DNA from: Haloterrigena turkmenica DSM 5511
GTDB taxonomy: Archaea > Halobacteriota > Halobacteria > Halobacteriales > Natrialbaceae
NCBI RefSeq assembly: GCF_000025325.1
Contig: NC_013746.1
Location: forward strand, 62,001 to 126,000
Direction of reading: 5' to 3'
DNA length: 64,000 nucleotides
Position numbers and translations under genes: made by a program. Positions 1 to 64,000 of the stretch are shown one piece after another; positions within the stretch are counted from its first letter, which is position 1, and every line of letters begins with the position of its first letter. The notes under the pieces were generated by a model. It was not told the origin of the DNA, ran no database searches, and worked only from the letters and a program-made list of their open reading frames with translations.

Positions 1-465
1 TGGGAGCACGCGAACCTTCGGTTCTGACGTCGCCTCCGGTATCTGTACGGTCACGAAGTCAGGGTCTGTCCCAGTAGCGGGTTCGAGGAGCTTTGCCCAC
101 GCCAGCGCGATGCGGCTGTACTCCCGCGGGAGAAACAACCGGCAGACGTACGACGACTCGGAATGCCGGCCGACGACGCGGTCAATACAAACGACATCGT
201 TGTCGGGGTTTTGGATCCACTCGAAGCCGCACTCGAAGACGCGGAAATCCTCGTCGCCGAAGCTGTCATCGACAGCGTTCTTCGTTTGGTCGGTACTCCG
301 TGAGCGGTATTCGCTGACGTACGCAGGGGCGCCATAGTCCGTCGTCGTCTCTAGATGCGAGGAGTACTCTCGAAGCACTGCCAACGACGGATTGTACGTA
401 ATGTGGTCAGCCTTCACTGGGTCAGGATAGTCCGTGATTGTGGGTCTATCGTAAGAGGATCCCAT
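1..465 (-). CDS. Phosphoenolpyruvate carboxykinase (ATP), N-terminal part, cut by window edge
   Basis: The frame is open from ATG at 465 to the window edge (155 codons, no stop). The N-terminus has the pattern YNPSL, TTDYGAPAYVSEYRSR and then FLPREYSRIALAWAKLLEP, which I recognise from haloarchaeal proteins annotated as ATP-dependent PEP carboxykinase. The kinase P-loop lies beyond the edge, so the assignment rests on N-terminal similarity only. PEPCK converts oxaloacetate to PEP in gluconeogenesis in the cytoplasm. A TATA-like stretch (AATTTATTAACC on the minus strand) lies about 20-35 nt before the ATG, fitting the short or leaderless transcripts common in haloarchaea. Next to PLP enzymes that could yield oxaloacetate, it may be the exit step of the island. 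Confidence 0.6.
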   Translation of the reverse strand, partial: MGSSYDRPTITDYPDPVKADHITYNPSLAVLREYSSHLETTTDYGAPAYVSEYRSRSTDQTKNAVDDSFGDEDFRVFECGFEWIQNPDNDVVCIDRVVGRHSESSYVCRLFLPREYSRIALAWAKLLEPATGTDPDFVTVQIPEATSEPKVRVLP

Positions 466-760
466 GCTACGGCACTGTAGGAAAAAGGTTAATAAATTTG
501 TGGTCTATGATTTCATTTGCACTCGCGATATTTTCGTAGACCACCGTAAGAGAAACATGGCGTTACGAGATATGTTACATCTTTTTCAGACATCTGAAGG
601 TAAGTGTTCTGAGGACGCTGTCAATGTCGTGTTTCTCGCGTAATTCCGTGAATACACCGGAAGGCGTCTGTTATCATTGTCCACGTCCTCCTGCCGTCGG
701 CTTCACCATAGAGAATTGGATCTTATGTTGGGGAGAATATTAGATAAATGCAATTATATT
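466..760. other. Intergenic, no gene seen
   Basis: About 295 bases between the start of the PEPCK gene and the end of pdxS. I see A+T-rich stretches, including the putative PEPCK promoter near 483-503, and no convincing ORF. Confidence 0.5.
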
Positions 761-1663
761 TCATATCCCTCGGTCTTGGAAATATTCTTCTTCTGGGAGA
801 TCTATGTTCGCATCACCTTTCATCCCCTTGCCAAGGTTCTTCGAAATCTTGGTGAGCTGTTCAGGGTCGTTCCAGTGATTCGTTGCCTCGACGACCGCCT
901 TAGCCATCGCGGACGGGTTCTCCGCACCGAAGATACCGCTGCCAACGAAAATTCCATCGCATTCGTGGTACATCATGAGCGCGGCGTCGGCTGGTGTCGC
1001 GATGCCACCTGCCGCGAAATTCACGACCGGCAGTCGACCACGGTCGGCGGTCTCGTGGACTAGTTCCATAGGCGCCTCAATCTCACGGGCGTAGGCTTCA
1101 CGCTCTTCGTGGGTCATTCCTTCCAATTTGCGGATCGAACCCTTAATCTGGCGCTGATGGTGAACGGCCTGGTTGACGTTACCAGTGCCTGCTTCGCCCT
1201 TAGTGCGAATCATCGCCGCGCCCTCCTCGATGCGCCGGAGCGCCTCACCGAGGTTGCGCGCGCCACAGACAAACGGCACCGTAAAGTCGCGCTTGTCGAT
1301 ATGGTAGGCGTCATCAGCGGGAGTGAGTACCTCGCTCTCGTCAACCATGTCCACACCAACGGCCTCGAGGATCTGGGCTTCCTTTCTGTGGCCGATACGA
1401 GCCTTGCCCATCACTGGAATCGATACTTCGTTGACGATCTCTTCAACGTCTGCGGGGTCAGCCATCCGGGCAACACCGCCACGTTTGCGGATGTCTGCCG
1501 GTACTGCTTCTAGTGCCATGACAGCGACCGCACCAGCGTCCTCGGCGATCCGAGCCTGCTCTGGATTGATGACATCCATAATGACACCGCCTTTTTGCAT
1601 CTGTGCAAAGCCACGTTTGATGAGGTCAGTTCCATATTGGAGACTCTCCAAGTCACTTGCCAT
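761..1663 (-). CDS. pdxS: Pyridoxal 5'-phosphate synthase, lyase subunit PdxS
   Basis: A full-length PdxS/Pdx1 protein of 300 aa, the usual size. It makes PLP from ribose 5-phosphate, glyceraldehyde 3-phosphate and ammonia, as a dodecamer with the glutaminase PdxT. The two catalytic lysines are visible: K87 in VMGKARIGH and K155 in [10 protein letters not shown]. The signature VIMDVIN with its aspartate (D30) and the phosphate-binding [10 protein letters not shown] and GSGIF motifs are also present. No pdxT is nearby, so it would depend on a chromosomal PdxT or free ammonia. The gene stands alone, with about 390 bases before ridA. In this setting it probably supports the PLP enzymes at 3.1 and 5.1 kb. 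It may be a second copy besides a chromosomal one; the window cannot show this. Confidence 0.95.
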
Positions 1664-1871
1664 TTGCTTCTTCTAATGTATAGATAGATGCTCCATATAC
1701 TTTTTTTGTATATAGGTTCGAAAATCAAACCTGGAAGAACTACCTCCGAAGGCCGAATGAATCGACTTGGAGTATTCTTCTCAACTACCAGCTATCTACT
1801 ACTTGCACTGCTTAATTGAACAGCATTCTCAGAAAAACCGTGTGTACTGATACCATTCCCACTACATTCGA

Positions 1872-1943
1872 CCTAGTCGTCGTGAACACCGATGATGAGG
1901 TTGTGGTGATTGATCTTCGTACGGACGTGTGGAACGATATCCA
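1872..1943 (-). pseudogene. C-terminal scrap of a DSD1/D-threonine-aldolase-like gene
   Basis: The minus-strand frame reads IVPHVRTKINHHNLIIGV followed by HDD and a stop. It matches the C-terminal metal-site region of the intact enzyme at 5062-6177 (IVPHVCTTINLHDLIIGV). The metal-ligand cysteine is replaced by arginine and no N-terminal part remains. The rest of 1664-2050 shows no gene. It indicates that the 5-kb enzyme once had a paralogue or that the locus was duplicated and eroded. Confidence 0.6.
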
Positions 1944-2050
1944 CAAAAATTTATTTTGTTTTACTCACTTCTCTGGTGAGTAGAGCTAACAATAACCGTT
2001 TCCAACAGTAGTAATCGTGAGTATCTCGGTTTTCTCACGATGAGTACTGG

Positions 2051-2428
2051 CTATTGATCGGTCTTTGCAATGAGCTCTACTTCGACATCGGCTTCTGGAC
2101 GAGCTAGAGAAACAATAAACGCACTCCGTGCAGGATACGGTTCAGGCATATATTCAGAGTAAACCTCATTGAACCCTTCAAAGTGATCAGTGTCTGTAAG
2201 AAGCACAGTCGCCTTCACTACATTATCTAGTGAAGAGTTGGACTCTTCAAGAACAGAAGATAGGTTCTCCATGACTTGTTCGGTTTGTTCTTTAATACCT
2301 CCCTCGACGTACGTGCCGTCTGATTCTCTCGGAAGCTGGCCCGATGTAAATACGAGGTCGTCCTCTACAATTGCTTGGGAAAGTGGGGAACTACTAGGTG
2401 CAACTTCGCTAGCCTGGATTTGTCTCAT
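2051..2428 (-). CDS. RidA family reactive enamine/imine deaminase
   Basis: A 125-aa protein of the RidA/YjgF/UK114 family (usual length 120-135 aa). These trimeric cytosolic proteins hydrolyse enamine/imine intermediates released by PLP-dependent dehydratases, giving the 2-oxo acid and ammonia. Visible family features are FTSGQLPRESDG near residues 27-38, the central LEESNSSLDNVVKATVLLTD, and the C-terminal PARSAF with the arginine that binds the carboxylate of the imine (about R101). It lies between PdxS and a PLP lyase, on the same strand but spaced by IS debris. The context suggests it clears the imine made by the PLP enzymes of this island. Confidence 0.9.
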   Translation of the reverse strand: MRQIQASEVAPSSSPLSQAIVEDDLVFTSGQLPRESDGTYVEGGIKEQTEQVMENLSSVLEESNSSLDNVVKATVLLTDTDHFEGFNEVYSEYMPEPYPARSAFIVSLARPEADVEVELIAKTDQ

Positions 2429-2486
2429 GCTACATCAAGATATGAACAGTCCTTATACAAATAGATTTCCATAAGTAGGCAGGGTT

Positions 2487-3092
2487 CAGATAAGGTCGGA
2501 GGTCGAGGCAGACGTAGTTTCTTGGTGTCTATGCCAGAAACTCGCCGCCTCACCGACTGTAGCGGCTTCCCCGAGTTAGGATTTGTGGAGCGAGAGGTGA
2601 CATCCGAGCCGGCGATAAAGCTCGGTATCCGCTCCACTTGGCGGGGTTGTCGCTGTCAGATACCGTCTTGGTCCTCGAAAGTGGGTGTCAACCGCTGTCG
2701 ATCTACCAGACAGTGGTTCAGGCTAACGACCAGCGCCACTAGCTTTCCGCCACAGTCACTCCCGACACGAACCGCCTACTACACGTCCGACTCTTTCCGA
2801 TCAGAACCCAAGCGGTAACCGAAATGTTCCTTTCGGAAATCAAGAGAACCATCTCGTTGAAGACGCCTCTTTCTGGTTGATGGAGCGCCGTGGTTGCAGG
2901 CGGACTGTCAACGTCGTGGGCTCCGACTCCAGTATGTCACCCACGGGAATGGGAATGTCGCCGAACACGTATTTAAATAACGGAAATGCCGAACAAACGT
3001 ATTTGCCAACCACTTCAGACATGCCCAGCCAGAAACCACTGAAACCTGGCTCCGATCATTTTCTGCCTGCTGGATTCAGCTAATCTGAACAA
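2487..3092 (+). mobile_element. Decayed IS6-family (ISH15-like) insertion sequence
   Basis: The left end reads GGTTCAGATAAGG and the right end CAGCTAATCTGAACA, an imperfect terminal inverted repeat. Between them a transposase can be followed only by changing frame: MPETRRLTDCSGFPELGFVE at 2531, then TPDTNRLLHVRLFP near 2760, then FANHFRHAQPETTETW near 3010. I recognise these as the start, middle and end of haloarchaeal IS6-type DDE transposases. Several frameshifts and stops make it inactive. A second, shorter scrap of the same family is at 14.1 kb. Confidence 0.7.
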
Positions 3093-3148
3093 TTCCCCTC
3101 CCAAATCTGATAACAGTCGAAGAAATAGCTTGACGTTACTCTAGCGAG

Positions 3149-4228
3149 TCAGGTCTTCAACCCATGCCCTGTGAGCGGCATCACAACGTCCGCGTCCGGC
3201 TCAAGACTCCCCTGTTCTCGGTATTCCTGCAGTGCTGCAGGAGCGATCGCCGATGTAGGTTCCACGTAGAATCCGTTCGCATGCAGCCGGTCCAACTCGG
3301 CTTCGACTGTATCTTCTGTAATCGCAATGGCATCCCCGTTTGTCGCAGCTATCGCGTCGAGGAGTTGCTGTTTCCGTGTCGGCTCTCGTATGTGGACGCC
3401 ATCTGCAACATCGTTCTCACTCGTGGGGACTGTGTGGAGTTCACTCGCTATCGGTGCATATCCCGCCGCTTGCGCGCCGAGCAGACGGGGGACCGAATCA
3501 ATCCACCCTGCTTCAGACAACGCCTTGAATCCACGGTACACTCCGAGGAAGAGCGTCCCGTGGCCGAGTGGCATCACGACCGCATCGGGAACATTCCAGT
3601 CACGTTGGAGTGCAACTTCGTACGCGAACGTCGCCGTCCCAGCAAAGAACGCTGGACTCCACGAATGACTCGCGTACCATGCATCGCCCGATTCGACAGC
3701 CTCGATGCATGCATCGGTTGCGGCTTGGCGTTCGCCTTCGATTCGAATCGGTGTTGCACCGACCCGTTCGATTCCCCGGAGCTTTCCCTCTCTTACAGAG
3801 GCCGGAACGTAAATCTCTGCGTCGAGTCCAGCGCGAGCCGCGTAGGTTGCGATGGCAGCCCCTCCGTTCCCCGATGAATCCTCGACGACTCGATCTGCGC
3901 CGCACGCAAGTGCATGGCTGATCGTGGTGGTTGCCCCCCGATCTTTGAAGCTACCTGTTGGCGAGACATATTCGAGTTTAAACTGAGCATCCCATGTCGA
4001 TGATGAAACCAGCGGCGTCATTCCTTCGCCGAGAGAGACACCTTTCTCAACCGGAATGAACATATCGAACGACCAGAGTCCATCTCGCGTATCAAACTGA
4101 GCTGGGTCTGGCCGGTCGGTTGTCGGAAGCGGTTGCTCAGCAAAGTCAAGTACACCGCCGCATTCGCACCGCCATCGGTCTGCATATGTCTGCCCACAAG
4201 AGGAACAGACAAGCTCTGGTCGAACCAT
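3149..4228 (-). CDS. Threonine-synthase-like PLP-dependent lyase
   Basis: A 359-aa fold-type II PLP enzyme. The N-terminus has a zinc-ribbon-like set of cysteines (C8, C11, C21, C23) common in archaeal threonine synthases. The PLP-binding lysine is K95 in TGSFKDRGA, the SSGNGGAA loop is near 118-125, and a phosphate-binding GHGTLFLG loop is near 222. Threonine synthase makes L-threonine from O-phosphohomoserine, but the family also includes dehydratases acting on serine, threonine or hydroxyaspartate, so the substrate is open. In this catabolic context I favour a lyase role over biosynthesis; this is inference. The start at 4228 puts the first zinc cysteine at residue 8, as in relatives. Confidence 0.85.
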   Translation of the reverse strand: MVRPELVCSSCGQTYADRWRCECGGVLDFAEQPLPTTDRPDPAQFDTRDGLWSFDMFIPVEKGVSLGEGMTPLVSSSTWDAQFKLEYVSPTGSFKDRGATTTISHALACGADRVVEDSSGNGGAAIATYAARAGLDAEIYVPASVREGKLRGIERVGATPIRIEGERQAATDACIEAVESGDAWYASHSWSPAFFAGTATFAYEVALQRDWNVPDAVVMPLGHGTLFLGVYRGFKALSEAGWIDSVPRLLGAQAAGYAPIASELHTVPTSENDVADGVHIREPTRKQQLLDAIAATNGDAIAITEDTVEAELDRLHANGFYVEPTSAIAPAALQEYREQGSLEPDADVVMPLTGHGLKT

Positions 4229-4404
4229 ACATTTGCTCAGTCAGCCGCACCTAAGTAAGCATCGGTTCGATAGGTAGTGACACGTTTGACTGAATACGTG
4301 GTCCAGGATGACGGCCCTATACCCAAGTGCGTGCGCGAAGATATGATACTATATGTCGATCGAACCGCTAGTTCTACGAACTGCTCACTCCTTCAATTCC
4401 TTAA

Positions 4405-4795
4405 CTAAGAGCTGACCTCTTCAGGAGATTTGAAAACATCGTCAAGGCGCTGTACTGCGATGCCAACAATAGTTCGGATGCGTGTTTTTTGTAGGTTCAA
4501 ATCACTATAGTAACATCCGAGTTCCTGTAGTGTCTCCTCGCTTCCTCGGTATCCGTAGGTATTCTGTGAAAGTCGGCCTTCAGGACATCGAGTTGTCGCG
4601 ATAATTGGCGTGTTATTTTCGGTTATAGTTCTTAGTACAGAGATGAGTCACGGAGGGATGTGTCCGGCACCTAGTGTTGCGAGACAGAGCGCATCGCTTT
4701 CCTCAGCGGAAGCGAGCTGTTCTGGAGGCATATCTGCGGTCACAACGGCTGCATGTACGTTGTCATACACCCCATTCTGAATTTGTCGGTAGATC
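4405..4795 (-). pseudogene. L-asparaginase relic (C-terminal half)
   Basis: On the minus strand the frame reads LATLGAGHIPP, a TGA stop, then ITENNTPIIATTRCPEGRLS, TYGYRGSEETLQELGCYYS and DLNLQKTRI. This is the C-terminal domain pattern of asparaginase/glutaminase enzymes (GxGNxP, then TSRCxxGRV, then KARI). The internal TGA and the unreadable N-terminal part show it is dead. No other gene is visible between 4229 and 5061. Asparaginase releases L-aspartate and ammonia, which fits the acidic-amino-acid theme of the neighbourhood. Confidence 0.65.
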
Positions 4796-5061
4796 AATGG
4801 ATACTGTCTCAAACCCATGTTTCGTACGATAAGCTGTTACGTGACGTACTCGCCGAAATACTGACCTACCGATTTGCTATAGCCATCGGCAGATGGTGTC
4901 CTGGTGGCAGCGAAGTAACCGACACTGTATCTCTATGAAATTCGCCGAACACTAGTGTGATGGTCAGTGCGTATCTTCGGTGAGCTGACTTCCGAGAGCC
5001 TGTTAGCTTCAAACCTTCAACTGGTTTCGCATAGGAGTTTTACTGAGTCTATTCGTTGCTG

Positions 5062-6177
5062 TTAGCGGACCTTCCCTCTCGCCTGCACCTCCCATAACTC
5101 TTCGACCTGGTCGTCTCGAACGCCAATGATGAGGTCGTGGAGGTTGATCGTCGTGCAGACGTGGGGGACGATGAACTCCAGCCGGTCGCCCACTGCGAAC
5201 GACTCGTCCGAGTTGCTGGTGTCGATCCACCCGTGTTCCTCACTGGCGTTGGCGTATTCGATATCGTCCCGATTCTTCGGGACCGGCATCTGTGGTTTGT
5301 CCAGGGAGAACGTCTTGCTACCTCCGTCGACGACGAGTCGGTCGTCGTCCGGCACGGAGATGACCGTAGTGACAATCGTCGCGGCGCAGTCGTCCTTCGA
5401 TACTTCCCACGGGCGGAGTTCGAGTTCGCCAACGTCGTTGAAGGGATACATCCCCGGGTTGATCTCGGTGACCACCGGATGCTTGCCACTGTACCTCGAC
5501 GTCGCCGTCCCGCCGACCTTCACCTCGTCGACGGGGATTCCAGCGGCCTCGATGTCGTCGACCACGTCCTCGCCGAGTTCCATCGCCTCCCAGCACAGTT
5601 CGTCGAACTCCGATTCGGTCTCCGCTTCGGCCTTCACGTGGGACTCGTACGCGAGGATGCCGTCGAACGAGAGGTTGGCCGCTTCGTCGATCCGTTCCGC
5701 AAGAGCGACGGCCTCCGGACCGGGAGCGACGCCAGTCCTGTGCAATCCCACGTCGACCTCGAGTATGACGTCGGCCGTTATCTCGTGGGCTTGAGCGGCG
5801 TCCTGAAGCAGGTCTATCGTCGCCGCAGAGTCAACCGTCGTTGCCAATTTCTCGACCTTCTGTGAGAGCCAGCAGAACCGGTCGAGTTTCCGCTCGCCGA
5901 CGACCTGATAGGAGAGGTAGATATCGTCGATCCCGTTTCGCGCCATTGTCTCCACCTCGCCCAGCGTCTGACAACAGATTCCACCACCGTCGGTCATTTC
6001 ATCCTCAAGCGCCGCGAGTTCGGCGTTCTTGTGCGTCTTGATGTGTGAACGGAGCGTCACGTCATTCTCATCGGCAACTGCCGCGTACTCTTCGATGTTA
6101 CGCTCCATTGCATCGATGTCGACGAGCAATGCCGGGGTTTCGAGGTCCTCAACTGGTTGATACAGCGTCGGAGCCAT
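5062..6177 (-). CDS. DSD1/D-threonine-aldolase-fold PLP enzyme (probable D-amino-acid or D-3-hydroxyaspartate deaminase)
   Basis: 371 aa from ATG 6177. I reject the longer frame to 6396 because it runs antisense through the IclR fragment and has no family similarity. The N-terminal alanine-racemase-like barrel carries the PLP lysine K47 in SHIKTHK; METPALL-type start residues (LETPALLVD, 12-20) are typical. The C-terminal metal site reads PHVCTTIN (H339, C341). Within this family, His-x-Cys is known from zinc-dependent D-serine dehydratase and D-threo-3-hydroxyaspartate dehydratase, while aldolases usually have His-x-Asp. I therefore infer a deaminating dehydratase whose imine product RidA would hydrolyse. 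It is divergent from the IclR fragment, only a base apart. Confidence 0.85.
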   Translation of the reverse strand: MAPTLYQPVEDLETPALLVDIDAMERNIEEYAAVADENDVTLRSHIKTHKNAELAALEDEMTDGGGICCQTLGEVETMARNGIDDIYLSYQVVGERKLDRFCWLSQKVEKLATTVDSAATIDLLQDAAQAHEITADVILEVDVGLHRTGVAPGPEAVALAERIDEAANLSFDGILAYESHVKAEAETESEFDELCWEAMELGEDVVDDIEAAGIPVDEVKVGGTATSRYSGKHPVVTEINPGMYPFNDVGELELRPWEVSKDDCAATIVTTVISVPDDDRLVVDGGSKTFSLDKPQMPVPKNRDDIEYANASEEHGWIDTSNSDESFAVGDRLEFIVPHVCTTINLHDLIIGVRDDQVEELWEVQARGKVR

Positions 6178-6178
6178 C

Positions 6179-6652
6179 TTGTCCGTAGTCCAACTGGACA
6201 TATCCCAGGATAGTTCTCTGGAGATGATAAAGGTTGTCAACACGGGTGAACGCAGATTTTCTCCGGTGATGACGCTTAGACAGTACACCCTGATCCATGC
6301 GAGTGCCGTAGGGAAGGCGGTTCTGGCGGAGAATCCGATGGAATACGTCCACGACATTATTGAAGGGCTACGGAGACACACGCAGAACACACTCACCGAC
6401 CGTAAGACGCTCCTTGAGGAACTGAAGAAAATCAGGGAATGGGGATATGCGACGACCGATGGGGAGAGCAGAGACGGGATTCAGGCAGCTGCACGGGTGG
6501 TCCAGGGGTCGAACCAGGGCGCCCTCGGTTCGATATCGATCTACGGACCAACGTATAACTTCCCATCATACGAGATAGTAGCCGAGACTCTGTTACCGGC
6601 AGTTGATGAACTTGAGGAGGAGATCCGAAGTCGGTGGAAAAAGGAATTGTAG
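6179..6652 (+). pseudogene. IclR-family regulator, effector-binding domain only
   Basis: The 157-aa frame shows the IclR C-terminal ligand domain: TLIHASAVGKAVLAEN, then NTLTDRKTLLEELKKIREWG, then GSISIYGP. The N-terminal winged helix of about 90 residues is missing. Its start lies 1 base from the divergent PLP-enzyme start. Without a DNA-binding domain it is probably a remnant, unless it works as a free ligand-binding protein. A matching N-terminal scrap of an IclR gene lies at 8622-8692 on the other strand, so rearrangement is likely. Confidence 0.7.
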
Positions 6653-6698
6653 CGTCGCCGTTCGTCAGTCGAACTTAGTGGTGGACTCGGCAATGGAC

Positions 6699-8001
6699 TC
6701 AACGGCGGACTCGGCACCTCTGGGGCCCCCAGACACCCGAGCTGAAGTCGATTGCACCATTCCACTTAGCAACAGGCATCGTTACCGCGAGGTCGCCGCT
6801 GATGTTCGTCATCATCCGCATTCGGTCTAAGATAGGATCAACGCCCACAACGAATCCGATGGCTTCGAGCGGGAGCCTGAGTTGTGTCAGCACAAACGAT
6901 ACATGAGAAGCTCGACCCAGGCACGCCGGCCGTGCCGATGCTCGCCAGCACCGCCACCGTGACGACAGTGAACTGCTCGACGATGCCGATCTGAACACCG
7001 ACTAAGTTAGCTGCGAAAATAGCGGCGACGCTCTGGTACAGGGCGGTCCCATCCATATTAATAGTCGCGCCGAGTGGGAGAGAAAAGCTGTACACCTCTT
7101 CTTCCACTTGCAAGTTCTCATCAGCGTTCGACATCGACACTGGGAGTGTCCCACTGGAGGAGCGAATGCTGAGCGCCGTAATGAGCGCGTCGCGGATACC
7201 GCGGAGGAAACTCGTTGGTGATTGACCGACGAGCAGCACGATAATGCCGCCGAGGTGGACCACCGCCATGTGGAGGGTCACACCGACCGCTAGCGTGAGA
7301 ATGAGCAAGGCAAACGGCACGATAGCATCTATGCCTGCCTCCCCGAATACGCCTGCCATCAGCGCGAATACGCCGATCACCCCGTACTCCATCACACCCC
7401 AGACGACCTTGAACATTGCCTCGGCCCCTGCCTCCGCGAGGTCGTAGAAGATCTCGATACCGTTGCGGATATCTTCACTGTTAGTCCTCTGCTCGACGAG
7501 CGCGAGCGCGAGGCCAAATATAATCGCGAAAAAGATGGTTGGAAGCACATCGCCGTTCGCCATCGCGCCGATGGGGTTCTCCGGGACGATGCCGAGAAAC
7601 ACCTCAACGATGCTAGGGGCCTCAGAGGTTTGAGCCTCTGCCTCACCGCTAAGTTCGATTCCAGTGCCTGGATTGATGAAGTTCGCGGCCGCCAATCCAA
7701 TTGCGACAGCGAAGGCGGACGAGATCGCGTACAGTAGGACGACCTGCCCGCCGATTTTCCCGAGGTGGCTCGGGGATAGCCGTCTGGCCCCCATTACCAG
7801 AGTAAACACGACGAGGGGGATGATGAGTATACTCAATAATCTAATAAAAAGATCTCCGAGTGGCTGGAGCCGTGTCGCCAGCTGACCGACAAACAGCCCA
7901 ACCAGTGAGCCGAGGACAAAGGCTATTCCAATCCGATATTCGATCGGGATTGACCGATACTGCTGCCAGGTATTGCTTACCACACTCATGCTCCATCCCA
8001 A
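6699..8001 (-). pseudogene. Na+/H+:dicarboxylate/amino-acid symporter (DAACS), frameshifted
   Basis: Strongly similar to the intact transporter at 12754-14064. It has the helical-hairpin motif RSSSGTLPVSM and the TM7 motif NMDGTALYQ of the glutamate/aspartate (GltP/DctA) family. After GTAGVPGS the frame is lost: the next part (VLTQLRLPLEAIGF, VDPILDRMR) continues in another frame ending at 6699. Comparison with the intact copy shows a net loss of 2 bases near 6905. Translation would stop at 6838 and lack the last transport-domain helices (TM8 region), so it is likely non-functional unless this is a sequencing error. Eight membrane spans would be expected in the intact form. Confidence 0.85.
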
Positions 8002-8039
8002 TGTTTCCCTGGACTCCCATAAACCCTATAGTAATGAAA

Positions 8040-8621
8040 GTCCATGAGGGACTTCTTCTCTGAGCCCGAATATTTCTCGTTGGGACGGAAGGTTTTCGTA
8101 TTTATCGAATTTTATATTGGATATGACTGCTATAGTGTAATTCTCTCCGTTAGGATCGCTACCTTCTGTGCTCTCGCCTTTTCCGAATATTCCAAATAAG
8201 CCATAACCGCTTCCACATACCGAATTTTAAGTAGGGGCCTGCACATCTTTCGTCTAGCCCTCAAAAGCCATCAAAGACCCCATGGTGTATGTGCCAGGAA
8301 AAGATATCCTGGTTAGTAAGCTCCCGATCTTCCCGGCGATAGCGTAGTATTACAGGTTTCTCTATCGAGTCATGATTACGCCAGCATGACGGATACCCTC
8401 TCAGTACTGCACTATTCCGGATAATACGAATACTATATTAGATTTCATTCGGCAAGGTGGAACAAGCCCATGAGCAAGACGTATTCTTTCCAAACTGACC
8501 CAACTAGATAAGGAGTGTTACAACCATACTACTGTAATGACATCCGGGTTTCTAGGCAAAAAGTATTACAACCGTACTGCTGTAATCGCCCAGATTCGCA
8601 ATGTACAACTCGGAGTCAACG
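8040..8621. other. Non-coding stretch upstream of decayed symporter
   Basis: About 580 bases without a supportable gene. It holds A+T-rich promoter-like sequence and the paired palindromes at 8518 and 8566, annotated separately. Confidence 0.5.
8518..8585. promoter_or_regulatory. Two copies of a TTACA-N10-TGTAA palindrome
   Basis: TTACAACCATACTACTGTAA at 8518-8537 and TTACAACCGTACTGCTGTAA at 8566-8585, start-to-start 48 bases. Each has inverted half-sites TTACA/TGTAA, and the two copies differ at two positions outside the half-sites. Repeated palindromes of this kind are typical operators of dimeric regulators; an IclR protein encoded nearby is a candidate binder. The function is inferred. 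Confidence 0.5.
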
Positions 8622-8844
8622 CCCCATCGACTCTCTGGATATATCTGAGTAGGTCTACTGATCTGCCCATTGGGATGTGCGTTTTTCAGTGCTCATAGTC
8701 CAGACTGTACCCCACCGGTATTTAAAATTTGTATTTGTCGAATAGAAAGATCCAGCGAGCTACTGATTTCTAAGAGCCATAGTGGGGGAACCAGCTGTAG
8801 AAGAGCCTGGTTCAGTATCTGAGCAAGCCGAACCAGACTTCGAC
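8622..8844 (-). repeat. Degenerate duplicate of the IclR gene 5' end and its upstream region
   Basis: Matches 9713-9985 with many differences and a gap of about 50 bases. The minus strand begins ATGAGCACTGAAAAACGCAC at 8692, like the MGTEKRTL start of the intact IclR gene, but the frame breaks within 15 codons. The shared upstream part contains TATTTAAA-type promoter sequence and an ACCAGCTGTAGAAGAGCCTG segment whose origin I do not know. Confidence 0.65.
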
Positions 8845-9034
8845 ATGAGACTGTCCCCCCACGTCTCACGACGTAATTCGCAGAGATCGGGGTCATCGAA
8901 AGCCCAGTTGGACCAGGGCCCACAATTCACAAACCGTGATCCGAATCAACGGCCAGCAGTTCTGGCTGTAAACTGCTGTGGATCTAAAAGCGAACGAATT
9001 CTTGCTTCTACGGCTATCTACGTCAACTATAACG

Positions 9035-9793
9035 TCAAAGTGTGAGTTCTAATTCAAACTCATTGACGATCTCCTTGACTGCACGTGGTAGGTCCTCACG
9101 GAACGTTTCCCCTGTCATCGAGTGTTTTGGGCCAGAAACAGAGAAGGCTCCAATAACGTTTCCAGCAGTGTCTTTAGCTGGGACTCCAACTGCTCGAACG
9201 CCCTGAATATTCTCACAGTCATTAAGTGCAAACCCGTTCTGACGGATTTCCTTTAGTTCGTCCAGAAGCGGTTCAATATTGGTAATCGTCTTCTCTGTCC
9301 GTGCTTCTAGTCCTTGTGCTGTAAGTCTTTCTCGGGCAATGGGTTCGGGTAACTCGGCTAAAATCGCTTTTCCAGTTGCGAGACAATGGAGGGGTGCGTG
9401 TTGTCCCGGTTCTTCATGCTCCCAAGATGGCTGGCTACCAGAGAACTTGTGCACGAATATACATTTTCCATGTTCTTCCGTCACAAATTCTGCACGGTAC
9501 CCTGTTTCCTCGACCAGTTTCTTAGTGTATTCTTCTGCCAGTTCACGAGCTTCTGTTCTGTGTTGTGTATATCTCCCCATTTCAAGGAAGCGAAGCCCAA
9601 GATGGTATATATCCCCTTCTTTTACCACCATCTCTTTCTCTTCAAGGGTTTTCAGATATCCATGGATGGTGCTTGGTGCTAAATCAAAGGCGTCTGCAAG
9701 CTCTGTAACGCGGGCTCCATCAACTCTCTGGATATGTCTGAGTAGGTCTATCGACCGACCGACAGTTTTGAGTGTGCGTTTTTCAGTGCCCAT
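9035..9793 (-). CDS. IclR family transcriptional regulator
   Basis: 252 aa from ATG 9793 (MGTEKRTLKTVGRS), the usual IclR length; the frame extends further upstream but without family similarity. Residues 8-65 form the winged helix (SIDLLRHIQ, VTELADAFDLAPSTIHGYLKTLEE). The C-terminal effector domain shows LHCLATGKAILAELPEP, NGFALNDCENIQGVRAVGVP and GAFSVSGPKHSM. Such proteins sense small carboxylates or aromatic acids and control adjacent catabolic and transport genes. A TTTAAAG-like TATA element lies upstream near 9820. It probably controls the symporters and PLP enzymes of this island. Confidence 0.92.
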   Translation of the reverse strand: MGTEKRTLKTVGRSIDLLRHIQRVDGARVTELADAFDLAPSTIHGYLKTLEEKEMVVKEGDIYHLGLRFLEMGRYTQHRTEARELAEEYTKKLVEETGYRAEFVTEEHGKCIFVHKFSGSQPSWEHEEPGQHAPLHCLATGKAILAELPEPIARERLTAQGLEARTEKTITNIEPLLDELKEIRQNGFALNDCENIQGVRAVGVPAKDTAGNVIGAFSVSGPKHSMTGETFREDLPRAVKEIVNEFELELTL

Positions 9794-9985
9794 AGTCCAT
9801 ACTGTGCTCCATAGGCATTTAAAGTTCTCATTTGCCAAATAGAGGATGTCAAAGTTAGAGGATTGCATTGTGAAGAGCTGCGAAGGCTTTGACCCAGTGA
9901 TCTACTGGTTTCCAGGAGCTATAGTGGGGAACCAGCTGTAGAAGAGCCTGGTTCGGTATTTAAGCAGGCCAAACCAGGCTTCGAC
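9713..9985 (-). repeat. Second copy of the IclR-start repeat
   Basis: Covers the first codons of the intact IclR gene and about 190 bases upstream; partner of 8622-8844. It marks a past duplication of this regulator or of a mobile segment that carried its promoter. Confidence 0.6.
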
Positions 9986-9989
9986 GAGA

Positions 9990-10191
9990 AATCCTCAGCA
10001 GGCACTTCGTTGCGGCGTATGAGGGGTATCAGTTTATCTACGCCCATGTTGGCCAGGACGAGGACTATGCTGTCAAGGATGTCAACGATGCCCTTCTCGA
10101 GGCAGCCCAGCAGTTACACGGGCTTATCGGTGGGGGTGCGGATGCACCCGGCCACCAGCAACTACTTGATGACACTATCCGCAGGTGTTAG
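9990..10191 (+). pseudogene. Unknown gene fragment
   Basis: The plus frame reads HFVAAYEGYQFIYAHVGQDE, then ALLEAAQQLHGLIGGG and HQQLLDDTIRRC before TAG at 10189-10191. Composition looks coding but there is no start codon and I do not recognise the family. The stretch from 10192 to 10484 holds a further open but unrecognised frame and no supportable gene. Confidence 0.35.
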
Positions 10192-10484
10192 ATGGTCGGC
10201 GATTCATACTTGCAGGTCCTCGGTGGCGGGCTCGTGTGGGTCAACTTCAGACATCTTCCGCCCGACACACCGCCGCAAGTGGTCGGACATACACGTCACG
10301 AGCGGGTGACACAGAAGAGGACGCTCATCTGTGAGAATGTTATCCGTAGAGCCGTTGGGTCGCCGGGAGGCGAAGCAGTCGTCGTGGAAATATCCGACTG
10401 GACTACTGTCCTGCGCCGGAAGTCGGACGGAAGTGTGAAAGAAACGTCACCCGTGAGTGAACGTGGCGAGTGAACGACGACGTC

Positions 10485-11213
10485 CTACTCGCCAAGTTCG
10501 AACTCGATACTTTCGACGTCTCCTTTTGAGGATCGATCGGTAATGTAGATAGGTCCGATCGCACCCGTGTGGTCAACGTGAGTCCCGCCACATGGACACA
10601 GGTCGAAAGTGTCGATTTCGACGACCCGGAGTGGGTCAACGCTGTCCGGAATCTGGTCAAATTGTGTGCGCCCCTCCGGTGTTTCGGCTTCGACTTCAGT
10701 CCGTTGGCGTTCGGCTTTCGTGACTTGGAAGTCCGCATCGACGATACGGTTGGATTCCCGTTCAATGGTCGCTACGTCCGTGGCATCGAAGTCCGCGGGT
10801 TCGAAGTCGATGTGGGAGCGGTCGACGTGTACCTGATTGCCGACCGTGGCAGCGTCAAACATGTCTAAGACGACTTTAGAGACGACGTGTTGGGCAGTGT
10901 GCATCCGTCGAAGGCGCTCCCGGCGCTGGGCATCTATCTCGCCGGTGATGCAGGTCCCGGAGTCAGGAACTGTCCCCTCAATGGCCTCAACATAGTGGCG
11001 CACGTCGCCGTGATTCTTGCGCACGTCTCGAATCGTCGCTGAGCCTCCGTCCCACGAGAGCTGGCCGCGGTCAGCCGGCTGGCCACCACCTTCCGGATAA
11101 AAGTACGTCCCGTCCAGTACTAGGTACTCCTGTGTCGCCTCTGTGACTGTCGCCTGGAACGAGGTAACATCGTCTGCATCCGGGAGATATCGGAGTTCGG
11201 TCATACTACTCAA
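10485..11213 (-). CDS. Alanyl-tRNA editing protein AlaX
   Basis: 242 aa, the length of AlaX-M type proteins. It is a free-standing homologue of the AlaRS editing domain and hydrolyses mischarged Ser-tRNA(Ala) (or Gly-tRNA(Ala)) in the cytoplasm. Visible features are the YPEGGGQPADRG motif (39-50) and the zinc ligands H105 and H109 (HTAQH) and C208 and H212 (CGGTH). The start MSSMTEL at 11213 is directly next to a transposase remnant. Beside serine/threonine-type PLP enzymes, it could protect against mischarging when such amino acids accumulate; that link is inference. Confidence 0.9.
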   Translation of the reverse strand: MSSMTELRYLPDADDVTSFQATVTEATQEYLVLDGTYFYPEGGGQPADRGQLSWDGGSATIRDVRKNHGDVRHYVEAIEGTVPDSGTCITGEIDAQRRERLRRMHTAQHVVSKVVLDMFDAATVGNQVHVDRSHIDFEPADFDATDVATIERESNRIVDADFQVTKAERQRTEVEAETPEGRTQFDQIPDSVDPLRVVEIDTFDLCPCGGTHVDHTGAIGPIYITDRSSKGDVESIEFELGE

Positions 11214-11296
11214 TAGGGCTGCTCGGCAAAAAACTCCTTGGTTGTGTCGAAGACATCCTCAACCACAGGGGGGATATTACCCGAAAATATTCCTCG

Positions 11297-11464
11297 CGAG
11301 AGTCGATATCGACTGTGGAGTGTGTCACGGTTGTCGTCGGGGAGGACGTACTCAATCTCGGTGCGTCCATCAACGGTTGCCAGCGACACGTACTCGTCGT
11401 GGAAGGTCGCACACCGCTTGTCGTAGACAACCGTTGGCTTCGAGAGATGTGGCTTGCCCGCGTT
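11297..11464 (-). pseudogene. TnpB (IS200/IS605 OrfB, IS1341-type) fragment
   Basis: The frame reads KPTVVYDKRCATFHDEYVSL then ATVDGRTEIEYVLPDDNRD. This is the N-terminal third of haloarchaeal TnpB proteins as I know them. It joins an ISH8-like fragment on its 5' side and unrelated sequence on its 3' side, so it is a nested piece of IS debris. Confidence 0.6.
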
Positions 11465-12189
11465 GCCCTTCGAGTGGGATACTGTTGCCCAGCCACGTGC
11501 GCAGTTCCTCGACGACCTCCAAGTTCGCACCGTCCTTGACTCGGGAGACAAACCAGCCGTCGTTCGCGTCGATACGGTCGAACAGCCAGAAGTCGTAGGA
11601 TCCGAGGTCAAGCAAGATGAGTGCATCAGCTACCCACTCGCCGGTGGGTAGCTGGCTCCGCTCTTGGGTTTTCGCGTCGGTTGTCCGGAACCGTGTCGGG
11701 AGACCAGTTGAGAGGGACTCGATGAGATGGAGTTTTAGCCCGGCCTGGTCGCCACCGGTTGCTGCGTAGACATCAGCAGCGTCCTGGTACAGCGAGACGA
11801 TGGTCGCGTCGGCGATGAGGACGTCTTGAAAGCGTTCGAGGCGTCCGTTCAAGTCGGCTCGTCCGGTCTCGAGATTCTCGATGGCGTCATCGAGAATCTC
11901 TCGAAGGAGCGCAACGAACGCCGGTTCGAACCAGTCGTAGAACGTTGCGTAGGAGAGTTCGTCACAGTCAGCCATTTCGACGTAGCGTTCGAGAATGCCT
12001 GGATCGAGCGATCTGATCCAGCAGCGAAACCAAAGGAAGTGTGTAGAACAGCGCAACCACGTCGAACTTCCGCTCTCGCTCAACCAGTGACGTTGCGCGA
12101 GCGCGCTCGCGCAACTCATCGGAGAGAAACGCTCTTTGAATCCGGCCAACGATTACTGAATCCGGTGGGCTGTATGGCATAACACCCAC
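11465..12189 (-). mobile_element. Truncated IS4-family (ISH8-like) transposase
   Basis: The start MPYSPPDSVIVGRIQ lies at 12180 in one frame. The rest (RFQDVLIADATIVSLYQDAA, GLKLHLIESLSTGLPTRF, LILLDLGSYDFWLFDRID, DGWFVSRVKDGANL) is in the frame of 11370-12149. These are the DDE blocks D1 and D2 of the ISH8 type. The sequence stops after WLGNSIPLEG, where TnpB sequence begins, so the E block is gone. There is one frameshift near 12030. Confidence 0.7.
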
Positions 12190-12726
12190 CGGGTTTCTGA
12201 CACCAGTAGTTCCAGCGATATCTAATCAACAAACAGCGGTTGGTCATTGCGTTAAACTAGAACGCATAGCCCCGGCATAGACTCACCCTGCAGTCATACA
12301 GGCGGATCGCCACCTAAATGATCTGGCGATCCGTCCGATAGCACTCGAACAACTTACTCTTCTCCAGCACCTCAGCCAACGCGAGAAGATTCAGGTTATC
12401 GGCTCCAATAGGAGCCAACCTTCCCGTCCGTTTCGCGAAGTCAACGGTACCTGTACAATCCGCGACATCCCGATGGGGCGCTTGGGATAGAGCACCGAGT
12501 CGAGGAGCATAGTGAGGTCGTGCATTTCAGGCCACCGATATCAGACGAGACGGACAACCACCAGACGCAAGTTGAGCGGACGGACGATATTGTCAGGGAC
12601 AACCGTCTCCGGCATGTCCGCGATTGAGGCCGCGTTCACGGAGAGCACATGGGGTTCCTCGCACTGTCCCTCCAGCTTGTCAAAGCGATTACCAACTAGA
12701 TATAGTTAACTTTAAGTGCATGCATA
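12190..12726. other. Non-coding or fully decayed stretch
   Basis: About 540 bases between the ISH8-like remnant and the intact symporter. Short open frames exist but none has a recognisable product. The last 30 bases include a TATAGTTAAC element, probably the symporter promoter. Confidence 0.5.
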
Positions 12727-12753
12727 ATGGCTCTCTTCCTGTGTCACAGACAC

Positions 12754-14064
12754 ATGGCTGGTAATAGCATGCGCAGATCGTGGCAGAAGTATCGTTCCGT
12801 TCCCATCATCTATCGGATCGGCGTAGCGTTCATTCTCGGATCGGTTTTAGGACTAATAGTCGGCGAACCGGCGACCCGTCTTGAGCCACTCGGCACTCTT
12901 TTTGTCCGACTTCTCACGATGATTATCATACCCATTGTGTTCTTCACTCTGCTGATGGGGGCACGGCGGCTCTCTCCTTCGAGTCTCGGGAAAATCGGTG
13001 CTCAAACTGTATTTCTATATATTATTACGACCGGTGTAGCAATCGGATTTGGACTATTAGTTGGGAATTTGATAAATCCTGGAACCGGCCTCGAACTGGC
13101 CGATACAAATGTTGAGCCTGAAGAAGCACCCAGTATGCTTGAAGTCTTCCTGAACATCGTCCCGGAGAATCCGGTGGGTTCGATGGCCGAGGGGAGTGTC
13201 CTCCCAACGATCTTTTTCACTATCGTGTTCGGTCTGGCGCTGACATACCTTCTAGACGAATACGATGCCGGGACAACCGTTCACGAGGGCGCTCAGACGG
13301 TGTTCAACATCGCCGAGACCGGTGCGGAGGCGATGTTCAAAATTGTCTGGGGCGTCATGGAGTATGGCGTTATCGGGGTATTCGCATTGATGGCAGCGAC
13401 ATTTGGGCAAGCAGGCGTCAGTGCCATCGTGCCGTACGCAAAACTGATTGGAGCGGTTGCCCTCGCAGTTGGACTCCACATCGGAGTCACGTACCTCTTA
13501 ATTATACAGGTTGGGCTACTCCGGAGATCGCCGATAGACTTCCTGCGAGGAGCTAAGGATGCGATGGTGACTGCCTTGAGTATCCGTTCGAGTAGCGGAA
13601 CGCTTCCAGTTACCATGGAAGACGCTGACAAGAACTTCGGCGTCAACGAGGAAGTTTACAGCTTCTCACTGCCACTCGGGGCGACAATTAACATGGACGG
13701 GACAGCGATGTACCAGGGCATTGCAGCTATTTTTGCTGCCAACATGGTGGGACAGACGCTTACCCTCGGAGAGCAACTGACTGTCCTTGTGACAGCCCTC
13801 CTCGCAAGCGTTGGAACCGCTGGCGTTCCTGGGAGTGGGTTAATCATGCTAACCTTAGTTCTCACCCAACTCGGACTCCCGCTTGAGGTCGTTGGTATGG
13901 TGGCAGGTGTCGATCCGATACTAGATCGGATGCGGACGATGAACAACGTGACTGGTGACCTCGCGGTGACGACCCTCATTGCCGACTGGAACGGCAAGAT
14001 AGACCTCACGGGAACCGTCTGGGAGGTGACAGATAAGGTGAGTTCGGTTACGAGCACCGACTGA
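12754..14064 (+). CDS. Na+/H+:dicarboxylate or acidic amino acid symporter (DAACS family)
   Basis: 436 aa from ATG 12754, chosen to align with the sister gene; the frame opens at 12727. It is a multi-span inner-membrane protein of the GltP/DctA family. The HP1 motif reads RSSSGTLPVTM, the TM7 motif NMDGTAMYQG, and the TM8/C-terminal part VDPILDRMRTMNNVTGDL, which matches the Na+/aspartate-binding region of archaeal glutamate/aspartate transporters. Expected substrates are aspartate, glutamate or C4-dicarboxylates. A TATA-like element (TATAGTTAACTT) lies about 45 nt upstream. It is probably the working uptake system for the island's substrate, and the 6.7-8.0 kb copy is its broken paralogue. 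Confidence 0.9.
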   Translation: MAGNSMRRSWQKYRSVPIIYRIGVAFILGSVLGLIVGEPATRLEPLGTLFVRLLTMIIIPIVFFTLLMGARRLSPSSLGKIGAQTVFLYIITTGVAIGFGLLVGNLINPGTGLELADTNVEPEEAPSMLEVFLNIVPENPVGSMAEGSVLPTIFFTIVFGLALTYLLDEYDAGTTVHEGAQTVFNIAETGAEAMFKIVWGVMEYGVIGVFALMAATFGQAGVSAIVPYAKLIGAVALAVGLHIGVTYLLIIQVGLLRRSPIDFLRGAKDAMVTALSIRSSSGTLPVTMEDADKNFGVNEEVYSFSLPLGATINMDGTAMYQGIAAIFAANMVGQTLTLGEQLTVLVTALLASVGTAGVPGSGLIMLTLVLTQLGLPLEVVGMVAGVDPILDRMRTMNNVTGDLAVTTLIADWNGKIDLTGTVWEVTDKVSSVTSTD

Positions 14065-14111
14065 GTCATCAATTGTTCCGATTTAATGACTCGGATAGTC
14101 GCATAGGGCGG

Positions 14112-14236
14112 TGTTCAGATAAGGATGAAGAGTGAGGCGGAACGATCGTTGAGTGGTCAATGCTCGAAATCGCCCGCCTCAACGGAGGTAGAGACTGCTT
14201 CGAGTTAGATTTTGTGGAGCGAGAGGCGACACCCAT
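14112..14236 (+). mobile_element. IS6-family transposase, 5' scrap
   Basis: GTGTTCAGATAAGG resembles the left end of the relic at 2487. MLEIARLNGGRDCFELDFVE at 14160 is the usual IS6-type N-terminus. After the EREATP motif near 14230 the sequence switches into the nucleotidyltransferase fragment. Confidence 0.6.
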
Positions 14237-14510
14237 CGTCGTTCTCGACGCAGCTCGTCGCCCCAAGCGCCCGGTAATCTGGATCCAGCGACTGGACCTC
14301 CGCGTACCCGAGGTCCATCAGGACGGCCCACAGCTGGCCGTACGCGTCGCCATCCGGGACGACAAGGTCGATATCTTTCGTCGCCCCCTTGAGGTCGCGC
14401 AGCGACATCGCGCCACCACCGATCAAGTAGACTGTGAGCGGTGCAGATAGGCCATCCCCGATCCGCTGGAATTCGTTCTCGATGTACTCGCGGCCGAATG
14501 TTGGTCTCAT
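14205..14510 (-). pseudogene. Nucleotidyltransferase-fold protein (DUF6036-like), C-terminally truncated
   Basis: 101 aa. It contains IGGGAMSLRDLKGATKDIDL (residues 30-49), the GG...D-x-D nucleotidyltransferase active site. The C-terminal half is lost: after DDGCRL it runs into the IS6 scrap. It overlaps the upstream partner gene by 4 bases (ATGA), the layout of a two-gene toxin/antitoxin-like unit. Truncated, so probably inactive. Confidence 0.65.
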
Positions 14511-15001
14511 TGTGGTAGTGGCAGCTCGTAGTCAGCCGCCAGCTCCTGGAACTCGTTCCATGCCGGGAGACGGTCGTCGTCGACATCGCCGTGCGTCTCG
14601 AGGTAGCGGAGCGAGGCGTCGATTTCGGCTTCGAGGCCATACTTCGCCGCCTGCTCTCGGAGGTCCGTCTCGTCGACGTCGACGTGACTGAGCAGGAGGA
14701 GACAGTACGAGCGGTGGCGGCTGCCGTCGTCGATGAGCAGCGTGTGACAGCAGAGCTCTGCCGGCGAGACTGCGTCGAGGTCCTCGGAGTAAACGTAGTA
14801 GCGGTGGCCGGTGAGCAGGAACTGGAGGTCGAAGGCTGCGAATCGAGCGAGGCTGGTTTCGTGGAACGCCTCCGCATCGATTTCCGTCTCGGTCTGGGCG
14901 AGGAATTCGTCGTAGTCCTCCCAGAGAATCGTCCCCTTCGGGGCGACGGCTTCGAGGCGTAGGAGATATGTAGGTACTGTGAGTCGCGTATTTTCGACCA
15001 C
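14507..15001 (-). CDS. Partner protein of the nucleotidyltransferase, probably N-terminally truncated
   Basis: 164 aa, translationally coupled to the nucleotidyltransferase. I recognise the frame (MVENTRLTVPTYLLRLEAVA then GTILWEDYDEFLAQTETEID) as the later part of a haloarchaeal plasmid protein that accompanies DUF6036-like genes. Homologues as I remember them have an additional N-terminal part, absent here because the upstream 270 bases (15002-15267) show no matching frame. A role in a toxin/antitoxin or abortive-infection pair is inferred from layout only. Confidence 0.5.
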   Translation of the reverse strand: MVENTRLTVPTYLLRLEAVAPKGTILWEDYDEFLAQTETEIDAEAFHETSLARFAAFDLQFLLTGHRYYVYSEDLDAVSPAELCCHTLLIDDGSRHRSYCLLLLSHVDVDETDLREQAAKYGLEAEIDASLRYLETHGDVDDDRLPAWNEFQELAADYELPLPQ

Positions 15002-15267
15002 GGTCCTCTCTGTGTCCGCGATTGTGACGATATTGAGTCAGTGAGCGAGCGGCCCTCAACGAGAGAGCACACTGCGGAAACGCCGTGGACAGATGGTGGC
15101 CATGGGATCTCCTCCGAATCGGTCCGCGGAGTCGACTGTCGACAGACTGATCGAGCGGTATACGAGTTAGTAGCGGTACGTTGCTTACAACCGCGTGCTG
15201 TGTGCAGTGTGTTAAGTTAGGTTGATAGCTGAGAGCTCATGCCCGGTCTGCTTGGTCGGGGACATGG

Positions 15268-16119
15268 TCACTCGTGGACGTCAACTGTCTCGTCCCCAAT
15301 GCTCTCCTGGGAGGTCTCTCCAGGGATCTCGGTTCCTTCCATGATCTTGACTCGGCGTTCCTTGCTGGTCACGCCGCTCCGGCCACTCTTGGTCTTGTCA
15401 ACCTTGATCCGGTCCTTCGTAAGGTCCTTCATGGCGCCGATCGTTCGGGAGACGAGTTTCTTCGCGTAGGCATCGTCAACGGCACCACGACCGAGTTCAC
15501 GGCGGATCCAGTGCTTCATCTCACTGGCGTCGATGTACGCTCGGACACCCTTGCAGCCGTTCTTCCACGGGTTGTCAACTTCGCTATCACGTGCCTGCCA
15601 GAGTCTCGCTGCGAGGTAGTCTCCTTTCGTCTTGGCCGTCCGATCGAGCATCTCGTCGTCCATCTGAGCCAGCTGCTGGATCGGGAGGAGATCAGCGTGT
15701 GCCAGGTTCGTCGATCCCCCTCGAGCAAGCGGGTCCTCGCTTTCGGGTAGGCGGTAGTACTCGCCACTGTCCTTCTGAATCTTCTCGAGTCGGCCTTCCT
15801 TGATTGGGAGGTCGAACTCGATGACAATCTCCGCGGGCAGATGCGCGCCCTTCTCGAGTTCGCGGGCCATCAATTCGTTCAGCCGATTGTCGTTAAGATC
15901 GGTCGCAGCATCGAAACGGGCGTGCTTCCGATCTTGTTCATCGGCGACCTCGTCCAGTTGCTCCTCGAGCTTGGAGATCCGGTTGTCCTTCTGCTTGATG
16001 ACGTCCTGTTGCTCCTCGACAATCGCCTCGAGTTCGTCGACGCGCTCGCGTAGCTGCTGTAGTTCGGCGGCAAGTTGTTCGTTCGTCGGTGCGGTTGTCG
16101 TGTCCGGGTGGATTGACAT
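15268..16119 (-). CDS. Coiled-coil haloarchaeal plasmid protein, function unknown
   Basis: 283 aa. Residues about 15-75 are a heptad-rich coiled coil (LAAELQQLRERVDELEAIVE and following). A compact, probably DNA-binding globular domain follows, and the end is basic (KDRIKVDKTKSGRSG, KERRVKIMEGTE). Such proteins recur on haloarchaeal plasmids, but I know of no assigned role. It stands alone, preceded by a 13-bp inverted repeat (16169-16238) that may be its operator. Confidence 0.7.
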   Translation of the reverse strand: MSIHPDTTTAPTNEQLAAELQQLRERVDELEAIVEEQQDVIKQKDNRISKLEEQLDEVADEQDRKHARFDAATDLNDNRLNELMARELEKGAHLPAEIVIEFDLPIKEGRLEKIQKDSGEYYRLPESEDPLARGGSTNLAHADLLPIQQLAQMDDEMLDRTAKTKGDYLAARLWQARDSEVDNPWKNGCKGVRAYIDASEMKHWIRRELGRGAVDDAYAKKLVSRTIGAMKDLTKDRIKVDKTKSGRSGVTSKERRVKIMEGTEIPGETSQESIGDETVDVHE

Positions 16120-16168
16120 TCTGTGTTCGAATTCCTGCGATTAGTTTTCTCGCGATGCTTCTACGAAA

Positions 16169-16238
16169 TGCAGACTCGCCTCTCGAGGGGGAGTGGTAAG
16201 CCGCGCAAGACAGAGCCGCAGCTCCTCGAGAGGCGAAC
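16169..16238. repeat. 13-bp inverted repeat upstream of the coiled-coil gene
   Basis: TCGCCTCTCGAGG at 16169-16181 and its exact complement CCTCGAGAGGCGA at 16226-16238, with 44 bases between. It lies 50-120 bases before the start of the gene at 16119. It could be an operator for autoregulation or an RNA hairpin. Confidence 0.5.
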
Positions 16239-16495
16239 CTTTATGACGATCTAGGTCGCAGAATTGAGTAGCCAACTTAGGGGGTGCGGTTCCCCCTTCT
16301 CCTGCGACCCACACCGATAAGCTGTGGATGTGTTCTTCCTATCGTGTTGCCTAACCGGTAGACGTGGATGGTACTTAAAACCGGCCGTCACGTCAGACGA
16401 ATCTCCCATCGTGATCCACCCGCTACAGACCGCTGCTGAGTTCCACCATGTGGATCGTAGCTGCCCGTAGCGGAGATTTCCTTGGGACACTCGTC

Positions 16496-16910
16496 TCAGC
16501 GCGTCGCCACTCCCACGCAGTCGTCTCGAGTTTGCACCCAAAGCGGTTGGCTCGAAGGACCGGCGACGCCGCCGCCGGCGGCCTTGAACTGACTCGCGGG
16601 ACACGTAACCGTCGTCGTGTACTCCGATTCGTCCGGCTGGGCCATCTCTCGGAGTGAGTTCGAATCCGAGAGTGGAACGTAGTCGATGCACGACGACGCC
16701 ATGATGGTGAGTTCGTCCTCGCTGTCACGAAGCGTGAGCGTCTGGGTCTCGGGGTTGTCGATTCCGACGAGTCCGCGGTCGAACGTGTCGTGCTCGATGG
16801 TGATCGTGACCGCCTCGTGGTTGGTCTCGTACTCGACCGGGATGGAGATGCCGCCCGCGAGGACGTGTGCCCCATCGACGATCTAGGCCTCGATAGCGTC
16901 GGCTTCGAAG
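16496..16910 (-). pseudogene. Unknown decayed gene
   Basis: The minus frame reads AFHELFEADAIEA, a TAG, then VLAGGISIPVEYETNHEAVT, FDRGLVGIDNPETQTLTLRD and SCIDYVPLSDSNSLREMAQP to a stop at 16496. Codon use looks real and a stop interrupts it. I do not recognise the family. Confidence 0.45.
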
Positions 16911-17157
16911 AGCTCATGGAATGCTCAAGGCGTAAGCCGGACAAAGACTTTCTCACGGTCATCCTTATTCGCCCGCTCTGGTGCAGCGAGGCTCTGATGA
17001 ATCGCCAGAGCCGAGTTAGGCTTTGGCTGGGAGTCGGTCGTCAATCGCCTCGACAATGAGGTCCAAATCGAGGTCACTGCCGTGAGCCCGGCACTGTCTA
17101 GTGCGCTCGCAAACGTCGACTGCTTAGCTTATCTCCTCTGAGCACCTCTCTACAGGG

Positions 17158-18282
17158 ATGGGACGGAAGAAGCATATCGTCAACCTCTCTGACGAGGAAC
17201 GAAGCAAACTTGAGGCGGTTATTTCGACGGGTGAACACAGAGCTGAGGACATCACCCGTGCACGAATCCTTCTAAAGGCTGATGAGGGGCTCACAGATCC
17301 CACGATCTGTGAGCACCTCGGCTGTTCGATCTCTACACCGTATCGCACGCGCAAAGCGTACTCCGAGCGAGGGCTTGCGGCGCTACACCGCCGCAAGCCC
17401 GACCGCGACTACGAGCCAAAGCTCGATGGTCGTGGTGAGGCCCATTTGGTCGCACTCGCGTGCTCTGACCCACCAGCGGGGCGCTCTCGATGGACGTATC
17501 AACTTCTCGCCGATCGGTTGGTCACTCTCGAGGAGATCTCGAGTCGGTCTCCCGAGAGACTGTTCGACAGCGGCTAAAAAAACGATCTGAAACCGCATCG
17601 CTCGAACTACTGGCTGATTCCACCAAAACAGAACGCTAAGTTCGTCTACCGCATGGAAGACGTTCTTGCGCTCTACCATGAACCGTACGACGAAGACCGC
17701 CCAGTCATCTGCTTCGACGAATCTAGCAAAACGCTCCACAAGCATGTACGCGACCCGCTCCCGGTGCGACCGGGAGCGGTCGCATGCGAAGACACCCACT
17801 ACGAACGTAACGGTAAGCGAAAAATCCACGTCGTCACCGAACCGCTCACCGGCTGGCGGCACGTCACGGTCACGCCGAGACGACGCAAGCGCGAGTTCGT
17901 CGAACAACTGCAAGAGCTTGCGGATGAGCACTACCCGGATGCGACCTGCATCCGGGTAGTGCTCGACAATCTCAGCACGCACAATCCGGCTGCCTTCTAC
18001 GAGTTTTGTACCCCGAAGGAAGCCCGAGAGTATCTCGACCGATTCGAGTTTCACTTCACTCCGGTTCACGGCAGCTGGCTCAATATGGCGGAAATCGAGC
18101 TGAGTGCGCTTCGTACCCAGTGCCTCAACCGACGCATTCCTGACGCGGCGACACTCCGAACGGAGGTCGCCGCGTGGGAACAGCACCGAAACAAGGTTCC
18201 ATCTGCTATCGAGTGGCAGTTCTCAACGACCGACGCTCGAACCAAACTTCGAACGCTCTATCCCGTCTCGAATGACGCTTGA
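17158..18282 (+). pseudogene. IS630-family transposase with two compensating frameshifts
   Basis: The N-terminal part (17158-17577) has the helix-turn-helix (TICEHLGCSISTPYRTRKAY). The catalytic part follows in the same frame: VICFDESSKT (D), VVLDNLSTHNP (D) and HGSWLNMAEIE (E), ending at 18282. Between about 17533 and 17580 the true protein (ESVSRETVRQRLKK) lies in another frame. The second shift coincides with a run of seven A's, and a TAA at 17575 blocks the main frame. The 3' end abuts the next IS at 18283, so its right terminal repeat is lost. Confidence 0.8.
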
Positions 18283-19080
18283 AGCAACACTAGTTAGCGC
18301 GGTTTGAGAAGCGAGCAGGTCGTAAAGCTAGTTTGGCATGTAGCTCGCAGACCTGCTTAGCGAGTGCTACGCGGCGGATTTTGATGAATCTTGGGAGCGT
18401 GAGCGGACGGCGACGCCCATCAGGGTGTTCGCCGTCCGCCTCCACGCGACCGGATGTTTGCTTCAGGAGACACAAGCGATTCTTCGCCTGATCGGCGTTG
18501 AACGCTCTCATCCGGCGATCTGGAACTGGGTTCGTCGGCTGGCTGACAGCGTGCCAGACCCGCCGACGTCCACGAGAACACAATTCTCGTGCGGCCCATC
18601 AGAACGCTTCGCGTTCTGCGGACGGCGCAGCCGTCGCGGGTCGCTATTGATGAAACCGCTGTTAGAATTAACGGTGACCGATCTTGGATGTACGCTGCAA
18701 TAGGCCTCGACACGAAACTCATCCTCAATGTCGCACTCTTTGGACAGCAAGGCACCGATCCAGCTGCTGTGTTTCTGCATGGACTCGCCGAGAAACACGA
18801 TCTCTCCGACGCTGAGTTTCTCGTCGATGGTGCTGGCTATCTGACTGCCATCTCTCGATTAGAATTGAGCAGTCACCTCGACTATGTTGATCGAAACCAC
18901 ATCGAAAAGTGGTTTCACACGCTCAAAATGCGGATCGACCGCTTTCATAACTCGTGGGTCGGCAGTCGGGCGAGCGTCAGGGAATGGCTTGAACAGTTCG
19001 TACACTACTATAACACACAGCGGCCGAATCAGTCACTCAACGGACAGACGCCAGCGGAGGTGCTAAACTAGACAGTGACG
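18283..19080 (+). mobile_element. IS6/IS240-like element, copy A (interrupted by a 56-bp hairpin insert)
   Basis: Ends carry CTAGTTAGCGCGG at the left and TGCTAAACTAGACAGTG at the right, the same as the 742-bp copy B at 26331-27072. Length 798 equals 742 plus the 56-bp insert at 18569-18624. The transposase reads LADLLSECYAADFDESWERE, VDGAGYLTAISRLEL and RNHIEKWFHTLKMR (DDE residues visible). It is broken by a TAG at its second codon and by the frame-shifting insert. Confidence 0.75.
18569..18624. repeat. 56-bp double-hairpin insertion
   Basis: Present in copy A of the IS, absent at the same point in copy B (CCGCCGACGGCGCAGCCG). It contains two palindromes: CGAGAACACAATTCTCG and CAGAACGCTTCGCGTTCTG. 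GACG occurs at both edges, as a possible 4-base target duplication. It shifts the reading frame. Confidence 0.7.
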
Positions 19081-19092
19081 GCTATAGATAGT

Positions 19093-19160
19093 GATCTCAC
19101 AGCTGACACCACAACATCACCATCACTCAGTCCTGCGGTTTTCCGTATCTAGACAGTGCC
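19093..19160. mobile_element. MITE, 3' fragment
   Basis: Ends CTGCGGTTTTCCGTATCTAG then ACAGTGCC, matching the right end of the complete elements at 37153-37383 and 38599-38827. It directly follows IS copy A. Confidence 0.6.
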
Positions 19161-19244
19161 GGAATATCCCAGTTGACCGGACGGGTATATACGCAATGTT
19201 TACAGAAGATGAACGTTATAGATCAACCCCTAACATTGGTTTAT

Positions 19245-20190
19245 TTATATTTCCGTGATCTGAGCGTGATTTCCGTCGACGGCCTGCGCGTCCTCTTCTA
19301 ACAGCGCCACGACGAGATACGGCACGTGGGACTCGAAGTACTCGAGCAGCGTCGCGATCCGCTCGGCGTCGATCGCCTCGAGGGAGTCAAGCAGCATGAA
19401 CGGCAGCGTCTCGTAGACGTCGTGGACGAGGTACCCCGCGAGCGCGAACACGAGGCCGATTACCTCGCGTTCGCTCTCGCTCAAGTGCGTGATCGTGTCC
19501 TCGTAGGCCGCACCGGAGTCGGTGCTCCGCACGATTTTGAGATCGAACGACGACTTCGTAACCTTCCGACGGCCTTCGCGGACCTCCCGCGTGGTGCGAT
19601 CGATCCAGATCCGGTCGAGATTCTCGTACTCGAGGATCTCGAGGAGGTTCTCCATGTGTTCGTTGAAACTCTCCACGGCGGTCTTCTCGATCTGATCGAT
19701 CCGCGTTCGAAGGTCCGTCAGTTCGTCGGTGACGTCCTCGCGGCGCTCCTCAAGCGTCGAGCGCTCCTCGAGTCGTTCCTCGATCGACGCGATCTCGTCG
19801 TCAATCTCGTCGCGCTCGCGCTCCTTGCGCTCGAGTTCGAACTCGAGCTGGTTGACCTCCTTGTGCTGGTCGAGCACGTCGCTCTGATCGGGTGTCTCGA
19901 GGTCGTCGATTTCAGCCTCGAGCTCGTCGATCTCCTCGGTGAGAGCCTCGCGGTCGTCGGTCAGATCGTCGATCCGATCGCGTCGGCGTTCGATCTCGTC
20001 CTCGATCGAGTCGAGACGCCGCTGGGCCTGTCGGTACTCAGTTCGATTCTCGTTGATTTTCGACAGCGTTTCCTGGTGCTCCTCGAGTTCGGAACTGATC
20101 TCCGAGCGCTCCTCGAGTCGCTCCCGGCGCACGTTCTGCAACTGCTCGACGGTCGAATCGACGTATTCCGCCGCGGGATCAGTTCCGCGG
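19245..20190 (-). pseudogene. Archaea-specific SMC-related protein, N-terminal ATPase half missing
   Basis: The frame is open from about 20190 with no ATG. It reads TDPAAEYVDSTVEQLQ, a long acidic coiled coil of about 150 residues, then the ABC signature LSESEREVIGLVFALAGYL, Walker B LPFMLLDSLEAID and the end VVALLEEDAQAV. This is the C-terminal half of haloarchaeal SMC-like (ASRP-type) proteins of about 600 or more residues. The P-loop half is absent. The break coincides with a 9-bp inverted repeat CCGCCGCGG...CCGCGGCGG at 20168-20194. Without Walker A it cannot hydrolyse ATP. Confidence 0.75.
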
Positions 20191-20950
20191 CGGCGTTTTT
20201 ATATCGGCTCACACTTGAGCCAGTTCTACTGGCGGTTGCGGAAGAAACGTAACAAGCTACTTATTCCAATTCCGACAGCTGAAGCAATATCAACTGACTC
20301 GGCAGTAATGAACTGCTTGCGCAATATAGGAGTTCGCGTCCTGGACCGACGTTCACGGCGCCGTGATCCCAGCAGTCCAGAGTACCGCTGAACGAGCGCA
20401 GACGATTCGAGGTGAGCAACAGTGAGCGAAACCTACGAACCCCACTGGATCCAGAAACTCCAAACTGGCGAGTATAGAGTCTTAATACGATCAGCAGCGG
20501 GCAGAGAAGTCTCCACAAGCTTCCGAACACGGCCCGCCAACGCCTGATCGAATCACCCGGACGCTGTTCGCCCTAGGCCCGAAGGTCCGCCCGATCGTTG
20601 AGGCGATCGACGGTCGTAAGCGCAATGATGAGATCGAACTGACGGCGCGGCGTCGGGCCCTCGAGACCGCTGCGGGATCGGTGGCCGTCTACTTCGGCCT
20701 CGGCTGTGACCACGAGTGGTGGCTCGCGTACGATCCGGTCGACGGGTACCCAGGTGATTACGACGGCTCGTACCACCTCTGGTCAACCTACCCGACCGGC
20801 AGGTGGGACCACCGTCGCTTCCGTCGATCGACCACGAACTCGAGAACGCGTACGGCAAGCATGATCGCGACCGTGAGTGCGAGATTTACAGATCGAAAAC
20901 GGTGTGTCTCGAGGACGCGCCGAATTTCATTCGACGGGTGGTGTGTAGCG

Positions 20951-21364
20951 ATGGCGAGTAACGGTTGGGATCCCTACGACGTCCTCGAGCGGCCAACACT
21001 GGCCGAACAGATCGAGCCCTACCGCATCTATGGCGATACGGAGTTCGCGTTGTCGCTACTGGCCTTCTATTGCCAATATGCCGTCCCGGTCCCGGCGCTC
21101 GGAACGGACGGCGATCGCCACACCTTCGAGGTGAGATGCCGACCGGCTGATATCGGTGCGGACTATCACTACTCCAACTGTGTCGAACTCGTTCGAGGCG
21201 TTGCTCGGCCTGGAGAACACGTCTGTCAATATCCGCTGTGTAGTGAGACGCCGAGTATGGTAGTACTCGGGTGCGGGGTAAGCGACGATGACTGGCCCGA
21301 AGTCTATCCGCCGACTCGAGGAGAGCGACGACGGCGTCCGCGTCGTCACGAAAGACATCTCTGA
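20951..21364 (+). CDS. Hypothetical protein in decayed block
   Basis: From ATG 20951 the frame reads MASNGWDPYDVLERPTLAEQ, then GDTEFALSLLAFYCQYAVPV and HYSNCVELVRGVARPGEHVC, 137 aa. The cysteine-containing end suggests a small zinc-binding protein, but the last ~20 residues overlap the next fragment and look out of frame. It may itself be a truncated gene. Confidence 0.35.
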   Translation: MASNGWDPYDVLERPTLAEQIEPYRIYGDTEFALSLLAFYCQYAVPVPALGTDGDRHTFEVRCRPADIGADYHYSNCVELVRGVARPGEHVCQYPLCSETPSMVVLGCGVSDDDWPEVYPPTRGERRRRPRRHERHL

Positions 21365-22063
21365 CCTGTATGACTCTCGGCGAACGTCCTCTCGCGAGAG
21401 TACCAGGCACTGTTCACCGACACGCCACCGAAGAAGGGCGGCCCCGATCGCGTCCAGGTCGCTAGTGCCGCCCGGATCGATGACGGGGCGCCGTAGCAGA
21501 TCCACGGGACGAACGGTATCCACGCAGAGGTGCCGCTCGTCGAGTGCAAGCTCACCGACACTGAGCATGCCTACTGTGACGAACATCCGCTGTACCGCGA
21601 TACTGAGTCGGTCATCGAATTCGAGATCTCGCACCCAGAGGACCTCCGGTCGGCATCACGAACCACGACTGCGGACGCTTCGACTGCCTTGAGGCCGTCA
21701 TCGAGGACCACGATCGGCGCCACGACATGTTCATGGGGTTGCAGGAACGTCTCGAGAGCGAGCACGTGCGAGCGAATCAGTGCACCTGCATGAGGGAGCT
21801 CTCACCAACGTCGACCCCGAGTAAAACCCAGAAGACAGTCACAACGACAGGAAGGCTCGCGAGCATCTGTACGATATGGCAGGGATGCGGAAGGACGCCA
21901 ATCTGACCGACTTTGAGTCGCTCGCCGGCTTCGAGTACTGGACGCTCTCGAGTGCTCGACGTCCACGAACTAGACCTCAAAATGTGGAATCTGTGTGGTC
22001 CAGTGTCGCCGGCTATCCCGAGTGGACCTCCTGCAAGGAGTGTGAACCGTCGGACCGCCGGCG

Positions 22064-22246
22064 GTGTTCCTGCCGGTCAACCTCGAGCGTCGCGACGGAC
22101 GGCGTCAAGTCTGCGACCGGTGTGTCGATCGGAAGGCCGGGTGCGATAGCTTCCCACAGTACACAGAAGAGAACGTGGCTACAGCACGTGACGAACGAGC
22201 GCAAAACGAAGGTGGTCAACGGAATCTGACCGGAGAATACGAATGA
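22064..22246 (+). pseudogene. Cysteine-rich plasmid protein fragment
   Basis: Reads RDGRRQVCDRCVDRKAGCDS then FPQYTEENVATARDERAQNE. A diverged second copy (QRRVCDRCVDRKAEYDD, CYTPENVDVARD) is at 29480-29640. The conserved CDRCVDR suggests a zinc knuckle. The upstream part is in another frame. Confidence 0.45.
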
Positions 22247-22279
22247 GTCGCCCGTCGATCTCTAAAGAGAAGCGGGTTG

Positions 22280-22465
22280 TTAGATGTCTTCGTTTTTAGC
22301 CGACTTTATCCGCTTCTCTATAAACCGTTCTGGGAACTCATCGAAGTTCTCGATTGCAACCTCGAGTACGATATCGTGTAGTTCCCGGAGTTCGTCGTCG
22401 CTGATATCCTGTTTCCGGAGCTCCGGTATCACTTCGATTCCGAGCTGTTTCTCGAAGCGTTTCAT
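22280..22465 (-). CDS. Small hypothetical acidic protein
   Basis: 61 aa, MKRFEKQLGIEVIPELRKQD then ELHDIVLEVAIENFDEFPER. Predicted helical, no membrane segment and no cysteines. Codon use fits a real gene, and it converges on the decayed block. I do not recognise it. Confidence 0.45.
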   Translation of the reverse strand: MKRFEKQLGIEVIPELRKQDISDDELRELHDIVLEVAIENFDEFPERFIEKRIKSAKNEDI

Positions 22466-22872
22466 TCATTCGAGCAACTACCGAGAAAGTACCTGGCTAG
22501 ACACGATTCCCAGACAGGGCACGAAAAGCCGCGATGAATGGTTATGAAGTGGGGGTGCGGCAATGACCGTTCTGCCGCATTCTGATCTTAAGTCGTAGGA
22601 CAGAAATCAGTGACTCCAAAGGATGTTGGCGCAGCATCTATTCCCGAACACACCAGCGCTCGTTGGCACTTCGAACGCTGGTATAGTAGATTCTCGAATC
22701 TATCGCGAACGTCATAACGTGTAGTGCACGTAGCAGAGACGTCAGGACGCGGGATGACACACTACGTTTCGAGCGAAAACAGGCCATTCATCGACGTTCC
22801 ACAAGAGTCCGAGCCGACCCAGCAGCGCGACGAGTGCCGCGTTGCGCGTCGGTGTGCCTCGAGTTCCATTCA
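22466..22872. other. Non-coding stretch
   Basis: About 400 bases with no supportable gene. Short frames such as 22724-22927 have no recognisable content. Confidence 0.4.
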
Positions 22873-23236
22873 GACGTCTTCGTCGCATTCGTTGACGACC
22901 CACGGCTCGCCCTCACGGAAGTCGTGATGGGTCACCTCGAACCGGGAATGGGGAACGCTGATCGATAGATGGTCACCGAAGTCGATGATCTCCATGGGCG
23001 TCTCAGTGGTCCCCAGAAGATCCCAGCAGGGCGGACGTCGGGGACAATTCCCAACACCATGGGAGAGTTCCTTGAGCTGCCGGCGCGTCAGCTCGACCAT
23101 CGCGTCCTGGTCGTCGTGGACCTGAACGCGAACCGTCTCAGAATCCGTTTTCCGAAGTAACTCGCGGTCGTGGGGATGCGATTGGCCGTGATTCGTTCGA
23201 TCTCCATAAGTCTCGCGATGGACGCGCTCCTGCTCG
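22870..23236 (-). CDS. Hypothetical plasmid protein, start uncertain
   Basis: The ATG at 23100 gives 76 aa (MVELTRRQLKELSHGVGNCP to the end), but the same frame is open upstream to about 23236 (HRETYGDRTNHGQSHPHDRE, ETVRVQVHDDQDAM), so the true N-terminus may be longer or lost. The end carries FGDHLSISVPHSRFEVTHHD. A related fragment (INVPHG, stop, FEMSYRDFLKGNEIVHADTG) lies at 23275-23410 on the same strand, suggesting a tandem pair of homologues, one dead. Function unknown. Confidence 0.4.
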
Positions 23237-23274
23237 TCAGCAGGTGGTTCGGGTTTCGATGATTACTGGTCTTC

Positions 23275-23410
23275 GTGGATCTCGACCCGATCGTCGTTCC
23301 ACTCGACCATCGCCAGTGTCTCGCCGGTATCAGCGTGGACAATCTCGTTGCCCTTGAGGAAGTCGCGATAGCTCATCTCGAACTAGCCGTGAGGAACGTT
23401 GATCAGTGTC
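23275..23410 (-). pseudogene. Related fragment with internal stop
   Basis: Reads INVPHG, TAG, FEMSYRDFLKGNEIVHADTG then ETLAMVEWNDDRVEIHEDQ and a stop. Similar in pattern (VPH...F E V/M ... D F) to the end of the neighbouring frame. Confidence 0.4.
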
Positions 23411-23647
23411 GGCTGGACAGGACGACGTTGGACCGATCCTCGATTAGTGGTGGGTGTCGCTATAATAGCGCGGATCTCTCGAGAGAGTAAACACCATAGA
23501 GGAAAACACTCACTCCATGGCAGAACGACTTTCTATAGGTTCAATCTATGCAGTGACCTCTGTAGCGCTCTTTGCGACCGAGTTGCAACTGTAGAGTAAG
23601 CGCCTCAGAGAACCTATCTTCCCGTCACAGCATTATGTTGTTGATCA

Positions 23648-24188
23648 GAATTACTTAAAGAACGGCTAGGCTGGATTCTTCGCAGGAAACACCCCTATAC
23701 ATTATTTGGGGCTTCTTACTGCCGTTCACGGAGTAGAAACAGTATGGGGGATTTTTACGAACAGGGGTGGGGGAAACACTCGCGGCGCGCACATCACGGT
23801 GTAACGCTGGGGGTGGCGCGTTACACCGCAGGAACTCATCCCTTTCAGTGTGCCGCGAGTGTGAGAGATACCACCATATCTATGTATATAAAACTACTCT
23901 GAACTAACACCCCGTTGTATGGTCAATCCTATCACTCGAGGACGTTGGTAGCGAAGATTGTAGCAATCCTCAAACCCGAGAATTTAGAAGAACGGCTTAC
24001 TTTCGTTGCAGACATTCCCCCCCTCAAAGCGTCCATGCAAAGGGCGGGTCAACTGATGTGTGATAGACTAGCAAACAGTCAACTGACCGACCTTCGGTAC
24101 GATCCCATGATTCCGAAGGTGGGACAAATCCAATCATTGGTCACTCTTGAAGGGGTATTGGCAGGCCCACAATACCCTTTCAACTGAG
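23648..24188 (+). repeat. 540-bp structured repeat, copy 1
   Basis: Matches 38003-38543 over its whole length at clearly diverged identity. It contains a nested stem-loop (23777-23861), a GTATATAAAA element, a CCTTCGG...CCGAAGG hairpin near 24092 and a GGGTATTG...CAATACCC hairpin near 24153. A 90-aa frame (23915-24187) in the second half resembles the corresponding part of copy 2 (PLKASMQRxGQ, CxRLANxQLT), so a decayed protein gene, perhaps a transposase, may lie in the 3' half. The 5' half shows no coding pattern. Confidence 0.7.
23777..23861 (+). ncRNA. Candidate structured RNA: nested stem-loop with covariation
   Basis: Outer stem ACACTCGCGGC paired with GCCGCGAGTGT, inner hairpin GGTGTAAC-loop-GTTACACC. 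In copy 2 (38132-38217) the inner stem is GGTGCAAC/GTTGCACC, so a T-A pair has become C-G. The outer stem has changed C-G to T-G, which pairs only in RNA. The loop CTGGGGGTGGCGC is unchanged. No known RNA family was recognised. Confidence 0.4.
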
Positions 24189-24353
24189 GCAGTCATAGAA
24201 CGGTTCTCATACCTACAACACGAATACCCGAATTCGATGAGTAGAAGTGAAGCAGGTAATAGAGTGTCGATCGATTCGGAAACTACATTATCCTCCTTTT
24301 TTCATTGCTGAAAAGTCCGACAGAACCTGCTGCCTATCGCGATCCATAGGCGC

Positions 24354-24668
24354 TTACCGGTCATGTGAGCGAACAGTCAACTTGTCGCCTTCAAACAAGA
24401 TTCGATAGTGGTCAAAAGTAAAGGAGACAGTGACCAGCTCGGATTTTTGATCCCGGACGAGCTCATCGAGTGCGTCCGGGTCAACGTGATCATATAAGGT
24501 GGTTTCGAGTTCGATGGCAAGCTCGGTTGGATCGATACCCGTGACGGTTGCGAGAGCGGAGACTGTGGCGATGCTCGGTGGTGTAGCCGACCAATCGTAC
24601 GCTCTTTGGAAGTGAATAGTGGTCAAATCAGACCTGTGCCCGCCGCTCACTTGGGTGTCCTCACCCAT
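24354..24668 (-). CDS. HalOD1 output domain protein
   Basis: 104 aa. It shows the HalOD1 pattern: YDWSATPPSIATVSALATVT, DPDALDELV and VSFTFDHYRILFEGD. In haloarchaea this domain is found alone or attached to signalling proteins; its biochemical role is not established. It lies next to a TrmB regulator on the same strand (65 bases apart) and may share its control. A close paralogue is at 58881-59135. Confidence 0.85.
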   Translation of the reverse strand: MGEDTQVSGGHRSDLTTIHFQRAYDWSATPPSIATVSALATVTGIDPTELAIELETTLYDHVDPDALDELVRDQKSELVTVSFTFDHYRILFEGDKLTVRSHDR

Positions 24669-24733
24669 AGTCTGCCTATGTCAATAAACTCCATAAATGT
24701 ACTGTAATTTTCCGAGTAAAGGCCGATGTGAGT

Positions 24734-25525
24734 TCACACTGCTTGTTCTCCGTTGAGTCGCCATGTAAAGATCGTCCGGAGGACGACAACGAGGCTATTT
24801 CGATCGCCTGCGCCCCAGATCGCCGTTTCTTCAATCTCATTTGCGCCGTCGGAACCATTTACGAGAGCACTGACGAGCGCCGTCTCTTCGTCAGTGATCA
24901 ATAGGCTCCCAGCGGGCGTATCCTGCCATTCCCACAACGTTTCGAACAGCTCGGCAGACGGTACTATTTTCTGAATTTGATTTTGGACATCGTCTGAAAT
25001 GCCTGCAAGGTAGATGTCTACTCCACGGTCTTCGGCGGCCTGAAGCTGATCGAGATGCTCGTCGGTAAGTAACTCATCGACGGTCATATAGACGATTTGC
25101 TCGTCTGCGTCGCCGATGAACTCATCAATACGAGACGCGACCGCCTCCCGACCGGTCACCGTCCAGACGCCGAACTGTTCGCGTTGTGGTTGGGCCGGCC
25201 CGATCACCTCTAAACACTCTGCAAGTTCAATGATTGTGTTTTCACGTTGGGTGTTGAGCATGCGGATGATCGACTCCTCCGAGATTACCGTGAATTTCCG
25301 TGGCGTCGTGTGCTGGATGTCGATGAAGCCCAGTTCGTGGAGCCGATCAGTCGCTTCGTACACACGAGTGCGAGGGACACCGTTGATGCGGGTAATGTCT
25401 TGTGTGGTTCCTGTACCGAGCCGAAAGAGGTTGATCAGCGTCTGGGCTTCGTATTGGGATAGCCCGAGATCTTGTAATCGGTCGAGAGCCTCAGCTTCGG
25501 CCTGCTCTTCGTCAAATGATACCAT
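24734..25525 (-). CDS. TrmB family transcriptional regulator
   Basis: 263 aa. Residues 14-75 form the TrmB winged helix (LDRLQDLGLSQYEAQTLINL, TQDITRINGVPRTRVYEATD). The remainder is a phospholipase-D-like TrmB effector domain (VTGREAVASRIDEFIGDADE, LQAAEDRGVDIYLAG). TrmB proteins control sugar uptake and central metabolism or, as orphan regulators, other functions. It precedes the HalOD1 gene. A homologue of the same architecture is at 45529-46317. The target genes are not evident. Confidence 0.92.
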   Translation of the reverse strand: MVSFDEEQAEAEALDRLQDLGLSQYEAQTLINLFRLGTGTTQDITRINGVPRTRVYEATDRLHELGFIDIQHTTPRKFTVISEESIIRMLNTQRENTIIELAECLEVIGPAQPQREQFGVWTVTGREAVASRIDEFIGDADEQIVYMTVDELLTDEHLDQLQAAEDRGVDIYLAGISDDVQNQIQKIVPSAELFETLWEWQDTPAGSLLITDEETALVSALVNGSDGANEIEETAIWGAGDRNSLVVVLRTIFTWRLNGEQAV

Positions 25526-25758
25526 ATCTGGCGGTATGATCCAGAGTCGAATAAAGCCTGCTCGAGCAACTAGTTCATTGGTTGTTTGTTGAACTCAGTC
25601 TCTATGTCGGTCACAACGCTTCTGGCAGAAGCCAAGTAGTTCGGACTACCTGTCTGAACTCACAGTGCGAATGGGGTATGTGATCCGACTTGAATTGTAA
25701 ATGGGTGCTTGGTCAGTGCAGAGGATATAGTTACCAGTACACTCAGCTATCCTTTGTT

Positions 25759-25953
25759 CTACATATCTACGTCTTCGAGAACGGACCCATCGCTACTGAG
25801 AATACGAAGATCGCCATCGCCACATGTACAAGAGTCATCTCGTCCACTTCCAATAGGCCGTATTTCGCCGTCAGGCCCGAGACGCACTGCATGGGCAGTT
25901 CCACAGTTTTCACAGACTGCTGCTGCCCGCTCTCTCTCACCTTCCTTCGTCAT
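25759..25953 (-). CDS. Small zinc-finger protein
   Basis: 64 aa from ATG 25953. It reads CENCGTAHAVRLGPDGEIRP and then CTCGDGDLRIL; CxxC and CxC form one zinc site. The same design (CDRCGTAYTA...DGEILPLG...CRCGG) occurs at 41337-41546, so these are paralogues. They probably bind nucleic acid or a protein partner; function unknown. Confidence 0.7.
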   Translation of the reverse strand: MTKEGERERAAAVCENCGTAHAVRLGPDGEIRPIGSGRDDSCTCGDGDLRILSSDGSVLEDVDM

Positions 25954-26057
25954 AGCTACTCTTGTGTGAGGATGTGAGTTAACCATTGTTCATAGGGAAG
26001 AGAGATAGTGTCTTGCTGATCAGTTCGCATACATACTTACCGAATTGTAGAGACTCG

Positions 26058-26193
26058 ATGACTACGACCGATCAGGGCTCGTGGAGTGACCAGTTCGAAA
26101 ACGTATGATGCAGTCAATCTAGGATTAGAAGCGCCTGACGAATTCAACCTGCGAAATGCTGCAGAACTGGAGTGTCAGGTGGTCGTAGTGTGA
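26058..26193 (+). pseudogene. Short broken ORF
   Basis: MTTTDQGSWSDQFENV from ATG 26058, then after a 1-base shift YDAVNLGLEAPDEFNLRNAA to TGA at 26191. The end of an unknown gene; the rest of 25990-26330 shows nothing. Confidence 0.35.
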
Positions 26194-26330
26194 TTTTTAT
26201 TCAATCACAGGGAACAACGGCGACTCCGTTATGCGTCGTGGCGAACGAGAACTCAAAGCACAACGTAAGTAGGAAAACCGGGACGTGAGTCTCGAATGAT
26301 GTATCGACTAACTCGTATATTTGGTACGTT

Positions 26331-27072
26331 GGCACTGTCTAGTTTAGCACCTCGGCTGGAGTCTGTCCGTTGAGTGATTGGTGCGGTCGTTGTGTATTAT
26401 AGTAGTGTACAAATTGTTCAAGCCATTCTCTGGCGCTCCCCCGACTGCCCACCCACGAATTATGGAAACGGTCAACCCGCATCTTGAAAGTCTGAAACCA
26501 CTTTTCGATCAGGTTTCACTCGGCGTAGTCGAGCTGACCGCTTAACCCTAATCGAGAGAGGGTAGTCAGATAGCCGTAGCCAACGACGAGAAACACCGTC
26601 TCGGAGAGATCGTGTTTTTCGGTCAATCGATGCAGGAACGCAGCGGCTGGATCAGTGCCTCGTCGTCCAAACACTGCGACATCAAGGATTAATCGTGAGT
26701 CTAGGTCTATTGCAGCGTATGACCAAGACCAGTTGCCGTTGATCTTGACAGCGGTTTCATCAATGGCGACCCGCGACGGCTGCGCCGTCGGCGGGTCTGG
26801 CACGCTGTCAGTCAGCCGATGTACCCAGTGCCAGATTGCTTGATGAGAACGTTCTACGCTGATTAAGCGAAGAATTGCTTGTGTCTCACGGAGAGAACAA
26901 CCGGTCGCGTGGAGACGGACGGCGACACCCGTCAGGGTGTTCGCCGTCCGCTCACGCTCCCAAGATTCATCAAATTCCGCCGCGTAGCACTCGCTGAGCA
27001 GGTCTGCGAGCATCATTCCAAACCAACTCTACAACCTGCTCACTTCTCAAACCGCGCTAACTAGACGGTGCC
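26331..27072 (-). mobile_element. IS6/IS240-like element, copy B (742 bp, complete ends)
   Basis: Terminal repeats GGCACTGTCTAGTTTAGC (26331) and GCGCTAACTAGACGGTGCC (ending 27072). The transposase starts MMLADLLSECYAAEFDES at 27016 and reads VERSHQAIWHWVHRLTDSVP and VAIDETAVKING. It is dead: the second catalytic Asp is lost (LVVGYGYLT for LVDG) and an in-frame TGA ends the frame at 26516, before the LIEKWF block, which is still readable downstream. No target duplication is visible. Confidence 0.8.
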
Positions 27073-27149
27073 GATGGGGAAGTGCTGTCAGTCTGTGTTC
27101 CTATCATTCAGATCTAATACACTAAACTCAAATTTAAATACTCGAGGCA

Positions 27150-27331
27150 GAGCAGGTCGAAAAGTAGTTTCACACCTTCAAAATGCGCGTTGGCCGCTTC
27201 CATGACTTGTGGATCGCAGTCGGCGAGTGTCAGGGTGTGGCTTGAATAGTTCATACACTATTATAACACACAACAACCGCACTAATTACTTGACGGGTAG
27301 TCGCTAGCGGAGGTGCTAAACTAGATAGTTT
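27150..27331 (+). mobile_element. IS6/IS240-like element, 3' fragment (copy C)
   Basis: Nucleotide match to the last ~180 bases of copy A: TTTCACACCTTCAAAATGCG, then ACACTATTATAACACACAAC and the end GAGGTGCTAAACTAGATAGT. Several frameshifts. The acyltransferase fragment begins just after it. Confidence 0.65.
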
Positions 27332-27344
27332 CATTCTCGCTAAT

Positions 27345-27785
27345 TTGTTTCTTGCTCTGATCGTTGTCTACGTCCTCGGCTATCACCTTCGCAGCGAGGC
27401 GTTCGGTTCGTACGTCTACGCCCCCAGTTACGGGATTTCAACTGTGCTGCTGAGTGCCGCGCTATTTCTGTTTCTCCTCTCACAGCCGAAGCTGTTCGCC
27501 AACACGCCGCTCCCCGCGTGGGGAACCTACGCGGTGGGAATCTATGTTACTCACCCGACAGTATTTGCGATCCTGCGAGCCTTGCGTGAGACACTGGAGT
27601 CGATGGGCTATGCAATCGATTCTATGATCATCTGGCATCTCGTCACAACACCCGCGACCATCGTCGGCGCGCTCGTAGTCTATCTGCTCGCTCACAAGCT
27701 CAGGCTGATAGAGATCGGGGCAGTCATTTGCCCGGGGAACCATGGCTCGAAACTCGCAGGTCGAATTAACACTACAATTCGATGA
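27345..27785 (+). pseudogene. Acyltransferase-3 family membrane protein, C-terminal fragment
   Basis: 146 aa with four hydrophobic segments (FLALIVVYVLGYHL, GISTVLLSAALFLFLLSQ, WGTYAVGIYVTHPTVFAIL, TIVGALVVYLLAHKL). WGTYAVGIYVTHP is the late motif of OafA/WecH-type acyltransferases, which O-acetylate surface polysaccharides. The N-terminal helices with the catalytic His are missing, cut off by the IS fragment immediately upstream. Confidence 0.65.
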
Positions 27786-27894
27786 ATCCCTCTTCTATCT
27801 CAACTAGTTCCACTAAGAACGTCAAGATGAGACGAACTGGGAACTCCTGATCTGATAGCTGTTTCCTGCGAGAGACGCGCCCTATATTCAGCAC

Positions 27895-28030
27895 AACTGC
27901 TGAACTACCTGCGGTGCAATCTGCGTATCGTGTTTTCGTGTTGTCGTCACGTGAATATCGAGAATGGCGTTGGTCGCCGTATCGACCAACAGGATCGTCT
28001 TCAACTGCTGGATTTTCAGGTTCATTGGCT
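27895..28030 (-). pseudogene. IS5-family transposase scrap
   Basis: The minus frame reads LKIQQLKTILLVDTATNAIL then DIHVTTTRKHDTQIAPQVVQ, the DDE core region of haloarchaeal IS5-type transposases. Only about 45 residues remain. Confidence 0.6.
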
Positions 28031-28039
28031 GATTTCCGA

Positions 28040-28273
28040 CAGTACAGTATCCTAGGTGCGTGCAATCCGCAGTTGGCCCATCAGAGACTCGAGAACGATC
28101 TCGAACTCGGGACATTGCTCCCGTGTAACATCGTCGTATACAACGGTGACAAGGGCATGGTCATCACTGCGGTCGACCCGCAGCGTCTGATTGGTGTCGC
28201 TGACGACGACAAGCTTGACCGGATCGGCAACAGCGTGTACGAGCGCTTCGAACGGGTTCTCGAGTCATTATGA
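28040..28273 (+). pseudogene. DUF302 domain protein, C-terminal fragment
   Basis: Reads LGACNPQLAHQRLENDLELG then TLLPCNIVVYNGDKGMVITA and DPQRLIGVADDDKL. This matches the end of DUF302 proteins (GACNP, LLPCN, DP). The N-terminal half is replaced by the IS5 scrap. Confidence 0.65.
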
Positions 28274-28364
28274 CCCGGGTCCGGTGCGGCCGTTCGGTCG
28301 CTCCCGCCGCACATTTCATGCTGACGCTGCATTCACTTATGGAGCGGGGTGGTGTCCGTCGTGT

Positions 28365-29111
28365 ATGACAGATTCGAATGACGACGAGTTCGACCCGACG
28401 GCACCCGACCAGCGTGAAATCGGCCGCGAAATGGTCGACGAAAGCACGGGTCTTGGCTCGGTGATGGCCCACGCGTACCGCGGCGAACTCGGCCGGGTGG
28501 ATACGTGGCGACAGCGCCTCGACCAGACGACGACGTGGGCCGTGACCGTGATGGCGGCGATCCTGACGTGGGCGTTCTCGAGTCCCGACAATCCCCACTA
28601 TATCCTGTTGATCGGCATCGTAGTCGTCACGGTTTTCCTCGGTATCGAGGCACGGCGGTACCGGGACTACGACGTCTTCCGGGCGCGCGTTCGGATTCTT
28701 CAGGAGAATCTACTCGCGACCGCCCTTGACCCGTCGCGGGGCGTCGAGCACCTCAACTGGCGAGCGGAACTGAGTCAGGACTACCGCGAGCCGACAGTGA
28801 AAGTATCGATGCAGGAAGCCCTCGTGAATCGCCTCCGGCGCGTGTATCTCGCGCTACTCGGTGTCCTCCTCGTTGCGTGGCTCTTCAGAGTGACCGCATT
28901 TGCGGCACGCGAAGACTGGATCGAAACCGCTGCGATCGCTCGAATCCCTGGATCGATCGTGATCGTGGTCATCGGCGTTTTCTACGCTGCGCTGCTTGTG
29001 ACCGCGCTGTGGCCGCGAGAACGTCAGGCGAAGGGTGAATTCCGCAAAGAAACAGAAACGGAGGGTGACTGGAAAGATTCAGATGCGAAAGATGAATCGC
29101 GTAATCGATGA
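28365..29111 (+). CDS. DUF2270 membrane protein
   Basis: 248 aa from ATG 28365 (MTDSNDDEFDPTAPDQREIG); the frame opens earlier, but the preceding part has no similarity. Two hydrophobic hairpins (WAVTVMAAILTWAF with YILLIGIVVVTVFLGIE; VYLALLGVLLVAWLFRV with IVIVVIGVFYAALLVTALW) give four membrane spans. Between them lies the conserved RARVRILQENLLATALDP. The family is widespread in haloarchaea without a known role. It is one of few intact genes in this eroded stretch. Confidence 0.85.
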   Translation: MTDSNDDEFDPTAPDQREIGREMVDESTGLGSVMAHAYRGELGRVDTWRQRLDQTTTWAVTVMAAILTWAFSSPDNPHYILLIGIVVVTVFLGIEARRYRDYDVFRARVRILQENLLATALDPSRGVEHLNWRAELSQDYREPTVKVSMQEALVNRLRRVYLALLGVLLVAWLFRVTAFAAREDWIETAAIARIPGSIVIVVIGVFYAALLVTALWPRERQAKGEFRKETETEGDWKDSDAKDESRNR

Positions 29112-29119
29112 TCAACCGT

Positions 29120-29480
29120 ACGGAACTGTACGCTCGAGCTTCGACGGTCACCTCGTCGTCCACTTGCGAGGCCGCGACGGCCTCCCGTGTAGACGTCGAA
29201 CCGTTCGGTGTAGCGCTCGGTGAACGCGGCCGAGATGTTCCCGTCAGCCGTCAGGAGGAGCTGTGGGCGACAGCCGACGATCGACACGTCGCGAAGAAGT
29301 ACGCGAGTTCGGCCGCGATGTAGCCGCTGCCGACGATGACGAGATGATCGGGCGGCACCTCTAACTGGAGTGCCTCCCAACTGGTGATGGAGTCGACATC
29401 CTCGGTCCCGTTGATCGGCGGAATCGACGGCCGCGTTCCTGCCGCAACGAGGACGGTATCGGCTCGAGCGTCGCGATGGG
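29120..29480 (-). pseudogene. FAD-dependent pyridine nucleotide-disulphide oxidoreductase fragment
   Basis: The minus strand reads ADTVLVAAGTRPSIPPINGT, then SITSWEALQLEVPPDHLVIV and GSGYIAAELAYFF. After a frameshift near 29290 come VSIVGCRPQLLL and AAFTERYTERFDVYTG. This is the NAD-binding region of dihydrolipoamide dehydrogenase/mercuric-reductase-like enzymes. Neither the N-terminal FAD motif with the redox-active cysteines nor the C-terminal interface domain is present. Confidence 0.65.
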
Positions 29481-29640
29481 CAGCGCCGAGTCTGCGATCG
29501 GTGTGTCGATCGGAAAGCCGAGTACGACGACTTCCCGTGCTACACGCCGGAGAACGTCGACGTAGCGCGGGATCGGCTCGTAGACCGAAATTCCGAGCGC
29601 ATATGCGAACCGTTTACCGCCCCAAGGGTTGAATGTGGTA
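29470..29640 (+). pseudogene. Second copy of the cysteine-rich plasmid protein fragment
   Basis: Reads GQRRVCDRCVDRKAEYDDFP then CYTPENVDVARDRLVDRNSE, related to 22064-22246. The upstream half is replaced by the oxidoreductase fragment. Confidence 0.45.
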
Positions 29641-29656
29641 GATCTGAAGAAGAAGC

Positions 29657-30260
29657 ATGAGGAACGCCGCCAATCGCTTCTCGCAGATAGCTACAGACTA
29701 CGACGACAGGCAACACAACGACGAGTATAACGCGTGCGTCTCGCTCGTCATTGACCACGCCGACCCGCGTCCCGACGACGTGGTACTCGACCTCGTACAA
29801 GCACAGGCCTGATTGCACTCACGCTCGCCGAGAACGCTGAGCACGTCGTCAGGCGTGACATCAGCGAGGGGATGCTGGAGAAGGCCCGCGCGAAGGACGA
29901 CGGCGGCGGCATCGATAACGTGGAGTTCGGCGACGGTGAGTTCCGAGACCCGCAGTACGATGGTGAGGGGATATTGTCGTCTCGAACTTCGCCATGCACC
30001 ACCTTCCTGACGAGGAGAAACGCGAAGCCATCGACGTCATCGCCGGGCTCGGCCCGCGCCGGTTCGTCCTCGGCGACGCGATGTTTTTCGGCTCTCCCGA
30101 CCCCGAGCAGCCGTTATTTGGCCACGGGGTTGACGCAGCAATCGTCGGCATACTCGTGAACGAACTCACCGACGCTGGATTCGTGGTGACGGAGGTCGAA
30201 CGCGTACACGACCAGGTGGGTGTCCTTGTTGCCGAACGACTGGAAATTCCGCAGAAATAG
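29657..30260 (+). pseudogene. SAM-dependent methyltransferase, frameshifted twice
   Basis: Starts MRNAANRFSQIATDYDDRQH at 29657. The motif I region DVVLDL is followed by a shift, then GLIALTLAENAEHVV, DISEGMLEKARAK and VEFGDGEF. After a second shift come VVSNFAMHHLPDEEKREAID, VLGDAMFFG and VTEVERVHDQVGVLVAERL. Together they outline a class I methyltransferase of about 200 aa. The GTGTG part of motif I is also deleted. Confidence 0.75.
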
Positions 30261-30733
30261 CAGACACTGAGATGTCCACAACCGAGGAGAGATTGGCTAT
30301 AAAACACCTGTCCAGGTACATCCGCCCTCGCTGACGGTATCTCGCCGTCGAGAGAGAAACGTTGCTCAATTCCTTTCTCTCGCATGTCCGTTCCAGTACG
30401 AACGCTGGTTCGCCGCACAAGTACAAAACTATAATGAACAGACCGAGACTAGTTCATCCGCGTTCTAATTGAGTCGAAGGTATGTATCATTTCCATCCAC
30501 CAAGGTTGTGTATCTTCGAGTTGTTTTACCGATCTATACCGGAGAGGCCCCCTCTTCGGTCGGATCCGCGAATACCGTTCGTTGGGGAGCGTGGACTCTA
30601 TATTCAAAATTCGGTAATCTGGGGATGATTCCTGAATAGAATGTTATTCTTCCTATTTCAGTAATCCACCTTCCTGAAGAGATGGGCATCCCTCCGTCGC
30701 CCTCTCTAAAAGAGAAATAGAATGCTATTCAGG
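30261..30733. other. Intergenic, downstream of the par operon
   Basis: About 470 bases with no gene. The right part holds TGAATAGAATGTTATTC (30632-30648) and, overlapping the end of the par operon, AATAGAATGCTATTCAGGC. These resemble the GAATAG iterons upstream of parA and may be extra centromere sites or a terminator. Confidence 0.45.
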
Positions 30734-31153
30734 CTATTTTGAAATCGCATTTTTTCGTTCTTGTTCGAACCGTTCAGCGACCTCATCCACTAAGTCTTCC
30801 TCTACAACCGTGCGCAGCAAGGCGTCAGTCATTTCACGGACAACGATGTTCTGATATCCACGCGTATTGAGTTCGCGCTCTAATTCGTAGTTCAGCCAGG
30901 AGTCAAAGTCTTCAATAGTTTCTTCGCGTGCGTAAAATGGCCGTTGATTGGCTGCCTCGTATGAAAAGGCAGTGTCTGTCATCGGGTCCAGTTCCTCGAT
31001 ATCCCCCTCATCTGATTCGTCGACGTGTTCGGTTGTTGGGTCTGAGGTAGGTGGCTCGGTCGGTGCCTGGTCACTCTTCGTATCGTCCTGCTCGTCAGAA
31101 TCGTCATCTAATGTCTCACTCAGATCTGCAAATGGGTCACCGTCATCAGTCAT
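30734..31153 (-). CDS. ParA partner protein (putative centromere-binding protein)
   Basis: 139 aa from ATG 31153, overlapping the end of parA, so the two are translationally coupled. The N-terminal half is a disordered acidic linker (residues 1-65). The C-terminal half (AFSYEAANQRPFYAREETIE, LNYELERELNTRGYQNIVVR) is a small helical domain. By position it should be the DNA-binding ParB-like component that loads on the nearby GAATAG repeats; the sequence itself does not match classical ParB. Confidence 0.65.
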   Translation of the reverse strand: MTDDGDPFADLSETLDDDSDEQDDTKSDQAPTEPPTSDPTTEHVDESDEGDIEELDPMTDTAFSYEAANQRPFYAREETIEDFDSWLNYELERELNTRGYQNIVVREMTDALLRTVVEEDLVDEVAERFEQERKNAISK

Positions 31154-32084
31154 CGCGAACCACCTCACCGGCCTCAACAATGTGCGCGAGTTCGTCGAAA
31201 TTCTTCAGTTGATCACAGTTGGGGTCGTAGTCCAACAGCGGTTTGCGTTCACCGTACGCCTTCGTGATACTCGTTCGGTCGCGGATACCTGGTGTCGGAC
31301 TAAGATCCCCAGCACTAACAGCCTCCCAGTCCGTGATTCGAGCGAAGTTCGGAATTCGATCCTGCAAACTGTTGTGGGAGTTCAGTCGTTCGAGGAGCTG
31401 ACGATCCTGCGTCTGGTGGTCGATACGCGCGTTCAGCATATTCGGAACAAGCGCGAGAACGTCGACATCCATGTGTTTTCGCAGCGGAGCAATCTGGCGC
31501 TCAATAGTGCGTTCTAGTCCGGACATCGCCTCGTTCCCGGGCGCTAGTGGAAGCACAAGATTAGACGTCGCGACGAGTGCGTTGTCGGTCAGTCGGGAGC
31601 GATATGCGGGCGAGTCCGTGACGATGAAGTCGTATTCGTTGCCAAGCAGCGGCTCAACGACTTTGCGCTTCAATAGAGCAGACGGCTGGAAGACGTCACC
31701 GACGACGATTTCTCGCTCAACCTGCTCGAGATCCTCGCTCGAGGGAAGGATGTCGAATTCATATCCAGTATTGTAGACAACTGAGGTTGGGTCTGCCTCG
31801 TCGAAGAAGACCTCACCGATCCCCTCGTCTGTATTGTGGTAGTGGTCATCGAACCCGAGACCGACTGATGCGTGTCCATTCGGATCGAGGTCAATAAGGA
31901 GAACATCATGGTCGTGGGTAGCTAGCTGACGCGCGAGATTCACTGCGATGGTTGACTTGCCAACGCCACCCTTCAGCATACAGACTGAAACAGCTCGAGA
32001 ATTCCCCGCTGTATCCACGGATTCGTATGGACTATTCGGGCTATTCGTACTATCTACGCTATTCCTACTATTCGTTCCCGCCAT
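31146..32084 (-). CDS. ParA family partition ATPase
   Basis: 312 aa from ATG 32084; the longer frame to 32192 is rejected because it runs through the iteron leader. The deviant Walker A KGGVGKST with both lysines is at 38-45, the switch motif LLIDLDPNGHAS follows, and DFIVTDSPAYRS is the Walker B-like segment. The ATPase segregates the replicon together with the coupled downstream gene. The N-terminal extension (NSRNSVDSTNSPNSP, residues 5-19) is low-complexity Asn-Ser because GAATAG iterons continue into the coding region; these residues are probably dispensable. Confidence 0.92.
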   Translation of the reverse strand: MAGTNSRNSVDSTNSPNSPYESVDTAGNSRAVSVCMLKGGVGKSTIAVNLARQLATHDHDVLLIDLDPNGHASVGLGFDDHYHNTDEGIGEVFFDEADPTSVVYNTGYEFDILPSSEDLEQVEREIVVGDVFQPSALLKRKVVEPLLGNEYDFIVTDSPAYRSRLTDNALVATSNLVLPLAPGNEAMSGLERTIERQIAPLRKHMDVDVLALVPNMLNARIDHQTQDRQLLERLNSHNSLQDRIPNFARITDWEAVSAGDLSPTPGIRDRTSITKAYGERKPLLDYDPNCDQLKNFDELAHIVEAGEVVRDD

Positions 32085-32290
32085 GCTATTCTGGAATAGT
32101 TCCCTGCCCCACTTATAACTAAGGGAAGTGAATAGTCTGGATATAAGAAATAGTATGGATAGCATGAATACTTCGAATAGCAAGAATAGCATAAACAGAA
32201 AAAGAGTCCGAGTTTATAGAATAGTATAAATAGTGTAAAATTCATAAATAGAATACTATCTTGAAATAGTATCCAATTTCAGAATACCCC
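32030..32290. repeat. GAATAG/CTATTC iterons, candidate centromere and par operator
   Basis: At least ten GAATAG or CTATTC hexamers. A cluster in the first codons of parA lies at 32032, 32041, 32058, 32067 and 32085, spaced by about 9 or 18 bases. Others are upstream at 32093, 32129, 32175, 32183 and 32219. The spacing fits a partner protein binding along one face of the helix. The parA promoter must lie inside this A+T-rich array. Confidence 0.65.
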
Positions 32291-32335
32291 TAATAGAGGG
32301 GACCCATTACATGCCTCAGACGAGAGGGTTCGTAC

Positions 32336-33139
32336 CTACTCCGTCCCTTTGTTAATGATTGCCTCGTCCAGTCTCTTCCAGACAGTATCGAACAGAGGTG
32401 GATCGCCGGTCAGGTCAGGGAGTGAGGTTTCCCACTGGCGCTGAAGGTCCTCGCGCTGATCCACCGGTAGACCCATTGTAAGATCGATGTCAAGGTCGTC
32501 GTGGTTGCACTTTGCTTCGAAGGCAGGAAGGACAACGCCGAAGTCAATCTCAACAGACTCGGTCTCTAAGAGCTGGTAGAGGTCGTAGTAGTCTCTGGCA
32601 GCACCCCGTTGGAAGATCGCCCGAAGTTTCTCCGCGAAGATCTCTTCGACACTATACGCCTGCAATTCGAACTCCGGGATATCCTCGTAGGAGTGCGTAT
32701 AGTGAACTGGGTCGAACGCGACATACTCGTCGACCATCACGTCAAGGCTAGTCGTATTCGGATGGTCAAGCACTGCCCGATACTGGATGCTCATGTCAAC
32801 GTAGTGTGTCGGATAGTGTTGCTGGCGGGACTCGTGGTGCTCGCTGATAGTGAACTCAATCCCGGAGCGGTCGGTTACCGTGTCGAGGACGTCGCGGAGG
32901 CCGTCTTCTGATCCTTTATACTGGCCTTCGACGCCGAAATCGAGATCCTCTGAGAACCGCCACGACTGAGGGAAGTAGAGTTTGCTCAGCGCCGTTCCAC
33001 CTTTGAACATGAGGTTCTCGCCAAAGCCACTCGTGAAGATACCCCAGAGAATCCAGGAGTTGACGTAGTTCTTCTCAGCATAGCCCTGGCGGACACCTAG
33101 CTCACGGGCAAGGACACGGAGTCGGTTTTGACTGATCAT
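32336..33139 (-). CDS. AbiEii/AbiGii family nucleotidyltransferase toxin
   Basis: 267 aa. The DNA-polymerase-beta-like nucleotidyltransferase site is visible: FKGGTALSKLYF (45-56) and SEDLDFGV (63-70), then VEEIFAEKLRAIFQRGAARD (166-185), the conserved later block with its Lys and Arg-Asp. AbiEii toxins modify nucleic acid (tRNA for relatives of this fold) and cause growth arrest in type IV toxin-antitoxin or abortive-infection systems. It lies 5 bases after the antitoxin gene. Next to par and the origin it probably adds to plasmid maintenance or phage defence. Confidence 0.9.
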   Translation of the reverse strand: MISQNRLRVLARELGVRQGYAEKNYVNSWILWGIFTSGFGENLMFKGGTALSKLYFPQSWRFSEDLDFGVEGQYKGSEDGLRDVLDTVTDRSGIEFTISEHHESRQQHYPTHYVDMSIQYRAVLDHPNTTSLDVMVDEYVAFDPVHYTHSYEDIPEFELQAYSVEEIFAEKLRAIFQRGAARDYYDLYQLLETESVEIDFGVVLPAFEAKCNHDDLDIDLTMGLPVDQREDLQRQWETSLPDLTGDPPLFDTVWKRLDEAIINKGTE

Positions 33140-33144
33140 TAGAA

Positions 33145-33975
33145 TCAGGACTTCGTTGGACCGAGCGTGCCCGGGTCGACATTGATTCGAAGGCGGTACT
33201 CGCTGTCATAGGTCCCTTGCTTGCTCCACGTTGGGTCGAGCAGCGAGTATCCACTCGTGAATGACTCGACGAGCGTCTCACGCGTCGGGAGGTCGATACC
33301 TAGCTCGTCGGCAAGGTAGACGAGTCGCTTGGTCGCCGCGCCGTTGTCGAGCCGCTGGAGATACTCACCGACCGTCGCCCACGAACAATCCTGGTCGTCC
33401 GCTGCGACCATCGCCTTTGCGAGTTCTCGGATGCCACCGCAGTACTCAGGATGATCGGCACAGTCGACGAGCGTCTTCTCCAAGTTGGCGACGTTCACAG
33501 TGGTTCCCTCAATGGACGTCGGCTCGTAGCCGAAGAACTTCCGTTCCGTAATGGTCGCGACGCGATAGGGGACGCCGTGAATCTCGCGACTCTGGGCTCG
33601 CGTTGGGGTGACGACGTACACCGTTCGCGGGACCTGCTCAGTTAGCCCGTGATGGCTGAGGGCGCTATAGTAGCCGATGTACATCGGCTCGGCAACGTGT
33701 GCGGCGATGAGATACTCGTGAGTCGTATACACAGCGTCCTCGCCAGCAGCGAGCGGAATGATGAGATATCGGCCGGGGAGAAGCCGATCCAGCCACCCTT
33801 TCTCGGTAAGTCGGGAGGCGATCCCTCGGGCGGTGTTAGGCGCGATCTCGAGCGTCGCTTCGATGTCGTCGATCGAGATGATTTGATGGCCCTCAGCGGC
33901 GAGATGCGAAAGGAGTCGGCTCTCACGAGTCGAAAGCCCCCTCCGTATAGTTTGGGTCTCTTGTGTAGAACTCAT
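33145..33975 (-). CDS. AbiEi family antitoxin
   Basis: 276 aa. The N-terminal winged helix (LSTRESRLLSHLAAEGHQII, ANTARGIASRLTEKGWLDRL) is followed by the AbiEi C-terminal domain (MYIGYYSALSHHGLTEQVPR, VANLEKTLVDCADHPEYCGG). AbiEi neutralises AbiEii and represses its own promoter by binding inverted repeats. An inverted repeat pair (34060-34078 with 34181-34198) lies upstream and may be the operator. Confidence 0.88.
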   Translation of the reverse strand: MSSTQETQTIRRGLSTRESRLLSHLAAEGHQIISIDDIEATLEIAPNTARGIASRLTEKGWLDRLLPGRYLIIPLAAGEDAVYTTHEYLIAAHVAEPMYIGYYSALSHHGLTEQVPRTVYVVTPTRAQSREIHGVPYRVATITERKFFGYEPTSIEGTTVNVANLEKTLVDCADHPEYCGGIRELAKAMVAADDQDCSWATVGEYLQRLDNGAATKRLVYLADELGIDLPTRETLVESFTSGYSLLDPTWSKQGTYDSEYRLRINVDPGTLGPTKS

Positions 33976-34059
33976 ACCTGCGTTTCGTACATAGAATATG
34001 AAGTCCGGCAGGCTTCAACGTTGCGCCTCCACCTTGTCGGACGGACACCGGAGCATGAG

Positions 34060-34198
34060 CCTAGTGGACCATCCAGTAAGTTCCGACCCGGTTACGTAGC
34101 GATTCTCACGGTAGATACGAGGGGAGCACTCCGCTGCCAAGAGTTGCCCCCATCGATCAGTTCCCTAACTGGGTATGGATTTACTGGATCATCCACTA
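34060..34198. repeat. Inverted repeat pair upstream of abiEi
   Basis: CTAGTGGACCATCCAGTAA at 34060 and TTACTGGATCATCCACTAG at 34180 are imperfect complements about 100 bases apart. They bracket a segment that lacks a gene. Possible roles are an AbiEi operator pair or the ends of a 140-bp mobile element; the tools to decide are lacking. Confidence 0.45.
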
Positions 34199-34381
34199 GT
34201 TAGAGTGATTGATTGAGTCGTTATCGAGAACGCTGGCAAATGCAACATTCTGTGTGACCTGTTCAATTTCGACTCTAGGCTCATTACCGGGATGCGCACC
34301 TGGAATGATTACGATATAGCCGCGTTCAGCTTTTGTAATTTCGAAGACGCCCAGCGCAACTATCTCAAGATCCTCGGTCAA
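34196..34381 (-). CDS. Small hypothetical protein, possibly N-terminally truncated
   Basis: 61 aa from a TTG codon. The frame (TEDLEIVALGVFEITKAERG, YIVIIPGAHPGNEPRVEIEQ) is open further upstream to about 34440 (FQATENYVRRIRL), with no ATG. It looks like the C-terminal part of a beta-rich protein. I do not recognise the family. It starts where the DNA polymerase relic begins on the other strand. Confidence 0.4.
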   Translation of the reverse strand: MTEDLEIVALGVFEITKAERGYIVIIPGAHPGNEPRVEIEQVTQNVAFASVLDNDSINHSN

Positions 34382-34499
34382 ACGAATTCTCCGAACATAG
34401 TTCTCAGTCGCTTGGAATGGCGATTTCAGAGCTTCACGTTGGCAACGTCAATTCTACCGACTCATTGAGCGGAACCGCGTTTCGAAGCCAGTCAAGATG

Positions 34500-34760
34500 T
34501 ACATGCAGTACACGCAGAGCGGCTGCGCTTGAACGTGCTCGCGACCAGGGCCCCGCTGTCCATCCCGAACAGGATGTCAAGTACATATCATCGACGAAAA
34601 ACCGGTGCGAGAGCGTGTTACCCTTGCTCACGAGGATACGGAACAGTATGATCTATCGTACTATGAGACGGAACTATCCGAGCGGTCGAGAATATCATCT
34701 CGCCCCTGGGATGAGATCAATTAGATATTCGACGAACACTGGCAGATACACGAGCGTCTA
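34500..34760 (+). pseudogene. Family B DNA polymerase, C-terminal relic
   Basis: RAAALERARDQGPAVHPEQD then VKYI in one frame. After a shift comes IDEKPVRERVTLAHEDTEQY, then DLSYYETEL, SSRPWDEIN. This is the thumb-region pattern of haloarchaeal PolB (alanine-rich helix, EPGQDVEYIV-type strand, YDxxYYxxQL). Everything upstream is gone. It lies just outside the left-most origin repeat. Confidence 0.65.
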
Positions 34761-34800
34761 AGATCACGTCGTTCTAACTACATAGGTAGATAGGAGTGAG

Positions 34801-35516
34801 ACCACACACCCCCCTCGTTCGGAATGAGATAGTGCCCTCTATACCACCAGATTTAGAGTTGTGTTTCCACCCGATCAAGAGGTTGCAGAGATGAATACGG
34901 TATGTGGACGGTCTCGGAGCGATCTATTCAGCAGATAGAATAGCTGGACTTCCTGTGTTAGGCGTATTCACGAATACCCCTAACTAAGGCGTATTTAACT
35001 TAATGAACTATTTGCGCAGCTAGGTAATAAATCTAGGGCAGTAACTAGATGAGAGATACTTGGAGGTATACGCAGCCTTTCGATTTTGGGTAGATTACCA
35101 GCTCTAGATGCCTTACTGAAAGATTGCGTCCATACAGTCGACCATACGGGATCTCATTCCGAACGAGGGGGGTGTGTCCCTGTAGCTCCTGTCTGCCTTT
35201 ATCCTAATTGGGCTAGAATCAATATCGTCAATTAATTCGGCAAACAGCTCACTCCGAATCAGGGGGGTCTGTAGCACTCCCGAATCTCGGTCAATGGCAT
35301 TGGAAATATTATAGTCTTATGATGGATCTCATTCCGAACCAAGGGGGTGGGGCCACCGTAAGACGTGTACTGGATCGATAGCTCATTCTGAATCGGGTCT
35401 CATCGTGTAGGGTTCCGATATCATCCAATTTCACGCTATATAACGTCTAATGAAGCCAAATCTCATTCCGAACTAGGGGGGTAACGACTAAGTAGTAGCC
35501 TTCCCAGGATAAATCT
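34801..35516. other. Replication origin with ORB-like repeats
   Basis: Six copies of a CTCATTCCGAAnnAGGGGGG box precede orc1/cdc6. They are at 34804-34830 (inverted), 35151-35177, 35246-35269, 35325-35350, 35380-35399 (degenerate) and 35460-35482. The first two are identical over 27 bases and face each other across 320 bases of A+T-rich DNA (for example GTATTTAACTTAATGAAC near 34986), the likely unwinding element. This is the layout of haloarchaeal orc1-linked origins: G-rich tails of ORB boxes flanking a duplex-unwinding region, next to the initiator gene. Confidence 0.85.
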
Positions 35517-36875
35517 ATGACAAACAGCGAAGAACCAGATAGGGGAGGTGACGCATCGACCACGGACCAACAGCTGGATGATTTTTCGTCGACCTCGGAG
35601 GAAATCCAACGACAAGACTCGAACGACCCGGCAAATGACCCGTTATTCGTTCGGGAAGGCGATGAAGATGGTTCTTCAACTCATATCTGGGCAGATCGAG
35701 ATTTACTCTCAATTGGAACAGTTCCTGGCCCCGATCGAATTGTCGGTCGTGACACGGAAATCAAATCGGTTGCTGGAGAAATCCGACACCTCATTCATGA
35801 ATCACAACCAAACCATGTCGTCATTTATGGCGAAACTGGAACTGGAAAATCACTTGTCAGCCGTCACGTGTCCGACCGCCTTGTTGATACTGCCACGGCC
35901 CGTAACGTTCCCGCTGCTAGCGTCTACGTTGAGTGCAAGAAGAATAATACCGAAACACGAGTCGCTCGAACAATCGCTCGTGCCCTAAGCGACAAATCTG
36001 ATTCTGATCTAGAAATCCCTCGAATCGGATTAGGCTCCGCCGAGTACTACGATTATGCCTACGACATCATCGACGAGTACTACGATGGAATCATTGTTAT
36101 CCTTGATGAGATCGACATGGTTGATAACGCTGAGGGCCTCCTCCATGAGCTCTCGCGAGCTCGAGAAGCCGGTCACACCGATGCCTATATCGGAATCATT
36201 GCTATCAGCAACGACATCGATTTTGGACAAAAACTCAACGCACGCGTTCAGAGTTCGATGCGGACGACGGACTTCGTCTTTGAACCATATCAAAGCGATC
36301 AGATCGAGCAGATCTTGGAGTATCGACGAGACGCGTTCCAAGATGGCGTCGTTCAAGACGGCGTCATAACCGAGACTGCCGACCGGTCGGCGGATGAACA
36401 CGGTGACGCAAGGAAGGCAGTCGATGTCCTACGGATTGCTGGTGATATCGCTGACGACACCGATGCAGAGGTCGTTAGTACAGAACACGTCGATAAAGCA
36501 GTCAAGCGTGCAGCGGTTAATCGAGTCAAGGAGACGATCGAGAGCACCTCACCGCAATCTAAACTCGTTCTCTACACTCTTGGTCGCTTGACTGGCTCGA
36601 ATAATCGCCGCTTCCGCACCTCTGATATCTACAATCAATACGAGACGACCTGTGGTGATGTCGGTGCTGATCCTCTCTCGTATGATCGAGTGAGTCAGAT
36701 TCTCAGCACGCTCGCACTAATGGGGATTTCTGAGTCTCACCAAGTCGGTGGCGGACATAAACAGGGTGTCTATCTGGAACACCAGCTTATCAAGGACAAA
36801 GATGTAGTGATGAAGGCAGTTGTCGAGAGCGATGAACGGCTTTCAGAACTTCACAATGGAACCTACAAGATTTGA
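35517..36875 (+). CDS. Orc1/Cdc6 replication initiator
   Basis: 452 aa. An acidic N-terminal tail is followed by the AAA+ domain: IVGRDTEIKSVAGEIRHLI, Walker A GETGTGKS at 105-112, Walker B IVILDEID at 193-200 and sensor 1 IIAISNDIDF. The C-terminal winged helix (LVLYTLGRLTGSNNRRFRTS, RVSQILSTLALMGI) contacts the ORB boxes. It marks the replication origin of this replicon. ORB-like boxes lie on both sides of the gene. Only one initiator gene is seen although two par systems are present. Confidence 0.95.
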   Translation: MTNSEEPDRGGDASTTDQQLDDFSSTSEEIQRQDSNDPANDPLFVREGDEDGSSTHIWADRDLLSIGTVPGPDRIVGRDTEIKSVAGEIRHLIHESQPNHVVIYGETGTGKSLVSRHVSDRLVDTATARNVPAASVYVECKKNNTETRVARTIARALSDKSDSDLEIPRIGLGSAEYYDYAYDIIDEYYDGIIVILDEIDMVDNAEGLLHELSRAREAGHTDAYIGIIAISNDIDFGQKLNARVQSSMRTTDFVFEPYQSDQIEQILEYRRDAFQDGVVQDGVITETADRSADEHGDARKAVDVLRIAGDIADDTDAEVVSTEHVDKAVKRAAVNRVKETIESTSPQSKLVLYTLGRLTGSNNRRFRTSDIYNQYETTCGDVGADPLSYDRVSQILSTLALMGISESHQVGGGHKQGVYLEHQLIKDKDVVMKAVVESDERLSELHNGTYKI

Positions 36876-36919
36876 TCATGCATCATGAGGGTTCGCTCTA
36901 CCTAGAACCCTTCTACTGA

Positions 36920-36988
36920 AGCTCATTCCGAATCAGGGGTGTCTAATCTTCTGAGAAGTGAACAAGCTCATTCCGAATCAGGGGGGTT
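36920..36988 (+). repeat. Two ORB-like boxes downstream of orc1/cdc6
   Basis: GCTCATTCCGAATCAGGGGT at 36921 and GCTCATTCCGAATCAGGGGG at 36966, same orientation as most boxes upstream. They extend the origin to both flanks of the initiator gene. Confidence 0.75.
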
Positions 36989-37152
36989 GTTCTCGAGAGA
37001 TCCAAGTTAGCTAATCGTTTGGACTGACCGGTCCTTTGTACTGCGAGCACACCTTCTCACCTTCCCGCCACTGCCAGTAGTAGTAGCGGTTGTCGTTGAT
37101 TTCCTTTATTGTAGCGTCCCTATCTATAGCTATTTAACTCACAACACACTAC

Positions 37153-37383
37153 GGCACTGTCTAGATAAGGAAAACCGCAAGACAGGACGATGACGAAGTA
37201 ACAGGATCGATTGTGAAACCACCGTCTGTGATCTGAGATAACGAGATCCTGCTCCACGAGCGGCGAACATTCGACTGCTTCAGCAAACGTCTCAGAAGAA
37301 GTGATCATCACAGATCATACGGTACTGCTGTGACAGACGCTGAAACACCGTTCTACATCAGAAGCGCTTAACTAGACAGTGCC
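37153..37383. mobile_element. MITE 1 (231 bp)
   Basis: Begins GGCACTGTCTAGATAAGG and ends CTTAACTAGACAGTGCC, a 12-bp perfect terminal inverted repeat. It is non-coding. It is related, in opposite orientation, to 38599-38827, and its terminal repeat equals that of the IS6/IS240-like copies at 18.3 and 26.3 kb. Confidence 0.75.
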
Positions 37384-37400
37384 CACACTACCGAACTACA

Positions 37401-37517
37401 ATGAGCGCTGAAAGTCGAGAAAAAGCCCGGAAAAAGGGCCAAAAAAGCGGCAAGGGGTCGGAGCTCTTGTCCCGATTACTCGGCCGCAAGAGTAAGGACA
37501 GCGACGACGAAGACTGA
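37401..37517 (+). CDS. 38-aa basic peptide
   Basis: Too short for usual calling. ATG 37401, MSAESREKARKKGQKSGKGS then ELLSRLLGRKSKDSDDED and TGA at 37515. The basic first half and acidic tail suggest a nucleic-acid-binding peptide. It is followed 87 bases later by a PadR gene on the same strand. Coding potential is judged from composition only. Confidence 0.5.
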   Translation: MSAESREKARKKGQKSGKGSELLSRLLGRKSKDSDDED

Positions 37518-37604
37518 CAGGCTTTTCTCTCCGTAAGTCTACCACACGAGCGACGAGCTATCTTGTTTCCGTACTTTTATACTCTGATAGAACACTGTTT
37601 CGAT

Positions 37605-37898
37605 ATGTACGATTTAACAGCCTTCCAGCGCGACCTGCTGTATGCGATCGCCGGCCAAGACGAACCGCACGGCCTCGCGATCAAGGAGGAGCTCGAAGAT
37701 TACTACGAGAAAGAGATCCATCACGGCCGACTCTACCCAAATCTGGATACGATCGTCGATAAAGGTCTTGTCAAAAAAGGGGAAGCTGATCGCCGGACGA
37801 ATTTCTATACGATTACTGATCGTGGTCGTCGCGAGATCGAAGCGCGTCGTGACTGGGAAGACCAGTACGTTAGCGATCTGCTATCAGAGTCAGAATAA
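37605..37898 (+). CDS. PadR family transcriptional regulator
   Basis: 97 aa from ATG 37605 (MYDLTAFQRDLLYAIAGQDE). It is a PadR winged helix: HGLAIKEELEDYYEKEIHHG, RLYPNLDTIVDKGLVKKGEA, YTITDRGRREI. Short haloarchaeal PadR proteins without a C-terminal dimerisation domain are frequent. A TTTTATACT element lies about 30 nt before the ATG. It may control the small basic peptide or itself. Confidence 0.88.
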   Translation: MYDLTAFQRDLLYAIAGQDEPHGLAIKEELEDYYEKEIHHGRLYPNLDTIVDKGLVKKGEADRRTNFYTITDRGRREIEARRDWEDQYVSDLLSESE

Positions 37899-38002
37899 GA
37901 CGTTCTGACGCGTTCGATGTCCTCCTGCAGCGACGATCCTGAACTCAACACGCGTAGTGAGGATATTTGGGAGAACGGCTTCCCGACATAGCTTTGGCTT
38001 GT

Positions 38003-38543
38003 GGCGAGAACTAGTTAAAGAACGACTGGACCAAATTCTTCGCTGGGAACACTCTGTAGCTCATTTGGGCTTCTTACTGGTGTTTACAAAGTGTGAACAG
38101 TATTGGGTTTTTAGAATGGAGAGTGTGAGAATACTCGCGGCGCGCCGCAGGTCAAGGTGCAACACTGGGGGTGGCGCGTTGCACCGCAGGAACTCATTCT
38201 TAGCAGTGTGCCGCGAGTGTGAGAGATACCACCATATTTGGGTATATAAAACCACTCTGAACTACTATACAGTTGTCCCATCAATCCGCCTACTCGAGGA
38301 CGTTGGTAGCTGGGATTGGAACAACTCTCCAACTCGAGAACCCAGAAGAACGATTTGATCTCTTCGCAGACGTCACCCCCTCAAAGCGTCCATGCAAAGG
38401 GTGGGGCAACCACTATGTAATAGGCTAGCAAACCTTCAATTGACCTGCCTTCGGTGCGGTCCCATAATTCCGAAGGTGGGTCTAATCTGCTGTTGGGACA
38501 CTCTCGAAGGGTATTGGCAGACCCGCAATACCCTTTCAACTCG
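38003..38543 (+). repeat. 540-bp structured repeat, copy 2
   Basis: Partner of 23648-24188. It shares the nested stem-loop (38132-38217), the GGGTATATAAAA element, the CCTTCGG/CCGAAGG hairpin near 38447 and the GGGTATTG/CAATACCC hairpin near 38508. In its 3' half a frame reads PLKASMQRVGQPLCNRLANL then QLTCLRCG to a TAA, with a stop upstream; CLRCG hints at a lost zinc-finger protein. Confidence 0.7.
38132..38217 (+). ncRNA. Candidate structured RNA, copy 2 of the nested stem-loop
   Basis: Outer stem ACTCGCGGC/GCCGCGAGT extended by a T-G and an A-T pair; inner hairpin GGTGCAAC/GTTGCACC. The changes relative to copy 1 keep base pairing. Confidence 0.4.
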
Positions 38544-38598
38544 ATCACTCCGACAGTAACTCTGAAGCCTCTCTGATTCTCGAGAGAATACTCGCTAG

Positions 38599-38827
38599 GG
38601 CACCGTCTAGTTACGCGGTTCTGATGTAGGACTGTGTTTCAGCAGCTGTGGCGCTGCTGGTGATGAGATGTCTGAGAGTCGCTCCTCGAGAGAAGTATGC
38701 TGAAGCAGCGAATTTTCGCCCCCTAGAACAGCGTTTCTGTGTGTCGGGTTCTAGCCGGTAGTTTCACAGTCAGTCTTGTAACCCCATCGTCGCCATGTCT
38801 TTCGATTTCTCTTATCTAGACAGTGCC
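38599..38827. mobile_element. MITE 2 (229 bp)
   Basis: Begins GGCACCGTCTAGTTACGCGG and ends CTTATCTAGACAGTGCC. Aligned with the reverse of MITE 1 (TTCTGATGTAG, GTTTCAGC, TGAAGCAG, TTTCACA shared). Non-coding. Confidence 0.75.
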
Positions 38828-39689
38828 GAAGTTCAGGAAATAAATATTTTTAATTGATTTCCAACATATACTCTGCAAGGCCATAGGGATCAGGGTGATC
38901 GCATAGTGCGCAGAGCACCTCACACTTGTCAGTGTAATCACGCGTGTTCTGAGGCCGGGGAGAAATGGGTAGCTGGCGGATAGTGTCATGTCTCGCGAGT
39001 ACGGTCACTCCCCCCGACCGGGGAGAGCTACACTCGCCTAACAGATAAAGCAAGCACCCGTTCTCCCCACTTAGGCCCTCCCCTCGAGTACCGAGAGCAG
39101 GACTTTCGACTCGCTTTCTGCCGAAAGCATTACAGCGGAAAGGAGGGGTGTCAGCTGACTATTCGTCGGCGATCCGGCATCGATTGACTGGTGGCGAGGA
39201 TGGCTTCGCCGAATCGGCCAGTGCTCATCGACAATTTGATCAACGAACCAACACTCTTAATTGCCACTGGTTGGAATCACCAGCTGGCGGGAGAACGGAA
39301 CAGAGCCGTTCCACAGTTCCGTCCGAACTGAGAAATGCCCGCCAGTGATCGAGGAACGTTTCACCATCAACCATTCCCCCGATGCCTGATCCTCGATCGA
39401 CCCCTACCTGATTCACCCATTGACCAGTCGGAAGGGGGCTCCGACGCCGGCCATCCCCCGGCGTTTTCGTGTACCACTCGAGGAACCCGAACTACCCGCT
39501 TGGATCCTACCCTCGCGTATCTAAATGACGGCCGTAGATACGTCTCCTCCCGCTAACACGACCCGCACGTCTACGATGGGGGTTGACGGATCCACCATTG
39601 TGATCTCTCTGTTGGGGGAGATAGTGGGTTACCCCCATACTCTCCTTGTACTGAGATAAGGCAGAAGTAGTGGAAGTTCGTCGATCTCA
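38828..39689. other. Non-coding stretch
   Basis: About 860 bases. It contains a CTCCCCCCGACCGGGGAG hairpin at 39008 and a segment (39330-39480) loosely similar to 51080-51220, ending GGCGTTTTCGTG. Short frames are present but none is convincing. Confidence 0.4.
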
Positions 39690-39947
39690 CTGAGCGGGGT
39701 GTGCGAGCAGTGATAAAGCATACAGCAGAGCGTACAGCCGCCGAGACGGGTGACGGCGACATCAGCACACAAGTTCTCACGATCTCCGACGTCGGTATGC
39801 ACAGCGGCTTCTCGTTGATAAGCAGGGAAACCCTGGAGTTGTCATGGCGGTCGGTGGCTGGGACTCATTCCAAGCGATCGAATCCTATCTGAACGCACCC
39901 ACTGCCGACGTAGTCAATGAGGCTTTCGAGGACGCTGGCCTAGCGTA
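39690..39947 (+). pseudogene. Tyrosine integrase, C-terminal fragment
   Basis: Reads SDVGMHSGFSLISRET, then after a frameshift near 39830 GVVMAVGGWDSFQAIESYLN, APTADVVNEAFEDAGLA and TAA. The GGW.SFQAIE.YLNAP ending matches, as I know them, the end of haloarchaeal phage-type integrases, including the tyrosine region (Y in SYLN). The N-terminal and most of the catalytic domain are missing. Confidence 0.55.
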
Positions 39948-39959
39948 ACATTCGATCAA

Positions 39960-40215
39960 CAGGGTGACAGAGAAAAGGTCCTGTACCCTCTCTGTGACTA
40001 CCCGATAAACGGTAAGTACAGGCTGAGGCGTTACCGCTGCGGTCGGAGCACAAGCGCAGCACCCGCGAGCGACCGAAAGGGAGCGAGCGGCCTTTTTCAT
40101 CGAACTTTTTGCGCCGAGCGGTTCCGCGCGAAGCGCGGAATCCCGAGGCGGAAAAAGTTCGTTGCGCATGTGTAGTGAGCGTGTGCTTCACGCTAAAATA
40201 TATTTGAAGAATAGA
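39960..40215. repeat. Repeat element with strong palindromes
   Basis: 39959-40042 matches 61832-61913 (CAGGGTG...ACCCTCTCTGTGACTACCC, AAACGGTAAGTACAG). It is followed by TTCCGCGCGAAGCGCGGAA (40119-40137), a near-perfect hairpin, and by GCTTCACGCTAAAATAT, similar to 53186-53203. It appears to be debris or a short mobile element shared by three places in the window. Confidence 0.5.
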
Positions 40216-40395
40216 ATTTCAATAGAACCGTCTCAAGGAGTGTCTCATGCAGTTCGTTGACGGGAATCTGCTCGTTATCCACGGCGCCGCGTTCTGGTGA
40301 TACCCCTGATCACCGTAGTCCGAGTCGGGACCGGATCGTCGCACCGAGATATCGGTTGAGTTCAGGGACGTCCTATGGACCGGGCTCGTCTGTCG

Positions 40396-40596
40396 TCATC
40401 GGTCCAGTACCTCAACATCGGGATTCGCACCAGCTGGACCAGCGACTGCTTTCGCACGCTCGAGTTCGCGGCGCTCTCGTTGGGCCTGCCGTTCGAGGGT
40501 AACTGCCCGACAACAGCGGTCGCTTCTCCCGTCGTCGACGACATCGTCGTCAGCAATCGTGAACCGCTTGCCACGGTGGCCCATCTGCTCGAGCAT
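40396..40596 (-). CDS. Small hypothetical protein, second gene of a pair
   Basis: 66 aa, MLEQMGHRGKRFTIADDDVV then ERQAQRERRELERAKAVAGP. Its start overlaps the stop of the upstream zinc-finger gene (TGATG), so it is translationally coupled. The C-terminal half is a charged helix. Not recognised. Confidence 0.5.
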   Translation of the reverse strand: MLEQMGHRGKRFTIADDDVVDDGRSDRCCRAVTLERQAQRERRELERAKAVAGPAGANPDVEVLDR

Positions 40597-40754
40597 CAGA
40601 GCACAGCCTCCTGAGCCACGTCTCGAGCGTCCGCCTGTAGGTGTTCGTATCGGACCTCACAACTGTCCGAGCAGAACCGGCCAGTGTATCCTGCCTGATT
40701 GCGAATGAGTGCCAAGCAACTCGGCATCCGGCACGCATTGCGCTCGGTCATCTG
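40596..40754 (-). CDS. Small treble-clef-like zinc-finger protein
   Basis: 52 aa from ATG 40754: MTERNACRMPSCLALIRNQA, GYTGRFCSDSCEVRYEHLQA. The CxxxxC...CxxxC pattern with GRFCSDSCE is typical of small haloarchaeal plasmid zinc-binding proteins. First gene of a two-gene unit. Confidence 0.6.
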   Translation of the reverse strand, partial: QMTERNACRMPSCLALIRNQAGYTGRFCSDSCEVRYEHLQADARDVAQEAVL

Positions 40755-40784
40755 GCGATACCTCGGTTCAGAAACCACGCCGTC

Positions 40785-41204
40785 TCAGTGTCTAGTGACG
40801 CGGTTGCTACGTTGATCGTCCACATGGATTTCTGCGGTGGGCTTCATTGAGCCCCCGCACTCTTTCAGGGGGGGTATAAACTCATCAGGTGCAGTGCTAT
40901 CGCGCGCCGTTTGTCGAATCTCCTGTTCTGGGTTACGGCCGTGATCTGGTGTTCTACATAGATCACAGCACCAAATCAGCGTCGCAGGGATAGAGGTATC
41001 TGAGTCGGTCTCATGGCCGTCGAACTGGTGAATGACTCCTCTACCACAATGTCGGCAGAAGAGCCATTGCTTAGTCGGGATACACAGTTGCTCCTGGATT
41101 GTAAGCGTGGGCACAAACAGTGATAATGCCTCTAAAATTGCTTCTCTGGCAAGCACTATTCGTATCAATATATCGAACGCCCATCTTGACAACTTATCAC
41201 CCAC
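40785..41204 (-). CDS. Zinc-finger protein (start uncertain)
   Basis: The longest frame gives 139 aa. The middle part FCRHCGRGVIHQFDGHE ... WCCDLCRTPDHGRNPE carries two CxxC pairs. The same design occurs in the protein at 54721-55752 (CRSCGETTRHTFGGF, CTRCQSPRHGPDP). The first ~45 residues, with a hydrophobic stretch, look unrelated, so the true start may be internal. Function unknown. Confidence 0.5.
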   Translation of the reverse strand: MGDKLSRWAFDILIRIVLAREAILEALSLFVPTLTIQEQLCIPTKQWLFCRHCGRGVIHQFDGHETDSDTSIPATLIWCCDLCRTPDHGRNPEQEIRQTARDSTAPDEFIPPLKECGGSMKPTAEIHVDDQRSNRVTRH

Positions 41205-41336
41205 GCAGTGAGTGCTCTGCTACGTTACCCGACTGATTGTGTTCTCTGTGGTCACGAGAGCGAAACGCACGAAGACCACGAACAACACATGGAGGAGGCT
41301 CATGGCTGCTAACGATCACTCCTCGAGCGGTACTGA

Positions 41337-41546
41337 TCAGTCGCCGTTAATCGATTCGTCGAAATCCTCCTCATCAACTCGAGAAAACGATGTCCCACCA
41401 CATCGACAGCCGTTTCGAGCACCAAGTGGGAGGATTTCTCCATCATCGGTTATTGCTGCAGTATATGCTGTTCCACATCGGTCGCAGGTAGCAAGTAGGT
41501 CTCTCTCCTCCTCATCTTCCGGCATCTGGTATTGGGCTCCGACCAT
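41337..41546 (-). CDS. Small zinc-finger protein, paralogue of 25759-25953
   Basis: 69 aa: LATCDRCGTAYTAAITDDGE then ILPLGARNGCRCGGTSFSRV and an acidic tail. The start is either residue 1 or the internal methionine 8 (MPEDEEERD). It is antisense to the first part of the long plus frame at 41212-41820, which therefore is probably not coding in that part. Confidence 0.7.
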   Translation of the reverse strand: MVGAQYQMPEDEEERDLLATCDRCGTAYTAAITDDGEILPLGARNGCRCGGTSFSRVDEEDFDESINGD

Positions 41547-41820
41547 ATCTGACTATTTAGGACTGAGACAACCGGATATCGCACGGATGGCTGGCCTCGA
41601 ACGCAAAACGGTCTACTCGCATCTTGACCCGTTGCTCGCCTACGGGATTGTCGAAAAGTCGCGAACGGTCGGCAACAGCACGATGTATCAGATCAACACG
41701 GATAACGAGGCTACGAAGGCCCTCAGAAAGTTCGACCACGAACTGATGCAGATCCTCGCCGCTAAAGAGGACGCTGGTGAGCTCGATAAGGATGGGACGC
41801 CGATCGTCGCCGAAAGCTGA
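41540..41820 (+). pseudogene. Winged-helix regulator lacking its natural N-terminus
   Basis: Reads LRQPDIARMAGLERKTVYSH, LDPLLAYGIVEKSRTVGNST and EDAGELDKDGTPIVAES. This is the recognition and wing part of a haloarchaeal winged-helix protein, but the frame joins it to the reverse complement of the zinc-finger gene, so the N-terminal helix is replaced. Probably a fusion by rearrangement. Confidence 0.55.
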
Positions 41821-41869
41821 ACTGGCCAGCTACTCTTTCCATTCAAGTTCCTCGAGCGCTGTCTCAACT

Positions 41870-42020
41870 CCGCGTATCTGCCTTTGGTGATGGTGCCGCA
41901 ATTGAGGATATCTGGGAAATTTCGTACCCAGTCACCGCTGCTCCAGAGTGGCGGTTCACGATTGAACGCCACGAAACCGATGATGAGCTGCCATACGAAC
42001 CCGACTTCCTCGAGGACTAA
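41870..42020 (+). pseudogene. C-terminal fragment of an unknown protein
   Basis: The plus frame AFGDGAAIEDIWEISYPVTA then PEWRFTIERHETDDELPYEP to TAA. It has no start codon and is not recognised. Confidence 0.35.
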
Positions 42021-42170
42021 CCAGTAGCAACTCCAGATCGTTTATTTTCTAGCTGTATTTGTAGACAACAAAAGCTATATGGGGCGAACTCGCACCTATA
42101 TTTGTACTCTGCTGAAGTCGCTCTACGAGATCACGTTGGTAACAGAGCGTAGGTAAAGTACAGAGGAGAT

Positions 42171-42524
42171 ATGAAACCCGATACCCAGAACCCTCAGAAA
42201 GCAGAGCTTGACCACGAAGACCTGACGCCAACGGAACTGTTCGGTATCCTTTCAGCAGAACGCCGCCAACACGCGCTCATCTATCTTGCTCAGAAGCCAG
42301 CAGCAATCTACCTCGGTGATCTTGCGGAATACATCGCACTCAAAGAGGGGGAACCGACGCGCGAACGATACGAACGGATCAGTGTCGATCTTCATCACTG
42401 CCACCTTCCACACCTGTGTGGTGCCGGTCTTGTTGATTATGATGCTGAGACCGAGCTGTTGGAATTAGACGTCGATCGCAGTCTTATCACCCCATACTTA
42501 CAACTCACCGAATATACGGCTTAG
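42171..42524 (+). CDS. DUF7344 winged-helix protein
   Basis: 117 aa. LTPTELFGILSAERRQHALI begins the domain, then LGDLAEYIALKEGE, and the block RISVDLHHCHLPHLCGAGLV with DYDAETELLEL completes a winged helix. DUF7344 proteins are abundant, uncharacterised haloarchaeal DNA-binding candidates. Standing alone; no target is evident. Confidence 0.85.
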   Translation: MKPDTQNPQKAELDHEDLTPTELFGILSAERRQHALIYLAQKPAAIYLGDLAEYIALKEGEPTRERYERISVDLHHCHLPHLCGAGLVDYDAETELLELDVDRSLITPYLQLTEYTA

Positions 42525-42903
42525 TCGATATATTACTCGAGACTTACGTACTGGCTTTCCCATTCGTGACATGCTTCGAGTTCTCGTTCGCCCCGACACG
42601 GAGTAGTCGTTGTTCCCTGAGTGAATAAAGAAATCACACTGCGATCTCCAGCACTCCAGTTTTGCAGCCTCTCGCAGGTTGGGCTCGGTAGGCGCTTCTA
42701 ATTCTGGATCAACGACGTTTTCGAGTTGGTCGCTCCACGAGCCTTGATCGGGTCGTAGTCCTCGAGTCTACGCAATTCGGTAAATGTGTATGCGTAGTGA
42801 TCAGCAAGCGTGTTGTTTGAATGAATCGAAGTTCGAAGCAGACTGGTTGGTCGGAATCGTAGGTTTTACTAAAAGTGTATTCTTATTATGAAAGCATCCA
42901 CAT
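42525..42903. other. Non-coding stretch
   Basis: About 380 bases with no supportable gene. It ends with A+T-rich sequence (TTACTAAAAGTGTATTCTTA) that probably contains the promoter of the next gene. Confidence 0.45.
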
Positions 42904-43254
42904 ATGAGGCTTCGTCAACCAACTGACTTTCTTATCCTTGAGGAACTCGAAGACAAAGGTCGAAACGTTGCGACGAATTTAGCCGCTCATACGGGGAAGA
43001 GTCGCAAGAACATCAACACACGATTGCCGGTGCTTGAAGACTACGGCCTCGTTCAGAAGATCGGTCCGGCCGAGCGATCCGGATTGTATGAAATCACGTC
43101 CGAGGGGAAGGCAGCCCTCCTCTACCAGGATCAGTACGACCAGGTAGACAACTTCGAGGAACTCATTGAGGGGCCCGACACCGTCACCGGCGACAATGAC
43201 GACAATCCTCAAACGAGTTTCGCTCGCGGTGGGGACGAGACCGAAGACACCTGA
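42904..43254 (+). CDS. Winged-helix regulator (phiH1-repressor-like)
   Basis: 116 aa. The wHTH reads ILEELEDKGRNVATNLAAHT, GKSRKNINTRLPVLEDYGLV and ERSGLYEITSEGKAALL. The arrangement is like the haloarchaeal phiH1-repressor/MarR-type proteins. The C-terminal 35 residues are acidic and disordered. Such genes often regulate neighbouring plasmid functions; here it stands before an unknown small gene. Confidence 0.75.
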   Translation: MRLRQPTDFLILEELEDKGRNVATNLAAHTGKSRKNINTRLPVLEDYGLVQKIGPAERSGLYEITSEGKAALLYQDQYDQVDNFEELIEGPDTVTGDNDDNPQTSFARGGDETEDT

Positions 43255-43349
43255 GTGGCTGCTCGACATCACTGAATTTAGGTCTCGAGTCACCGACTTC
43301 AGCTAGTTATTGGGTAAAGTATATTTCATCTGCGTCGACAGACTCCACT

Positions 43350-43619
43350 ATGGGATTCGAGGATATCCTCCCCGATCGAGGATTGACTGATGGCGAGTTC
43401 CGACAGCTCCAACAGCAGGATACGTTCGATGCCGTTCTCCGCGACGATCGGGGCGGCCTCGCGACGTTCTTATTCCTGCAGAAAGATGGGACCGAGACAG
43501 CCCTTCATTACAACGACGACGAGGGTTGGCATGTCCACCACGAGGACATGGAACTCGAGAATCCGCACCCGCCGACGCATGATCACGGCGAGAGCTGCGG
43601 GTGCGGTCACCACAACTGA
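43350..43619 (+). CDS. Small hypothetical protein with His/Cys-rich tail
   Basis: 89 aa: MGFEDILPDRGLTDGEFRQL, LQKDGTETALHYNDDEGWHV, and the end HDHGESCGCGHHN. The tail could bind a metal. The body is predicted beta-rich. Not recognised. Confidence 0.6.
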   Translation: MGFEDILPDRGLTDGEFRQLQQQDTFDAVLRDDRGGLATFLFLQKDGTETALHYNDDEGWHVHHEDMELENPHPPTHDHGESCGCGHHN

Positions 43620-43663
43620 ACGCTACGCTTCCCTGCTATCTGAATGAAGAATCTCACCTATTG

Positions 43664-44500
43664 CTAAGCGCCGGTCGATACAGTACGGTCACCATCCTCG
43701 GAAACGATCGCATCAAAAAGCGGTGTGAGAATGTTTATGACATCGTCATCACAGGCTAATGGATCAAGATGGTAGTGAGCGACCGTCTCTGAATCATGGA
43801 CCAACTTCGTGAGTGAATAGAGAAAGCTAAACGTGGAATCTAGATCCGTTTTGGTAAGGAGTTCATCAATTGACCTGAAGCAAAGCGTCGTCAGATGCGG
43901 ATTGGACTGCCACGCCGAAAGAGATGATGCAATTCGCTCATGGAGTGTATCAAGGTCTTGGTCATCAGCGATTAGGTCCGCTTCAATTGGCCCAGGAAGC
44001 GTGACCGATTGTGTGCCTGCCGATCGGGCAAAGTCACCAAGGCTGACGATCTTCCGTTGAGCCCGCATTTCGAGTCCCTCCGCATGCCACTCGTTTACTG
44101 TCTCATCTGCAGCTTGATCGACGGTCACGGTGAGGATGTTTTCCCGATCTGGTGGATGGGTGAACTGAAGATCAGTACACAACTCGTTGTCATCCCCCTC
44201 TGGTGCTAATAGTAGCACATTTGATACATTTCCCAGTCTCGTATGGACTGACTCTGGATCTCTGAGTAAAATCTGTCCGTCGCTATGGACACTCACATGG
44301 AATCCCTCATATTCGAACGAAAGAGACCACTCTCCCTCGGTATGGGCCATCTGATTCAATGCGTCCGGGTCGATCACGGACTGCAGCGGTGAGAGTTCTC
44401 CATGTCCCGCTCCGACAATAGATGCGATTGCCTGTATCACCTGGACGCTTGGCAAACCCTCATCATCAAACGTGAGATAATATGGCGTCTCATAGTCCAT
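43664..44500 (-). CDS. HalOD1/DUF7504-type regulatory protein
   Basis: 278 aa from ATG 44500 (MDYETPYYLTFDDEGLPSVQ). Residues 1-80 are a HalOD1-like domain (VIQAIASIVGAG, IDPDALNQMA, SLSFEYEGFHVSVHSDGQIL). The rest (NVLLLAPEGDDNELCTDLQF, VSLGDFARSAGTQSVTLPGP, TTLCFRSIDELLTKTDLDST) is a RecA/KaiC-like DUF7504 fold without a P-loop, found fused to haloarchaeal signalling modules. No partner gene is adjacent. Confidence 0.75.
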   Translation of the reverse strand: MDYETPYYLTFDDEGLPSVQVIQAIASIVGAGHGELSPLQSVIDPDALNQMAHTEGEWSLSFEYEGFHVSVHSDGQILLRDPESVHTRLGNVSNVLLLAPEGDDNELCTDLQFTHPPDRENILTVTVDQAADETVNEWHAEGLEMRAQRKIVSLGDFARSAGTQSVTLPGPIEADLIADDQDLDTLHERIASSLSAWQSNPHLTTLCFRSIDELLTKTDLDSTFSFLYSLTKLVHDSETVAHYHLDPLACDDDVINILTPLFDAIVSEDGDRTVSTGA

Positions 44501-44720
44501 ATCTTCCGATTCACCGATCAAGATTATAAGAGTACTTGCCAGTGAATCAACAACATCTGTTAGCACCTGCCAATAATTCTAATATTGGACAATGTACTCG
44601 ATAACTGCCAACCAGACCACTCGGCCAGTAGAGGTATCTGAACGGATTCTGGAGCTTCTAGTTCAACAGAGCCTCTCGAGTAAGAGTTGAAGCTGATTCG
44701 ATCCATTGGCTGAGATAACA

Positions 44721-44921
44721 ATGAGTGATCCAGTCCACACGTGTCCGGCGCCGGACGGCTGCAACTTCACGACCGACGAGATCTCGGAGCTGACGGCACA
44801 CATTAATACCGAGCACGCCGGCGAGTACACTGATCCACGCTGGCCGGACACGCCCGCGGGTCGGGCCTCGAGAGCGGCAGACGGCGGAGACGAAGACGAT
44901 CAAGGCGGCACCGATGAGTGA
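44721..44921 (+). CDS. Small C2H2-type zinc-finger protein
   Basis: 66 aa from ATG 44721: MSDPVHTCPAPDGCNFTTDE, then ISELTAHINTEHAGEY. CX5C and HX4H with a conserved F and L make one C2H2 finger. The acidic tail ends at 44921, overlapping the next start by 4 bases (ATGA). Confidence 0.75.
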   Translation: MSDPVHTCPAPDGCNFTTDEISELTAHINTEHAGEYTDPRWPDTPAGRASRAADGGDEDDQGGTDE

Positions 44922-45311
44922 CCCCTCCGAGCGGCCAACACCTCCTGATGATCCGTTCGAAGACGTCGACACCTATCTTCAGTTCATCGGCCCCTGCCAG
45001 ATAGAGCAAACGCTCGAGTCGGCCGGTATATCGACCCGCTGACCGGCGAGCGCCGCAATTTCAAGTACGACAATCTCATCGTACTCGCCGAGCTCCACCA
45101 TCTTCACGATCACCTCGAGCGCGTCCCTACCAGCACTGACTTCGAAGAGCACGGCGAGATCTCGATCGGTGTCTATCAGGACCGGTTTGGTTCGTATCCA
45201 CGGGCCCTCGAGGTTGCTGGCTTCGACCCAGTGTTCGTCGACGCTCAGGAGAAGGCGCGGTACCTGCGGGAGTACGAGGAACTGGTCGATCCGGAAGAGC
45301 ACTCACTGTAG
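44918..45311 (+). pseudogene. Homing-endonuclease-associated-repeat protein, frameshifted
   Basis: MSDPSERPTPPDDPFEDVDT then IGPCQIEQTLESAG in the first frame. After a shift near 45036 the second frame reads LTGERRNFKYDNLIVLAELH, VPTSTDFEEHGEISIGVYQD and RFGSYPRALEVAGFDP. The last two match the homing-endonuclease-associated repeat (TxxxxxxxG.xSxxxYxxRFGSxxxAlexaG). Coupled to the C2H2 gene. A single indel would restore a 130-aa protein. Confidence 0.65.
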
Positions 45312-45528
45312 TTATCCCATTACCAGTGCATCCGAGACTGAAATGAGTAGTTCGGTAACTATGAGTGTATACTGAACGGCCTAACATTGCTTGACCCAGA
45401 TAATCAGGGTGCTATGCAATCCAGATATACAGGAAGATGAGGTGGATATCTCTTTAATGGAGTCTCGATAGGGTGGGAGTAAATGAAGACTCCCAATAGC
45501 CTTTATATGAGTATTACTTAACCACTCC

Positions 45529-46317
45529 ATGTCAAGCGAGGTTGCCGCTGCCAATGCTCTAGAGGAGTTGGGACTAACCGAATACGAAGCACGGTGTTTT
45601 GTCGCACTCACCCGTATCTCACAGGGGACCGCGAAAGACATCAGCCAAGTTGCCGATGTCCCTCGATCGCGGGTTTACGACACAGTTGACCGACTCCATA
45701 GAAGGGGATTGGTAGATATACAGCAGTCTGAGCCCCGAGAGTTTCGCGCAATCGCAAAAGAACAAGCATTTGAGAAATTACGTCAGGACTACAACGCTAG
45801 TATTGATGCTGCCGATGAGGCGTTAGACCAGGTTGAGTCGGCCAAGTCACAGGAAAAGAAGGGTGTCTGGGCAATTGCGGATGCCGGACATGTAGCCGAC
45901 AGAGTCATAGATCTCATTGACAATGCAAATGATCACATCCATTTCATCATTGCCGATGAGGAAATGCTTGAACAGTCTGCTCTTGATCAGTTGGCGGCAG
46001 CCAGCGAACGCGGAGTCACAATCCTTGTGGAAGCACCATCAGACCTAGTACAAGACCGATTTCAACAGGCTGTTCCAGACGCCCACATCGTTGTCCAAGA
46101 GAGCTTACAAGAATCAAGAAAGGTCGTGAACAAATGGCCAGGACAGTTGGTGATGGCAGACCATCAATCAATCCTGATGAGCGGAGTTGAAGAGAATAGA
46201 CTGCCAGGGGTTAACGACGAGACTGCCATGTGGAGCCATGGACGCGACCACGGTTTTGCCGCGTGGATGCCGGAGTTACTAGAAGACCGGGTAGATGAGA
46301 GTGAGAGTTCTGACTGA
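45529..46317 (+). CDS. TrmB family transcriptional regulator
   Basis: 262 aa. It has the winged helix ALEELGLTEYEARCFVALTR, DISQVADVPRSRVYDTVDRL, a short coiled linker (AADEALDQVESAKSQEKKGV), then the PLD-like sensor domain (VADRVIDLIDNANDHIHFII, LAAASERGVTILVEAPSDLV). Same architecture as 24734-25525, with similar length. A TATA element TTTATATG lies about 25 nt before the start, fitting a nearly leaderless mRNA. It lies between two copies of the CTGTACTGAACGGC motif. Target unknown. Confidence 0.92.
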   Translation: MSSEVAAANALEELGLTEYEARCFVALTRISQGTAKDISQVADVPRSRVYDTVDRLHRRGLVDIQQSEPREFRAIAKEQAFEKLRQDYNASIDAADEALDQVESAKSQEKKGVWAIADAGHVADRVIDLIDNANDHIHFIIADEEMLEQSALDQLAAASERGVTILVEAPSDLVQDRFQQAVPDAHIVVQESLQESRKVVNKWPGQLVMADHQSILMSGVEENRLPGVNDETAMWSHGRDHGFAAWMPELLEDRVDESESSD

Positions 46318-46483
46318 GCGTCCCTTGCAACCCGACTGCAACGGTAACGCCTCCACCTGTACTGAACGGCAACTACAGATGCGAACTGATCGCGTGAAGC
46401 AAATCAATCACCCAGTTAATCAACACACAGAGAGTCAGTGTAAATGTCAGGGTAATAAGAGCCACTAGCTCCTTATACATCCG

Positions 46484-46690
46484 ATGCGCGATACTAAGTA
46501 CCCCAAAGCGCGATCACGGAGTGATCCACCATCTGCTAACGAGGAAGTAGCGAAACTCCGTCTTCAACTCTCTGACTGGTCCCTTTCTGAATTAGAGCAG
46601 GAGGGATTGGTCAATTGGAAGAGAGACGAATACATTGTGACGAAAGGTCCTCGATTCGAGGAGAAACGACCAGAGTGGGAGATCGACTAA
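46484..46690 (+). CDS. Short winged-helix-like protein, probably truncated
   Basis: 68 aa. VAKLRLQLSDWSLSELEQEG then LVNWKRDEYIVTKGPRFEEK resembles the end of DUF7344-like winged helices. The first 18 residues do not, so a 5' deletion is likely. Confidence 0.45.
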   Translation: MRDTKYPKARSRSDPPSANEEVAKLRLQLSDWSLSELEQEGLVNWKRDEYIVTKGPRFEEKRPEWEID

Positions 46691-47034
46691 TAACAGATAG
46701 CGAGGTTGGTATCTTGGTTATCTGTACTGAACGGCACACCTTTCGTCACGGTTCTCAAAAGGCAAATGCAGTGGGGATGTCGCTGCATTTGCCCTCACCG
46801 TGTACGCAGCCAACGGAACGGGATGATTTCTCAGTGGTCCAGTGCAGGAGCATTCACGGGAGCGTGACCGTGCCGATCAACTGCACGACCTGCCCTGTTG
46901 ACGGTGTGTATCCGCTGGGACAGGTCATGTTAATGTTAGTCAGTAACACGGATAGCCATTCGGCCGTCCACTGCAGGCTTGTAGTGATTATCTGGGAGAC
47001 AGTCTGTGGGAAAACCAGCAGTGCTTGGTTCTCC
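46691..47034. other. Non-coding stretch with long hairpin
   Basis: Bounded by CTGTACTGAACGGC (46720) and CTACACTGAGCGGC (47033). It holds a perfect 11-bp stem GGCAAATGCAG...CTGCATTTGCC (46761-46793) inside a 6-bp outer stem CACGGT...ACCGTG (46747-46802). No gene. Confidence 0.5.
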
Positions 47035-47250
47035 ACCTACACTGAGCGGCTTGAACCCGAGGAGTGCGTCGTTTGTGGATCGGACGAACACGACGACGAG
47101 GGATGGATTTTTTCGATAGAAGATAACGAAGTAGTGGTGATAAATGGAAACGGCCTCGAGAGGAAACTGAAGGACGACGCTCGGCCCATCTGTTCCATCG
47201 AATGCAAGGACGAGTTCGAACGACAACGCGAGACGGGTACTGAGCGATAA
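47035..47250 (+). CDS. Zinc-binding small protein, start lost or non-ATG
   Basis: The frame LEPEECVVCGSDEHDDEGWI, EDNEVVVINGNGLERKLKDD then ICSIECKDEFERQRETG. CxxC and CxxxC pairs suggest one zinc site. It is open upstream without a plausible start near the domain. It overlaps no other gene and ends 27 bases before the convergent exporter gene. Confidence 0.45.
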   Translation, partial: TYTERLEPEECVVCGSDEHDDEGWIFSIEDNEVVVINGNGLERKLKDDARPICSIECKDEFERQRETGTER

Positions 47251-47276
47251 CTACGTGTGCGAATTGAACGGGCAAG

Positions 47277-48083
47277 TCAGAATACTCCGGTGATGAAGCC
47301 AACTCCCATGATGATGAGGACAGCTGCGGAAAACGCTGGGAGGTACGGCGTGTACTGCTCGACTTTCTCCTCGGAGTGCTGGTAGCCTGCAATCAACAGC
47401 ATCGTCAGTCCGACGATACCCACGATGACGGTGAGGGCGTACGCACTCATCAGTTCGAGGCAGTGGTTTGACCCGGCGCAGAGCGCAATAATCTCGAACT
47501 CCTCTTCGTGGGCGAACCCGAGAACGAACGCGAACCACGCAATCCCGAGGAGGCCACGGTCAGCGGTCTCTTCCGGGTCATCGTGTGAGTGAGTGTGCCC
47601 ACCGACGAAAGGAATAAACCCTTTTAAACGGCTGACCAGTCCATCGTCGTGATCGTGCGAATGGCCGGAATGTTCGTTCAGATCGTGTTGGTGGTCGTGA
47701 TGGGCTGAGTGGCCGTCATCATCGTGACTGTCGTGAGAATGACCGTGAGAGTATTCACGAATCCCGAGCGCGATGAGCAGGACACCGGCAACGAGACTGA
47801 CTGGCCCGCCGATTTGGAAACCACCGAGTATCGTCGTCGGCTCGTTGATCTGCGTGAGGTCGAAGTAGTCCTTCGCGTAGAAGAAGACTCCCACCATCGC
47901 GATACTGCTGATAAGGTGGCCGACGCCGATGATGAGACTCGCCGCGAACCCGTACACCCACTTGTTCGTCTGGTCGAGAGCGTACGAGGCGGCAACGGGC
48001 CATCCATGACCCGGTTCGATGCCGTGAACGGCACCGAGAGCGACCGCTCCGAGGAAGAGACCGAGTGCGTCGCCGTGTAACAT
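47277..48083 (-). CDS. NicO-type nickel/cobalt transporter
   Basis: 268 aa from ATG 48083, chosen because it places the first helix (ALGLFLGAVALGAVHGIEPG) at the N-terminus; the longer frame runs into nikR in antisense. The HGxEPGH motif with metal-binding His is at 20-26. About six membrane segments are split by a long His/Asp-rich cytosolic loop (about 112-170: HGHSHDSHDDD, HHDHQHD, HTHSHDD). FAHEEEFEIIALCAG is the second conserved His-Glu motif. Members export (RcnA) or import Ni2+/Co2+. It is divergent from a NikR-type regulator with 103 bases between, which supports nickel-dependent control. Confidence 0.88.
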   Translation of the reverse strand: MLHGDALGLFLGAVALGAVHGIEPGHGWPVAASYALDQTNKWVYGFAASLIIGVGHLISSIAMVGVFFYAKDYFDLTQINEPTTILGGFQIGGPVSLVAGVLLIALGIREYSHGHSHDSHDDDGHSAHHDHQHDLNEHSGHSHDHDDGLVSRLKGFIPFVGGHTHSHDDPEETADRGLLGIAWFAFVLGFAHEEEFEIIALCAGSNHCLELMSAYALTVIVGIVGLTMLLIAGYQHSEEKVEQYTPYLPAFSAAVLIIMGVGFITGVF

Positions 48084-48186
48084 CCTGATTGAAAATCTGC
48101 TACCGGCGCGAATAACGGTTGTTAATACCGAAATGGGTACATCGTCATACGAGAACCTCTTGTACAATCCCGACGAGCCAGTACCT
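48084..48186. promoter_or_regulatory. Divergent control region of nikR and the nickel transporter
   Basis: 103 bases between two divergent starts. It contains AATAACGGTTGTTAATACCG near 48109, a loosely palindromic, A+T-rich stretch that could hold both promoters and a NikR operator. The exact operator cannot be defined here. Confidence 0.45.
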
Positions 48187-48582
48187 ATGCGAACGAGTTT
48201 CAATATTCCAGACGAAGTCATCGAAGAGTTCGACCGAGTCTGGCAAGAGCAGGACCTCGAAAACAGGTCGCGAGCGGTCCGAGAAGCGATGCTGGAGTAC
48301 ATCGAGTCTCACTCCCGCCTCGAAGAGACGAGCGGGGAGATCGTCGCACTCGTCGCGTTCGATTATCGCCACCATGAGGTGATACAGGAACTCCACGCAG
48401 TCCAACACGGGTACCAAGACGTGATCCTCAACACGAGTCACACGCACCAAGGGGAGTGGTGCCTCGAATCGCTGTTTTGTCGGGGACCAGCCGAGCAGGT
48501 ACGGAACCTCACCTACCGACTCCGCGACTTTGACGGCGTCAATCGGGTCAAGGTGATGGTCATCCGGGACGGCGAGGAATAA
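48187..48582 (+). CDS. nikR: NikR-type nickel-responsive regulator
   Basis: 131 aa from ATG 48187 (MRTSFNIPDEVIEEFDRVWQ). The N-terminal ribbon-helix-helix (about 1-45) binds DNA, and the C-terminal ACT-like domain binds Ni2+. Candidate ligands are H74, H85, H87 and C92. The first three keep the spacing of known NikR proteins (His-x10-His-x-His), but the Cys is one residue closer than in E. coli NikR. It is divergent from the nickel transporter and so presumably controls it. Confidence 0.88.
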   Translation: MRTSFNIPDEVIEEFDRVWQEQDLENRSRAVREAMLEYIESHSRLEETSGEIVALVAFDYRHHEVIQELHAVQHGYQDVILNTSHTHQGEWCLESLFCRGPAEQVRNLTYRLRDFDGVNRVKVMVIRDGEE

Positions 48583-48654
48583 CGATCTGCCAGAAACCTC
48601 CGCGAGGTACATTCGGCATGTCCTTCACCTATACTGAGCGTGATTTTCATCATA

Positions 48655-48847
48655 TTACTGACTACCGTTATACTGTCCGATTAGTCTGATCGGTTAGGCT
48701 ATCGGGAAGATCTGTCTGAATAGGCTGATCGATATAACCGTACTAATGGATCGGTGTGGAATGTTACCTCAACCGGTTAGGCTAGCCAGTTAGCCTACCC
48801 GATACGTCTGACGGGGTACTATAACTGATTAGCTTACTTGATAAGTC
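48655..48847. repeat. Iterons upstream of the second parA
   Basis: Repeated GGTTAGGCTA-like units on both strands: GATTAGTCTGATCGGTTAGGC (48679), GAATAGGCTGATCG (48719), CCGGTTAGGCTAGCCAGTTA (48773) with GCCTACCCGAT, and GATTAGCTTACTTGAT (48828). These are a candidate centromere and operator for the following operon. Confidence 0.6.
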
Positions 48848-49699
48848 ATGCTCACATACGCAACCTACAGCGAGGCTGGCGGCGTCGGGAAGACGACGCT
48901 CGCCGCGTCACTCGCCGACGAGCACGCTCGAGCCGGTCGCAACGTCCTGGTGATCGACCTTGACCCGCAGTACGGATCGTTGACGCACTTGCTCGGCATC
49001 GACGCACCGCGCGATGACGGTGACGCGGACAACCTGGTTCGGCACCTGATCGACCGGCCGAAGGGCGACTTTGAGGACCTCATCCTCGAGACCGACTACA
49101 GCTTCGACATCGTTCCGAGTCACAATATGATGGAGCGGCTCGGCGATCTCCTCACGCGGGCCGAACAGATGGCTGCCGATCTCGATGAGGACTTTGATCC
49201 AACTGACCAGCTGCGGCGTGTCCTCCTGGAGGCCGACGTCCCCAGCGAGTACGATACGATCATCGTCGACCCGCCGGCGACCGCGGGCCCGCATCTCTAC
49301 AACGCAGTGAACGCGACTCGGTCGCTGGTGATCCCAATCGAGCCAACAGGCAAAGGGATGCAGAGCATCTACGGCCTCGAGGAACTCGTCGGTGGCCTCG
49401 AGGAGACGCTCTTGAGCGATGGCGAGCAGGTTGAGATTGGCGTTCTCGCCGCCGTCCCGAACGGTGTCGGGCGGACGAGCGACCAGCAGGAGTACCTCGA
49501 GGAGATCCGCAACCGTGGCTACCCGGCGCCGGTTGCGATCCGCACGCGCGAGTCGCTGTTCCAAGGCTGCTGGAAGCAGCAGTGCACACCTCGGTACTAC
49601 GTTGAGAACCACCGCAGTCGCAAGCGCGATCACGAGATGGATACCCTCGAGAAGTTAGAGCAACTGGCTGCGGAGATCACGGAGGTCGGTGAACGATGA
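48848..49699 (+). CDS. ParA family ATPase, second par system
   Basis: 283 aa. Walker A reads EAGGVGKTT (9-17). The usual signature lysine of the deviant ParA motif (KGGxGK) is replaced by Ala, which could change its ATP-driven dimerisation. VLVIDLDPQYGSLTHLLG (34-51) and TIIVDPPATAGPHLY follow. The next gene overlaps by 4 bases. Iterons lie directly upstream. It is unlike the ParA at 31.1 kb, so the replicon has two partition systems. Confidence 0.9.
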   Translation: MLTYATYSEAGGVGKTTLAASLADEHARAGRNVLVIDLDPQYGSLTHLLGIDAPRDDGDADNLVRHLIDRPKGDFEDLILETDYSFDIVPSHNMMERLGDLLTRAEQMAADLDEDFDPTDQLRRVLLEADVPSEYDTIIVDPPATAGPHLYNAVNATRSLVIPIEPTGKGMQSIYGLEELVGGLEETLLSDGEQVEIGVLAAVPNGVGRTSDQQEYLEEIRNRGYPAPVAIRTRESLFQGCWKQQCTPRYYVENHRSRKRDHEMDTLEKLEQLAAEITEVGER

Positions 49700-50166
49700 A
49701 GAAAGGCGCCGGCAGTGACCCGTTCGGAAGCGGGGACGACGATGCAGTGGACGGCCAGGACGGCGGGACCGGTGACGACGTCGACGACTCGAGCAGTCGA
49801 GACGACCGATCGGAAGACCTCGATGAGGGACTCGAGAGCGAACCTTTCACTGACGATGCCGCTGTCGAGCAAGCGATCGAGACTGCTGATGATAACGAGC
49901 TGGACCTTCCGCAACCCGGTCGTGATGACTCGGGTGTCCCGTGGGTCTACACGCGGTCGAACGTCAAGGACAGCCGGGACATGGTCCAGTTCTACCTCCG
50001 TGAGGCCGTCCAGACCGCCGAGGATGACTTCGTCGACGCAGTCAGCGATGTGCTCGGGACCGACGTCTCGAAGACAGACGTTCGGGAGGCAGCGTACGTT
50101 GCTGCGATGCGTCAGCCCGAGATCGTCGCTGAGGAACTCGAGCGGTGGGGTTTCGAGTCAGAGTGA
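49696..50166 (+). CDS. Partner protein of the second ParA
   Basis: 156 aa, coupled to parA by ATGA. A disordered acidic N-terminal half (1-80) precedes a folded part: GVPWVYTRSNVKDSRDMVQF, YLREAVQTAEDDFVDAVSDV, AAYVAAMRQPEIVAEELERW. The order and overlap match the first par operon (acidic tail plus small domain), although the sequences are not obviously related. Presumed centromere-binding protein. Confidence 0.65.
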   Translation: MKKGAGSDPFGSGDDDAVDGQDGGTGDDVDDSSSRDDRSEDLDEGLESEPFTDDAAVEQAIETADDNELDLPQPGRDDSGVPWVYTRSNVKDSRDMVQFYLREAVQTAEDDFVDAVSDVLGTDVSKTDVREAAYVAAMRQPEIVAEELERWGFESE

Positions 50167-50228
50167 CTTCCGGGATAGGTCTTATCTGTTGAAGTTTTTA
50201 TGCACTTGTACTTCCTTTCGGGTGATAG

Positions 50229-50684
50229 ATGCATCTACCATCGGGTGAAACCCTTGCCCTGACACCAGAGCAGACTGCCCGCGCGAAGCAGCTTCTGAAG
50301 CGAACTGTCGATGGTGAGGTTGAATCGCCGACCAACATCGTGGACTCGTGGAAAGAGCCGACCAGCACTATTGACTGGGAGCGGAAAGAGGATCTGTTCC
50401 CAGAAGAGGAGGGCTTCATCACACCGTCGGCAATCGCGGGTTCGGTCAGCTCACCGAACCGACTGGAAAAGCACCGAATCAAGAAGATATTGGTGTGCCT
50501 GCTCGAGGAAGAGTTTGAGGTTCAGAATATAGCTCCGCCGAAACTCCGGAAGTACGGTGACTGCTTTTATGTGACGGGTGACGGACACCACCGCAGTATG
50601 GTGGCAAGAGCAATCGGGTTAGATGAGCTGTACGCCAAATCCGAGATCGTCCCACCAGAGCTCCTCATACAGCCCGACCGGTGA
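50229..50684 (+). CDS. ParB-like nuclease-domain protein
   Basis: 151 aa: FITPSAIAGSVSSPNRLEKH, KYGDCFYVTGDGHHRSMVAR, AIGLDELYAKSEIVPPELL. The GDGHHRSMVA segment matches the GxHRxxA motif of ParB/Srx-fold domains, which bind CTP in true ParB proteins. No helix-turn-helix follows, so it is not a complete ParB. It lies 60 bases after the par operon and may belong to it. Confidence 0.7.
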   Translation: MHLPSGETLALTPEQTARAKQLLKRTVDGEVESPTNIVDSWKEPTSTIDWERKEDLFPEEEGFITPSAIAGSVSSPNRLEKHRIKKILVCLLEEEFEVQNIAPPKLRKYGDCFYVTGDGHHRSMVARAIGLDELYAKSEIVPPELLIQPDR

Positions 50685-51632
50685 ACTACTGAATCTGTCG
50701 TTCCATGTAGCGATATGTGGTATATAGAAGGTGTAACACACCACCCTCGCGGGTGTAGTCCAACAGGATTAGGCTCCGAGGTTATCGCCTCGAGACCGCT
50801 ACTCGCGAATGCGGATTCCGGGAATGGACGTCTCTCGAGCGCTTAATCCCCCAGTATGGTCGCTCGAGAACCCTTTCCTACACGGATTACGAATAGACTT
50901 GATTATCCGAATAATCAAGTGTACTGAACAATATTGGAGAGTTTCCAGAAAATAGATTTAGGCGATATCGGGTGGTATGAGTCCTCAGACGGCCACCAAG
51001 CTTAATCGGGACCAACCGAATGCTCGAGATGGCGGGATGGGGAGTCCGTCGTTGCCGATAGACTATCCATTCGACTCGAGACATCGAAACCCGCCACTGA
51101 TCGAGATCGCTCCAACGTCAATGGCCAGTCTCGATTTCGATCGCACCCCTACCCGATTGGCATACCACCTTTCGATAGGGGTCTAGCGCTGGTTGTCCCT
51201 CGGCGTTTTCTCGTGCCTCTGAGTAACTGTAAGAGAAGTGTCCGGGTAAGTGGGGGATTGAAGTTGGATGTAAGTTACCCGGACAGGAATCAGTATCAAT
51301 AGGAGAGTAATAAGGACTGGGGCTGTTTCGAGTGCTGAGTCGTGCTTATGTCTGGTGGTTTCGGACAAACGTGCTGCGACAGATAACCAAGAATGAGTAT
51401 ATGTTGGGACAAATACTATTGTGACTCGTCTCAAAGCTGAGGATGCTCGAGCCGGCTGGTAGGCAGTTGGTGGTTTCGACCGGCTCGAGCATTCTGACAG
51501 TAGGAGTCACACCTAATAAGCTCCTAGAATGGTTCATTCAATCCAGTATACCTAATACGATAATAATATCTGCCATCCAGTAGGGTGCTGAGCGCCGAGA
51601 CTGTTTATACGAAGCCGCGGCTAGCGACAGTG
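50685..51632. other. Non-coding stretch with nested inverted repeat
   Basis: About 950 bases without a convincing gene. 50740-50830 has stem-loop-rich, tRNA-like sequence that fails as a tRNA. 51080-51220 resembles 39330-39480. 51421-51510 is a nested palindrome, annotated separately. Confidence 0.4.
51421..51510. repeat. 90-bp nested inverted repeat
   Basis: Outer arms GTGACTC (51421) and GAGTCAC (51504); inner arms ATGCTCGAGCCGG (51443) and CCGGCTCGAGCAT (51480), perfect over 13 bp with a 24-base loop. Confidence 0.55.
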
Positions 51633-51821
51633 ATGCCTCTGGACGATCGCAGCGACGATCTCCTCGTCGCGGTCGCGCTGACGGAGTTCTCAGTTCACTA
51701 TGAAACGATCGACTCAGACCTCTCGAGAAGAGCGTGGCAACTGGCCGCGAATCGACTCCTCGAGTACGACGTCGACCCTCGCGACGTCGACGAAGCACTC
51801 GAGATCGGGCGAGAGTGCTAA
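51633..51821 (+). CDS. Small hypothetical protein
   Basis: 62 aa from ATG 51633: MPLDDRSDDLLVAVALTEFS, SRRAWQLAANRLLEYDVDPR, DVDEALEIGREC. Helical, acidic. A decayed copy (TDWLYEYDVGPRDVDREGM) is at 52050-52105. Confidence 0.5.
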   Translation: MPLDDRSDDLLVAVALTEFSVHYETIDSDLSRRAWQLAANRLLEYDVDPRDVDEALEIGREC

Positions 51822-52049
51822 ACGGTTATGTGTATCAAAAGCCCCAGCGGTCAGGATGGGGCCGGTCCACGGTAGCTGAGCGGCAAGGGTGTAGTCGGCG
51901 GGTAGTGGGATGACTGGTCGCTACGTCGCGTGGGTGCTACGCGACAGTGGAGACGTTCGGCGCAAGCACTATCAATCCGGCCACGATTCCGAGTTTATTG
52001 GAATCGCCGCTGGTTGTCACTATTCCCCAGACTAACTCGACGGCAACTG

Positions 52050-52335
52050 ATTGGCTCTACGAGTACGATGTCGGACCGCGTGATGTTGATCGCGAGGGGA
52101 TGAGCTGTAACGACGATGTTTCGCTGGACGTTGACCACAAGTCGATAGGTTGACGCCTCCGAACGTCTCGCGGAGGTGGTAGATGTGCGGCCCAGTTCGG
52201 TTGGCCTCGCCGTTACGGATACAGCTCTCGACGATTTCGCCGTCCAAGTGCCGATTGTGTTCGTCGTACTTGTCCCGGAGTCGCTCCTGGAAGTGGACGG
52301 TCGGCCGATACGCCGATGGCTCTTGAGGTGGATAG
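52050..52335 (-). pseudogene. RelE/DUF4258-like toxin remnant
   Basis: The minus frame reads TVHFQERLRDKYDEHNRHLD, GEIVESCIRNGEANRTGPHI and YHLRETFGGV. After a frameshift near 52155 it reads TYRLVVNVQRNIVVTAHPL. The layout (H.. R.. .KY, then a strand ending T.hP) is like small RNase toxins of the RelE/BrnT/DUF4258 group. No antitoxin is adjacent. Confidence 0.45.
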
Positions 52336-52362
52336 GCTGAGCGTCGGAAGACATGAGCGAGA

Positions 52363-52746
52363 TCAGTCGGAGATCGCGACTGGCCGGACAGCGTGATCCA
52401 CGTCGGCGGTGGCTCGATCAGACTCGAGAGCTCGGGCGAACGCCGCGCCGAGAACCTCCGTTTCGTTGCCCTGAGCCGACCGCAGTTGTTGCAGCTCGCG
52501 GACCGCGGTGTCGAACTGCTTGGCGTCGAGGTCGTATTCAGTCTCGAGGGTGATGTAGCGGTAGATGTTCTTCGCGAGCGGTTTGAGCTTCTCGAGGGAC
52601 TTGTTGCAATGATTCCCGTTGCAGTCAGTCCCGCAGTTCTCGCAGAAGCAGGTTTCGAAGCGTCGGTTCGAGTCGTTCGAGTCCCACAACGTGTGCTCCT
52701 GTGAGCCGTTCTCGGTGCGCTCGAACCACTCGTTTAGTGTGATCAC
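52363..52746 (-). CDS. Hypothetical zinc-finger plasmid protein
   Basis: 127 aa: MITLNEWFERTENGSQEHTL, RFETCFCENCGTDCNGNHC (four or five cysteines for one zinc), then a helical C-terminal part (YITLETEYDLDAKQFDTAVR). No known function. It heads a leftward series of small genes. Confidence 0.6.
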   Translation of the reverse strand: MITLNEWFERTENGSQEHTLWDSNDSNRRFETCFCENCGTDCNGNHCNKSLEKLKPLAKNIYRYITLETEYDLDAKQFDTAVRELQQLRSAQGNETEVLGAAFARALESDRATADVDHAVRPVAISD

Positions 52747-52796
52747 GACCGGGTCGCCGTCCTCGAGGCACTTCTCCGACCCGAACCGCTCATCGC

Positions 52797-52943
52797 TCAG
52801 AGTACCTCTTCGGTCGCCTCGTAGCGACTGGCAAGGCTTTCGAGACCGCTCGCGAGGTCTTGGAGCTTCTACTCGTCGGGATCGTGCCGGCGGATGACGT
52901 GACGGATCTCCTCGCGGAACTCGAGGTCGCCATCACTCGACAT
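52797..52943 (-). pseudogene. Small gene with an internal TAG
   Basis: MSSDGDLEFREEIRHVIRRH DPDE, TAG, KLQDLASGLESLASRYEATE EVL and stop. It reads as one 48-codon gene interrupted by a single nonsense codon. Confidence 0.45.
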
Positions 52944-53133
52944 CGGTTTCTCCTCCGTCGGTTGCGACCCGCCAGTCTCTGTCGCTACGCTCGGTCAGAC
53001 ACTCGAGACACGGCAGGACGTCGGCGTCCGGTCCCGGACAGTCCTCGACGCCGTTCCAGCACTTGTTGGACTGCTCCGCAACGCCGGCGTTCAAGTAACC
53101 GCCAGCGTCGATCGCAGCGCGGTCCCAACTCAA
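52933..53133 (-). CDS. Small cysteine-containing hypothetical protein
   Basis: 66 aa: SNKCWNGVEDCPGPDADVLP then CLECLTERSDRDWRVATDGG. The CX6C...CxxC spacing suggests a zinc site. It overlaps the next small gene start by 11 bases. Confidence 0.5.
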   Translation of the reverse strand: MSWDRAAIDAGGYLNAGVAEQSNKCWNGVEDCPGPDADVLPCLECLTERSDRDWRVATDGGETDVE

Positions 53134-53213
53134 GCGTCGCCACCCCCGTTCTGATCACTATCTGTCGGTAGTGTGCGTGTGTTTCATGCTAAATACGTCT
53201 GAAGAATAGGGTT

Positions 53214-54155
53214 TTAACAGAGCCGTTCGAGCGTGTCGATTAGCTTTTGGGCCGTGTTGCTAATCCGGCCAAGCCGGTCAGAGATCGCCTCGGGATCGTC
53301 ACCATTCCACGCCGCAAGGTAGAACGCTGATCCACTCATATCTAGCTCGAAGTAGCGCCCCACAACGTACGCAACGGCTTCGGCTTCCAGCTCGCGTTTT
53401 GACCGCTCATTACGATCCTCAATATCAAAGTGCAACAAGGCGTGGGCGAACTCGTGGATGAGTGTCCCAGCGAGATCCGCTTGGTTGTCTCGATCTTTTA
53501 CTTCGACTCGCGGGCGCATGGTCATCGGACAACGTTGCTTGCAGACTCCCTTCGCTTCCCCATAGTACCACTCGTCAGGGGAGACAATCTGTGCGTCGAC
53601 ATCCAGCTGCTCTGCACTCTCGAGGAGGGCCGGCACTAGATTACTGGCATCTCCATATGCTTCGGTTTCGAGATCAGGAAGCGGCTCTCCGTCGGTCTGC
53701 GAGACATCGAAGACAGCGGTCGGTTTGAACCCGACAAGCCCTTTCGACCACTCCTCGGACTGCGTCTTGTCGTATTCACAATCACTATTTTCGTGGTAGC
53801 TCGGCGAGTTTCCGCATTCGGGACACTGTTTCGTGATGATCGGTGCCCAGATCCAGATCGCGCTCTCGCCTTCTTGGACGTAGCGCTCGAACTCGTTTGC
53901 CCACGTGTTGTACCCTGCAACCCGAGTTGCGTGGGGACACTGGTGCTTGATGAGGAGCGTATTTCGGTACGAGTAGTCGTGGAATTGGCTCTGTACGTCG
54001 AGCCAGGCTTTGAACTCCTCACTGGCTGCAGCGTCGTTGACGAGGTCTGTAAGGTCGTCAACCCACGTTTCGATCGTACTGTTCATCTCGTCGCTGCGCG
54101 TCTCGGTGTCGGTGAACGAGGCTGCTCGCTCTGTGGTCACTGCCATTGGAATCAC
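53214..54155 (-). CDS. ArdC-like antirestriction protein (ssDNA-binding plus metalloprotease domain)
   Basis: 313 aa; the start may be one of the first methionines (54155 or 54146). The N-terminal ArdC-type domain: EEFKAWLDVQSQFHDYSYRN, NTLLIKHQCPHATRVAGYNT, GESAIWIWAPII, interrupted by a zinc ribbon (CPECGNSPSYHENSDC). The C-terminal domain is zincin-like with HEFAHALLHFD (the HExxH motif) and a later Glu in EAEAVAYVVG, like ImmA/IrrE proteases. ArdC proteins protect incoming plasmid DNA from restriction. It is the last gene of the leftward array and is preceded by a leader element at 54189. Confidence 0.85.
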   Translation of the reverse strand: MIPMAVTTERAASFTDTETRSDEMNSTIETWVDDLTDLVNDAAASEEFKAWLDVQSQFHDYSYRNTLLIKHQCPHATRVAGYNTWANEFERYVQEGESAIWIWAPIITKQCPECGNSPSYHENSDCEYDKTQSEEWSKGLVGFKPTAVFDVSQTDGEPLPDLETEAYGDASNLVPALLESAEQLDVDAQIVSPDEWYYGEAKGVCKQRCPMTMRPRVEVKDRDNQADLAGTLIHEFAHALLHFDIEDRNERSKRELEAEAVAYVVGRYFELDMSGSAFYLAAWNGDDPEAISDRLGRISNTAQKLIDTLERLC

Positions 54156-54188
54156 TTGTGTTGACGCTCTCGCCTGCTCGAAAGCGCC

Positions 54189-54219
54189 TCACCCCTCTCA
54201 GGGGAACAACAACACCACT
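54189..54219 (-). promoter_or_regulatory. Leader element, copy 1 (before the ArdC-like gene)
   Basis: On the minus strand GTGGTGTTGTTGTT followed by CCCCTGAGAGGGG, 35-65 bases before the start. Same design as the copies at 54625, 58803, 59797 and 61730. Confidence 0.6.
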
Positions 54220-54254
54220 CTCGTCGCACACCGGATTTCGAGTGAAAAACCGGC

Positions 54255-54611
54255 TCACGGCGGGATGAAAACGCTCTGTTCATCGACGATCTCCTCGAGT
54301 CGATTCTGCGGCCGATGCTCGAAGTAACAGTTGTACGAGCAGTACCCGCAGATCTCACCAGTATCGTACTCGGCTACGAACGGGCCACGATCGGTTACCA
54401 GTCACGACTCCTCGCGAAGTTCTTCAGCTCGCTGGGCTAGCAGTTTGAGGATCGGAAGGCGTTTCTGATGCTGATTTTCATAGGCGACACACGCCTGGAG
54501 TGTCTCCATGTCGGTGATCGTCGTGATTCCCGCATCAATAAGCCGGGGATTCGATGACTCGAGGCGCTGTGCTGGCGTCAGTGGCTCGTCAGTGCAATCA
54601 GTTTCAGACAT
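54255..54611 (-). pseudogene. Small zinc-finger gene with an in-frame TGA
   Basis: 54402-54611 encodes 69 aa (MSETDCTDEPLTPAQRLESS to AEELREES). The TGA is followed in the same frame by LVTDRGPFVAEYDTGEICGY, CSYNCYFEHRPQNRLEEIVD and the end IPP at 54255. The C-terminal CxxC...C part looks like a proper zinc finger but has no start codon, so a 118-aa gene was probably split by one nonsense change (for example TGG to TGA). The N-terminal part may still be made. Confidence 0.55.
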
Positions 54612-54624
54612 CGTGGGAACCTCT

Positions 54625-54655
54625 CACCTCTCGAGGAGAGAAACAACACCACGAG
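54625..54655 (-). promoter_or_regulatory. Leader element, copy 2
   Basis: Minus strand GTGGTGTTGTTTC then TCTCCTCGAGAGGTGAGAGG, 14-44 bases before ATG 54611. Confidence 0.6.
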
Positions 54656-54720
54656 ACAGTGCCGCTGATCTGACGGTCATCTTGGAGCAGCGAGAGAGTC
54701 TCGCCGCCCGTGTTCCTGGT

Positions 54721-55752
54721 TCACTGGTGGTGCGTGTCCTCTCTTGGATTGTCAGGATCCGGACCGTGTCGAGGTGACTGACACCTGGTGCACTCCCAGA
54801 TCGGCGAGTCGGGAATCTCTGGAACTGGTACTTCATCGAAGCCACCGAATGTGTGGCGCGTCGTCTCTCCACACGATCGACACTCCAGATTACGACGAGT
54901 TCGCCCCTCGCGACGGGGGGTCTCGGAGCGATCCGGTGGGGAGACGTGTTCGAGGGCTATTGCGGGAACGATCCAGGTGAGTGTTGGTTCGTCCCGTCGT
55001 GGGTATTCCGCAGTATCCCAGTTGGGATTGGTTCGCTTGAGCGTGCCGCCGGCAATCAGCTGGCCGATCTCCTCGATGTCAGTGATCGGCTCGCCCTCAG
55101 CGTCGAACAGCACTGGATCGAGCGTCGGCCGGTTGTTGGTGTCTTCATCGTCAGCGCTCTCGTCAGCAACGATGGTGTAGTCGTGACCGGCGTTCTGGCG
55201 GATGATATCGAGCTGGCGTTGCCCTTCGATCGTATCGACAGCGGCGGCAGTAGGCAACTGGCCCCACTCACGAGTGAAGCGTGTGACGAGTTCGCCCTCG
55301 AGATCGGCGATGAGTTCACACTCGTCGATGCCGTCGATAGAGGTGGTGAAGGGATCATCAGTCAACCCTTTGTAAACGGCTTTAGCTTTGCTGATGGCGT
55401 TCTGCTCGGTTTTCGCGTCGACGAGAACGTGAACCAGCCCAGTCAGTTCGCGCTTGGTGTCGGGTTCAACCGCCAGATCACCGTAGTCGAGGCTGTTCGT
55501 GAAGCAGAAGTCGCACTTTGTTCGATCGTGAGCGATCTCCGTGCCACACTCGCACCGATTCTCAGCGGTGGAGTCGTCCTCGTGAGACGCTGGTTCAGGA
55601 GCGTCTGGATACCCTACGTGACCGTTCTCGAGCGAGTCGTCGACATGTTCGTAGCTACCATCGTCGACGGCTCTTGAGTCGGTCGCATCGGGGGCAATAC
55701 TACCTTCGTCTTCGGGAGCGAACTCCCGGCGGTCGTCATCGTCGTAGTTCAT
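54721..55752 (-). CDS. Haloarchaeal plasmid protein with two zinc-finger regions
   Basis: 343 aa. An acidic disordered N-terminus is followed by a zinc site (NRCECGTEIAHDRTKCDFC, residues 65-83). A helical central domain follows (DTKRELTGLVHVLVDAKTEQ, CELIADLEGELVTRFTREWG), then ITDIEEIGQLIAGGTLKRTN and a C-terminal finger (LECRSCGETTRHTFGGF, WECTRCQSPRHG). Both ends suggest nucleic-acid or protein binding. The C-terminal finger is shared with the protein at 40785. No function is known to me. Confidence 0.65.
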   Translation of the reverse strand: MNYDDDDRREFAPEDEGSIAPDATDSRAVDDGSYEHVDDSLENGHVGYPDAPEPASHEDDSTAENRCECGTEIAHDRTKCDFCFTNSLDYGDLAVEPDTKRELTGLVHVLVDAKTEQNAISKAKAVYKGLTDDPFTTSIDGIDECELIADLEGELVTRFTREWGQLPTAAAVDTIEGQRQLDIIRQNAGHDYTIVADESADDEDTNNRPTLDPVLFDAEGEPITDIEEIGQLIAGGTLKRTNPNWDTAEYPRRDEPTLTWIVPAIALEHVSPPDRSETPRREGRTRRNLECRSCGETTRHTFGGFDEVPVPEIPDSPIWECTRCQSPRHGPDPDNPREDTHHQ

Positions 55753-56059
55753 GGTGTCGTGGAACCTCTCGGTGTGTCGTCAATTTTCGCTCTTATCCCT
55801 GCCCTCGTTACTCTCCGGGTAGTGGAGTGAAAGTGAAATGAAATCTTGTCAACGAATCAAAAGAGTTATCAATATGTGTTGTTTAATACACATGTAGGGG
55901 ATCAGAGCTGTCAGAGACACCTCATCCGCGCTTTCCGTATGTTTTGCTTTTCTATCGTCGAGGCGATGAGTTGACTCTTCTCTCTCGTCCATAGTCCTGA
56001 ATGCGCTGTGCAGCGGTGCGTTCGCCAAACGAAACTCCACTCTTCTCGATCACTCGCAA
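55753..56059. other. Intergenic
   Basis: About 300 bases without a gene. It includes CATGGTGTCGTGGAACCTCTC just upstream of the 54721 gene, a weak relative of the leader element. Confidence 0.4.
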
Positions 56060-56517
56060 TCACTGAATTCTGAGAATGTTTGTTGGGTGCTGTCTGCACT
56101 CGACCTTGCCGATGAGCGTCGCGACGGCATCGACGCTCCAACTGGGGAAAAGACCCTCGGCACCGAGTGAGCAGGGAAGTGTCGGGAGCGCATCTGGATC
56201 AAGTAGCTCTTCACTATCCGTCTCCTCGATCGTCACCGTGTCAGGGTCGAACGGGACGTCTGCAGGAACGGTCGGTCCGGCACAGATCACGGCGTTGTCG
56301 GTCTTGCACGGACACTTTGTGTAGCCAGTCTCGTACGCGGCGTTGATCCGATCGGCATGCGGCTGGCGGATGCGATGTCCACTCGGTCGTTGCATTTCCG
56401 ACCTGGCTTCGCTCCACACGACGAGCACTCGATCGCCAGAACCGGATGATACGGTTGAGCAACGCCACAATCTTCGCACGTGACGGCTGCTGTCACGGAG
56501 TCAATGGTTGGTTCCAT
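56060..56517 (-). pseudogene. Zinc-ribbon protein, frameshifted
   Basis: MEPTIDSVTAAVTCEDCGVA at 56517 and IECSSCGAKPGRKC in one frame. Then, after a 1-base shift near 56385, PSGHRIRQPHADRINAAYET, TKCPCKTDNAVICAGPTVPA and LPCSLGAEGLFPSWS. The pattern CxxCGAxPGxxC...GHxxxxPHxxR is a known zinc-finger arrangement of small proteins. One indel separates it from a 150-aa ORF. A weak leader element lies at 56523-56550. Confidence 0.6.
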
Positions 56518-56741
56518 GGGGCTCACCCCTCGAGACCGTCGAACAACACATCGGTCGTACTCGCGTCATCCCAGACCGATCTCGCTCACGCTTCCGAATC
56601 GATCGTGAACTGCCCGGTCTCATCGCTCTACGCGGAGGCTGAACCTACTTCGTGAGTACTATTTTACGGTTATTTTCATGCTTATTGCTAGCAGTAGACA
56701 AAGTATTACGACTGCACGCTACGTAGATGTATTGAGGACCC

Positions 56742-57020
56742 ATGAGGATCGTTCAGAACGTGGTTCGCTGGTACAGACTCAACCATGGCGTCGGGAAAGA
56801 GATGCTGGATAGTGGTGCTGAACTCATGCCATGTCCGTACTGTGAAAAGGAGACACCAGTCTTTCAGTCAACATATAATTCGGCAGGGTTGCCAATTTTG
56901 TTCAGTGTCTGTCTCTGGTGTGATGGATTTATTGAATTCGGTGGCGCCTCCCTGCAGCCGCACGAGCCGTATGCAACCGCACACGATCCCCAGAGTGAGG
57001 AGCGGCATTCGAAGCCATAG
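56742..57020 (+). CDS. Small zinc-finger protein
   Basis: 92 aa: MRIVQNVVRWYRLNHGVGKE, LMPCPYCEKETPVFQSTYNS, LFSVCLWCDGFIEFGGAS. CPYC and CLWC pairs bind one zinc. The C-terminal 20 residues are disordered. It reads rightward, opposite to most of the array, and is 23 bases before the next gene. Confidence 0.65.
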   Translation: MRIVQNVVRWYRLNHGVGKEMLDSGAELMPCPYCEKETPVFQSTYNSAGLPILFSVCLWCDGFIEFGGASLQPHEPYATAHDPQSEERHSKP

Positions 57021-57043
57021 TTTGTTCGTTTACCTGTAGAATT

Positions 57044-57454
57044 ATGGATGCTGTTACCGTGACTCGTGACATGGGCACGGATGATTCGTACTCGACCGGT
57101 CTCCTTGAACGAGATACAGAGAACCCGGCTGTTGGAACGTTCCCACCGACCGTGTCGTCGACTGCGTTCGATGCCGTGACCCGTGGCGATCTCATTTATT
57201 GGGGAGAATGGTCGAATCGGGATGCTCTCGTGGTCACGAGGCACCGGTCGGTCTACGACGCCGATTCTCGGTTCACAGAGCTGGGCCAGTCTCTGCTTGA
57301 CAGCGACGGTGCCACTACGCTACCGCCACCTGTCGTGGATCGCATCGAGCAGTGGGCAGCGGAGAAGATCCATTTTGTCCGGGACGAGTCAGTACCGATG
57401 GTCTGCTTGCTTATGGCCGACGACGCGTTTCAGACGCATAGTAACGAAGAATAG
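57044..57454 (+). CDS. Hypothetical protein
   Basis: 136 aa: STAFDAVTRGDLIYWGEWSN, RDALVVTRHRSVYDADSRFT, LPPPVVDRIEQWAAEKIHFV. A mixed alpha/beta protein without motifs I know. Probably co-transcribed with the zinc-finger gene upstream. Confidence 0.6.
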   Translation: MDAVTVTRDMGTDDSYSTGLLERDTENPAVGTFPPTVSSTAFDAVTRGDLIYWGEWSNRDALVVTRHRSVYDADSRFTELGQSLLDSDGATTLPPPVVDRIEQWAAEKIHFVRDESVPMVCLLMADDAFQTHSNEE

Positions 57455-57898
57455 AAAGGTGAGTTGTTATCTCTTCTCGGCTGGAGTGTTCATCCGAAGT
57501 ATCGACCTGATAGAGGTATCCGCGTTCGAGCAGTCGTGTGATCGTGTGTTCAGCATCCGCTCGTTCGAGTACCATCTCATCGGATGCATATAGTACGTCT
57601 ACTGCTTGTTCCCGGTTGGCGGTGGTACAGAACTGTTCTCAAGGACTACCGCGACGGATCTCGGAGATCACCCTCATCATATACTCAACCGGATCTCGTA
57701 TATCATATCCTGATATTCGATAATGGAAAATCCCCTTCGGAAAATCGAGTTCTGGCAGCCCAGGGTGTGTGAAGACTTCTGCACCACCGCCCGACGAGCA
57801 GTATGAACGGTTCATGAGCGAAATCCAAGAATCAGAATCACCGCAGGAGTTCGGCTACGACCACCAAGCTTGGCACGTTTTGCCCTAATAGGGATGTG
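57455..57898. other. Non-coding stretch with a short minus-strand fragment
   Basis: The minus strand near 57445-57640 reads TTANREQAVDVLYASDEMVL, ERADAEHTITRLLERGYLYQ without a start codon. This is probably the C-terminal part of a lost winged-helix-like gene. Nothing else is supportable. Confidence 0.4.
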
Positions 57899-58216
57899 TT
57901 ATTCGCGACTCGAGGTTGTCCCTTCCGTTGCAGCGGTGACCTGGTCAAGAAACTGCTCAATGACTGCACTGGCTTCTCGTTCCAGTTCCTTAGCAGCAGT
58001 ATTGCGAGGAAGTTCATACACCGTGATCTCACCACTCTGGAGGTCAGTGAGTTCGTCTTCACTGCTTTCGATATTGAGGATGGCAGTCCTGAAAATAACA
58101 AGTGCACGTGTTTCGTTGATATCCAAATACTGGATATTGCAGGACTCTAAGGTAGCAAAGAGATCTATTGGAGCGGGGAAAGTGTAGCGCTGAGTGAGAT
58201 CCGAACAGTCATCCAT
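57899..58216 (-). CDS. Hypothetical protein
   Basis: 105 aa: RYTFPAPIDLFATLESCNIQ, YLDINETRALVIFRTAILNI, TVYELPRNTAAKELEREASA. Beta-rich first half and a helical end. Not recognised. Confidence 0.5.
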   Translation of the reverse strand: MDDCSDLTQRYTFPAPIDLFATLESCNIQYLDINETRALVIFRTAILNIESSEDELTDLQSGEITVYELPRNTAAKELEREASAVIEQFLDQVTAATEGTTSSRE

Positions 58217-58602
58217 TATAGTCCAGTGATGGTTCTTTCTTAATAGTCCCTCTTGTCAAATGAATGACTTTTCAAGGCGAATGGCATTCGTTTGTCATCC
58301 GATCCAGATGGTATTCATTCTATCAGGCATTCAGTTTGATTATCTGTCAGGACATCTCTTCTTCCTCAATTTCGGGGAGGATACTATTTTATACGCATAT
58401 GTATACTAGCTGAAGTGAAGCCATGATTCCCTGTCACACGCTCCATGGCTTTGTTCCCACCTTGTCAGTAGACCATTCGTCTTTTGGTGTCTGCCCGTTC
58501 TGCGAATCAACCGGTAACTCACACTTTAGCGCCAGTTAGCTGAGGATGCTTTATGAGGTACTGGTACTTGCCGTCCTGACGTGTGTTCTGGACTGTCGAT
58601 CG
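58217..58602. other. Non-coding stretch
   Basis: About 385 bases, A+T-rich in the first half (TTTTATACGCATATGTATAC near 58387). A short frame with CxxC (HSFGVCPFCESTGNS) near 58490 hints at a lost zinc-finger gene. No supportable gene. Confidence 0.4.
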
Positions 58603-58758
58603 TCATGGTGAGGATCGACCCTCCTCGGCGTTGTTGTCTGCGCTGAGTCCGTCGTAGGGCAGTAGCTGTTCCTCGCTGTCCCCGTCTCCGACGGGCGGCT
58701 GTTCAGAGAGGGGAACGTCTTCGTCGAACGTGTGTTCGTATACGTCTAGGAGTGGCAT
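58603..58758 (-). CDS. Small acidic hypothetical protein
   Basis: 51 aa from ATG 58758: MPLLDVYEHTFDEDVPLSEQ then EEQLLPYDGLSADNNAEEG. Probably disordered. It follows the HalOD1 gene in the leftward array and is preceded by its own leader element and by a GCGTGTA...TACACGC hairpin (58776-58798). Confidence 0.45.
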   Translation of the reverse strand: MPLLDVYEHTFDEDVPLSEQPPVGDGDSEEQLLPYDGLSADNNAEEGRSSP

Positions 58759-58802
58759 GATGATCAGTCTTGGAGAGCGTGTATTGCTTGTACACGCTCC
58801 TT

Positions 58803-58833
58803 CCACCCCTCTGAGGGGGTGAGCAACACCACA
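58803..58833 (-). promoter_or_regulatory. Leader element, copy 3
   Basis: Minus strand GTGGTGTTGCTC then ACCCCCTCAGAGGGGTGG, 45-75 bases before ATG 58758. The stem CACCCC/GGGGTG differs from other copies while pairing is kept. Confidence 0.55.
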
Positions 58834-58880
58834 GAGAATCCACGTGGTACAATCCTTACTGTTGATCGACCGTTCGCGTC

Positions 58881-59135
58881 TCAGGTGTCGCGAACGAGCA
58901 GCATCTTCTCGGTGAGTTTGACGTCGTACTCACCGACTGAGAACGCGACCGACACCGATTCGCCGGTTGTGACGAGTCGATCAAGCGCCTCAGGGTCGAT
59001 CGTGTCGGACAAGACGATCCCGTGGGTTGGTCCCAGCTCGGTTGACGGGCAGTTTTCGAGACTCGCGATTGCTTCGATAATTGCAATGCTCGGCGGCGTT
59101 TCCGACCATTCGTATTCAAGGTGCTCAGTATTCAT
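58881..59135 (-). CDS. HalOD1 output domain protein
   Basis: 84 aa: LEYEWSETPPSIAIIEAIAS, IDPEALDRLV, VSVAFSVGEYDVKLTEKML. Paralogue of 24354-24668. Its start overlaps the end of the DUF7563 gene, so it is translated from the same mRNA. Confidence 0.85.
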   Translation of the reverse strand: MNTEHLEYEWSETPPSIAIIEAIASLENCPSTELGPTHGIVLSDTIDPEALDRLVTTGESVSVAFSVGEYDVKLTEKMLLVRDT

Positions 59136-59286
59136 GATTCACCTCCGCTAGTCCGGCCCCTGCTCCTGAAAATCGCTCGCGCTGGGATCGGCAGTTCGGA
59201 CAGGCGTGGAGCGTTCCGGTGTTGTCCGAAAATACCCGCTTATACTGTTCTGTGACGTGCGCGCCACAGTTCGAACACTCAGGCAT
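59125..59286 (-). CDS. DUF7563-type small zinc-finger protein
   Basis: 53 aa: MPECSNCGAHVTEQYKRVFS then ACPNCRSQRERF. The MPEC.NCG...V...Y.RVF...CP.C pattern is the common haloarchaeal DUF7563 family. It starts 3 bases after the preceding gene and overlaps the HalOD1 start by 11 bases. Confidence 0.8.
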   Translation of the reverse strand: MPECSNCGAHVTEQYKRVFSDNTGTLHACPNCRSQRERFSGAGAGLAEVNHEY

Positions 59287-59288
59287 CG

Positions 59289-59465
59289 TCAGGCCTCCAT
59301 AACCGCGTGTTCGTACATCGCACGCGTCGCCTCGAGTTCGATGATCGAGTCTGCGAGGGTCAACGGTTCGACTAGGTGCTCATCGAGCGTTTGCAAATCG
59401 GCCAGCACTGCTTCGAGTTCGGCCTGCATCTGCTCGTCAGACCAGCTGCCGACGGGGTCACTCAT
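59289..59465 (-). CDS. Small helical hypothetical protein
   Basis: 58 aa: MSDPVGSWSDEQMQAELEAV, LADLQTLDEHLVEPLTLADS, IIELEATRAMYEHAVMEA. All-helical. The start codon overlaps the stop of the upstream gene by one base. Not recognised. Confidence 0.6.
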   Translation of the reverse strand: MSDPVGSWSDEQMQAELEAVLADLQTLDEHLVEPLTLADSIIELEATRAMYEHAVMEA

Positions 59466-59785
59466 CACGACTCACTCTCCGGGCAGCCGGGCGCATGCGA
59501 CAGGTTGTCCTGTCCACCGAGTTCGACCAGCAGCTCGCGTTCGCAGTACGTACACCGGACGTACGCCTTCCCGCCCTGTTCCGGCGGTTCGACATGCCGC
59601 GTGTACGTCGGTTTCTCGGGCTCACTCTGAGTAGCCTCGGCGGCTACGGTCCCGCCGTCGGGAACTAACCGCTCTGTACGAGCAGTCACCTCGGCTTCCG
59701 CACGCAAGCGCCGTTTGCGGGCTGCTTCGGTTTCGTAATGTTCTGCTCGCTGTACAATCTGCTTCAGCTCTCTGAATCGATTCAT
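59465..59785 (-). CDS. Zinc-finger hypothetical protein
   Basis: 106 aa. A basic helical N-terminus (FRELKQIVQRAEHYETEAAR) is followed by a disordered linker and a C-terminal finger: VRCTYCERELLVELGGQDNL, SHAPGCPE (CxxC...H...C). First gene of a group, with a leader element and GGAGGG ribosome-binding site directly upstream. Confidence 0.65.
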   Translation of the reverse strand: MNRFRELKQIVQRAEHYETEAARKRRLRAEAEVTARTERLVPDGGTVAAEATQSEPEKPTYTRHVEPPEQGGKAYVRCTYCERELLVELGGQDNLSHAPGCPESES

Positions 59786-59796
59786 CTGTCAAACCC

Positions 59797-59828
59797 TCCA
59801 CCCCTCTCGAGGGGAGAACAACACCACC
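59797..59828 (-). promoter_or_regulatory. Leader element, copy 4
   Basis: Minus strand GGTGGTGTTGTTCT, then CCCCTCGAGAGGGG, then TGGAGGG and ATG 59785. The hairpin lies directly before the ribosome-binding site. CCCTC of the hairpin could pair either with GAGGGG of the hairpin or with the GGAGGG site. Confidence 0.65.
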
Positions 59829-59885
59829 GAGCGGAGAGCTGGGCGTCCAGTGCTGTCGCTGGGTGTCTTCGTGTCTGATTGAGCT

Positions 59886-60272
59886 CTAGTCAGCTTCTGG
59901 GGTCACTGTCTCTCGATCCCACACTGGCTCCCACTCGCTCTCGTGTCCGTCAACGTGATCTTCATACGCCGAAAACCAGTAGCGATCGTAGCCGCGAGAT
60001 TCGGTCCCAAGCCACTTGCCTGATGCGAGCGCGCCGTACTCATCAGTCTCGGGAATCGGCTCAGCCTCTTCGATGGACCACGTGTACTGGCTGTCGAACT
60101 CGGCGATGAAGCCCTGGTCGCCAGACGGTTCACGCAGCGTACACCGAGTGTTGCAGGTCGCACAGAAAACGCCCTGGTAGACAAGATGTGTCCATTCGTC
60201 GGAGCCACAGACAGGACACTTCACCGTGTCGAACGCACCAGCATACCGCTCTTCAGTGTCGACGATCGCCAT
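59886..60272 (-). CDS. DUF7567-like zinc-finger protein
   Basis: 128 aa from ATG 60272: VKCPVCGSDEWTHLVYQGVF, CATCNTRCTLREPSGDQGF, then an aromatic-rich C-terminal half (WLGTESRGYDRYWFSAYEDH). CPVC and CATC form a zinc ribbon. The start overlaps the stop of the upstream gene. Confidence 0.65.
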   Translation of the reverse strand: MAIVDTEERYAGAFDTVKCPVCGSDEWTHLVYQGVFCATCNTRCTLREPSGDQGFIAEFDSQYTWSIEEAEPIPETDEYGALASGKWLGTESRGYDRYWFSAYEDHVDGHESEWEPVWDRETVTPEAD

Positions 60273-60616
60273 CACTCGTCACCTCTATCTGGACCGATCC
60301 GCGTCACGCGACCGATCCTGGCGTGGGCACCAGCCAGTACCAGCGAAACGTGCTCGAGCATCGAGATGTCGGTCACAATCGTGTTCCCGTCCTTCTGGAG
60401 GACGACGACACCGCTGTCGTGGAGCCAGATAGAGACGCCAATCCCCCAATGATGCCATCGACCTGGTGAGAGTGCTCTCGACGGAAGTGAGAGACTCTCG
60501 TCACCGCAATCGATCGCCGCCTGAATGCCCTGGCGAAGCGCCCACACTTGCGATTCGGTGAGCGTGTCCACGGGTGCGTCAATCTCGTCGACATACGTCA
60601 GCAGATCTGCCACCAT
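60272..60616 (-). CDS. Hypothetical protein
   Basis: 114 aa: LLTYVDEIDAPVDTLTESQV, WHHWGIGVSIWLHDSGVVVL, SMLEHVSLVLAGAHARIGRV. Alpha/beta, no cysteines. Overlaps both neighbours by 1-4 bases, so it lies inside an operon. Function unknown. Confidence 0.65.
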   Translation of the reverse strand: MVADLLTYVDEIDAPVDTLTESQVWALRQGIQAAIDCGDESLSLPSRALSPGRWHHWGIGVSIWLHDSGVVVLQKDGNTIVTDISMLEHVSLVLAGAHARIGRVTRIGPDRGDE

Positions 60617-61080
60617 CAGACCTCACCTCCGATGATCCGATCGATCTCGGCCAGTTCGCGCGCTTCAGCAGCCTCGTCCGCATATCCGACGTCGGTGGCA
60701 TAGCGCTCGAGGACGGCCACGGCTCTATCGTCGTCCGTGGCTGCTCGTTCGAACAGCTTCTCAAAGACGGTGACGACCATCCGATCGGCGACCTGGCGGC
60801 CAGCATCAGCTGCTTCACTTTTGATGCGACCAAGCCGTGACTCGGGATACGCGTAGGTTTTCGAAGGCCTGGACTTCAGATTTGAACAGTAGACGACATC
60901 GAATACGCGCTCATCGTTGGTTGTGTCGAATCGCGAGTTCCCGTAGTTATCGAGCAGATTGTAGTTGTTCACCTCAGACCACTCAGCTACCGTCTGTCCA
61001 GTATCTGCGATCACGTGGACTGGTCGCCCCTGTGCGAGGTCCAAGCAGACGTCACCAAGTTTGATCGACTGTTCGTTCAT
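60616..61080 (-). CDS. Hypothetical plasmid operon protein
   Basis: 154 aa: SIKLGDVCLDLAQGRPVHVI, DTGQTVAEWSEVNNYNLLDN, RVFDVVYCSNLKSRPSKTYA, YPESRLGRIKSEA. The same kind of protein recurs on haloarchaeal plasmids in operons with ArdC and zinc-finger genes. No function is known to me. Coupled to both neighbours. Confidence 0.65.
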   Translation of the reverse strand: MNEQSIKLGDVCLDLAQGRPVHVIADTGQTVAEWSEVNNYNLLDNYGNSRFDTTNDERVFDVVYCSNLKSRPSKTYAYPESRLGRIKSEAADAGRQVADRMVVTVFEKLFERAATDDDRAVAVLERYATDVGYADEAAEARELAEIDRIIGGEV

Positions 61081-61718
61081 CGGCTCACCTCGTCACTGAG
61101 AGTGCGAGCAAGCGTTGCGGCCTGCTGTTCAATCGGCTCGTGGTGGGCGTGTCTGACGTTCAGGAGCGCAAGGTGCGCTCCAACCCCCCACAACTCTGCC
61201 TGGTGCAACTCGTCAGCAAACTCCGTGAGAACGTCGTCAGTCGTCTGGCGACCATCGGTGAGACCGTTGATCCGAGCTGCAATCTGATGAGGGATTGCAT
61301 CTCGACAAGAAGGATCTCGTCCTGTGTAGTCGGCCATCGTCTCGACGAGTCCCGCAAATGCCTCAACACGTCCGTCGACCATGACGTCCCACTCTTCGAG
61401 GTCATCCTCGTCGACGGCGTACGTCACAGCGTCGGGTTCCTGTCTCTCAAGGAGAGCCTCGAGAGCCGCTCGCTTCCAGCTGCGGTAATCACGGAACTTC
61501 CAGAACGTGGCGAACTCTTCGAGCGTCTCGATCGAGTACTCGATTGAGATGTCGGCGCGAACACGCTCGGTCGTCTCGTCACCATAATCAGTGATCCGGG
61601 TAATCGGCCCATTGGCAGTCGCGAGGAACCGTCGTGGAAGCGGCGTCGTGCAGTCGGTTGACTGCGCTTCGTTGGGTGTTTCCGTTGGCTGTGCTGCCGT
61701 CTCGTCTGCTCGTGACAT
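61077..61718 (-). CDS. Hypothetical plasmid operon protein, first gene
   Basis: 213 aa from ATG 61718; the longer frame to 61847 passes through the leader element. Central part SIEYSIETLEEFATFWKFRD, YRSWKRAALEALLERQEPDA; then helical IPHQIAARINGLTDGRQTTD and LWGVGAHLALLNVRHAHHEP. No motif recognised. It heads the four-gene operon 61718-59886. Confidence 0.6.
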   Translation of the reverse strand: MSRADETAAQPTETPNEAQSTDCTTPLPRRFLATANGPITRITDYGDETTERVRADISIEYSIETLEEFATFWKFRDYRSWKRAALEALLERQEPDAVTYAVDEDDLEEWDVMVDGRVEAFAGLVETMADYTGRDPSCRDAIPHQIAARINGLTDGRQTTDDVLTEFADELHQAELWGVGAHLALLNVRHAHHEPIEQQAATLARTLSDEVSR

Positions 61719-61729
61719 CTGTGATACCC

Positions 61730-61760
61730 TCCATCCCTCTCGAGGGTGCAACAACACCAC
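61730..61760 (-). promoter_or_regulatory. Leader element, copy 5
   Basis: Minus strand CGTGGTGTTGTTGCA, then CCCTCGAGAGGG, then ATGGAGGGTATCACAG and ATG 61718. Same order and spacing as copy 4. Confidence 0.65.
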
Positions 61761-61831
61761 GTGCGGTACGTTCGTGCGGATGCTGGTCGACTCTGGCGAA
61801 GTTACCCCACGATTTAGTGTCATTTTCACCT

Positions 61832-61913
61832 CGTGGCAGGGTGTCATAGAAAAGTTCCTATACCCTTTCTCTGTGACTACCCGACAAACGGCAAGTACAG
61901 ACGAAGGTGTTAC
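61832..61913. repeat. Repeat shared with 39959-40042
   Basis: CAGGGTGTCATAGAAAAG, CTATACCCTTTCTCTGTGAC and TACCCGACAAACGGCAAGTA match the other copy with a few changes. It lies just beyond the head of the leftward operon. Confidence 0.6.
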
Positions 61914-62082
61914 CGGATCGGCTATTTACCTCTCTGATAGCTGTCAAAAACAGCATACTGAATGCAGAGGATGTGGTTAGCACGCAGAGCTATTTAATTC
62001 GGATAGCACCGACTGGAACGGTCAATGAGGAGGTTTGGGAATGTATCAGAGCCATTAAACTGCCTGAAGGAAAGATCGAGCC

Positions 62083-62697
62083 ATGAAGTTCGCCGACCGA
62101 GAGCAAGTATACGGACGGGAGGAGTATTACTGGGGTAGAGAGCCAAACGATATGGCCGAGAAGACGGCGGAAATTGCTTCACAGGCCAATTCTGGCATAA
62201 CGGTGATTGACGTTGGAGCCGGTGAAGGTCGGGACGCGGTGTTTTTTGCAGAACAAGGATGGAACGTGTATGCGATGGAGGTTTCTCCGAACGGCCTGGC
62301 GAAGGCCAAACGTCTTGCCAACGAGCGAAAGGTGTCCCTCCAGACAATCGAAGCTGATGCAAACGACGCCACCTTCCCCGAAGCGGTTGACGTAGTTTAT
62401 TCGGCCGGTGCGATTCAATATATCCGACCTGAGAACCGGGACCGACAGTTCAACCACTTCAAAGAGAAAACGACTGTCGATGGGGTTCACGCAATGTTCG
62501 CTTTCGTGGATCATCCTGACGTTCCGACCGCACCGGACTGGACGGAACGCGAGTATTTCTACGCACGAGGCGAGCTGATGAAATACTACCGTGACTGGGA
62601 GGTCCTCGAATTTGAAGAGGTGATCTTTGACGACGAATCGGGGAGTGAACCCCACCGACACGCAGCAGAGATACTGTTCGCACGGAAACCAAACTAA
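62083..62697 (+). CDS. SAM-dependent methyltransferase (TehB-like)
   Basis: 204 aa. MKFADREQVYGREEYYWGRE, then motif I VIDVGAGEGRDAVFFAEQG (41-59), motif II MEVSPNGLAKAKRLA, VEADANDA-type motif III (IEADANDATF) and VVYSAGAIQYI. The arrangement is like TehB-type methyltransferases that act on oxyanions (tellurite) or other small molecules. The substrate cannot be read from the sequence. It stands alone. Confidence 0.85.
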   Translation: MKFADREQVYGREEYYWGREPNDMAEKTAEIASQANSGITVIDVGAGEGRDAVFFAEQGWNVYAMEVSPNGLAKAKRLANERKVSLQTIEADANDATFPEAVDVVYSAGAIQYIRPENRDRQFNHFKEKTTVDGVHAMFAFVDHPDVPTAPDWTEREYFYARGELMKYYRDWEVLEFEEVIFDDESGSEPHRHAAEILFARKPN

Positions 62698-63102
62698 ACC
62701 GTCGATCTATCCGTCCACCTGCGCCATCTGTTACACGTAGACGCTGGTTCGAACGATTCCCCTGCCCGCGCTTCTGGGCTACTATCGTGCGAGATACGCG
62801 CGTTCTATTCAGCAATGGCTCCGCGATATTCCCGAAAACTGTCACAAATAGCGCGATGGATACAGAGGGTGTATATAGCAAGCAATTTTCATTTCTTCCA
62901 GTTCCTTTGTGCGGATGTCCCGTTGAGTAGGTGTGCACATTGACCGAGCTTTCCCATCAAATTGTGATCATTTTCAAACAGTGTACCCGATACGCAGCGC
63001 GTGTTTCGCTAGGCCAGCAGTATCGAATGCTCCGTTAACGGCAATTGCATCGGTATTCGTATCGAGGCATGGATCGGTCTGGTCCTCGATCAGTCTCTTT
63101 CA
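62698..63102. other. Intergenic
   Basis: About 400 bases. GGGTGTATATAGCAAGC near 62868 is promoter-like, but no gene follows it that I can support. Confidence 0.45.
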
Positions 63103-63483
63103 TCAATCCTCGTAATTAACGATGGAGCGGAAGCCGCCGTAGGCCATACGCTCCGAGTCGAAAGGCATGTCCTCGGTGAACTGTTCTGGGTCCATCGCGG
63201 AATCATCCATCACCTTCGTGTTCACCTTGTCGCGGTGCTCCCGAGACTCGAACACAATAAAGGAGAACACGACCGTTTCGTCGTCCCCGGTTTCGGCGAG
63301 CTGTGGGAAGGTCCGTATCGACATCTCGTCCATATCTGGCTCCATGTCGTCTCCAACCCCTTCGAAGTACTCGAGAGCACCGTGTTCGATCCAGAGTTTG
63401 CCGGCCTCATCGGCCATTTCCCGGTACGAATCGAGCTTGTCGTTCGGAACAGGGAGGACGAATCCATCGACGTATCGTTCCAT
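63103..63483 (-). CDS. DUF1428 family protein
   Basis: 126 aa from ATG 63483 (MERYVDGFVLPVPNDKLDSY). DUF1428 proteins have a dimeric ferredoxin-like barrel. The characteristic parts are visible: YVDGFVLPVP, MADEAGKLWIEHGALEYFEG, VVFSFIVFESREHRDKVNTK and DMPFDSERMAYGGFRSI. The biochemical role is unknown. Confidence 0.88.
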   Translation of the reverse strand: MERYVDGFVLPVPNDKLDSYREMADEAGKLWIEHGALEYFEGVGDDMEPDMDEMSIRTFPQLAETGDDETVVFSFIVFESREHRDKVNTKVMDDSAMDPEQFTEDMPFDSERMAYGGFRSIVNYED

Positions 63484-63847
63484 AACTTGTGCATGGAAGA
63501 CGCGACAGAAGTTGAACTTTTTTCCTACCAACCGAGATATATCTCACTGGTATATTTTCTCTCGTTATATACATCCACTGTACATAACACGCTGTTTTTA
63601 ACAGTATAGAGAGAAGTATAGTACGATTTCGGTAACTGTACGGCCGCTACTGAGCGATCACTATCTTCGCAAACCGAGCTGAATCTCGTGCTACATTCGC
63701 ACCCTGTATTCAGTACGATTCTCAAAATTCCATTGGTACCTGACAGAAATTACAGTGGTAAGTTCGCAAGTGTAGTGAACAGATAGTTCGCTCCAGGTTA
63801 AAAGAACGTCATGTGGATCGTTCTCTGATACCCTCTCGTGGGGTAAC
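63484..63847. other. Intergenic
   Basis: About 360 bases with A+T-rich promoter-like sequence (TATATTTTCTCTCGTTATAT near 63551). No gene. Confidence 0.45.
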
Positions 63848-64000
63848 TCACGACGCCGGCGGACTCGCTGTGGCCTGCAACCCGCAGGCCTCGAGTTCTC
63901 GAATCCGCTGTGCGTTGCGTGCAGCCTCGAGAACGGACGTTCGGATCGCGACTGCAACCCGATGTTTGCATGCACCCTGGTGGTGTTCGTCTGCTGGACA
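63848..64000 (-). CDS. SWIM zinc-finger protein, C-terminal part, cut by window edge
   Basis: The frame is open from the right edge to TGA at 63848-63850: DEHHQGACKHRVAVAIRTSV, LEAARNAQRIRELEACGLQA. The ACKHRVAVAI is the C-H end of a SWIM finger (CxC...CxH), usual in haloarchaeal SWIM proteins. The first Cys pair lies beyond the window. Confidence 0.65.
   Translation of the reverse strand, partial: CPADEHHQGACKHRVAVAIRTSVLEAARNAQRIRELEACGLQATASPPAS

Follow-up and report, generated by a model that had tools for sequence, protein, structure and literature searches.

A short box-and-hairpin leader precedes many accessory genes of haloarchaeal plasmids and may place them under shared translational control

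Directly 5' of the start codon, many unrelated genes on haloarchaeal plasmids share one short leader, in which a 12-letter box of fixed sequence is followed by a small hairpin and, in most cases, by a ribosome-binding site. On balance, we favor the interpretation that it is a cis-acting mRNA leader giving many plasmid accessory genes one shared translation-level control. The consensus reads GTGGYGTTGNTC, a C-rich/G-rich hairpin, T(G/A)GAGGG, 7-10 nt and ATG, and the box as RNA is GUGGYGUUGNUC. Class A leaders are ~45 nt long, and class B leaders, of ~75 nt, carry an extra hairpin 3' of a run resembling a Shine-Dalgarno (SD) sequence, with the ATG ~40 nt away. Archaeal regulons under one common mRNA leader are hardly known, and here a leader has been retained by, or has spread to, at least 20 gene families of large plasmids, with an ArdC-like anti-restriction gene among them. 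As such, it would provide a sequence handle for locating a plasmid accessory/establishment regulon whose genes mostly lack names, and would allow post-transcriptional regulation by a mobile element of archaea to be tested on a concrete case. The open-access literature that we searched holds no description of the leader, and an earlier note on this DNA had known of none.

The window, a stretch of 64,000 nucleotides of a Haloterrigena turkmenica replicon, contains five clear copies on the minus strand, with box 5' ends at 61760, 59827, 58832, 54652 and 54218. These copies, a divergent variant and the genes behind them are as follows.

61716-61760, minus strand: class A leader; box 61750-61760, hairpin CCCT-CGAG-AGGG 61735-61746, SD GGAGGG 61727-61732, ATG 61716-61718
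61077-61718, minus strand: 213-aa gene with no family assigned, first behind the 61760 leader; it opens a co-directional run from 61718 to 59886
59783-59827, minus strand: class A leader; box 59817-59827, hairpin CCCCT-CGAG-AGGGG 59801-59814, SD GGAGGG 59794-59799, ATG 59783-59785
59465-59785, minus strand: 106-aa protein with a zinc-finger-like CxxC motif, element-associated family 1 (16 members)
58756-58832, minus strand: class B leader; box 58822-58832, hairpin 1 ~58805-58821, SD-like GGAAGG 58799-58804, hairpin 2 ~58776-58798, ATG 58756-58758
58603-58758, minus strand: 51-aa acidic protein behind a class B leader; homologues on other plasmids have the same leader
56515-56552, minus strand: divergent leader variant (box 5' end 56552), GATGTGTTGTTC...GGTCTCGAGGGGTGAGCCCC-ATG
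56287-56517, minus strand: 76-aa zinc-ribbon-like ORF behind the divergent variant
54609-54652, minus strand: class A leader; box 54642-54652, hairpin in the TCTCTCCTCGAGAGGTGAGAG region, SD GAGAGG, ATG 54609-54611
54402-54611, minus strand: 69-aa protein with no family assigned, behind the 54652 leader
54144-54218, minus strand: class B leader; box 54208-54218, hairpin 1 CCCCTGAGAGGGG, hairpin 2 GCGCTTTCGAGCAGGCGAGAGCGT, weak SD AAGTGA, ATG 54144-54146
53214-54146, minus strand: ArdC-like anti-restriction protein, with weak ArdcN and M78 peptidase matches slightly below Pfam cut-offs

That a shared leader recurs before genes, as the earlier note had proposed, was confirmed by box counts against shuffled sequence and by covariance-model matches. 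When up to one mismatch was allowed, the box GTGGTGTTGTT matched the window 6 times where 0.74 matches were expected, and none of 100 shuffles reached this number; considering that one of the six overlaps another inside the same copy, the matches represent five sites. A covariance model trained on 18 copies scored 59794-59827 at 56.1 bits, 61727-61760 at 50.9, 58799-58832 at 43.4, 54186-54218 at 28.0 and 54619-54652 at 23.2, with E values from 8e-14 to 2e-4 for window copies that resemble the training set or belong to it. A stricter two-gap pattern including the ribosome-binding site matched 59796-59827 and 61729-61760 only, with 0 expected. An Rfam (release 15) search of 53900-62100 on both strands gave no family with E up to 1. 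The order GGAGGG and then ATG, which had been described as frequent among the copies, applies to those at 59797 and 61730; the copy at 54625 has GAGAGG instead, and those at 58803 and 54189 are class B, with the ATG ~40 nt off. While the proposed weak copy at 56523 scored at chance level in the covariance model (11.5 bits, E 1.5), the leader TGTGTTGTTC...GGTCTCGAGGG...ATG stands 5' of a homologous gene on five plasmids whose upstream DNA differs, so this copy is probably a real divergent variant. Besides the six sites named earlier, the 181-kb replicon carries four further copies beyond the end of the window (C4:126470, 127636, 138163 and 155279).

In total, 139 distinct copies were gathered, which lie in clusters on plasmids or contigs from 12 genomes of Natrialbaceae. 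The distance from the end of GGAGGG to the ATG peaks sharply at 7-10 nt among them, and an ATG opening at least 40 codons follows 3-12 nt downstream in 82/139 cases in the sense orientation, compared with 11/139 in antisense and 4.1% at random positions. The leaders lie in sense orientation, frequently between co-directional genes. Among 44 leaders with unrelated upstream sequence, box positions 1, 2, 4, 6, 7, 9 and 11 are almost fixed. Recent duplication had been named as a possible cause of the similarity; since the genes behind the leaders fall into 36 protein clusters, of which at least 20 are credible as unrelated families, common descent of one gene is insufficient, and these clusters together with the 44 distinct upstream regions rule out duplication as the sole cause. 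Local recombination contributed, because some flanks (GCACGAACGYACCGCAC) are common to different genes.

No chromosomal copy was found in genome G000, and the element is restricted to plasmid-type loci. Ten pattern matches in viral contigs were chance-like, and the SD-extended pattern gave zero. On 56 records of haloarchaeal plasmids, the DUF6735 gene is preceded by a single-copy, two-hairpin form of the leader; this leader with its gene was not found in the phage collection, and our open-access search returned nothing on DUF6735. On many of these plasmids the sequence running into and across the box is ...GACGAGTAG, which is consistent with a putative overlap of the box by the stop codon of the upstream gene.

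The leader sits directly 5' of SD and ATG, it is the same whatever gene follows, and its single-copy form is present in genomes without the plasmid zinc-ribbon gene described below. These features would suit a constitutive translation-initiation enhancer, in which box and hairpin form a strong, self-contained ribosome entry site in plasmid operons with no regulator. However, the box is conserved far beyond the needs of ribosome binding, its pairing with 16S rRNA was no better than that of shuffled boxes (the target was the whole 4.5-kb locus, the exact 3'-end anchor not being found), and the element is limited to plasmid-type loci rather than host genes; we therefore regard such an enhancer as unlikely.

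The AT content is level (~0.42) across the 150 nt upstream of the leaders, and only 2 TATA-like words occur in the 44 distinct upstream regions. Considering the sense orientation, the frequent position between co-directional genes and this lack of a TATA-like signal, a translation-level leader is the best reading, and the earlier proposal of a shared leader at the translation starts of many genes holds on these points, with no adjacent promoter signature. The asymmetric conserved box is combined with a near-palindromic CCCTCGAGAGGG core, and several HTH regulators are annotated on related plasmids, as would be expected if the element were a double-stranded DNA operator through which a plasmid transcription factor controls or silences many promoters. 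Such an operator is nevertheless quite improbable, as the TATA/AT-rich promoter signature is absent, the distance to the ATG is fixed in a single orientation, and a leaderless promoter would not fit between the class A element and its ATG.

Predicted folding is stronger in the hairpin region than in composition shuffles (mean z -2.0). When the 5' half was combined with its own 3' half or with those of other copies at a fixed split, the native advantage was matched by only 2-4 of 5000 permutations, and by 53 of 5000 with 50 gene-diverse copies, a small but significant gain; a version with arms picked from the native pairing was dropped for bias. The claim that the arms differ and still pair is thus modestly supported, also by double-change cells (11, with 7.3 in shuffles), but the arms are mainly conserved C-runs and G-runs. 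The motif search proposed earlier provided the 139 copies but few compensatory double changes, so the RNA fold is unproven by covariation. Hairpin 2 of the DUF6735 form has more G-U pairs than A-C mismatches, with 1 compensatory double-change cell; an RNAalifold model of the DUF6735 leaders, which paired the box with the 5' arm of hairpin 2 through many G-U pairs, was rejected due to nearly invariant columns. Neither the spacer nor hairpin 2 pairs with the box more than expected by chance. In the class B leaders L076, L080 and L134, the hairpin-2 loops are complementary to the box. A search of the replicon for the exact complement of the box, as an antisense RNA would carry it, returned only the elements themselves.

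The earlier suggestion of a riboswitch-like choice gives CCCTC two alternative partners, the hairpin's GAGGG and the SD, for an on and an off state. In the predicted fold of 59782-59827, the arm is partly base-paired to the SD region, which makes the choice thermodynamically possible there, and both pairings appear in the ensemble values of L127, a close homologue of the 59827 copy. As a general trait the choice was not supported: across 24 gene-diverse class A leaders the median was 0.73 expected arm-SD pairs versus 3.3 for the local hairpin, and class B keeps box and hairpin 1 though it has no adjacent SD. We consider a switch of this kind very improbable.

Under the translation-level model that we favor, a conjugation-type haloarchaeal plasmid family would have copied or kept the leader before accessory genes (ArdC, small zinc-ribbon proteins and others). 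Conservation of the box suggests a candidate trans-acting factor, a plasmid or host protein or RNA, whose recognition site would be GUGGYGUUGNUC together with the hairpin. Bound beside the ribosome entry site, this putative factor may raise or lower initiation gene by gene on a long co-directional transcript. Its target in class A would be the adjoining SD, whereas in class B the second hairpin would lie between the box-hairpin unit and the start; therefore, the constant part appears to be box and hairpin 1, not SD masking. Counting against the model are the lack of an SD beside the ATG in class B, the four leader copies in genome G375, which lacks the 73-aa zinc-ribbon gene, and the finding that translation in Haloferax volcanii did not need 5'-UTR SD motifs (PMC3986360).

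The gene of this 73-aa protein itself carries the leader. Of 125 genomes, 11 have the gene, each together with element clusters; this covers 11 of the 12 cluster-bearing genomes. The predicted structure of the protein has modest confidence (pLDDT 71) and gave no fold match in the PDB. A tentative and rather doubtful extension is that a plasmid RNA-binding regulator, possibly this protein, coordinates an accessory/establishment regulon via the leader, the DUF6735 form, found across Halobacteria, being a relic or host-read. If true, conjugation-type plasmids of archaea would have an operon-of-operons that works post-transcriptionally.

Phage translational operators such as those of T4 RegA and MS2 coat protein are bound by an RNA-binding protein. 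They resemble the leader as sites by the start codon through which one protein could control several genes, and here, too, a conserved structured site lies at the ribosome-binding site of several genes. They differ in that the haloarchaeal box is upstream of the hairpin and away from the start codon, with a cognate protein that is only a candidate.

The nearest parallels are the establishment-gene leaders of pLS20 and the start-associated sequences (SAS) of mycobacteriophages. EGeRS1 of the Bacillus plasmid pLS20 is 420-750 bp long, occurs in five copies and has a multi-branched structure with inverted repeats, and its EGeRS1-B region, when tested, showed no constitutive promoter (PMC8708921). 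Like the present leader, of which copy 54186-54218 precedes ArdC, it is a conserved repeat with inverted repeats just 5' of the ribosome-binding site, before ardC and other genes. In contrast, the haloarchaeal leader has 45-75 nt with one or two hairpins and gives individual genes inside runs their own copy, whereas EGeRS1 is bacterial, lacks the GTGGYGTTGNTC box and occurs once per operon. Because comparable leaders recur on pLS20 in front of ardC and further establishment operons (PMC8708921), and this replicon encodes ArdC, VirB4-like and coupling-protein-like ATPases, a primase small subunit and an Ssb-like protein, the element might act on transferred single-stranded DNA, as a hairpin promoter or loading site that activates ArdC and anti-defence genes in the recipient. 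This is hardly probable: hairpins of 4-7 bp are too small for an archaeal promoter, the TATA element is absent, no relaxase was identified, the PLSDB records listed are typed non-mobilizable, and the spacing of SD and ATG indicates mRNA.

The SAS of cluster K mycobacteriophages has a 13-bp core, GGGATAGGAGCCC, 3-7 bp before the ATG; about half have an inverted repeat (ESAS), and a role in translation initiation was proposed (PMC3203893). As with the haloarchaeal leader, it is a short, conserved, asymmetric, start-associated sequence with an SD core that precedes unrelated genes of a single mobile element in one orientation; the 36 protein clusters and the excess of sense over antisense copies show the same here. 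The SAS belongs to a bacterial virus and has its own core in place of the GTGGYGTTGNTC box and SD TRGAGGG, and while the 17 bp repeats of ESAS were judged unlikely to pair as RNA, the haloarchaeal hairpin can form in nearly all copies.

A start-associated leader is shared by haloarchaeal plasmids, and within the literature sources searched it is previously undescribed. In the window (C4:62001-126000), GTGGTGTTGTT or a one-base variant was found at five minus-strand sites, and the box pattern gave six overlapping matches against 0.74 expected by chance, a number that 0/100 shuffles reached. Downstream of the box at these sites, in line with the earlier note, come a C-rich/G-rich hairpin and, in most cases, SD and ATG. 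On the entire C4 replicon (contig NC_013746.1; 180,781 bases of a 5.44-Mb haloarchaeal genome), the covariance model detected nine copies, all on one strand.

Leader copies on C4 (window copies by box pattern, given as box 5' ends; the others by covariance model, given as starts)
61760, minus strand, clear copy
59827, minus strand, clear copy
58832, minus strand, clear copy; class B (58799-58832) by ATG distance and second hairpin
54652, minus strand, clear copy
54218, minus strand, clear copy; class B (54186-54218), likewise
C4:126470, minus strand, outside the window
C4:127636, minus strand, outside the window
C4:138163, minus strand, outside the window
C4:155279, minus strand, outside the window

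The weak copy proposed at 56552 scored at chance level in the covariance model (E 1.5), but on five plasmids that differ in their upstream DNA, TGTGTTGTTC followed by GGTCTCGAGGG...-ATG is kept before homologues of one zinc-ribbon-like gene, and because of this conservation we accepted it as a probable divergent variant. Nearby, a 343-aa gene (54721-55830) matches NCBIfam 'biosurfactant protein 1' (E 4e-52, below the model's cut-off). A separate conserved leader precedes this gene; it contains an inverted repeat (ctCCGGGTAGtgg) and lacks the box.

The anatomy was defined on 139 distinct copies, 118 of which had a called ORF. In class A (~45 nt), the ATG lies 7-10 nt after GGAGGG (76/118), whereas in class B (~75 nt) a second hairpin intervenes and the distance is ~37-41 nt. 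The box consensus is GTGGYGTTGNTC, in which positions 6 and 7 are invariant among 44 leaders of distinct upstream sequence. An ATG opening at least 40 codons occurs 3-12 nt downstream in 82/139 copies in sense, compared with 11/139 in antisense and 4.1% of random positions. The proteins behind the elements form 36 clusters, many of them unknowns; ArdC, a C5-methyltransferase-like protein and several zinc-ribbon families are also represented. Since some clusters stem from uncertain starts, we claim at least 20 protein families. Directly upstream of the box, GCACGAACGYACCGCAC recurs before different gene families (e.g. window 61761-61785 and loci L022 and L027), which suggests recombination between leaders or gene-cassette shuffling.

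Among 391 Halobacteria genomes, box-N-CCTC-N-GAGG clusters were confined to Natrialbaceae, and the reversed control pattern gave zero matches. Across 84,980 species, plasmids 1-4 of Natrinema zhouii carried real matches, as did contigs of Natrialba taiwanensis, asiatica and aegyptia and Natronococcus jeotgali and pandeyae; the remaining matches, in bacteria and MAGs, appeared chance-like. Annotated relatives also include plasmids of Natrinema sp. SYSU A 869, Natronococcus sp. AD-5 and Natrononativus amylolyticus. Covariance model R1 matched 23/125 Natrialbaceae genomes, with clusters in 12. The highest copy number was 35, in genome G411, where copies are spread over many contigs (L112-L125), some before C5-methyltransferase-like genes.

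The broader model R2 added single copies (37-41 bits) in ~55 genomes of other Halobacteria families. Those individually read are one conserved leader, consisting of GTAGCGTTGTTC, hairpin 1, hairpin 2, GAGGTGA and ATG, then a DUF6735 gene. This leader was present at full coverage on 56 plasmid records and absent from the phage collection searched. It is a near-invariant 75-nt unit in several Halobacteria families (L228:300-690; homologues L227-L286). Its hairpin 2 keeps 94% pairing, mainly via G-C to G-U changes, with fewer A-C mismatches. On many DUF6735 plasmids GACGAGTAG adjoins the box, consistent with a putative upstream stop codon overlapping it.

The box-to-SD region folds at a mean of -5.7 kcal/mol compared with -2.4 for composition shuffles (z below -1 in 91%). 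Native hairpin halves fold better than swapped halves (-5.73 vs -5.46; 2-4/5000 permutations at or below, and 53/5000 for 50 gene-diverse copies). The data thus support the hairpin well as a unit that is conserved and can fold. The earlier note held that the arms vary yet pair; 79.5% of cells in the model alignment do pair, while double changes are few (11 vs 7.3 shuffled), since fixed C-runs and G-runs make up most of the arms. RNA pairing is therefore likely, with covariation short of proof. In the proposed on/off choice, the CCCTC arm pairs with the hairpin GAGGG or with the SD; this alternative arm-SD pairing is strong in copies of the 59827 type without being a feature of the family.

Over the 150 nt that precede the box, no AT-rich or TATA-like signal was found; the elements lie between co-directional genes or, on many DUF6735 plasmids, beside the putative upstream stop codon; and their orientation and distance to the ATG are fixed. 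Considering these together, action as mRNA is favoured over an operator. Box complementarity to 16S, the spacer or hairpin 2 was nothing unusual, and no separate copy on C4 with unusual complementarity to the box was found. For a box so conserved with no cis partner, a putative trans-acting factor is the best explanation, and the leader most likely acts at translation initiation with such a partner. Some class B leaders (L080:7272-7306 and L076:9080-9113, downstream hairpin 2) have a hairpin-2 loop, GAACAAGCAA / ACAAGCAAUA, with complementarity to the box end, which suggests a possible pseudoknot; L072 and L139 are without it.

One gene just past the window end was considered as the source of the factor.

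C4:126238-126459, 73-aa zinc-ribbon gene with its own leader in front

It occurs in exactly 11/125 genomes, all 11 with element clusters. However, genome G375 has elements and lacks the gene, and a shared plasmid backbone predicts the same co-occurrence, so the protein ranks as no more than a candidate. The SWIM zinc-finger gene has a broader distribution (44/125).

C4 encodes a VirB4/HerA-like ATPase, a coupling-protein-like protein, an archaeal-type primase small subunit, an Ssb-like OB protein and ArdC, and is therefore plausibly a conjugation-type plasmid. The first four genes, with the SWIM zinc-finger and 73-aa zinc-ribbon genes, lie at window 63848-64000 and beyond (C4:125848-167251), in a conjugation-type backbone common to other element-bearing plasmids. 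Given this plasmid type, the most telling functional parallel is EGeRS1 of pLS20, whose leaders precede ardC and other establishment operons (PMC8708921), while mycobacteriophage SAS/ESAS (PMC3203893) is nearest in size and position. The leader shares the arrangement of both but differs in sequence and length, and is thus analogous to them and a member of neither. A small protein starting MxDLTxFQRDLLYxIAG, in our judgement putatively PadR-like, has several copies on C4 (32279, 38036, 99605 = window 37605, and 136621) and is kept on other element-bearing plasmids.
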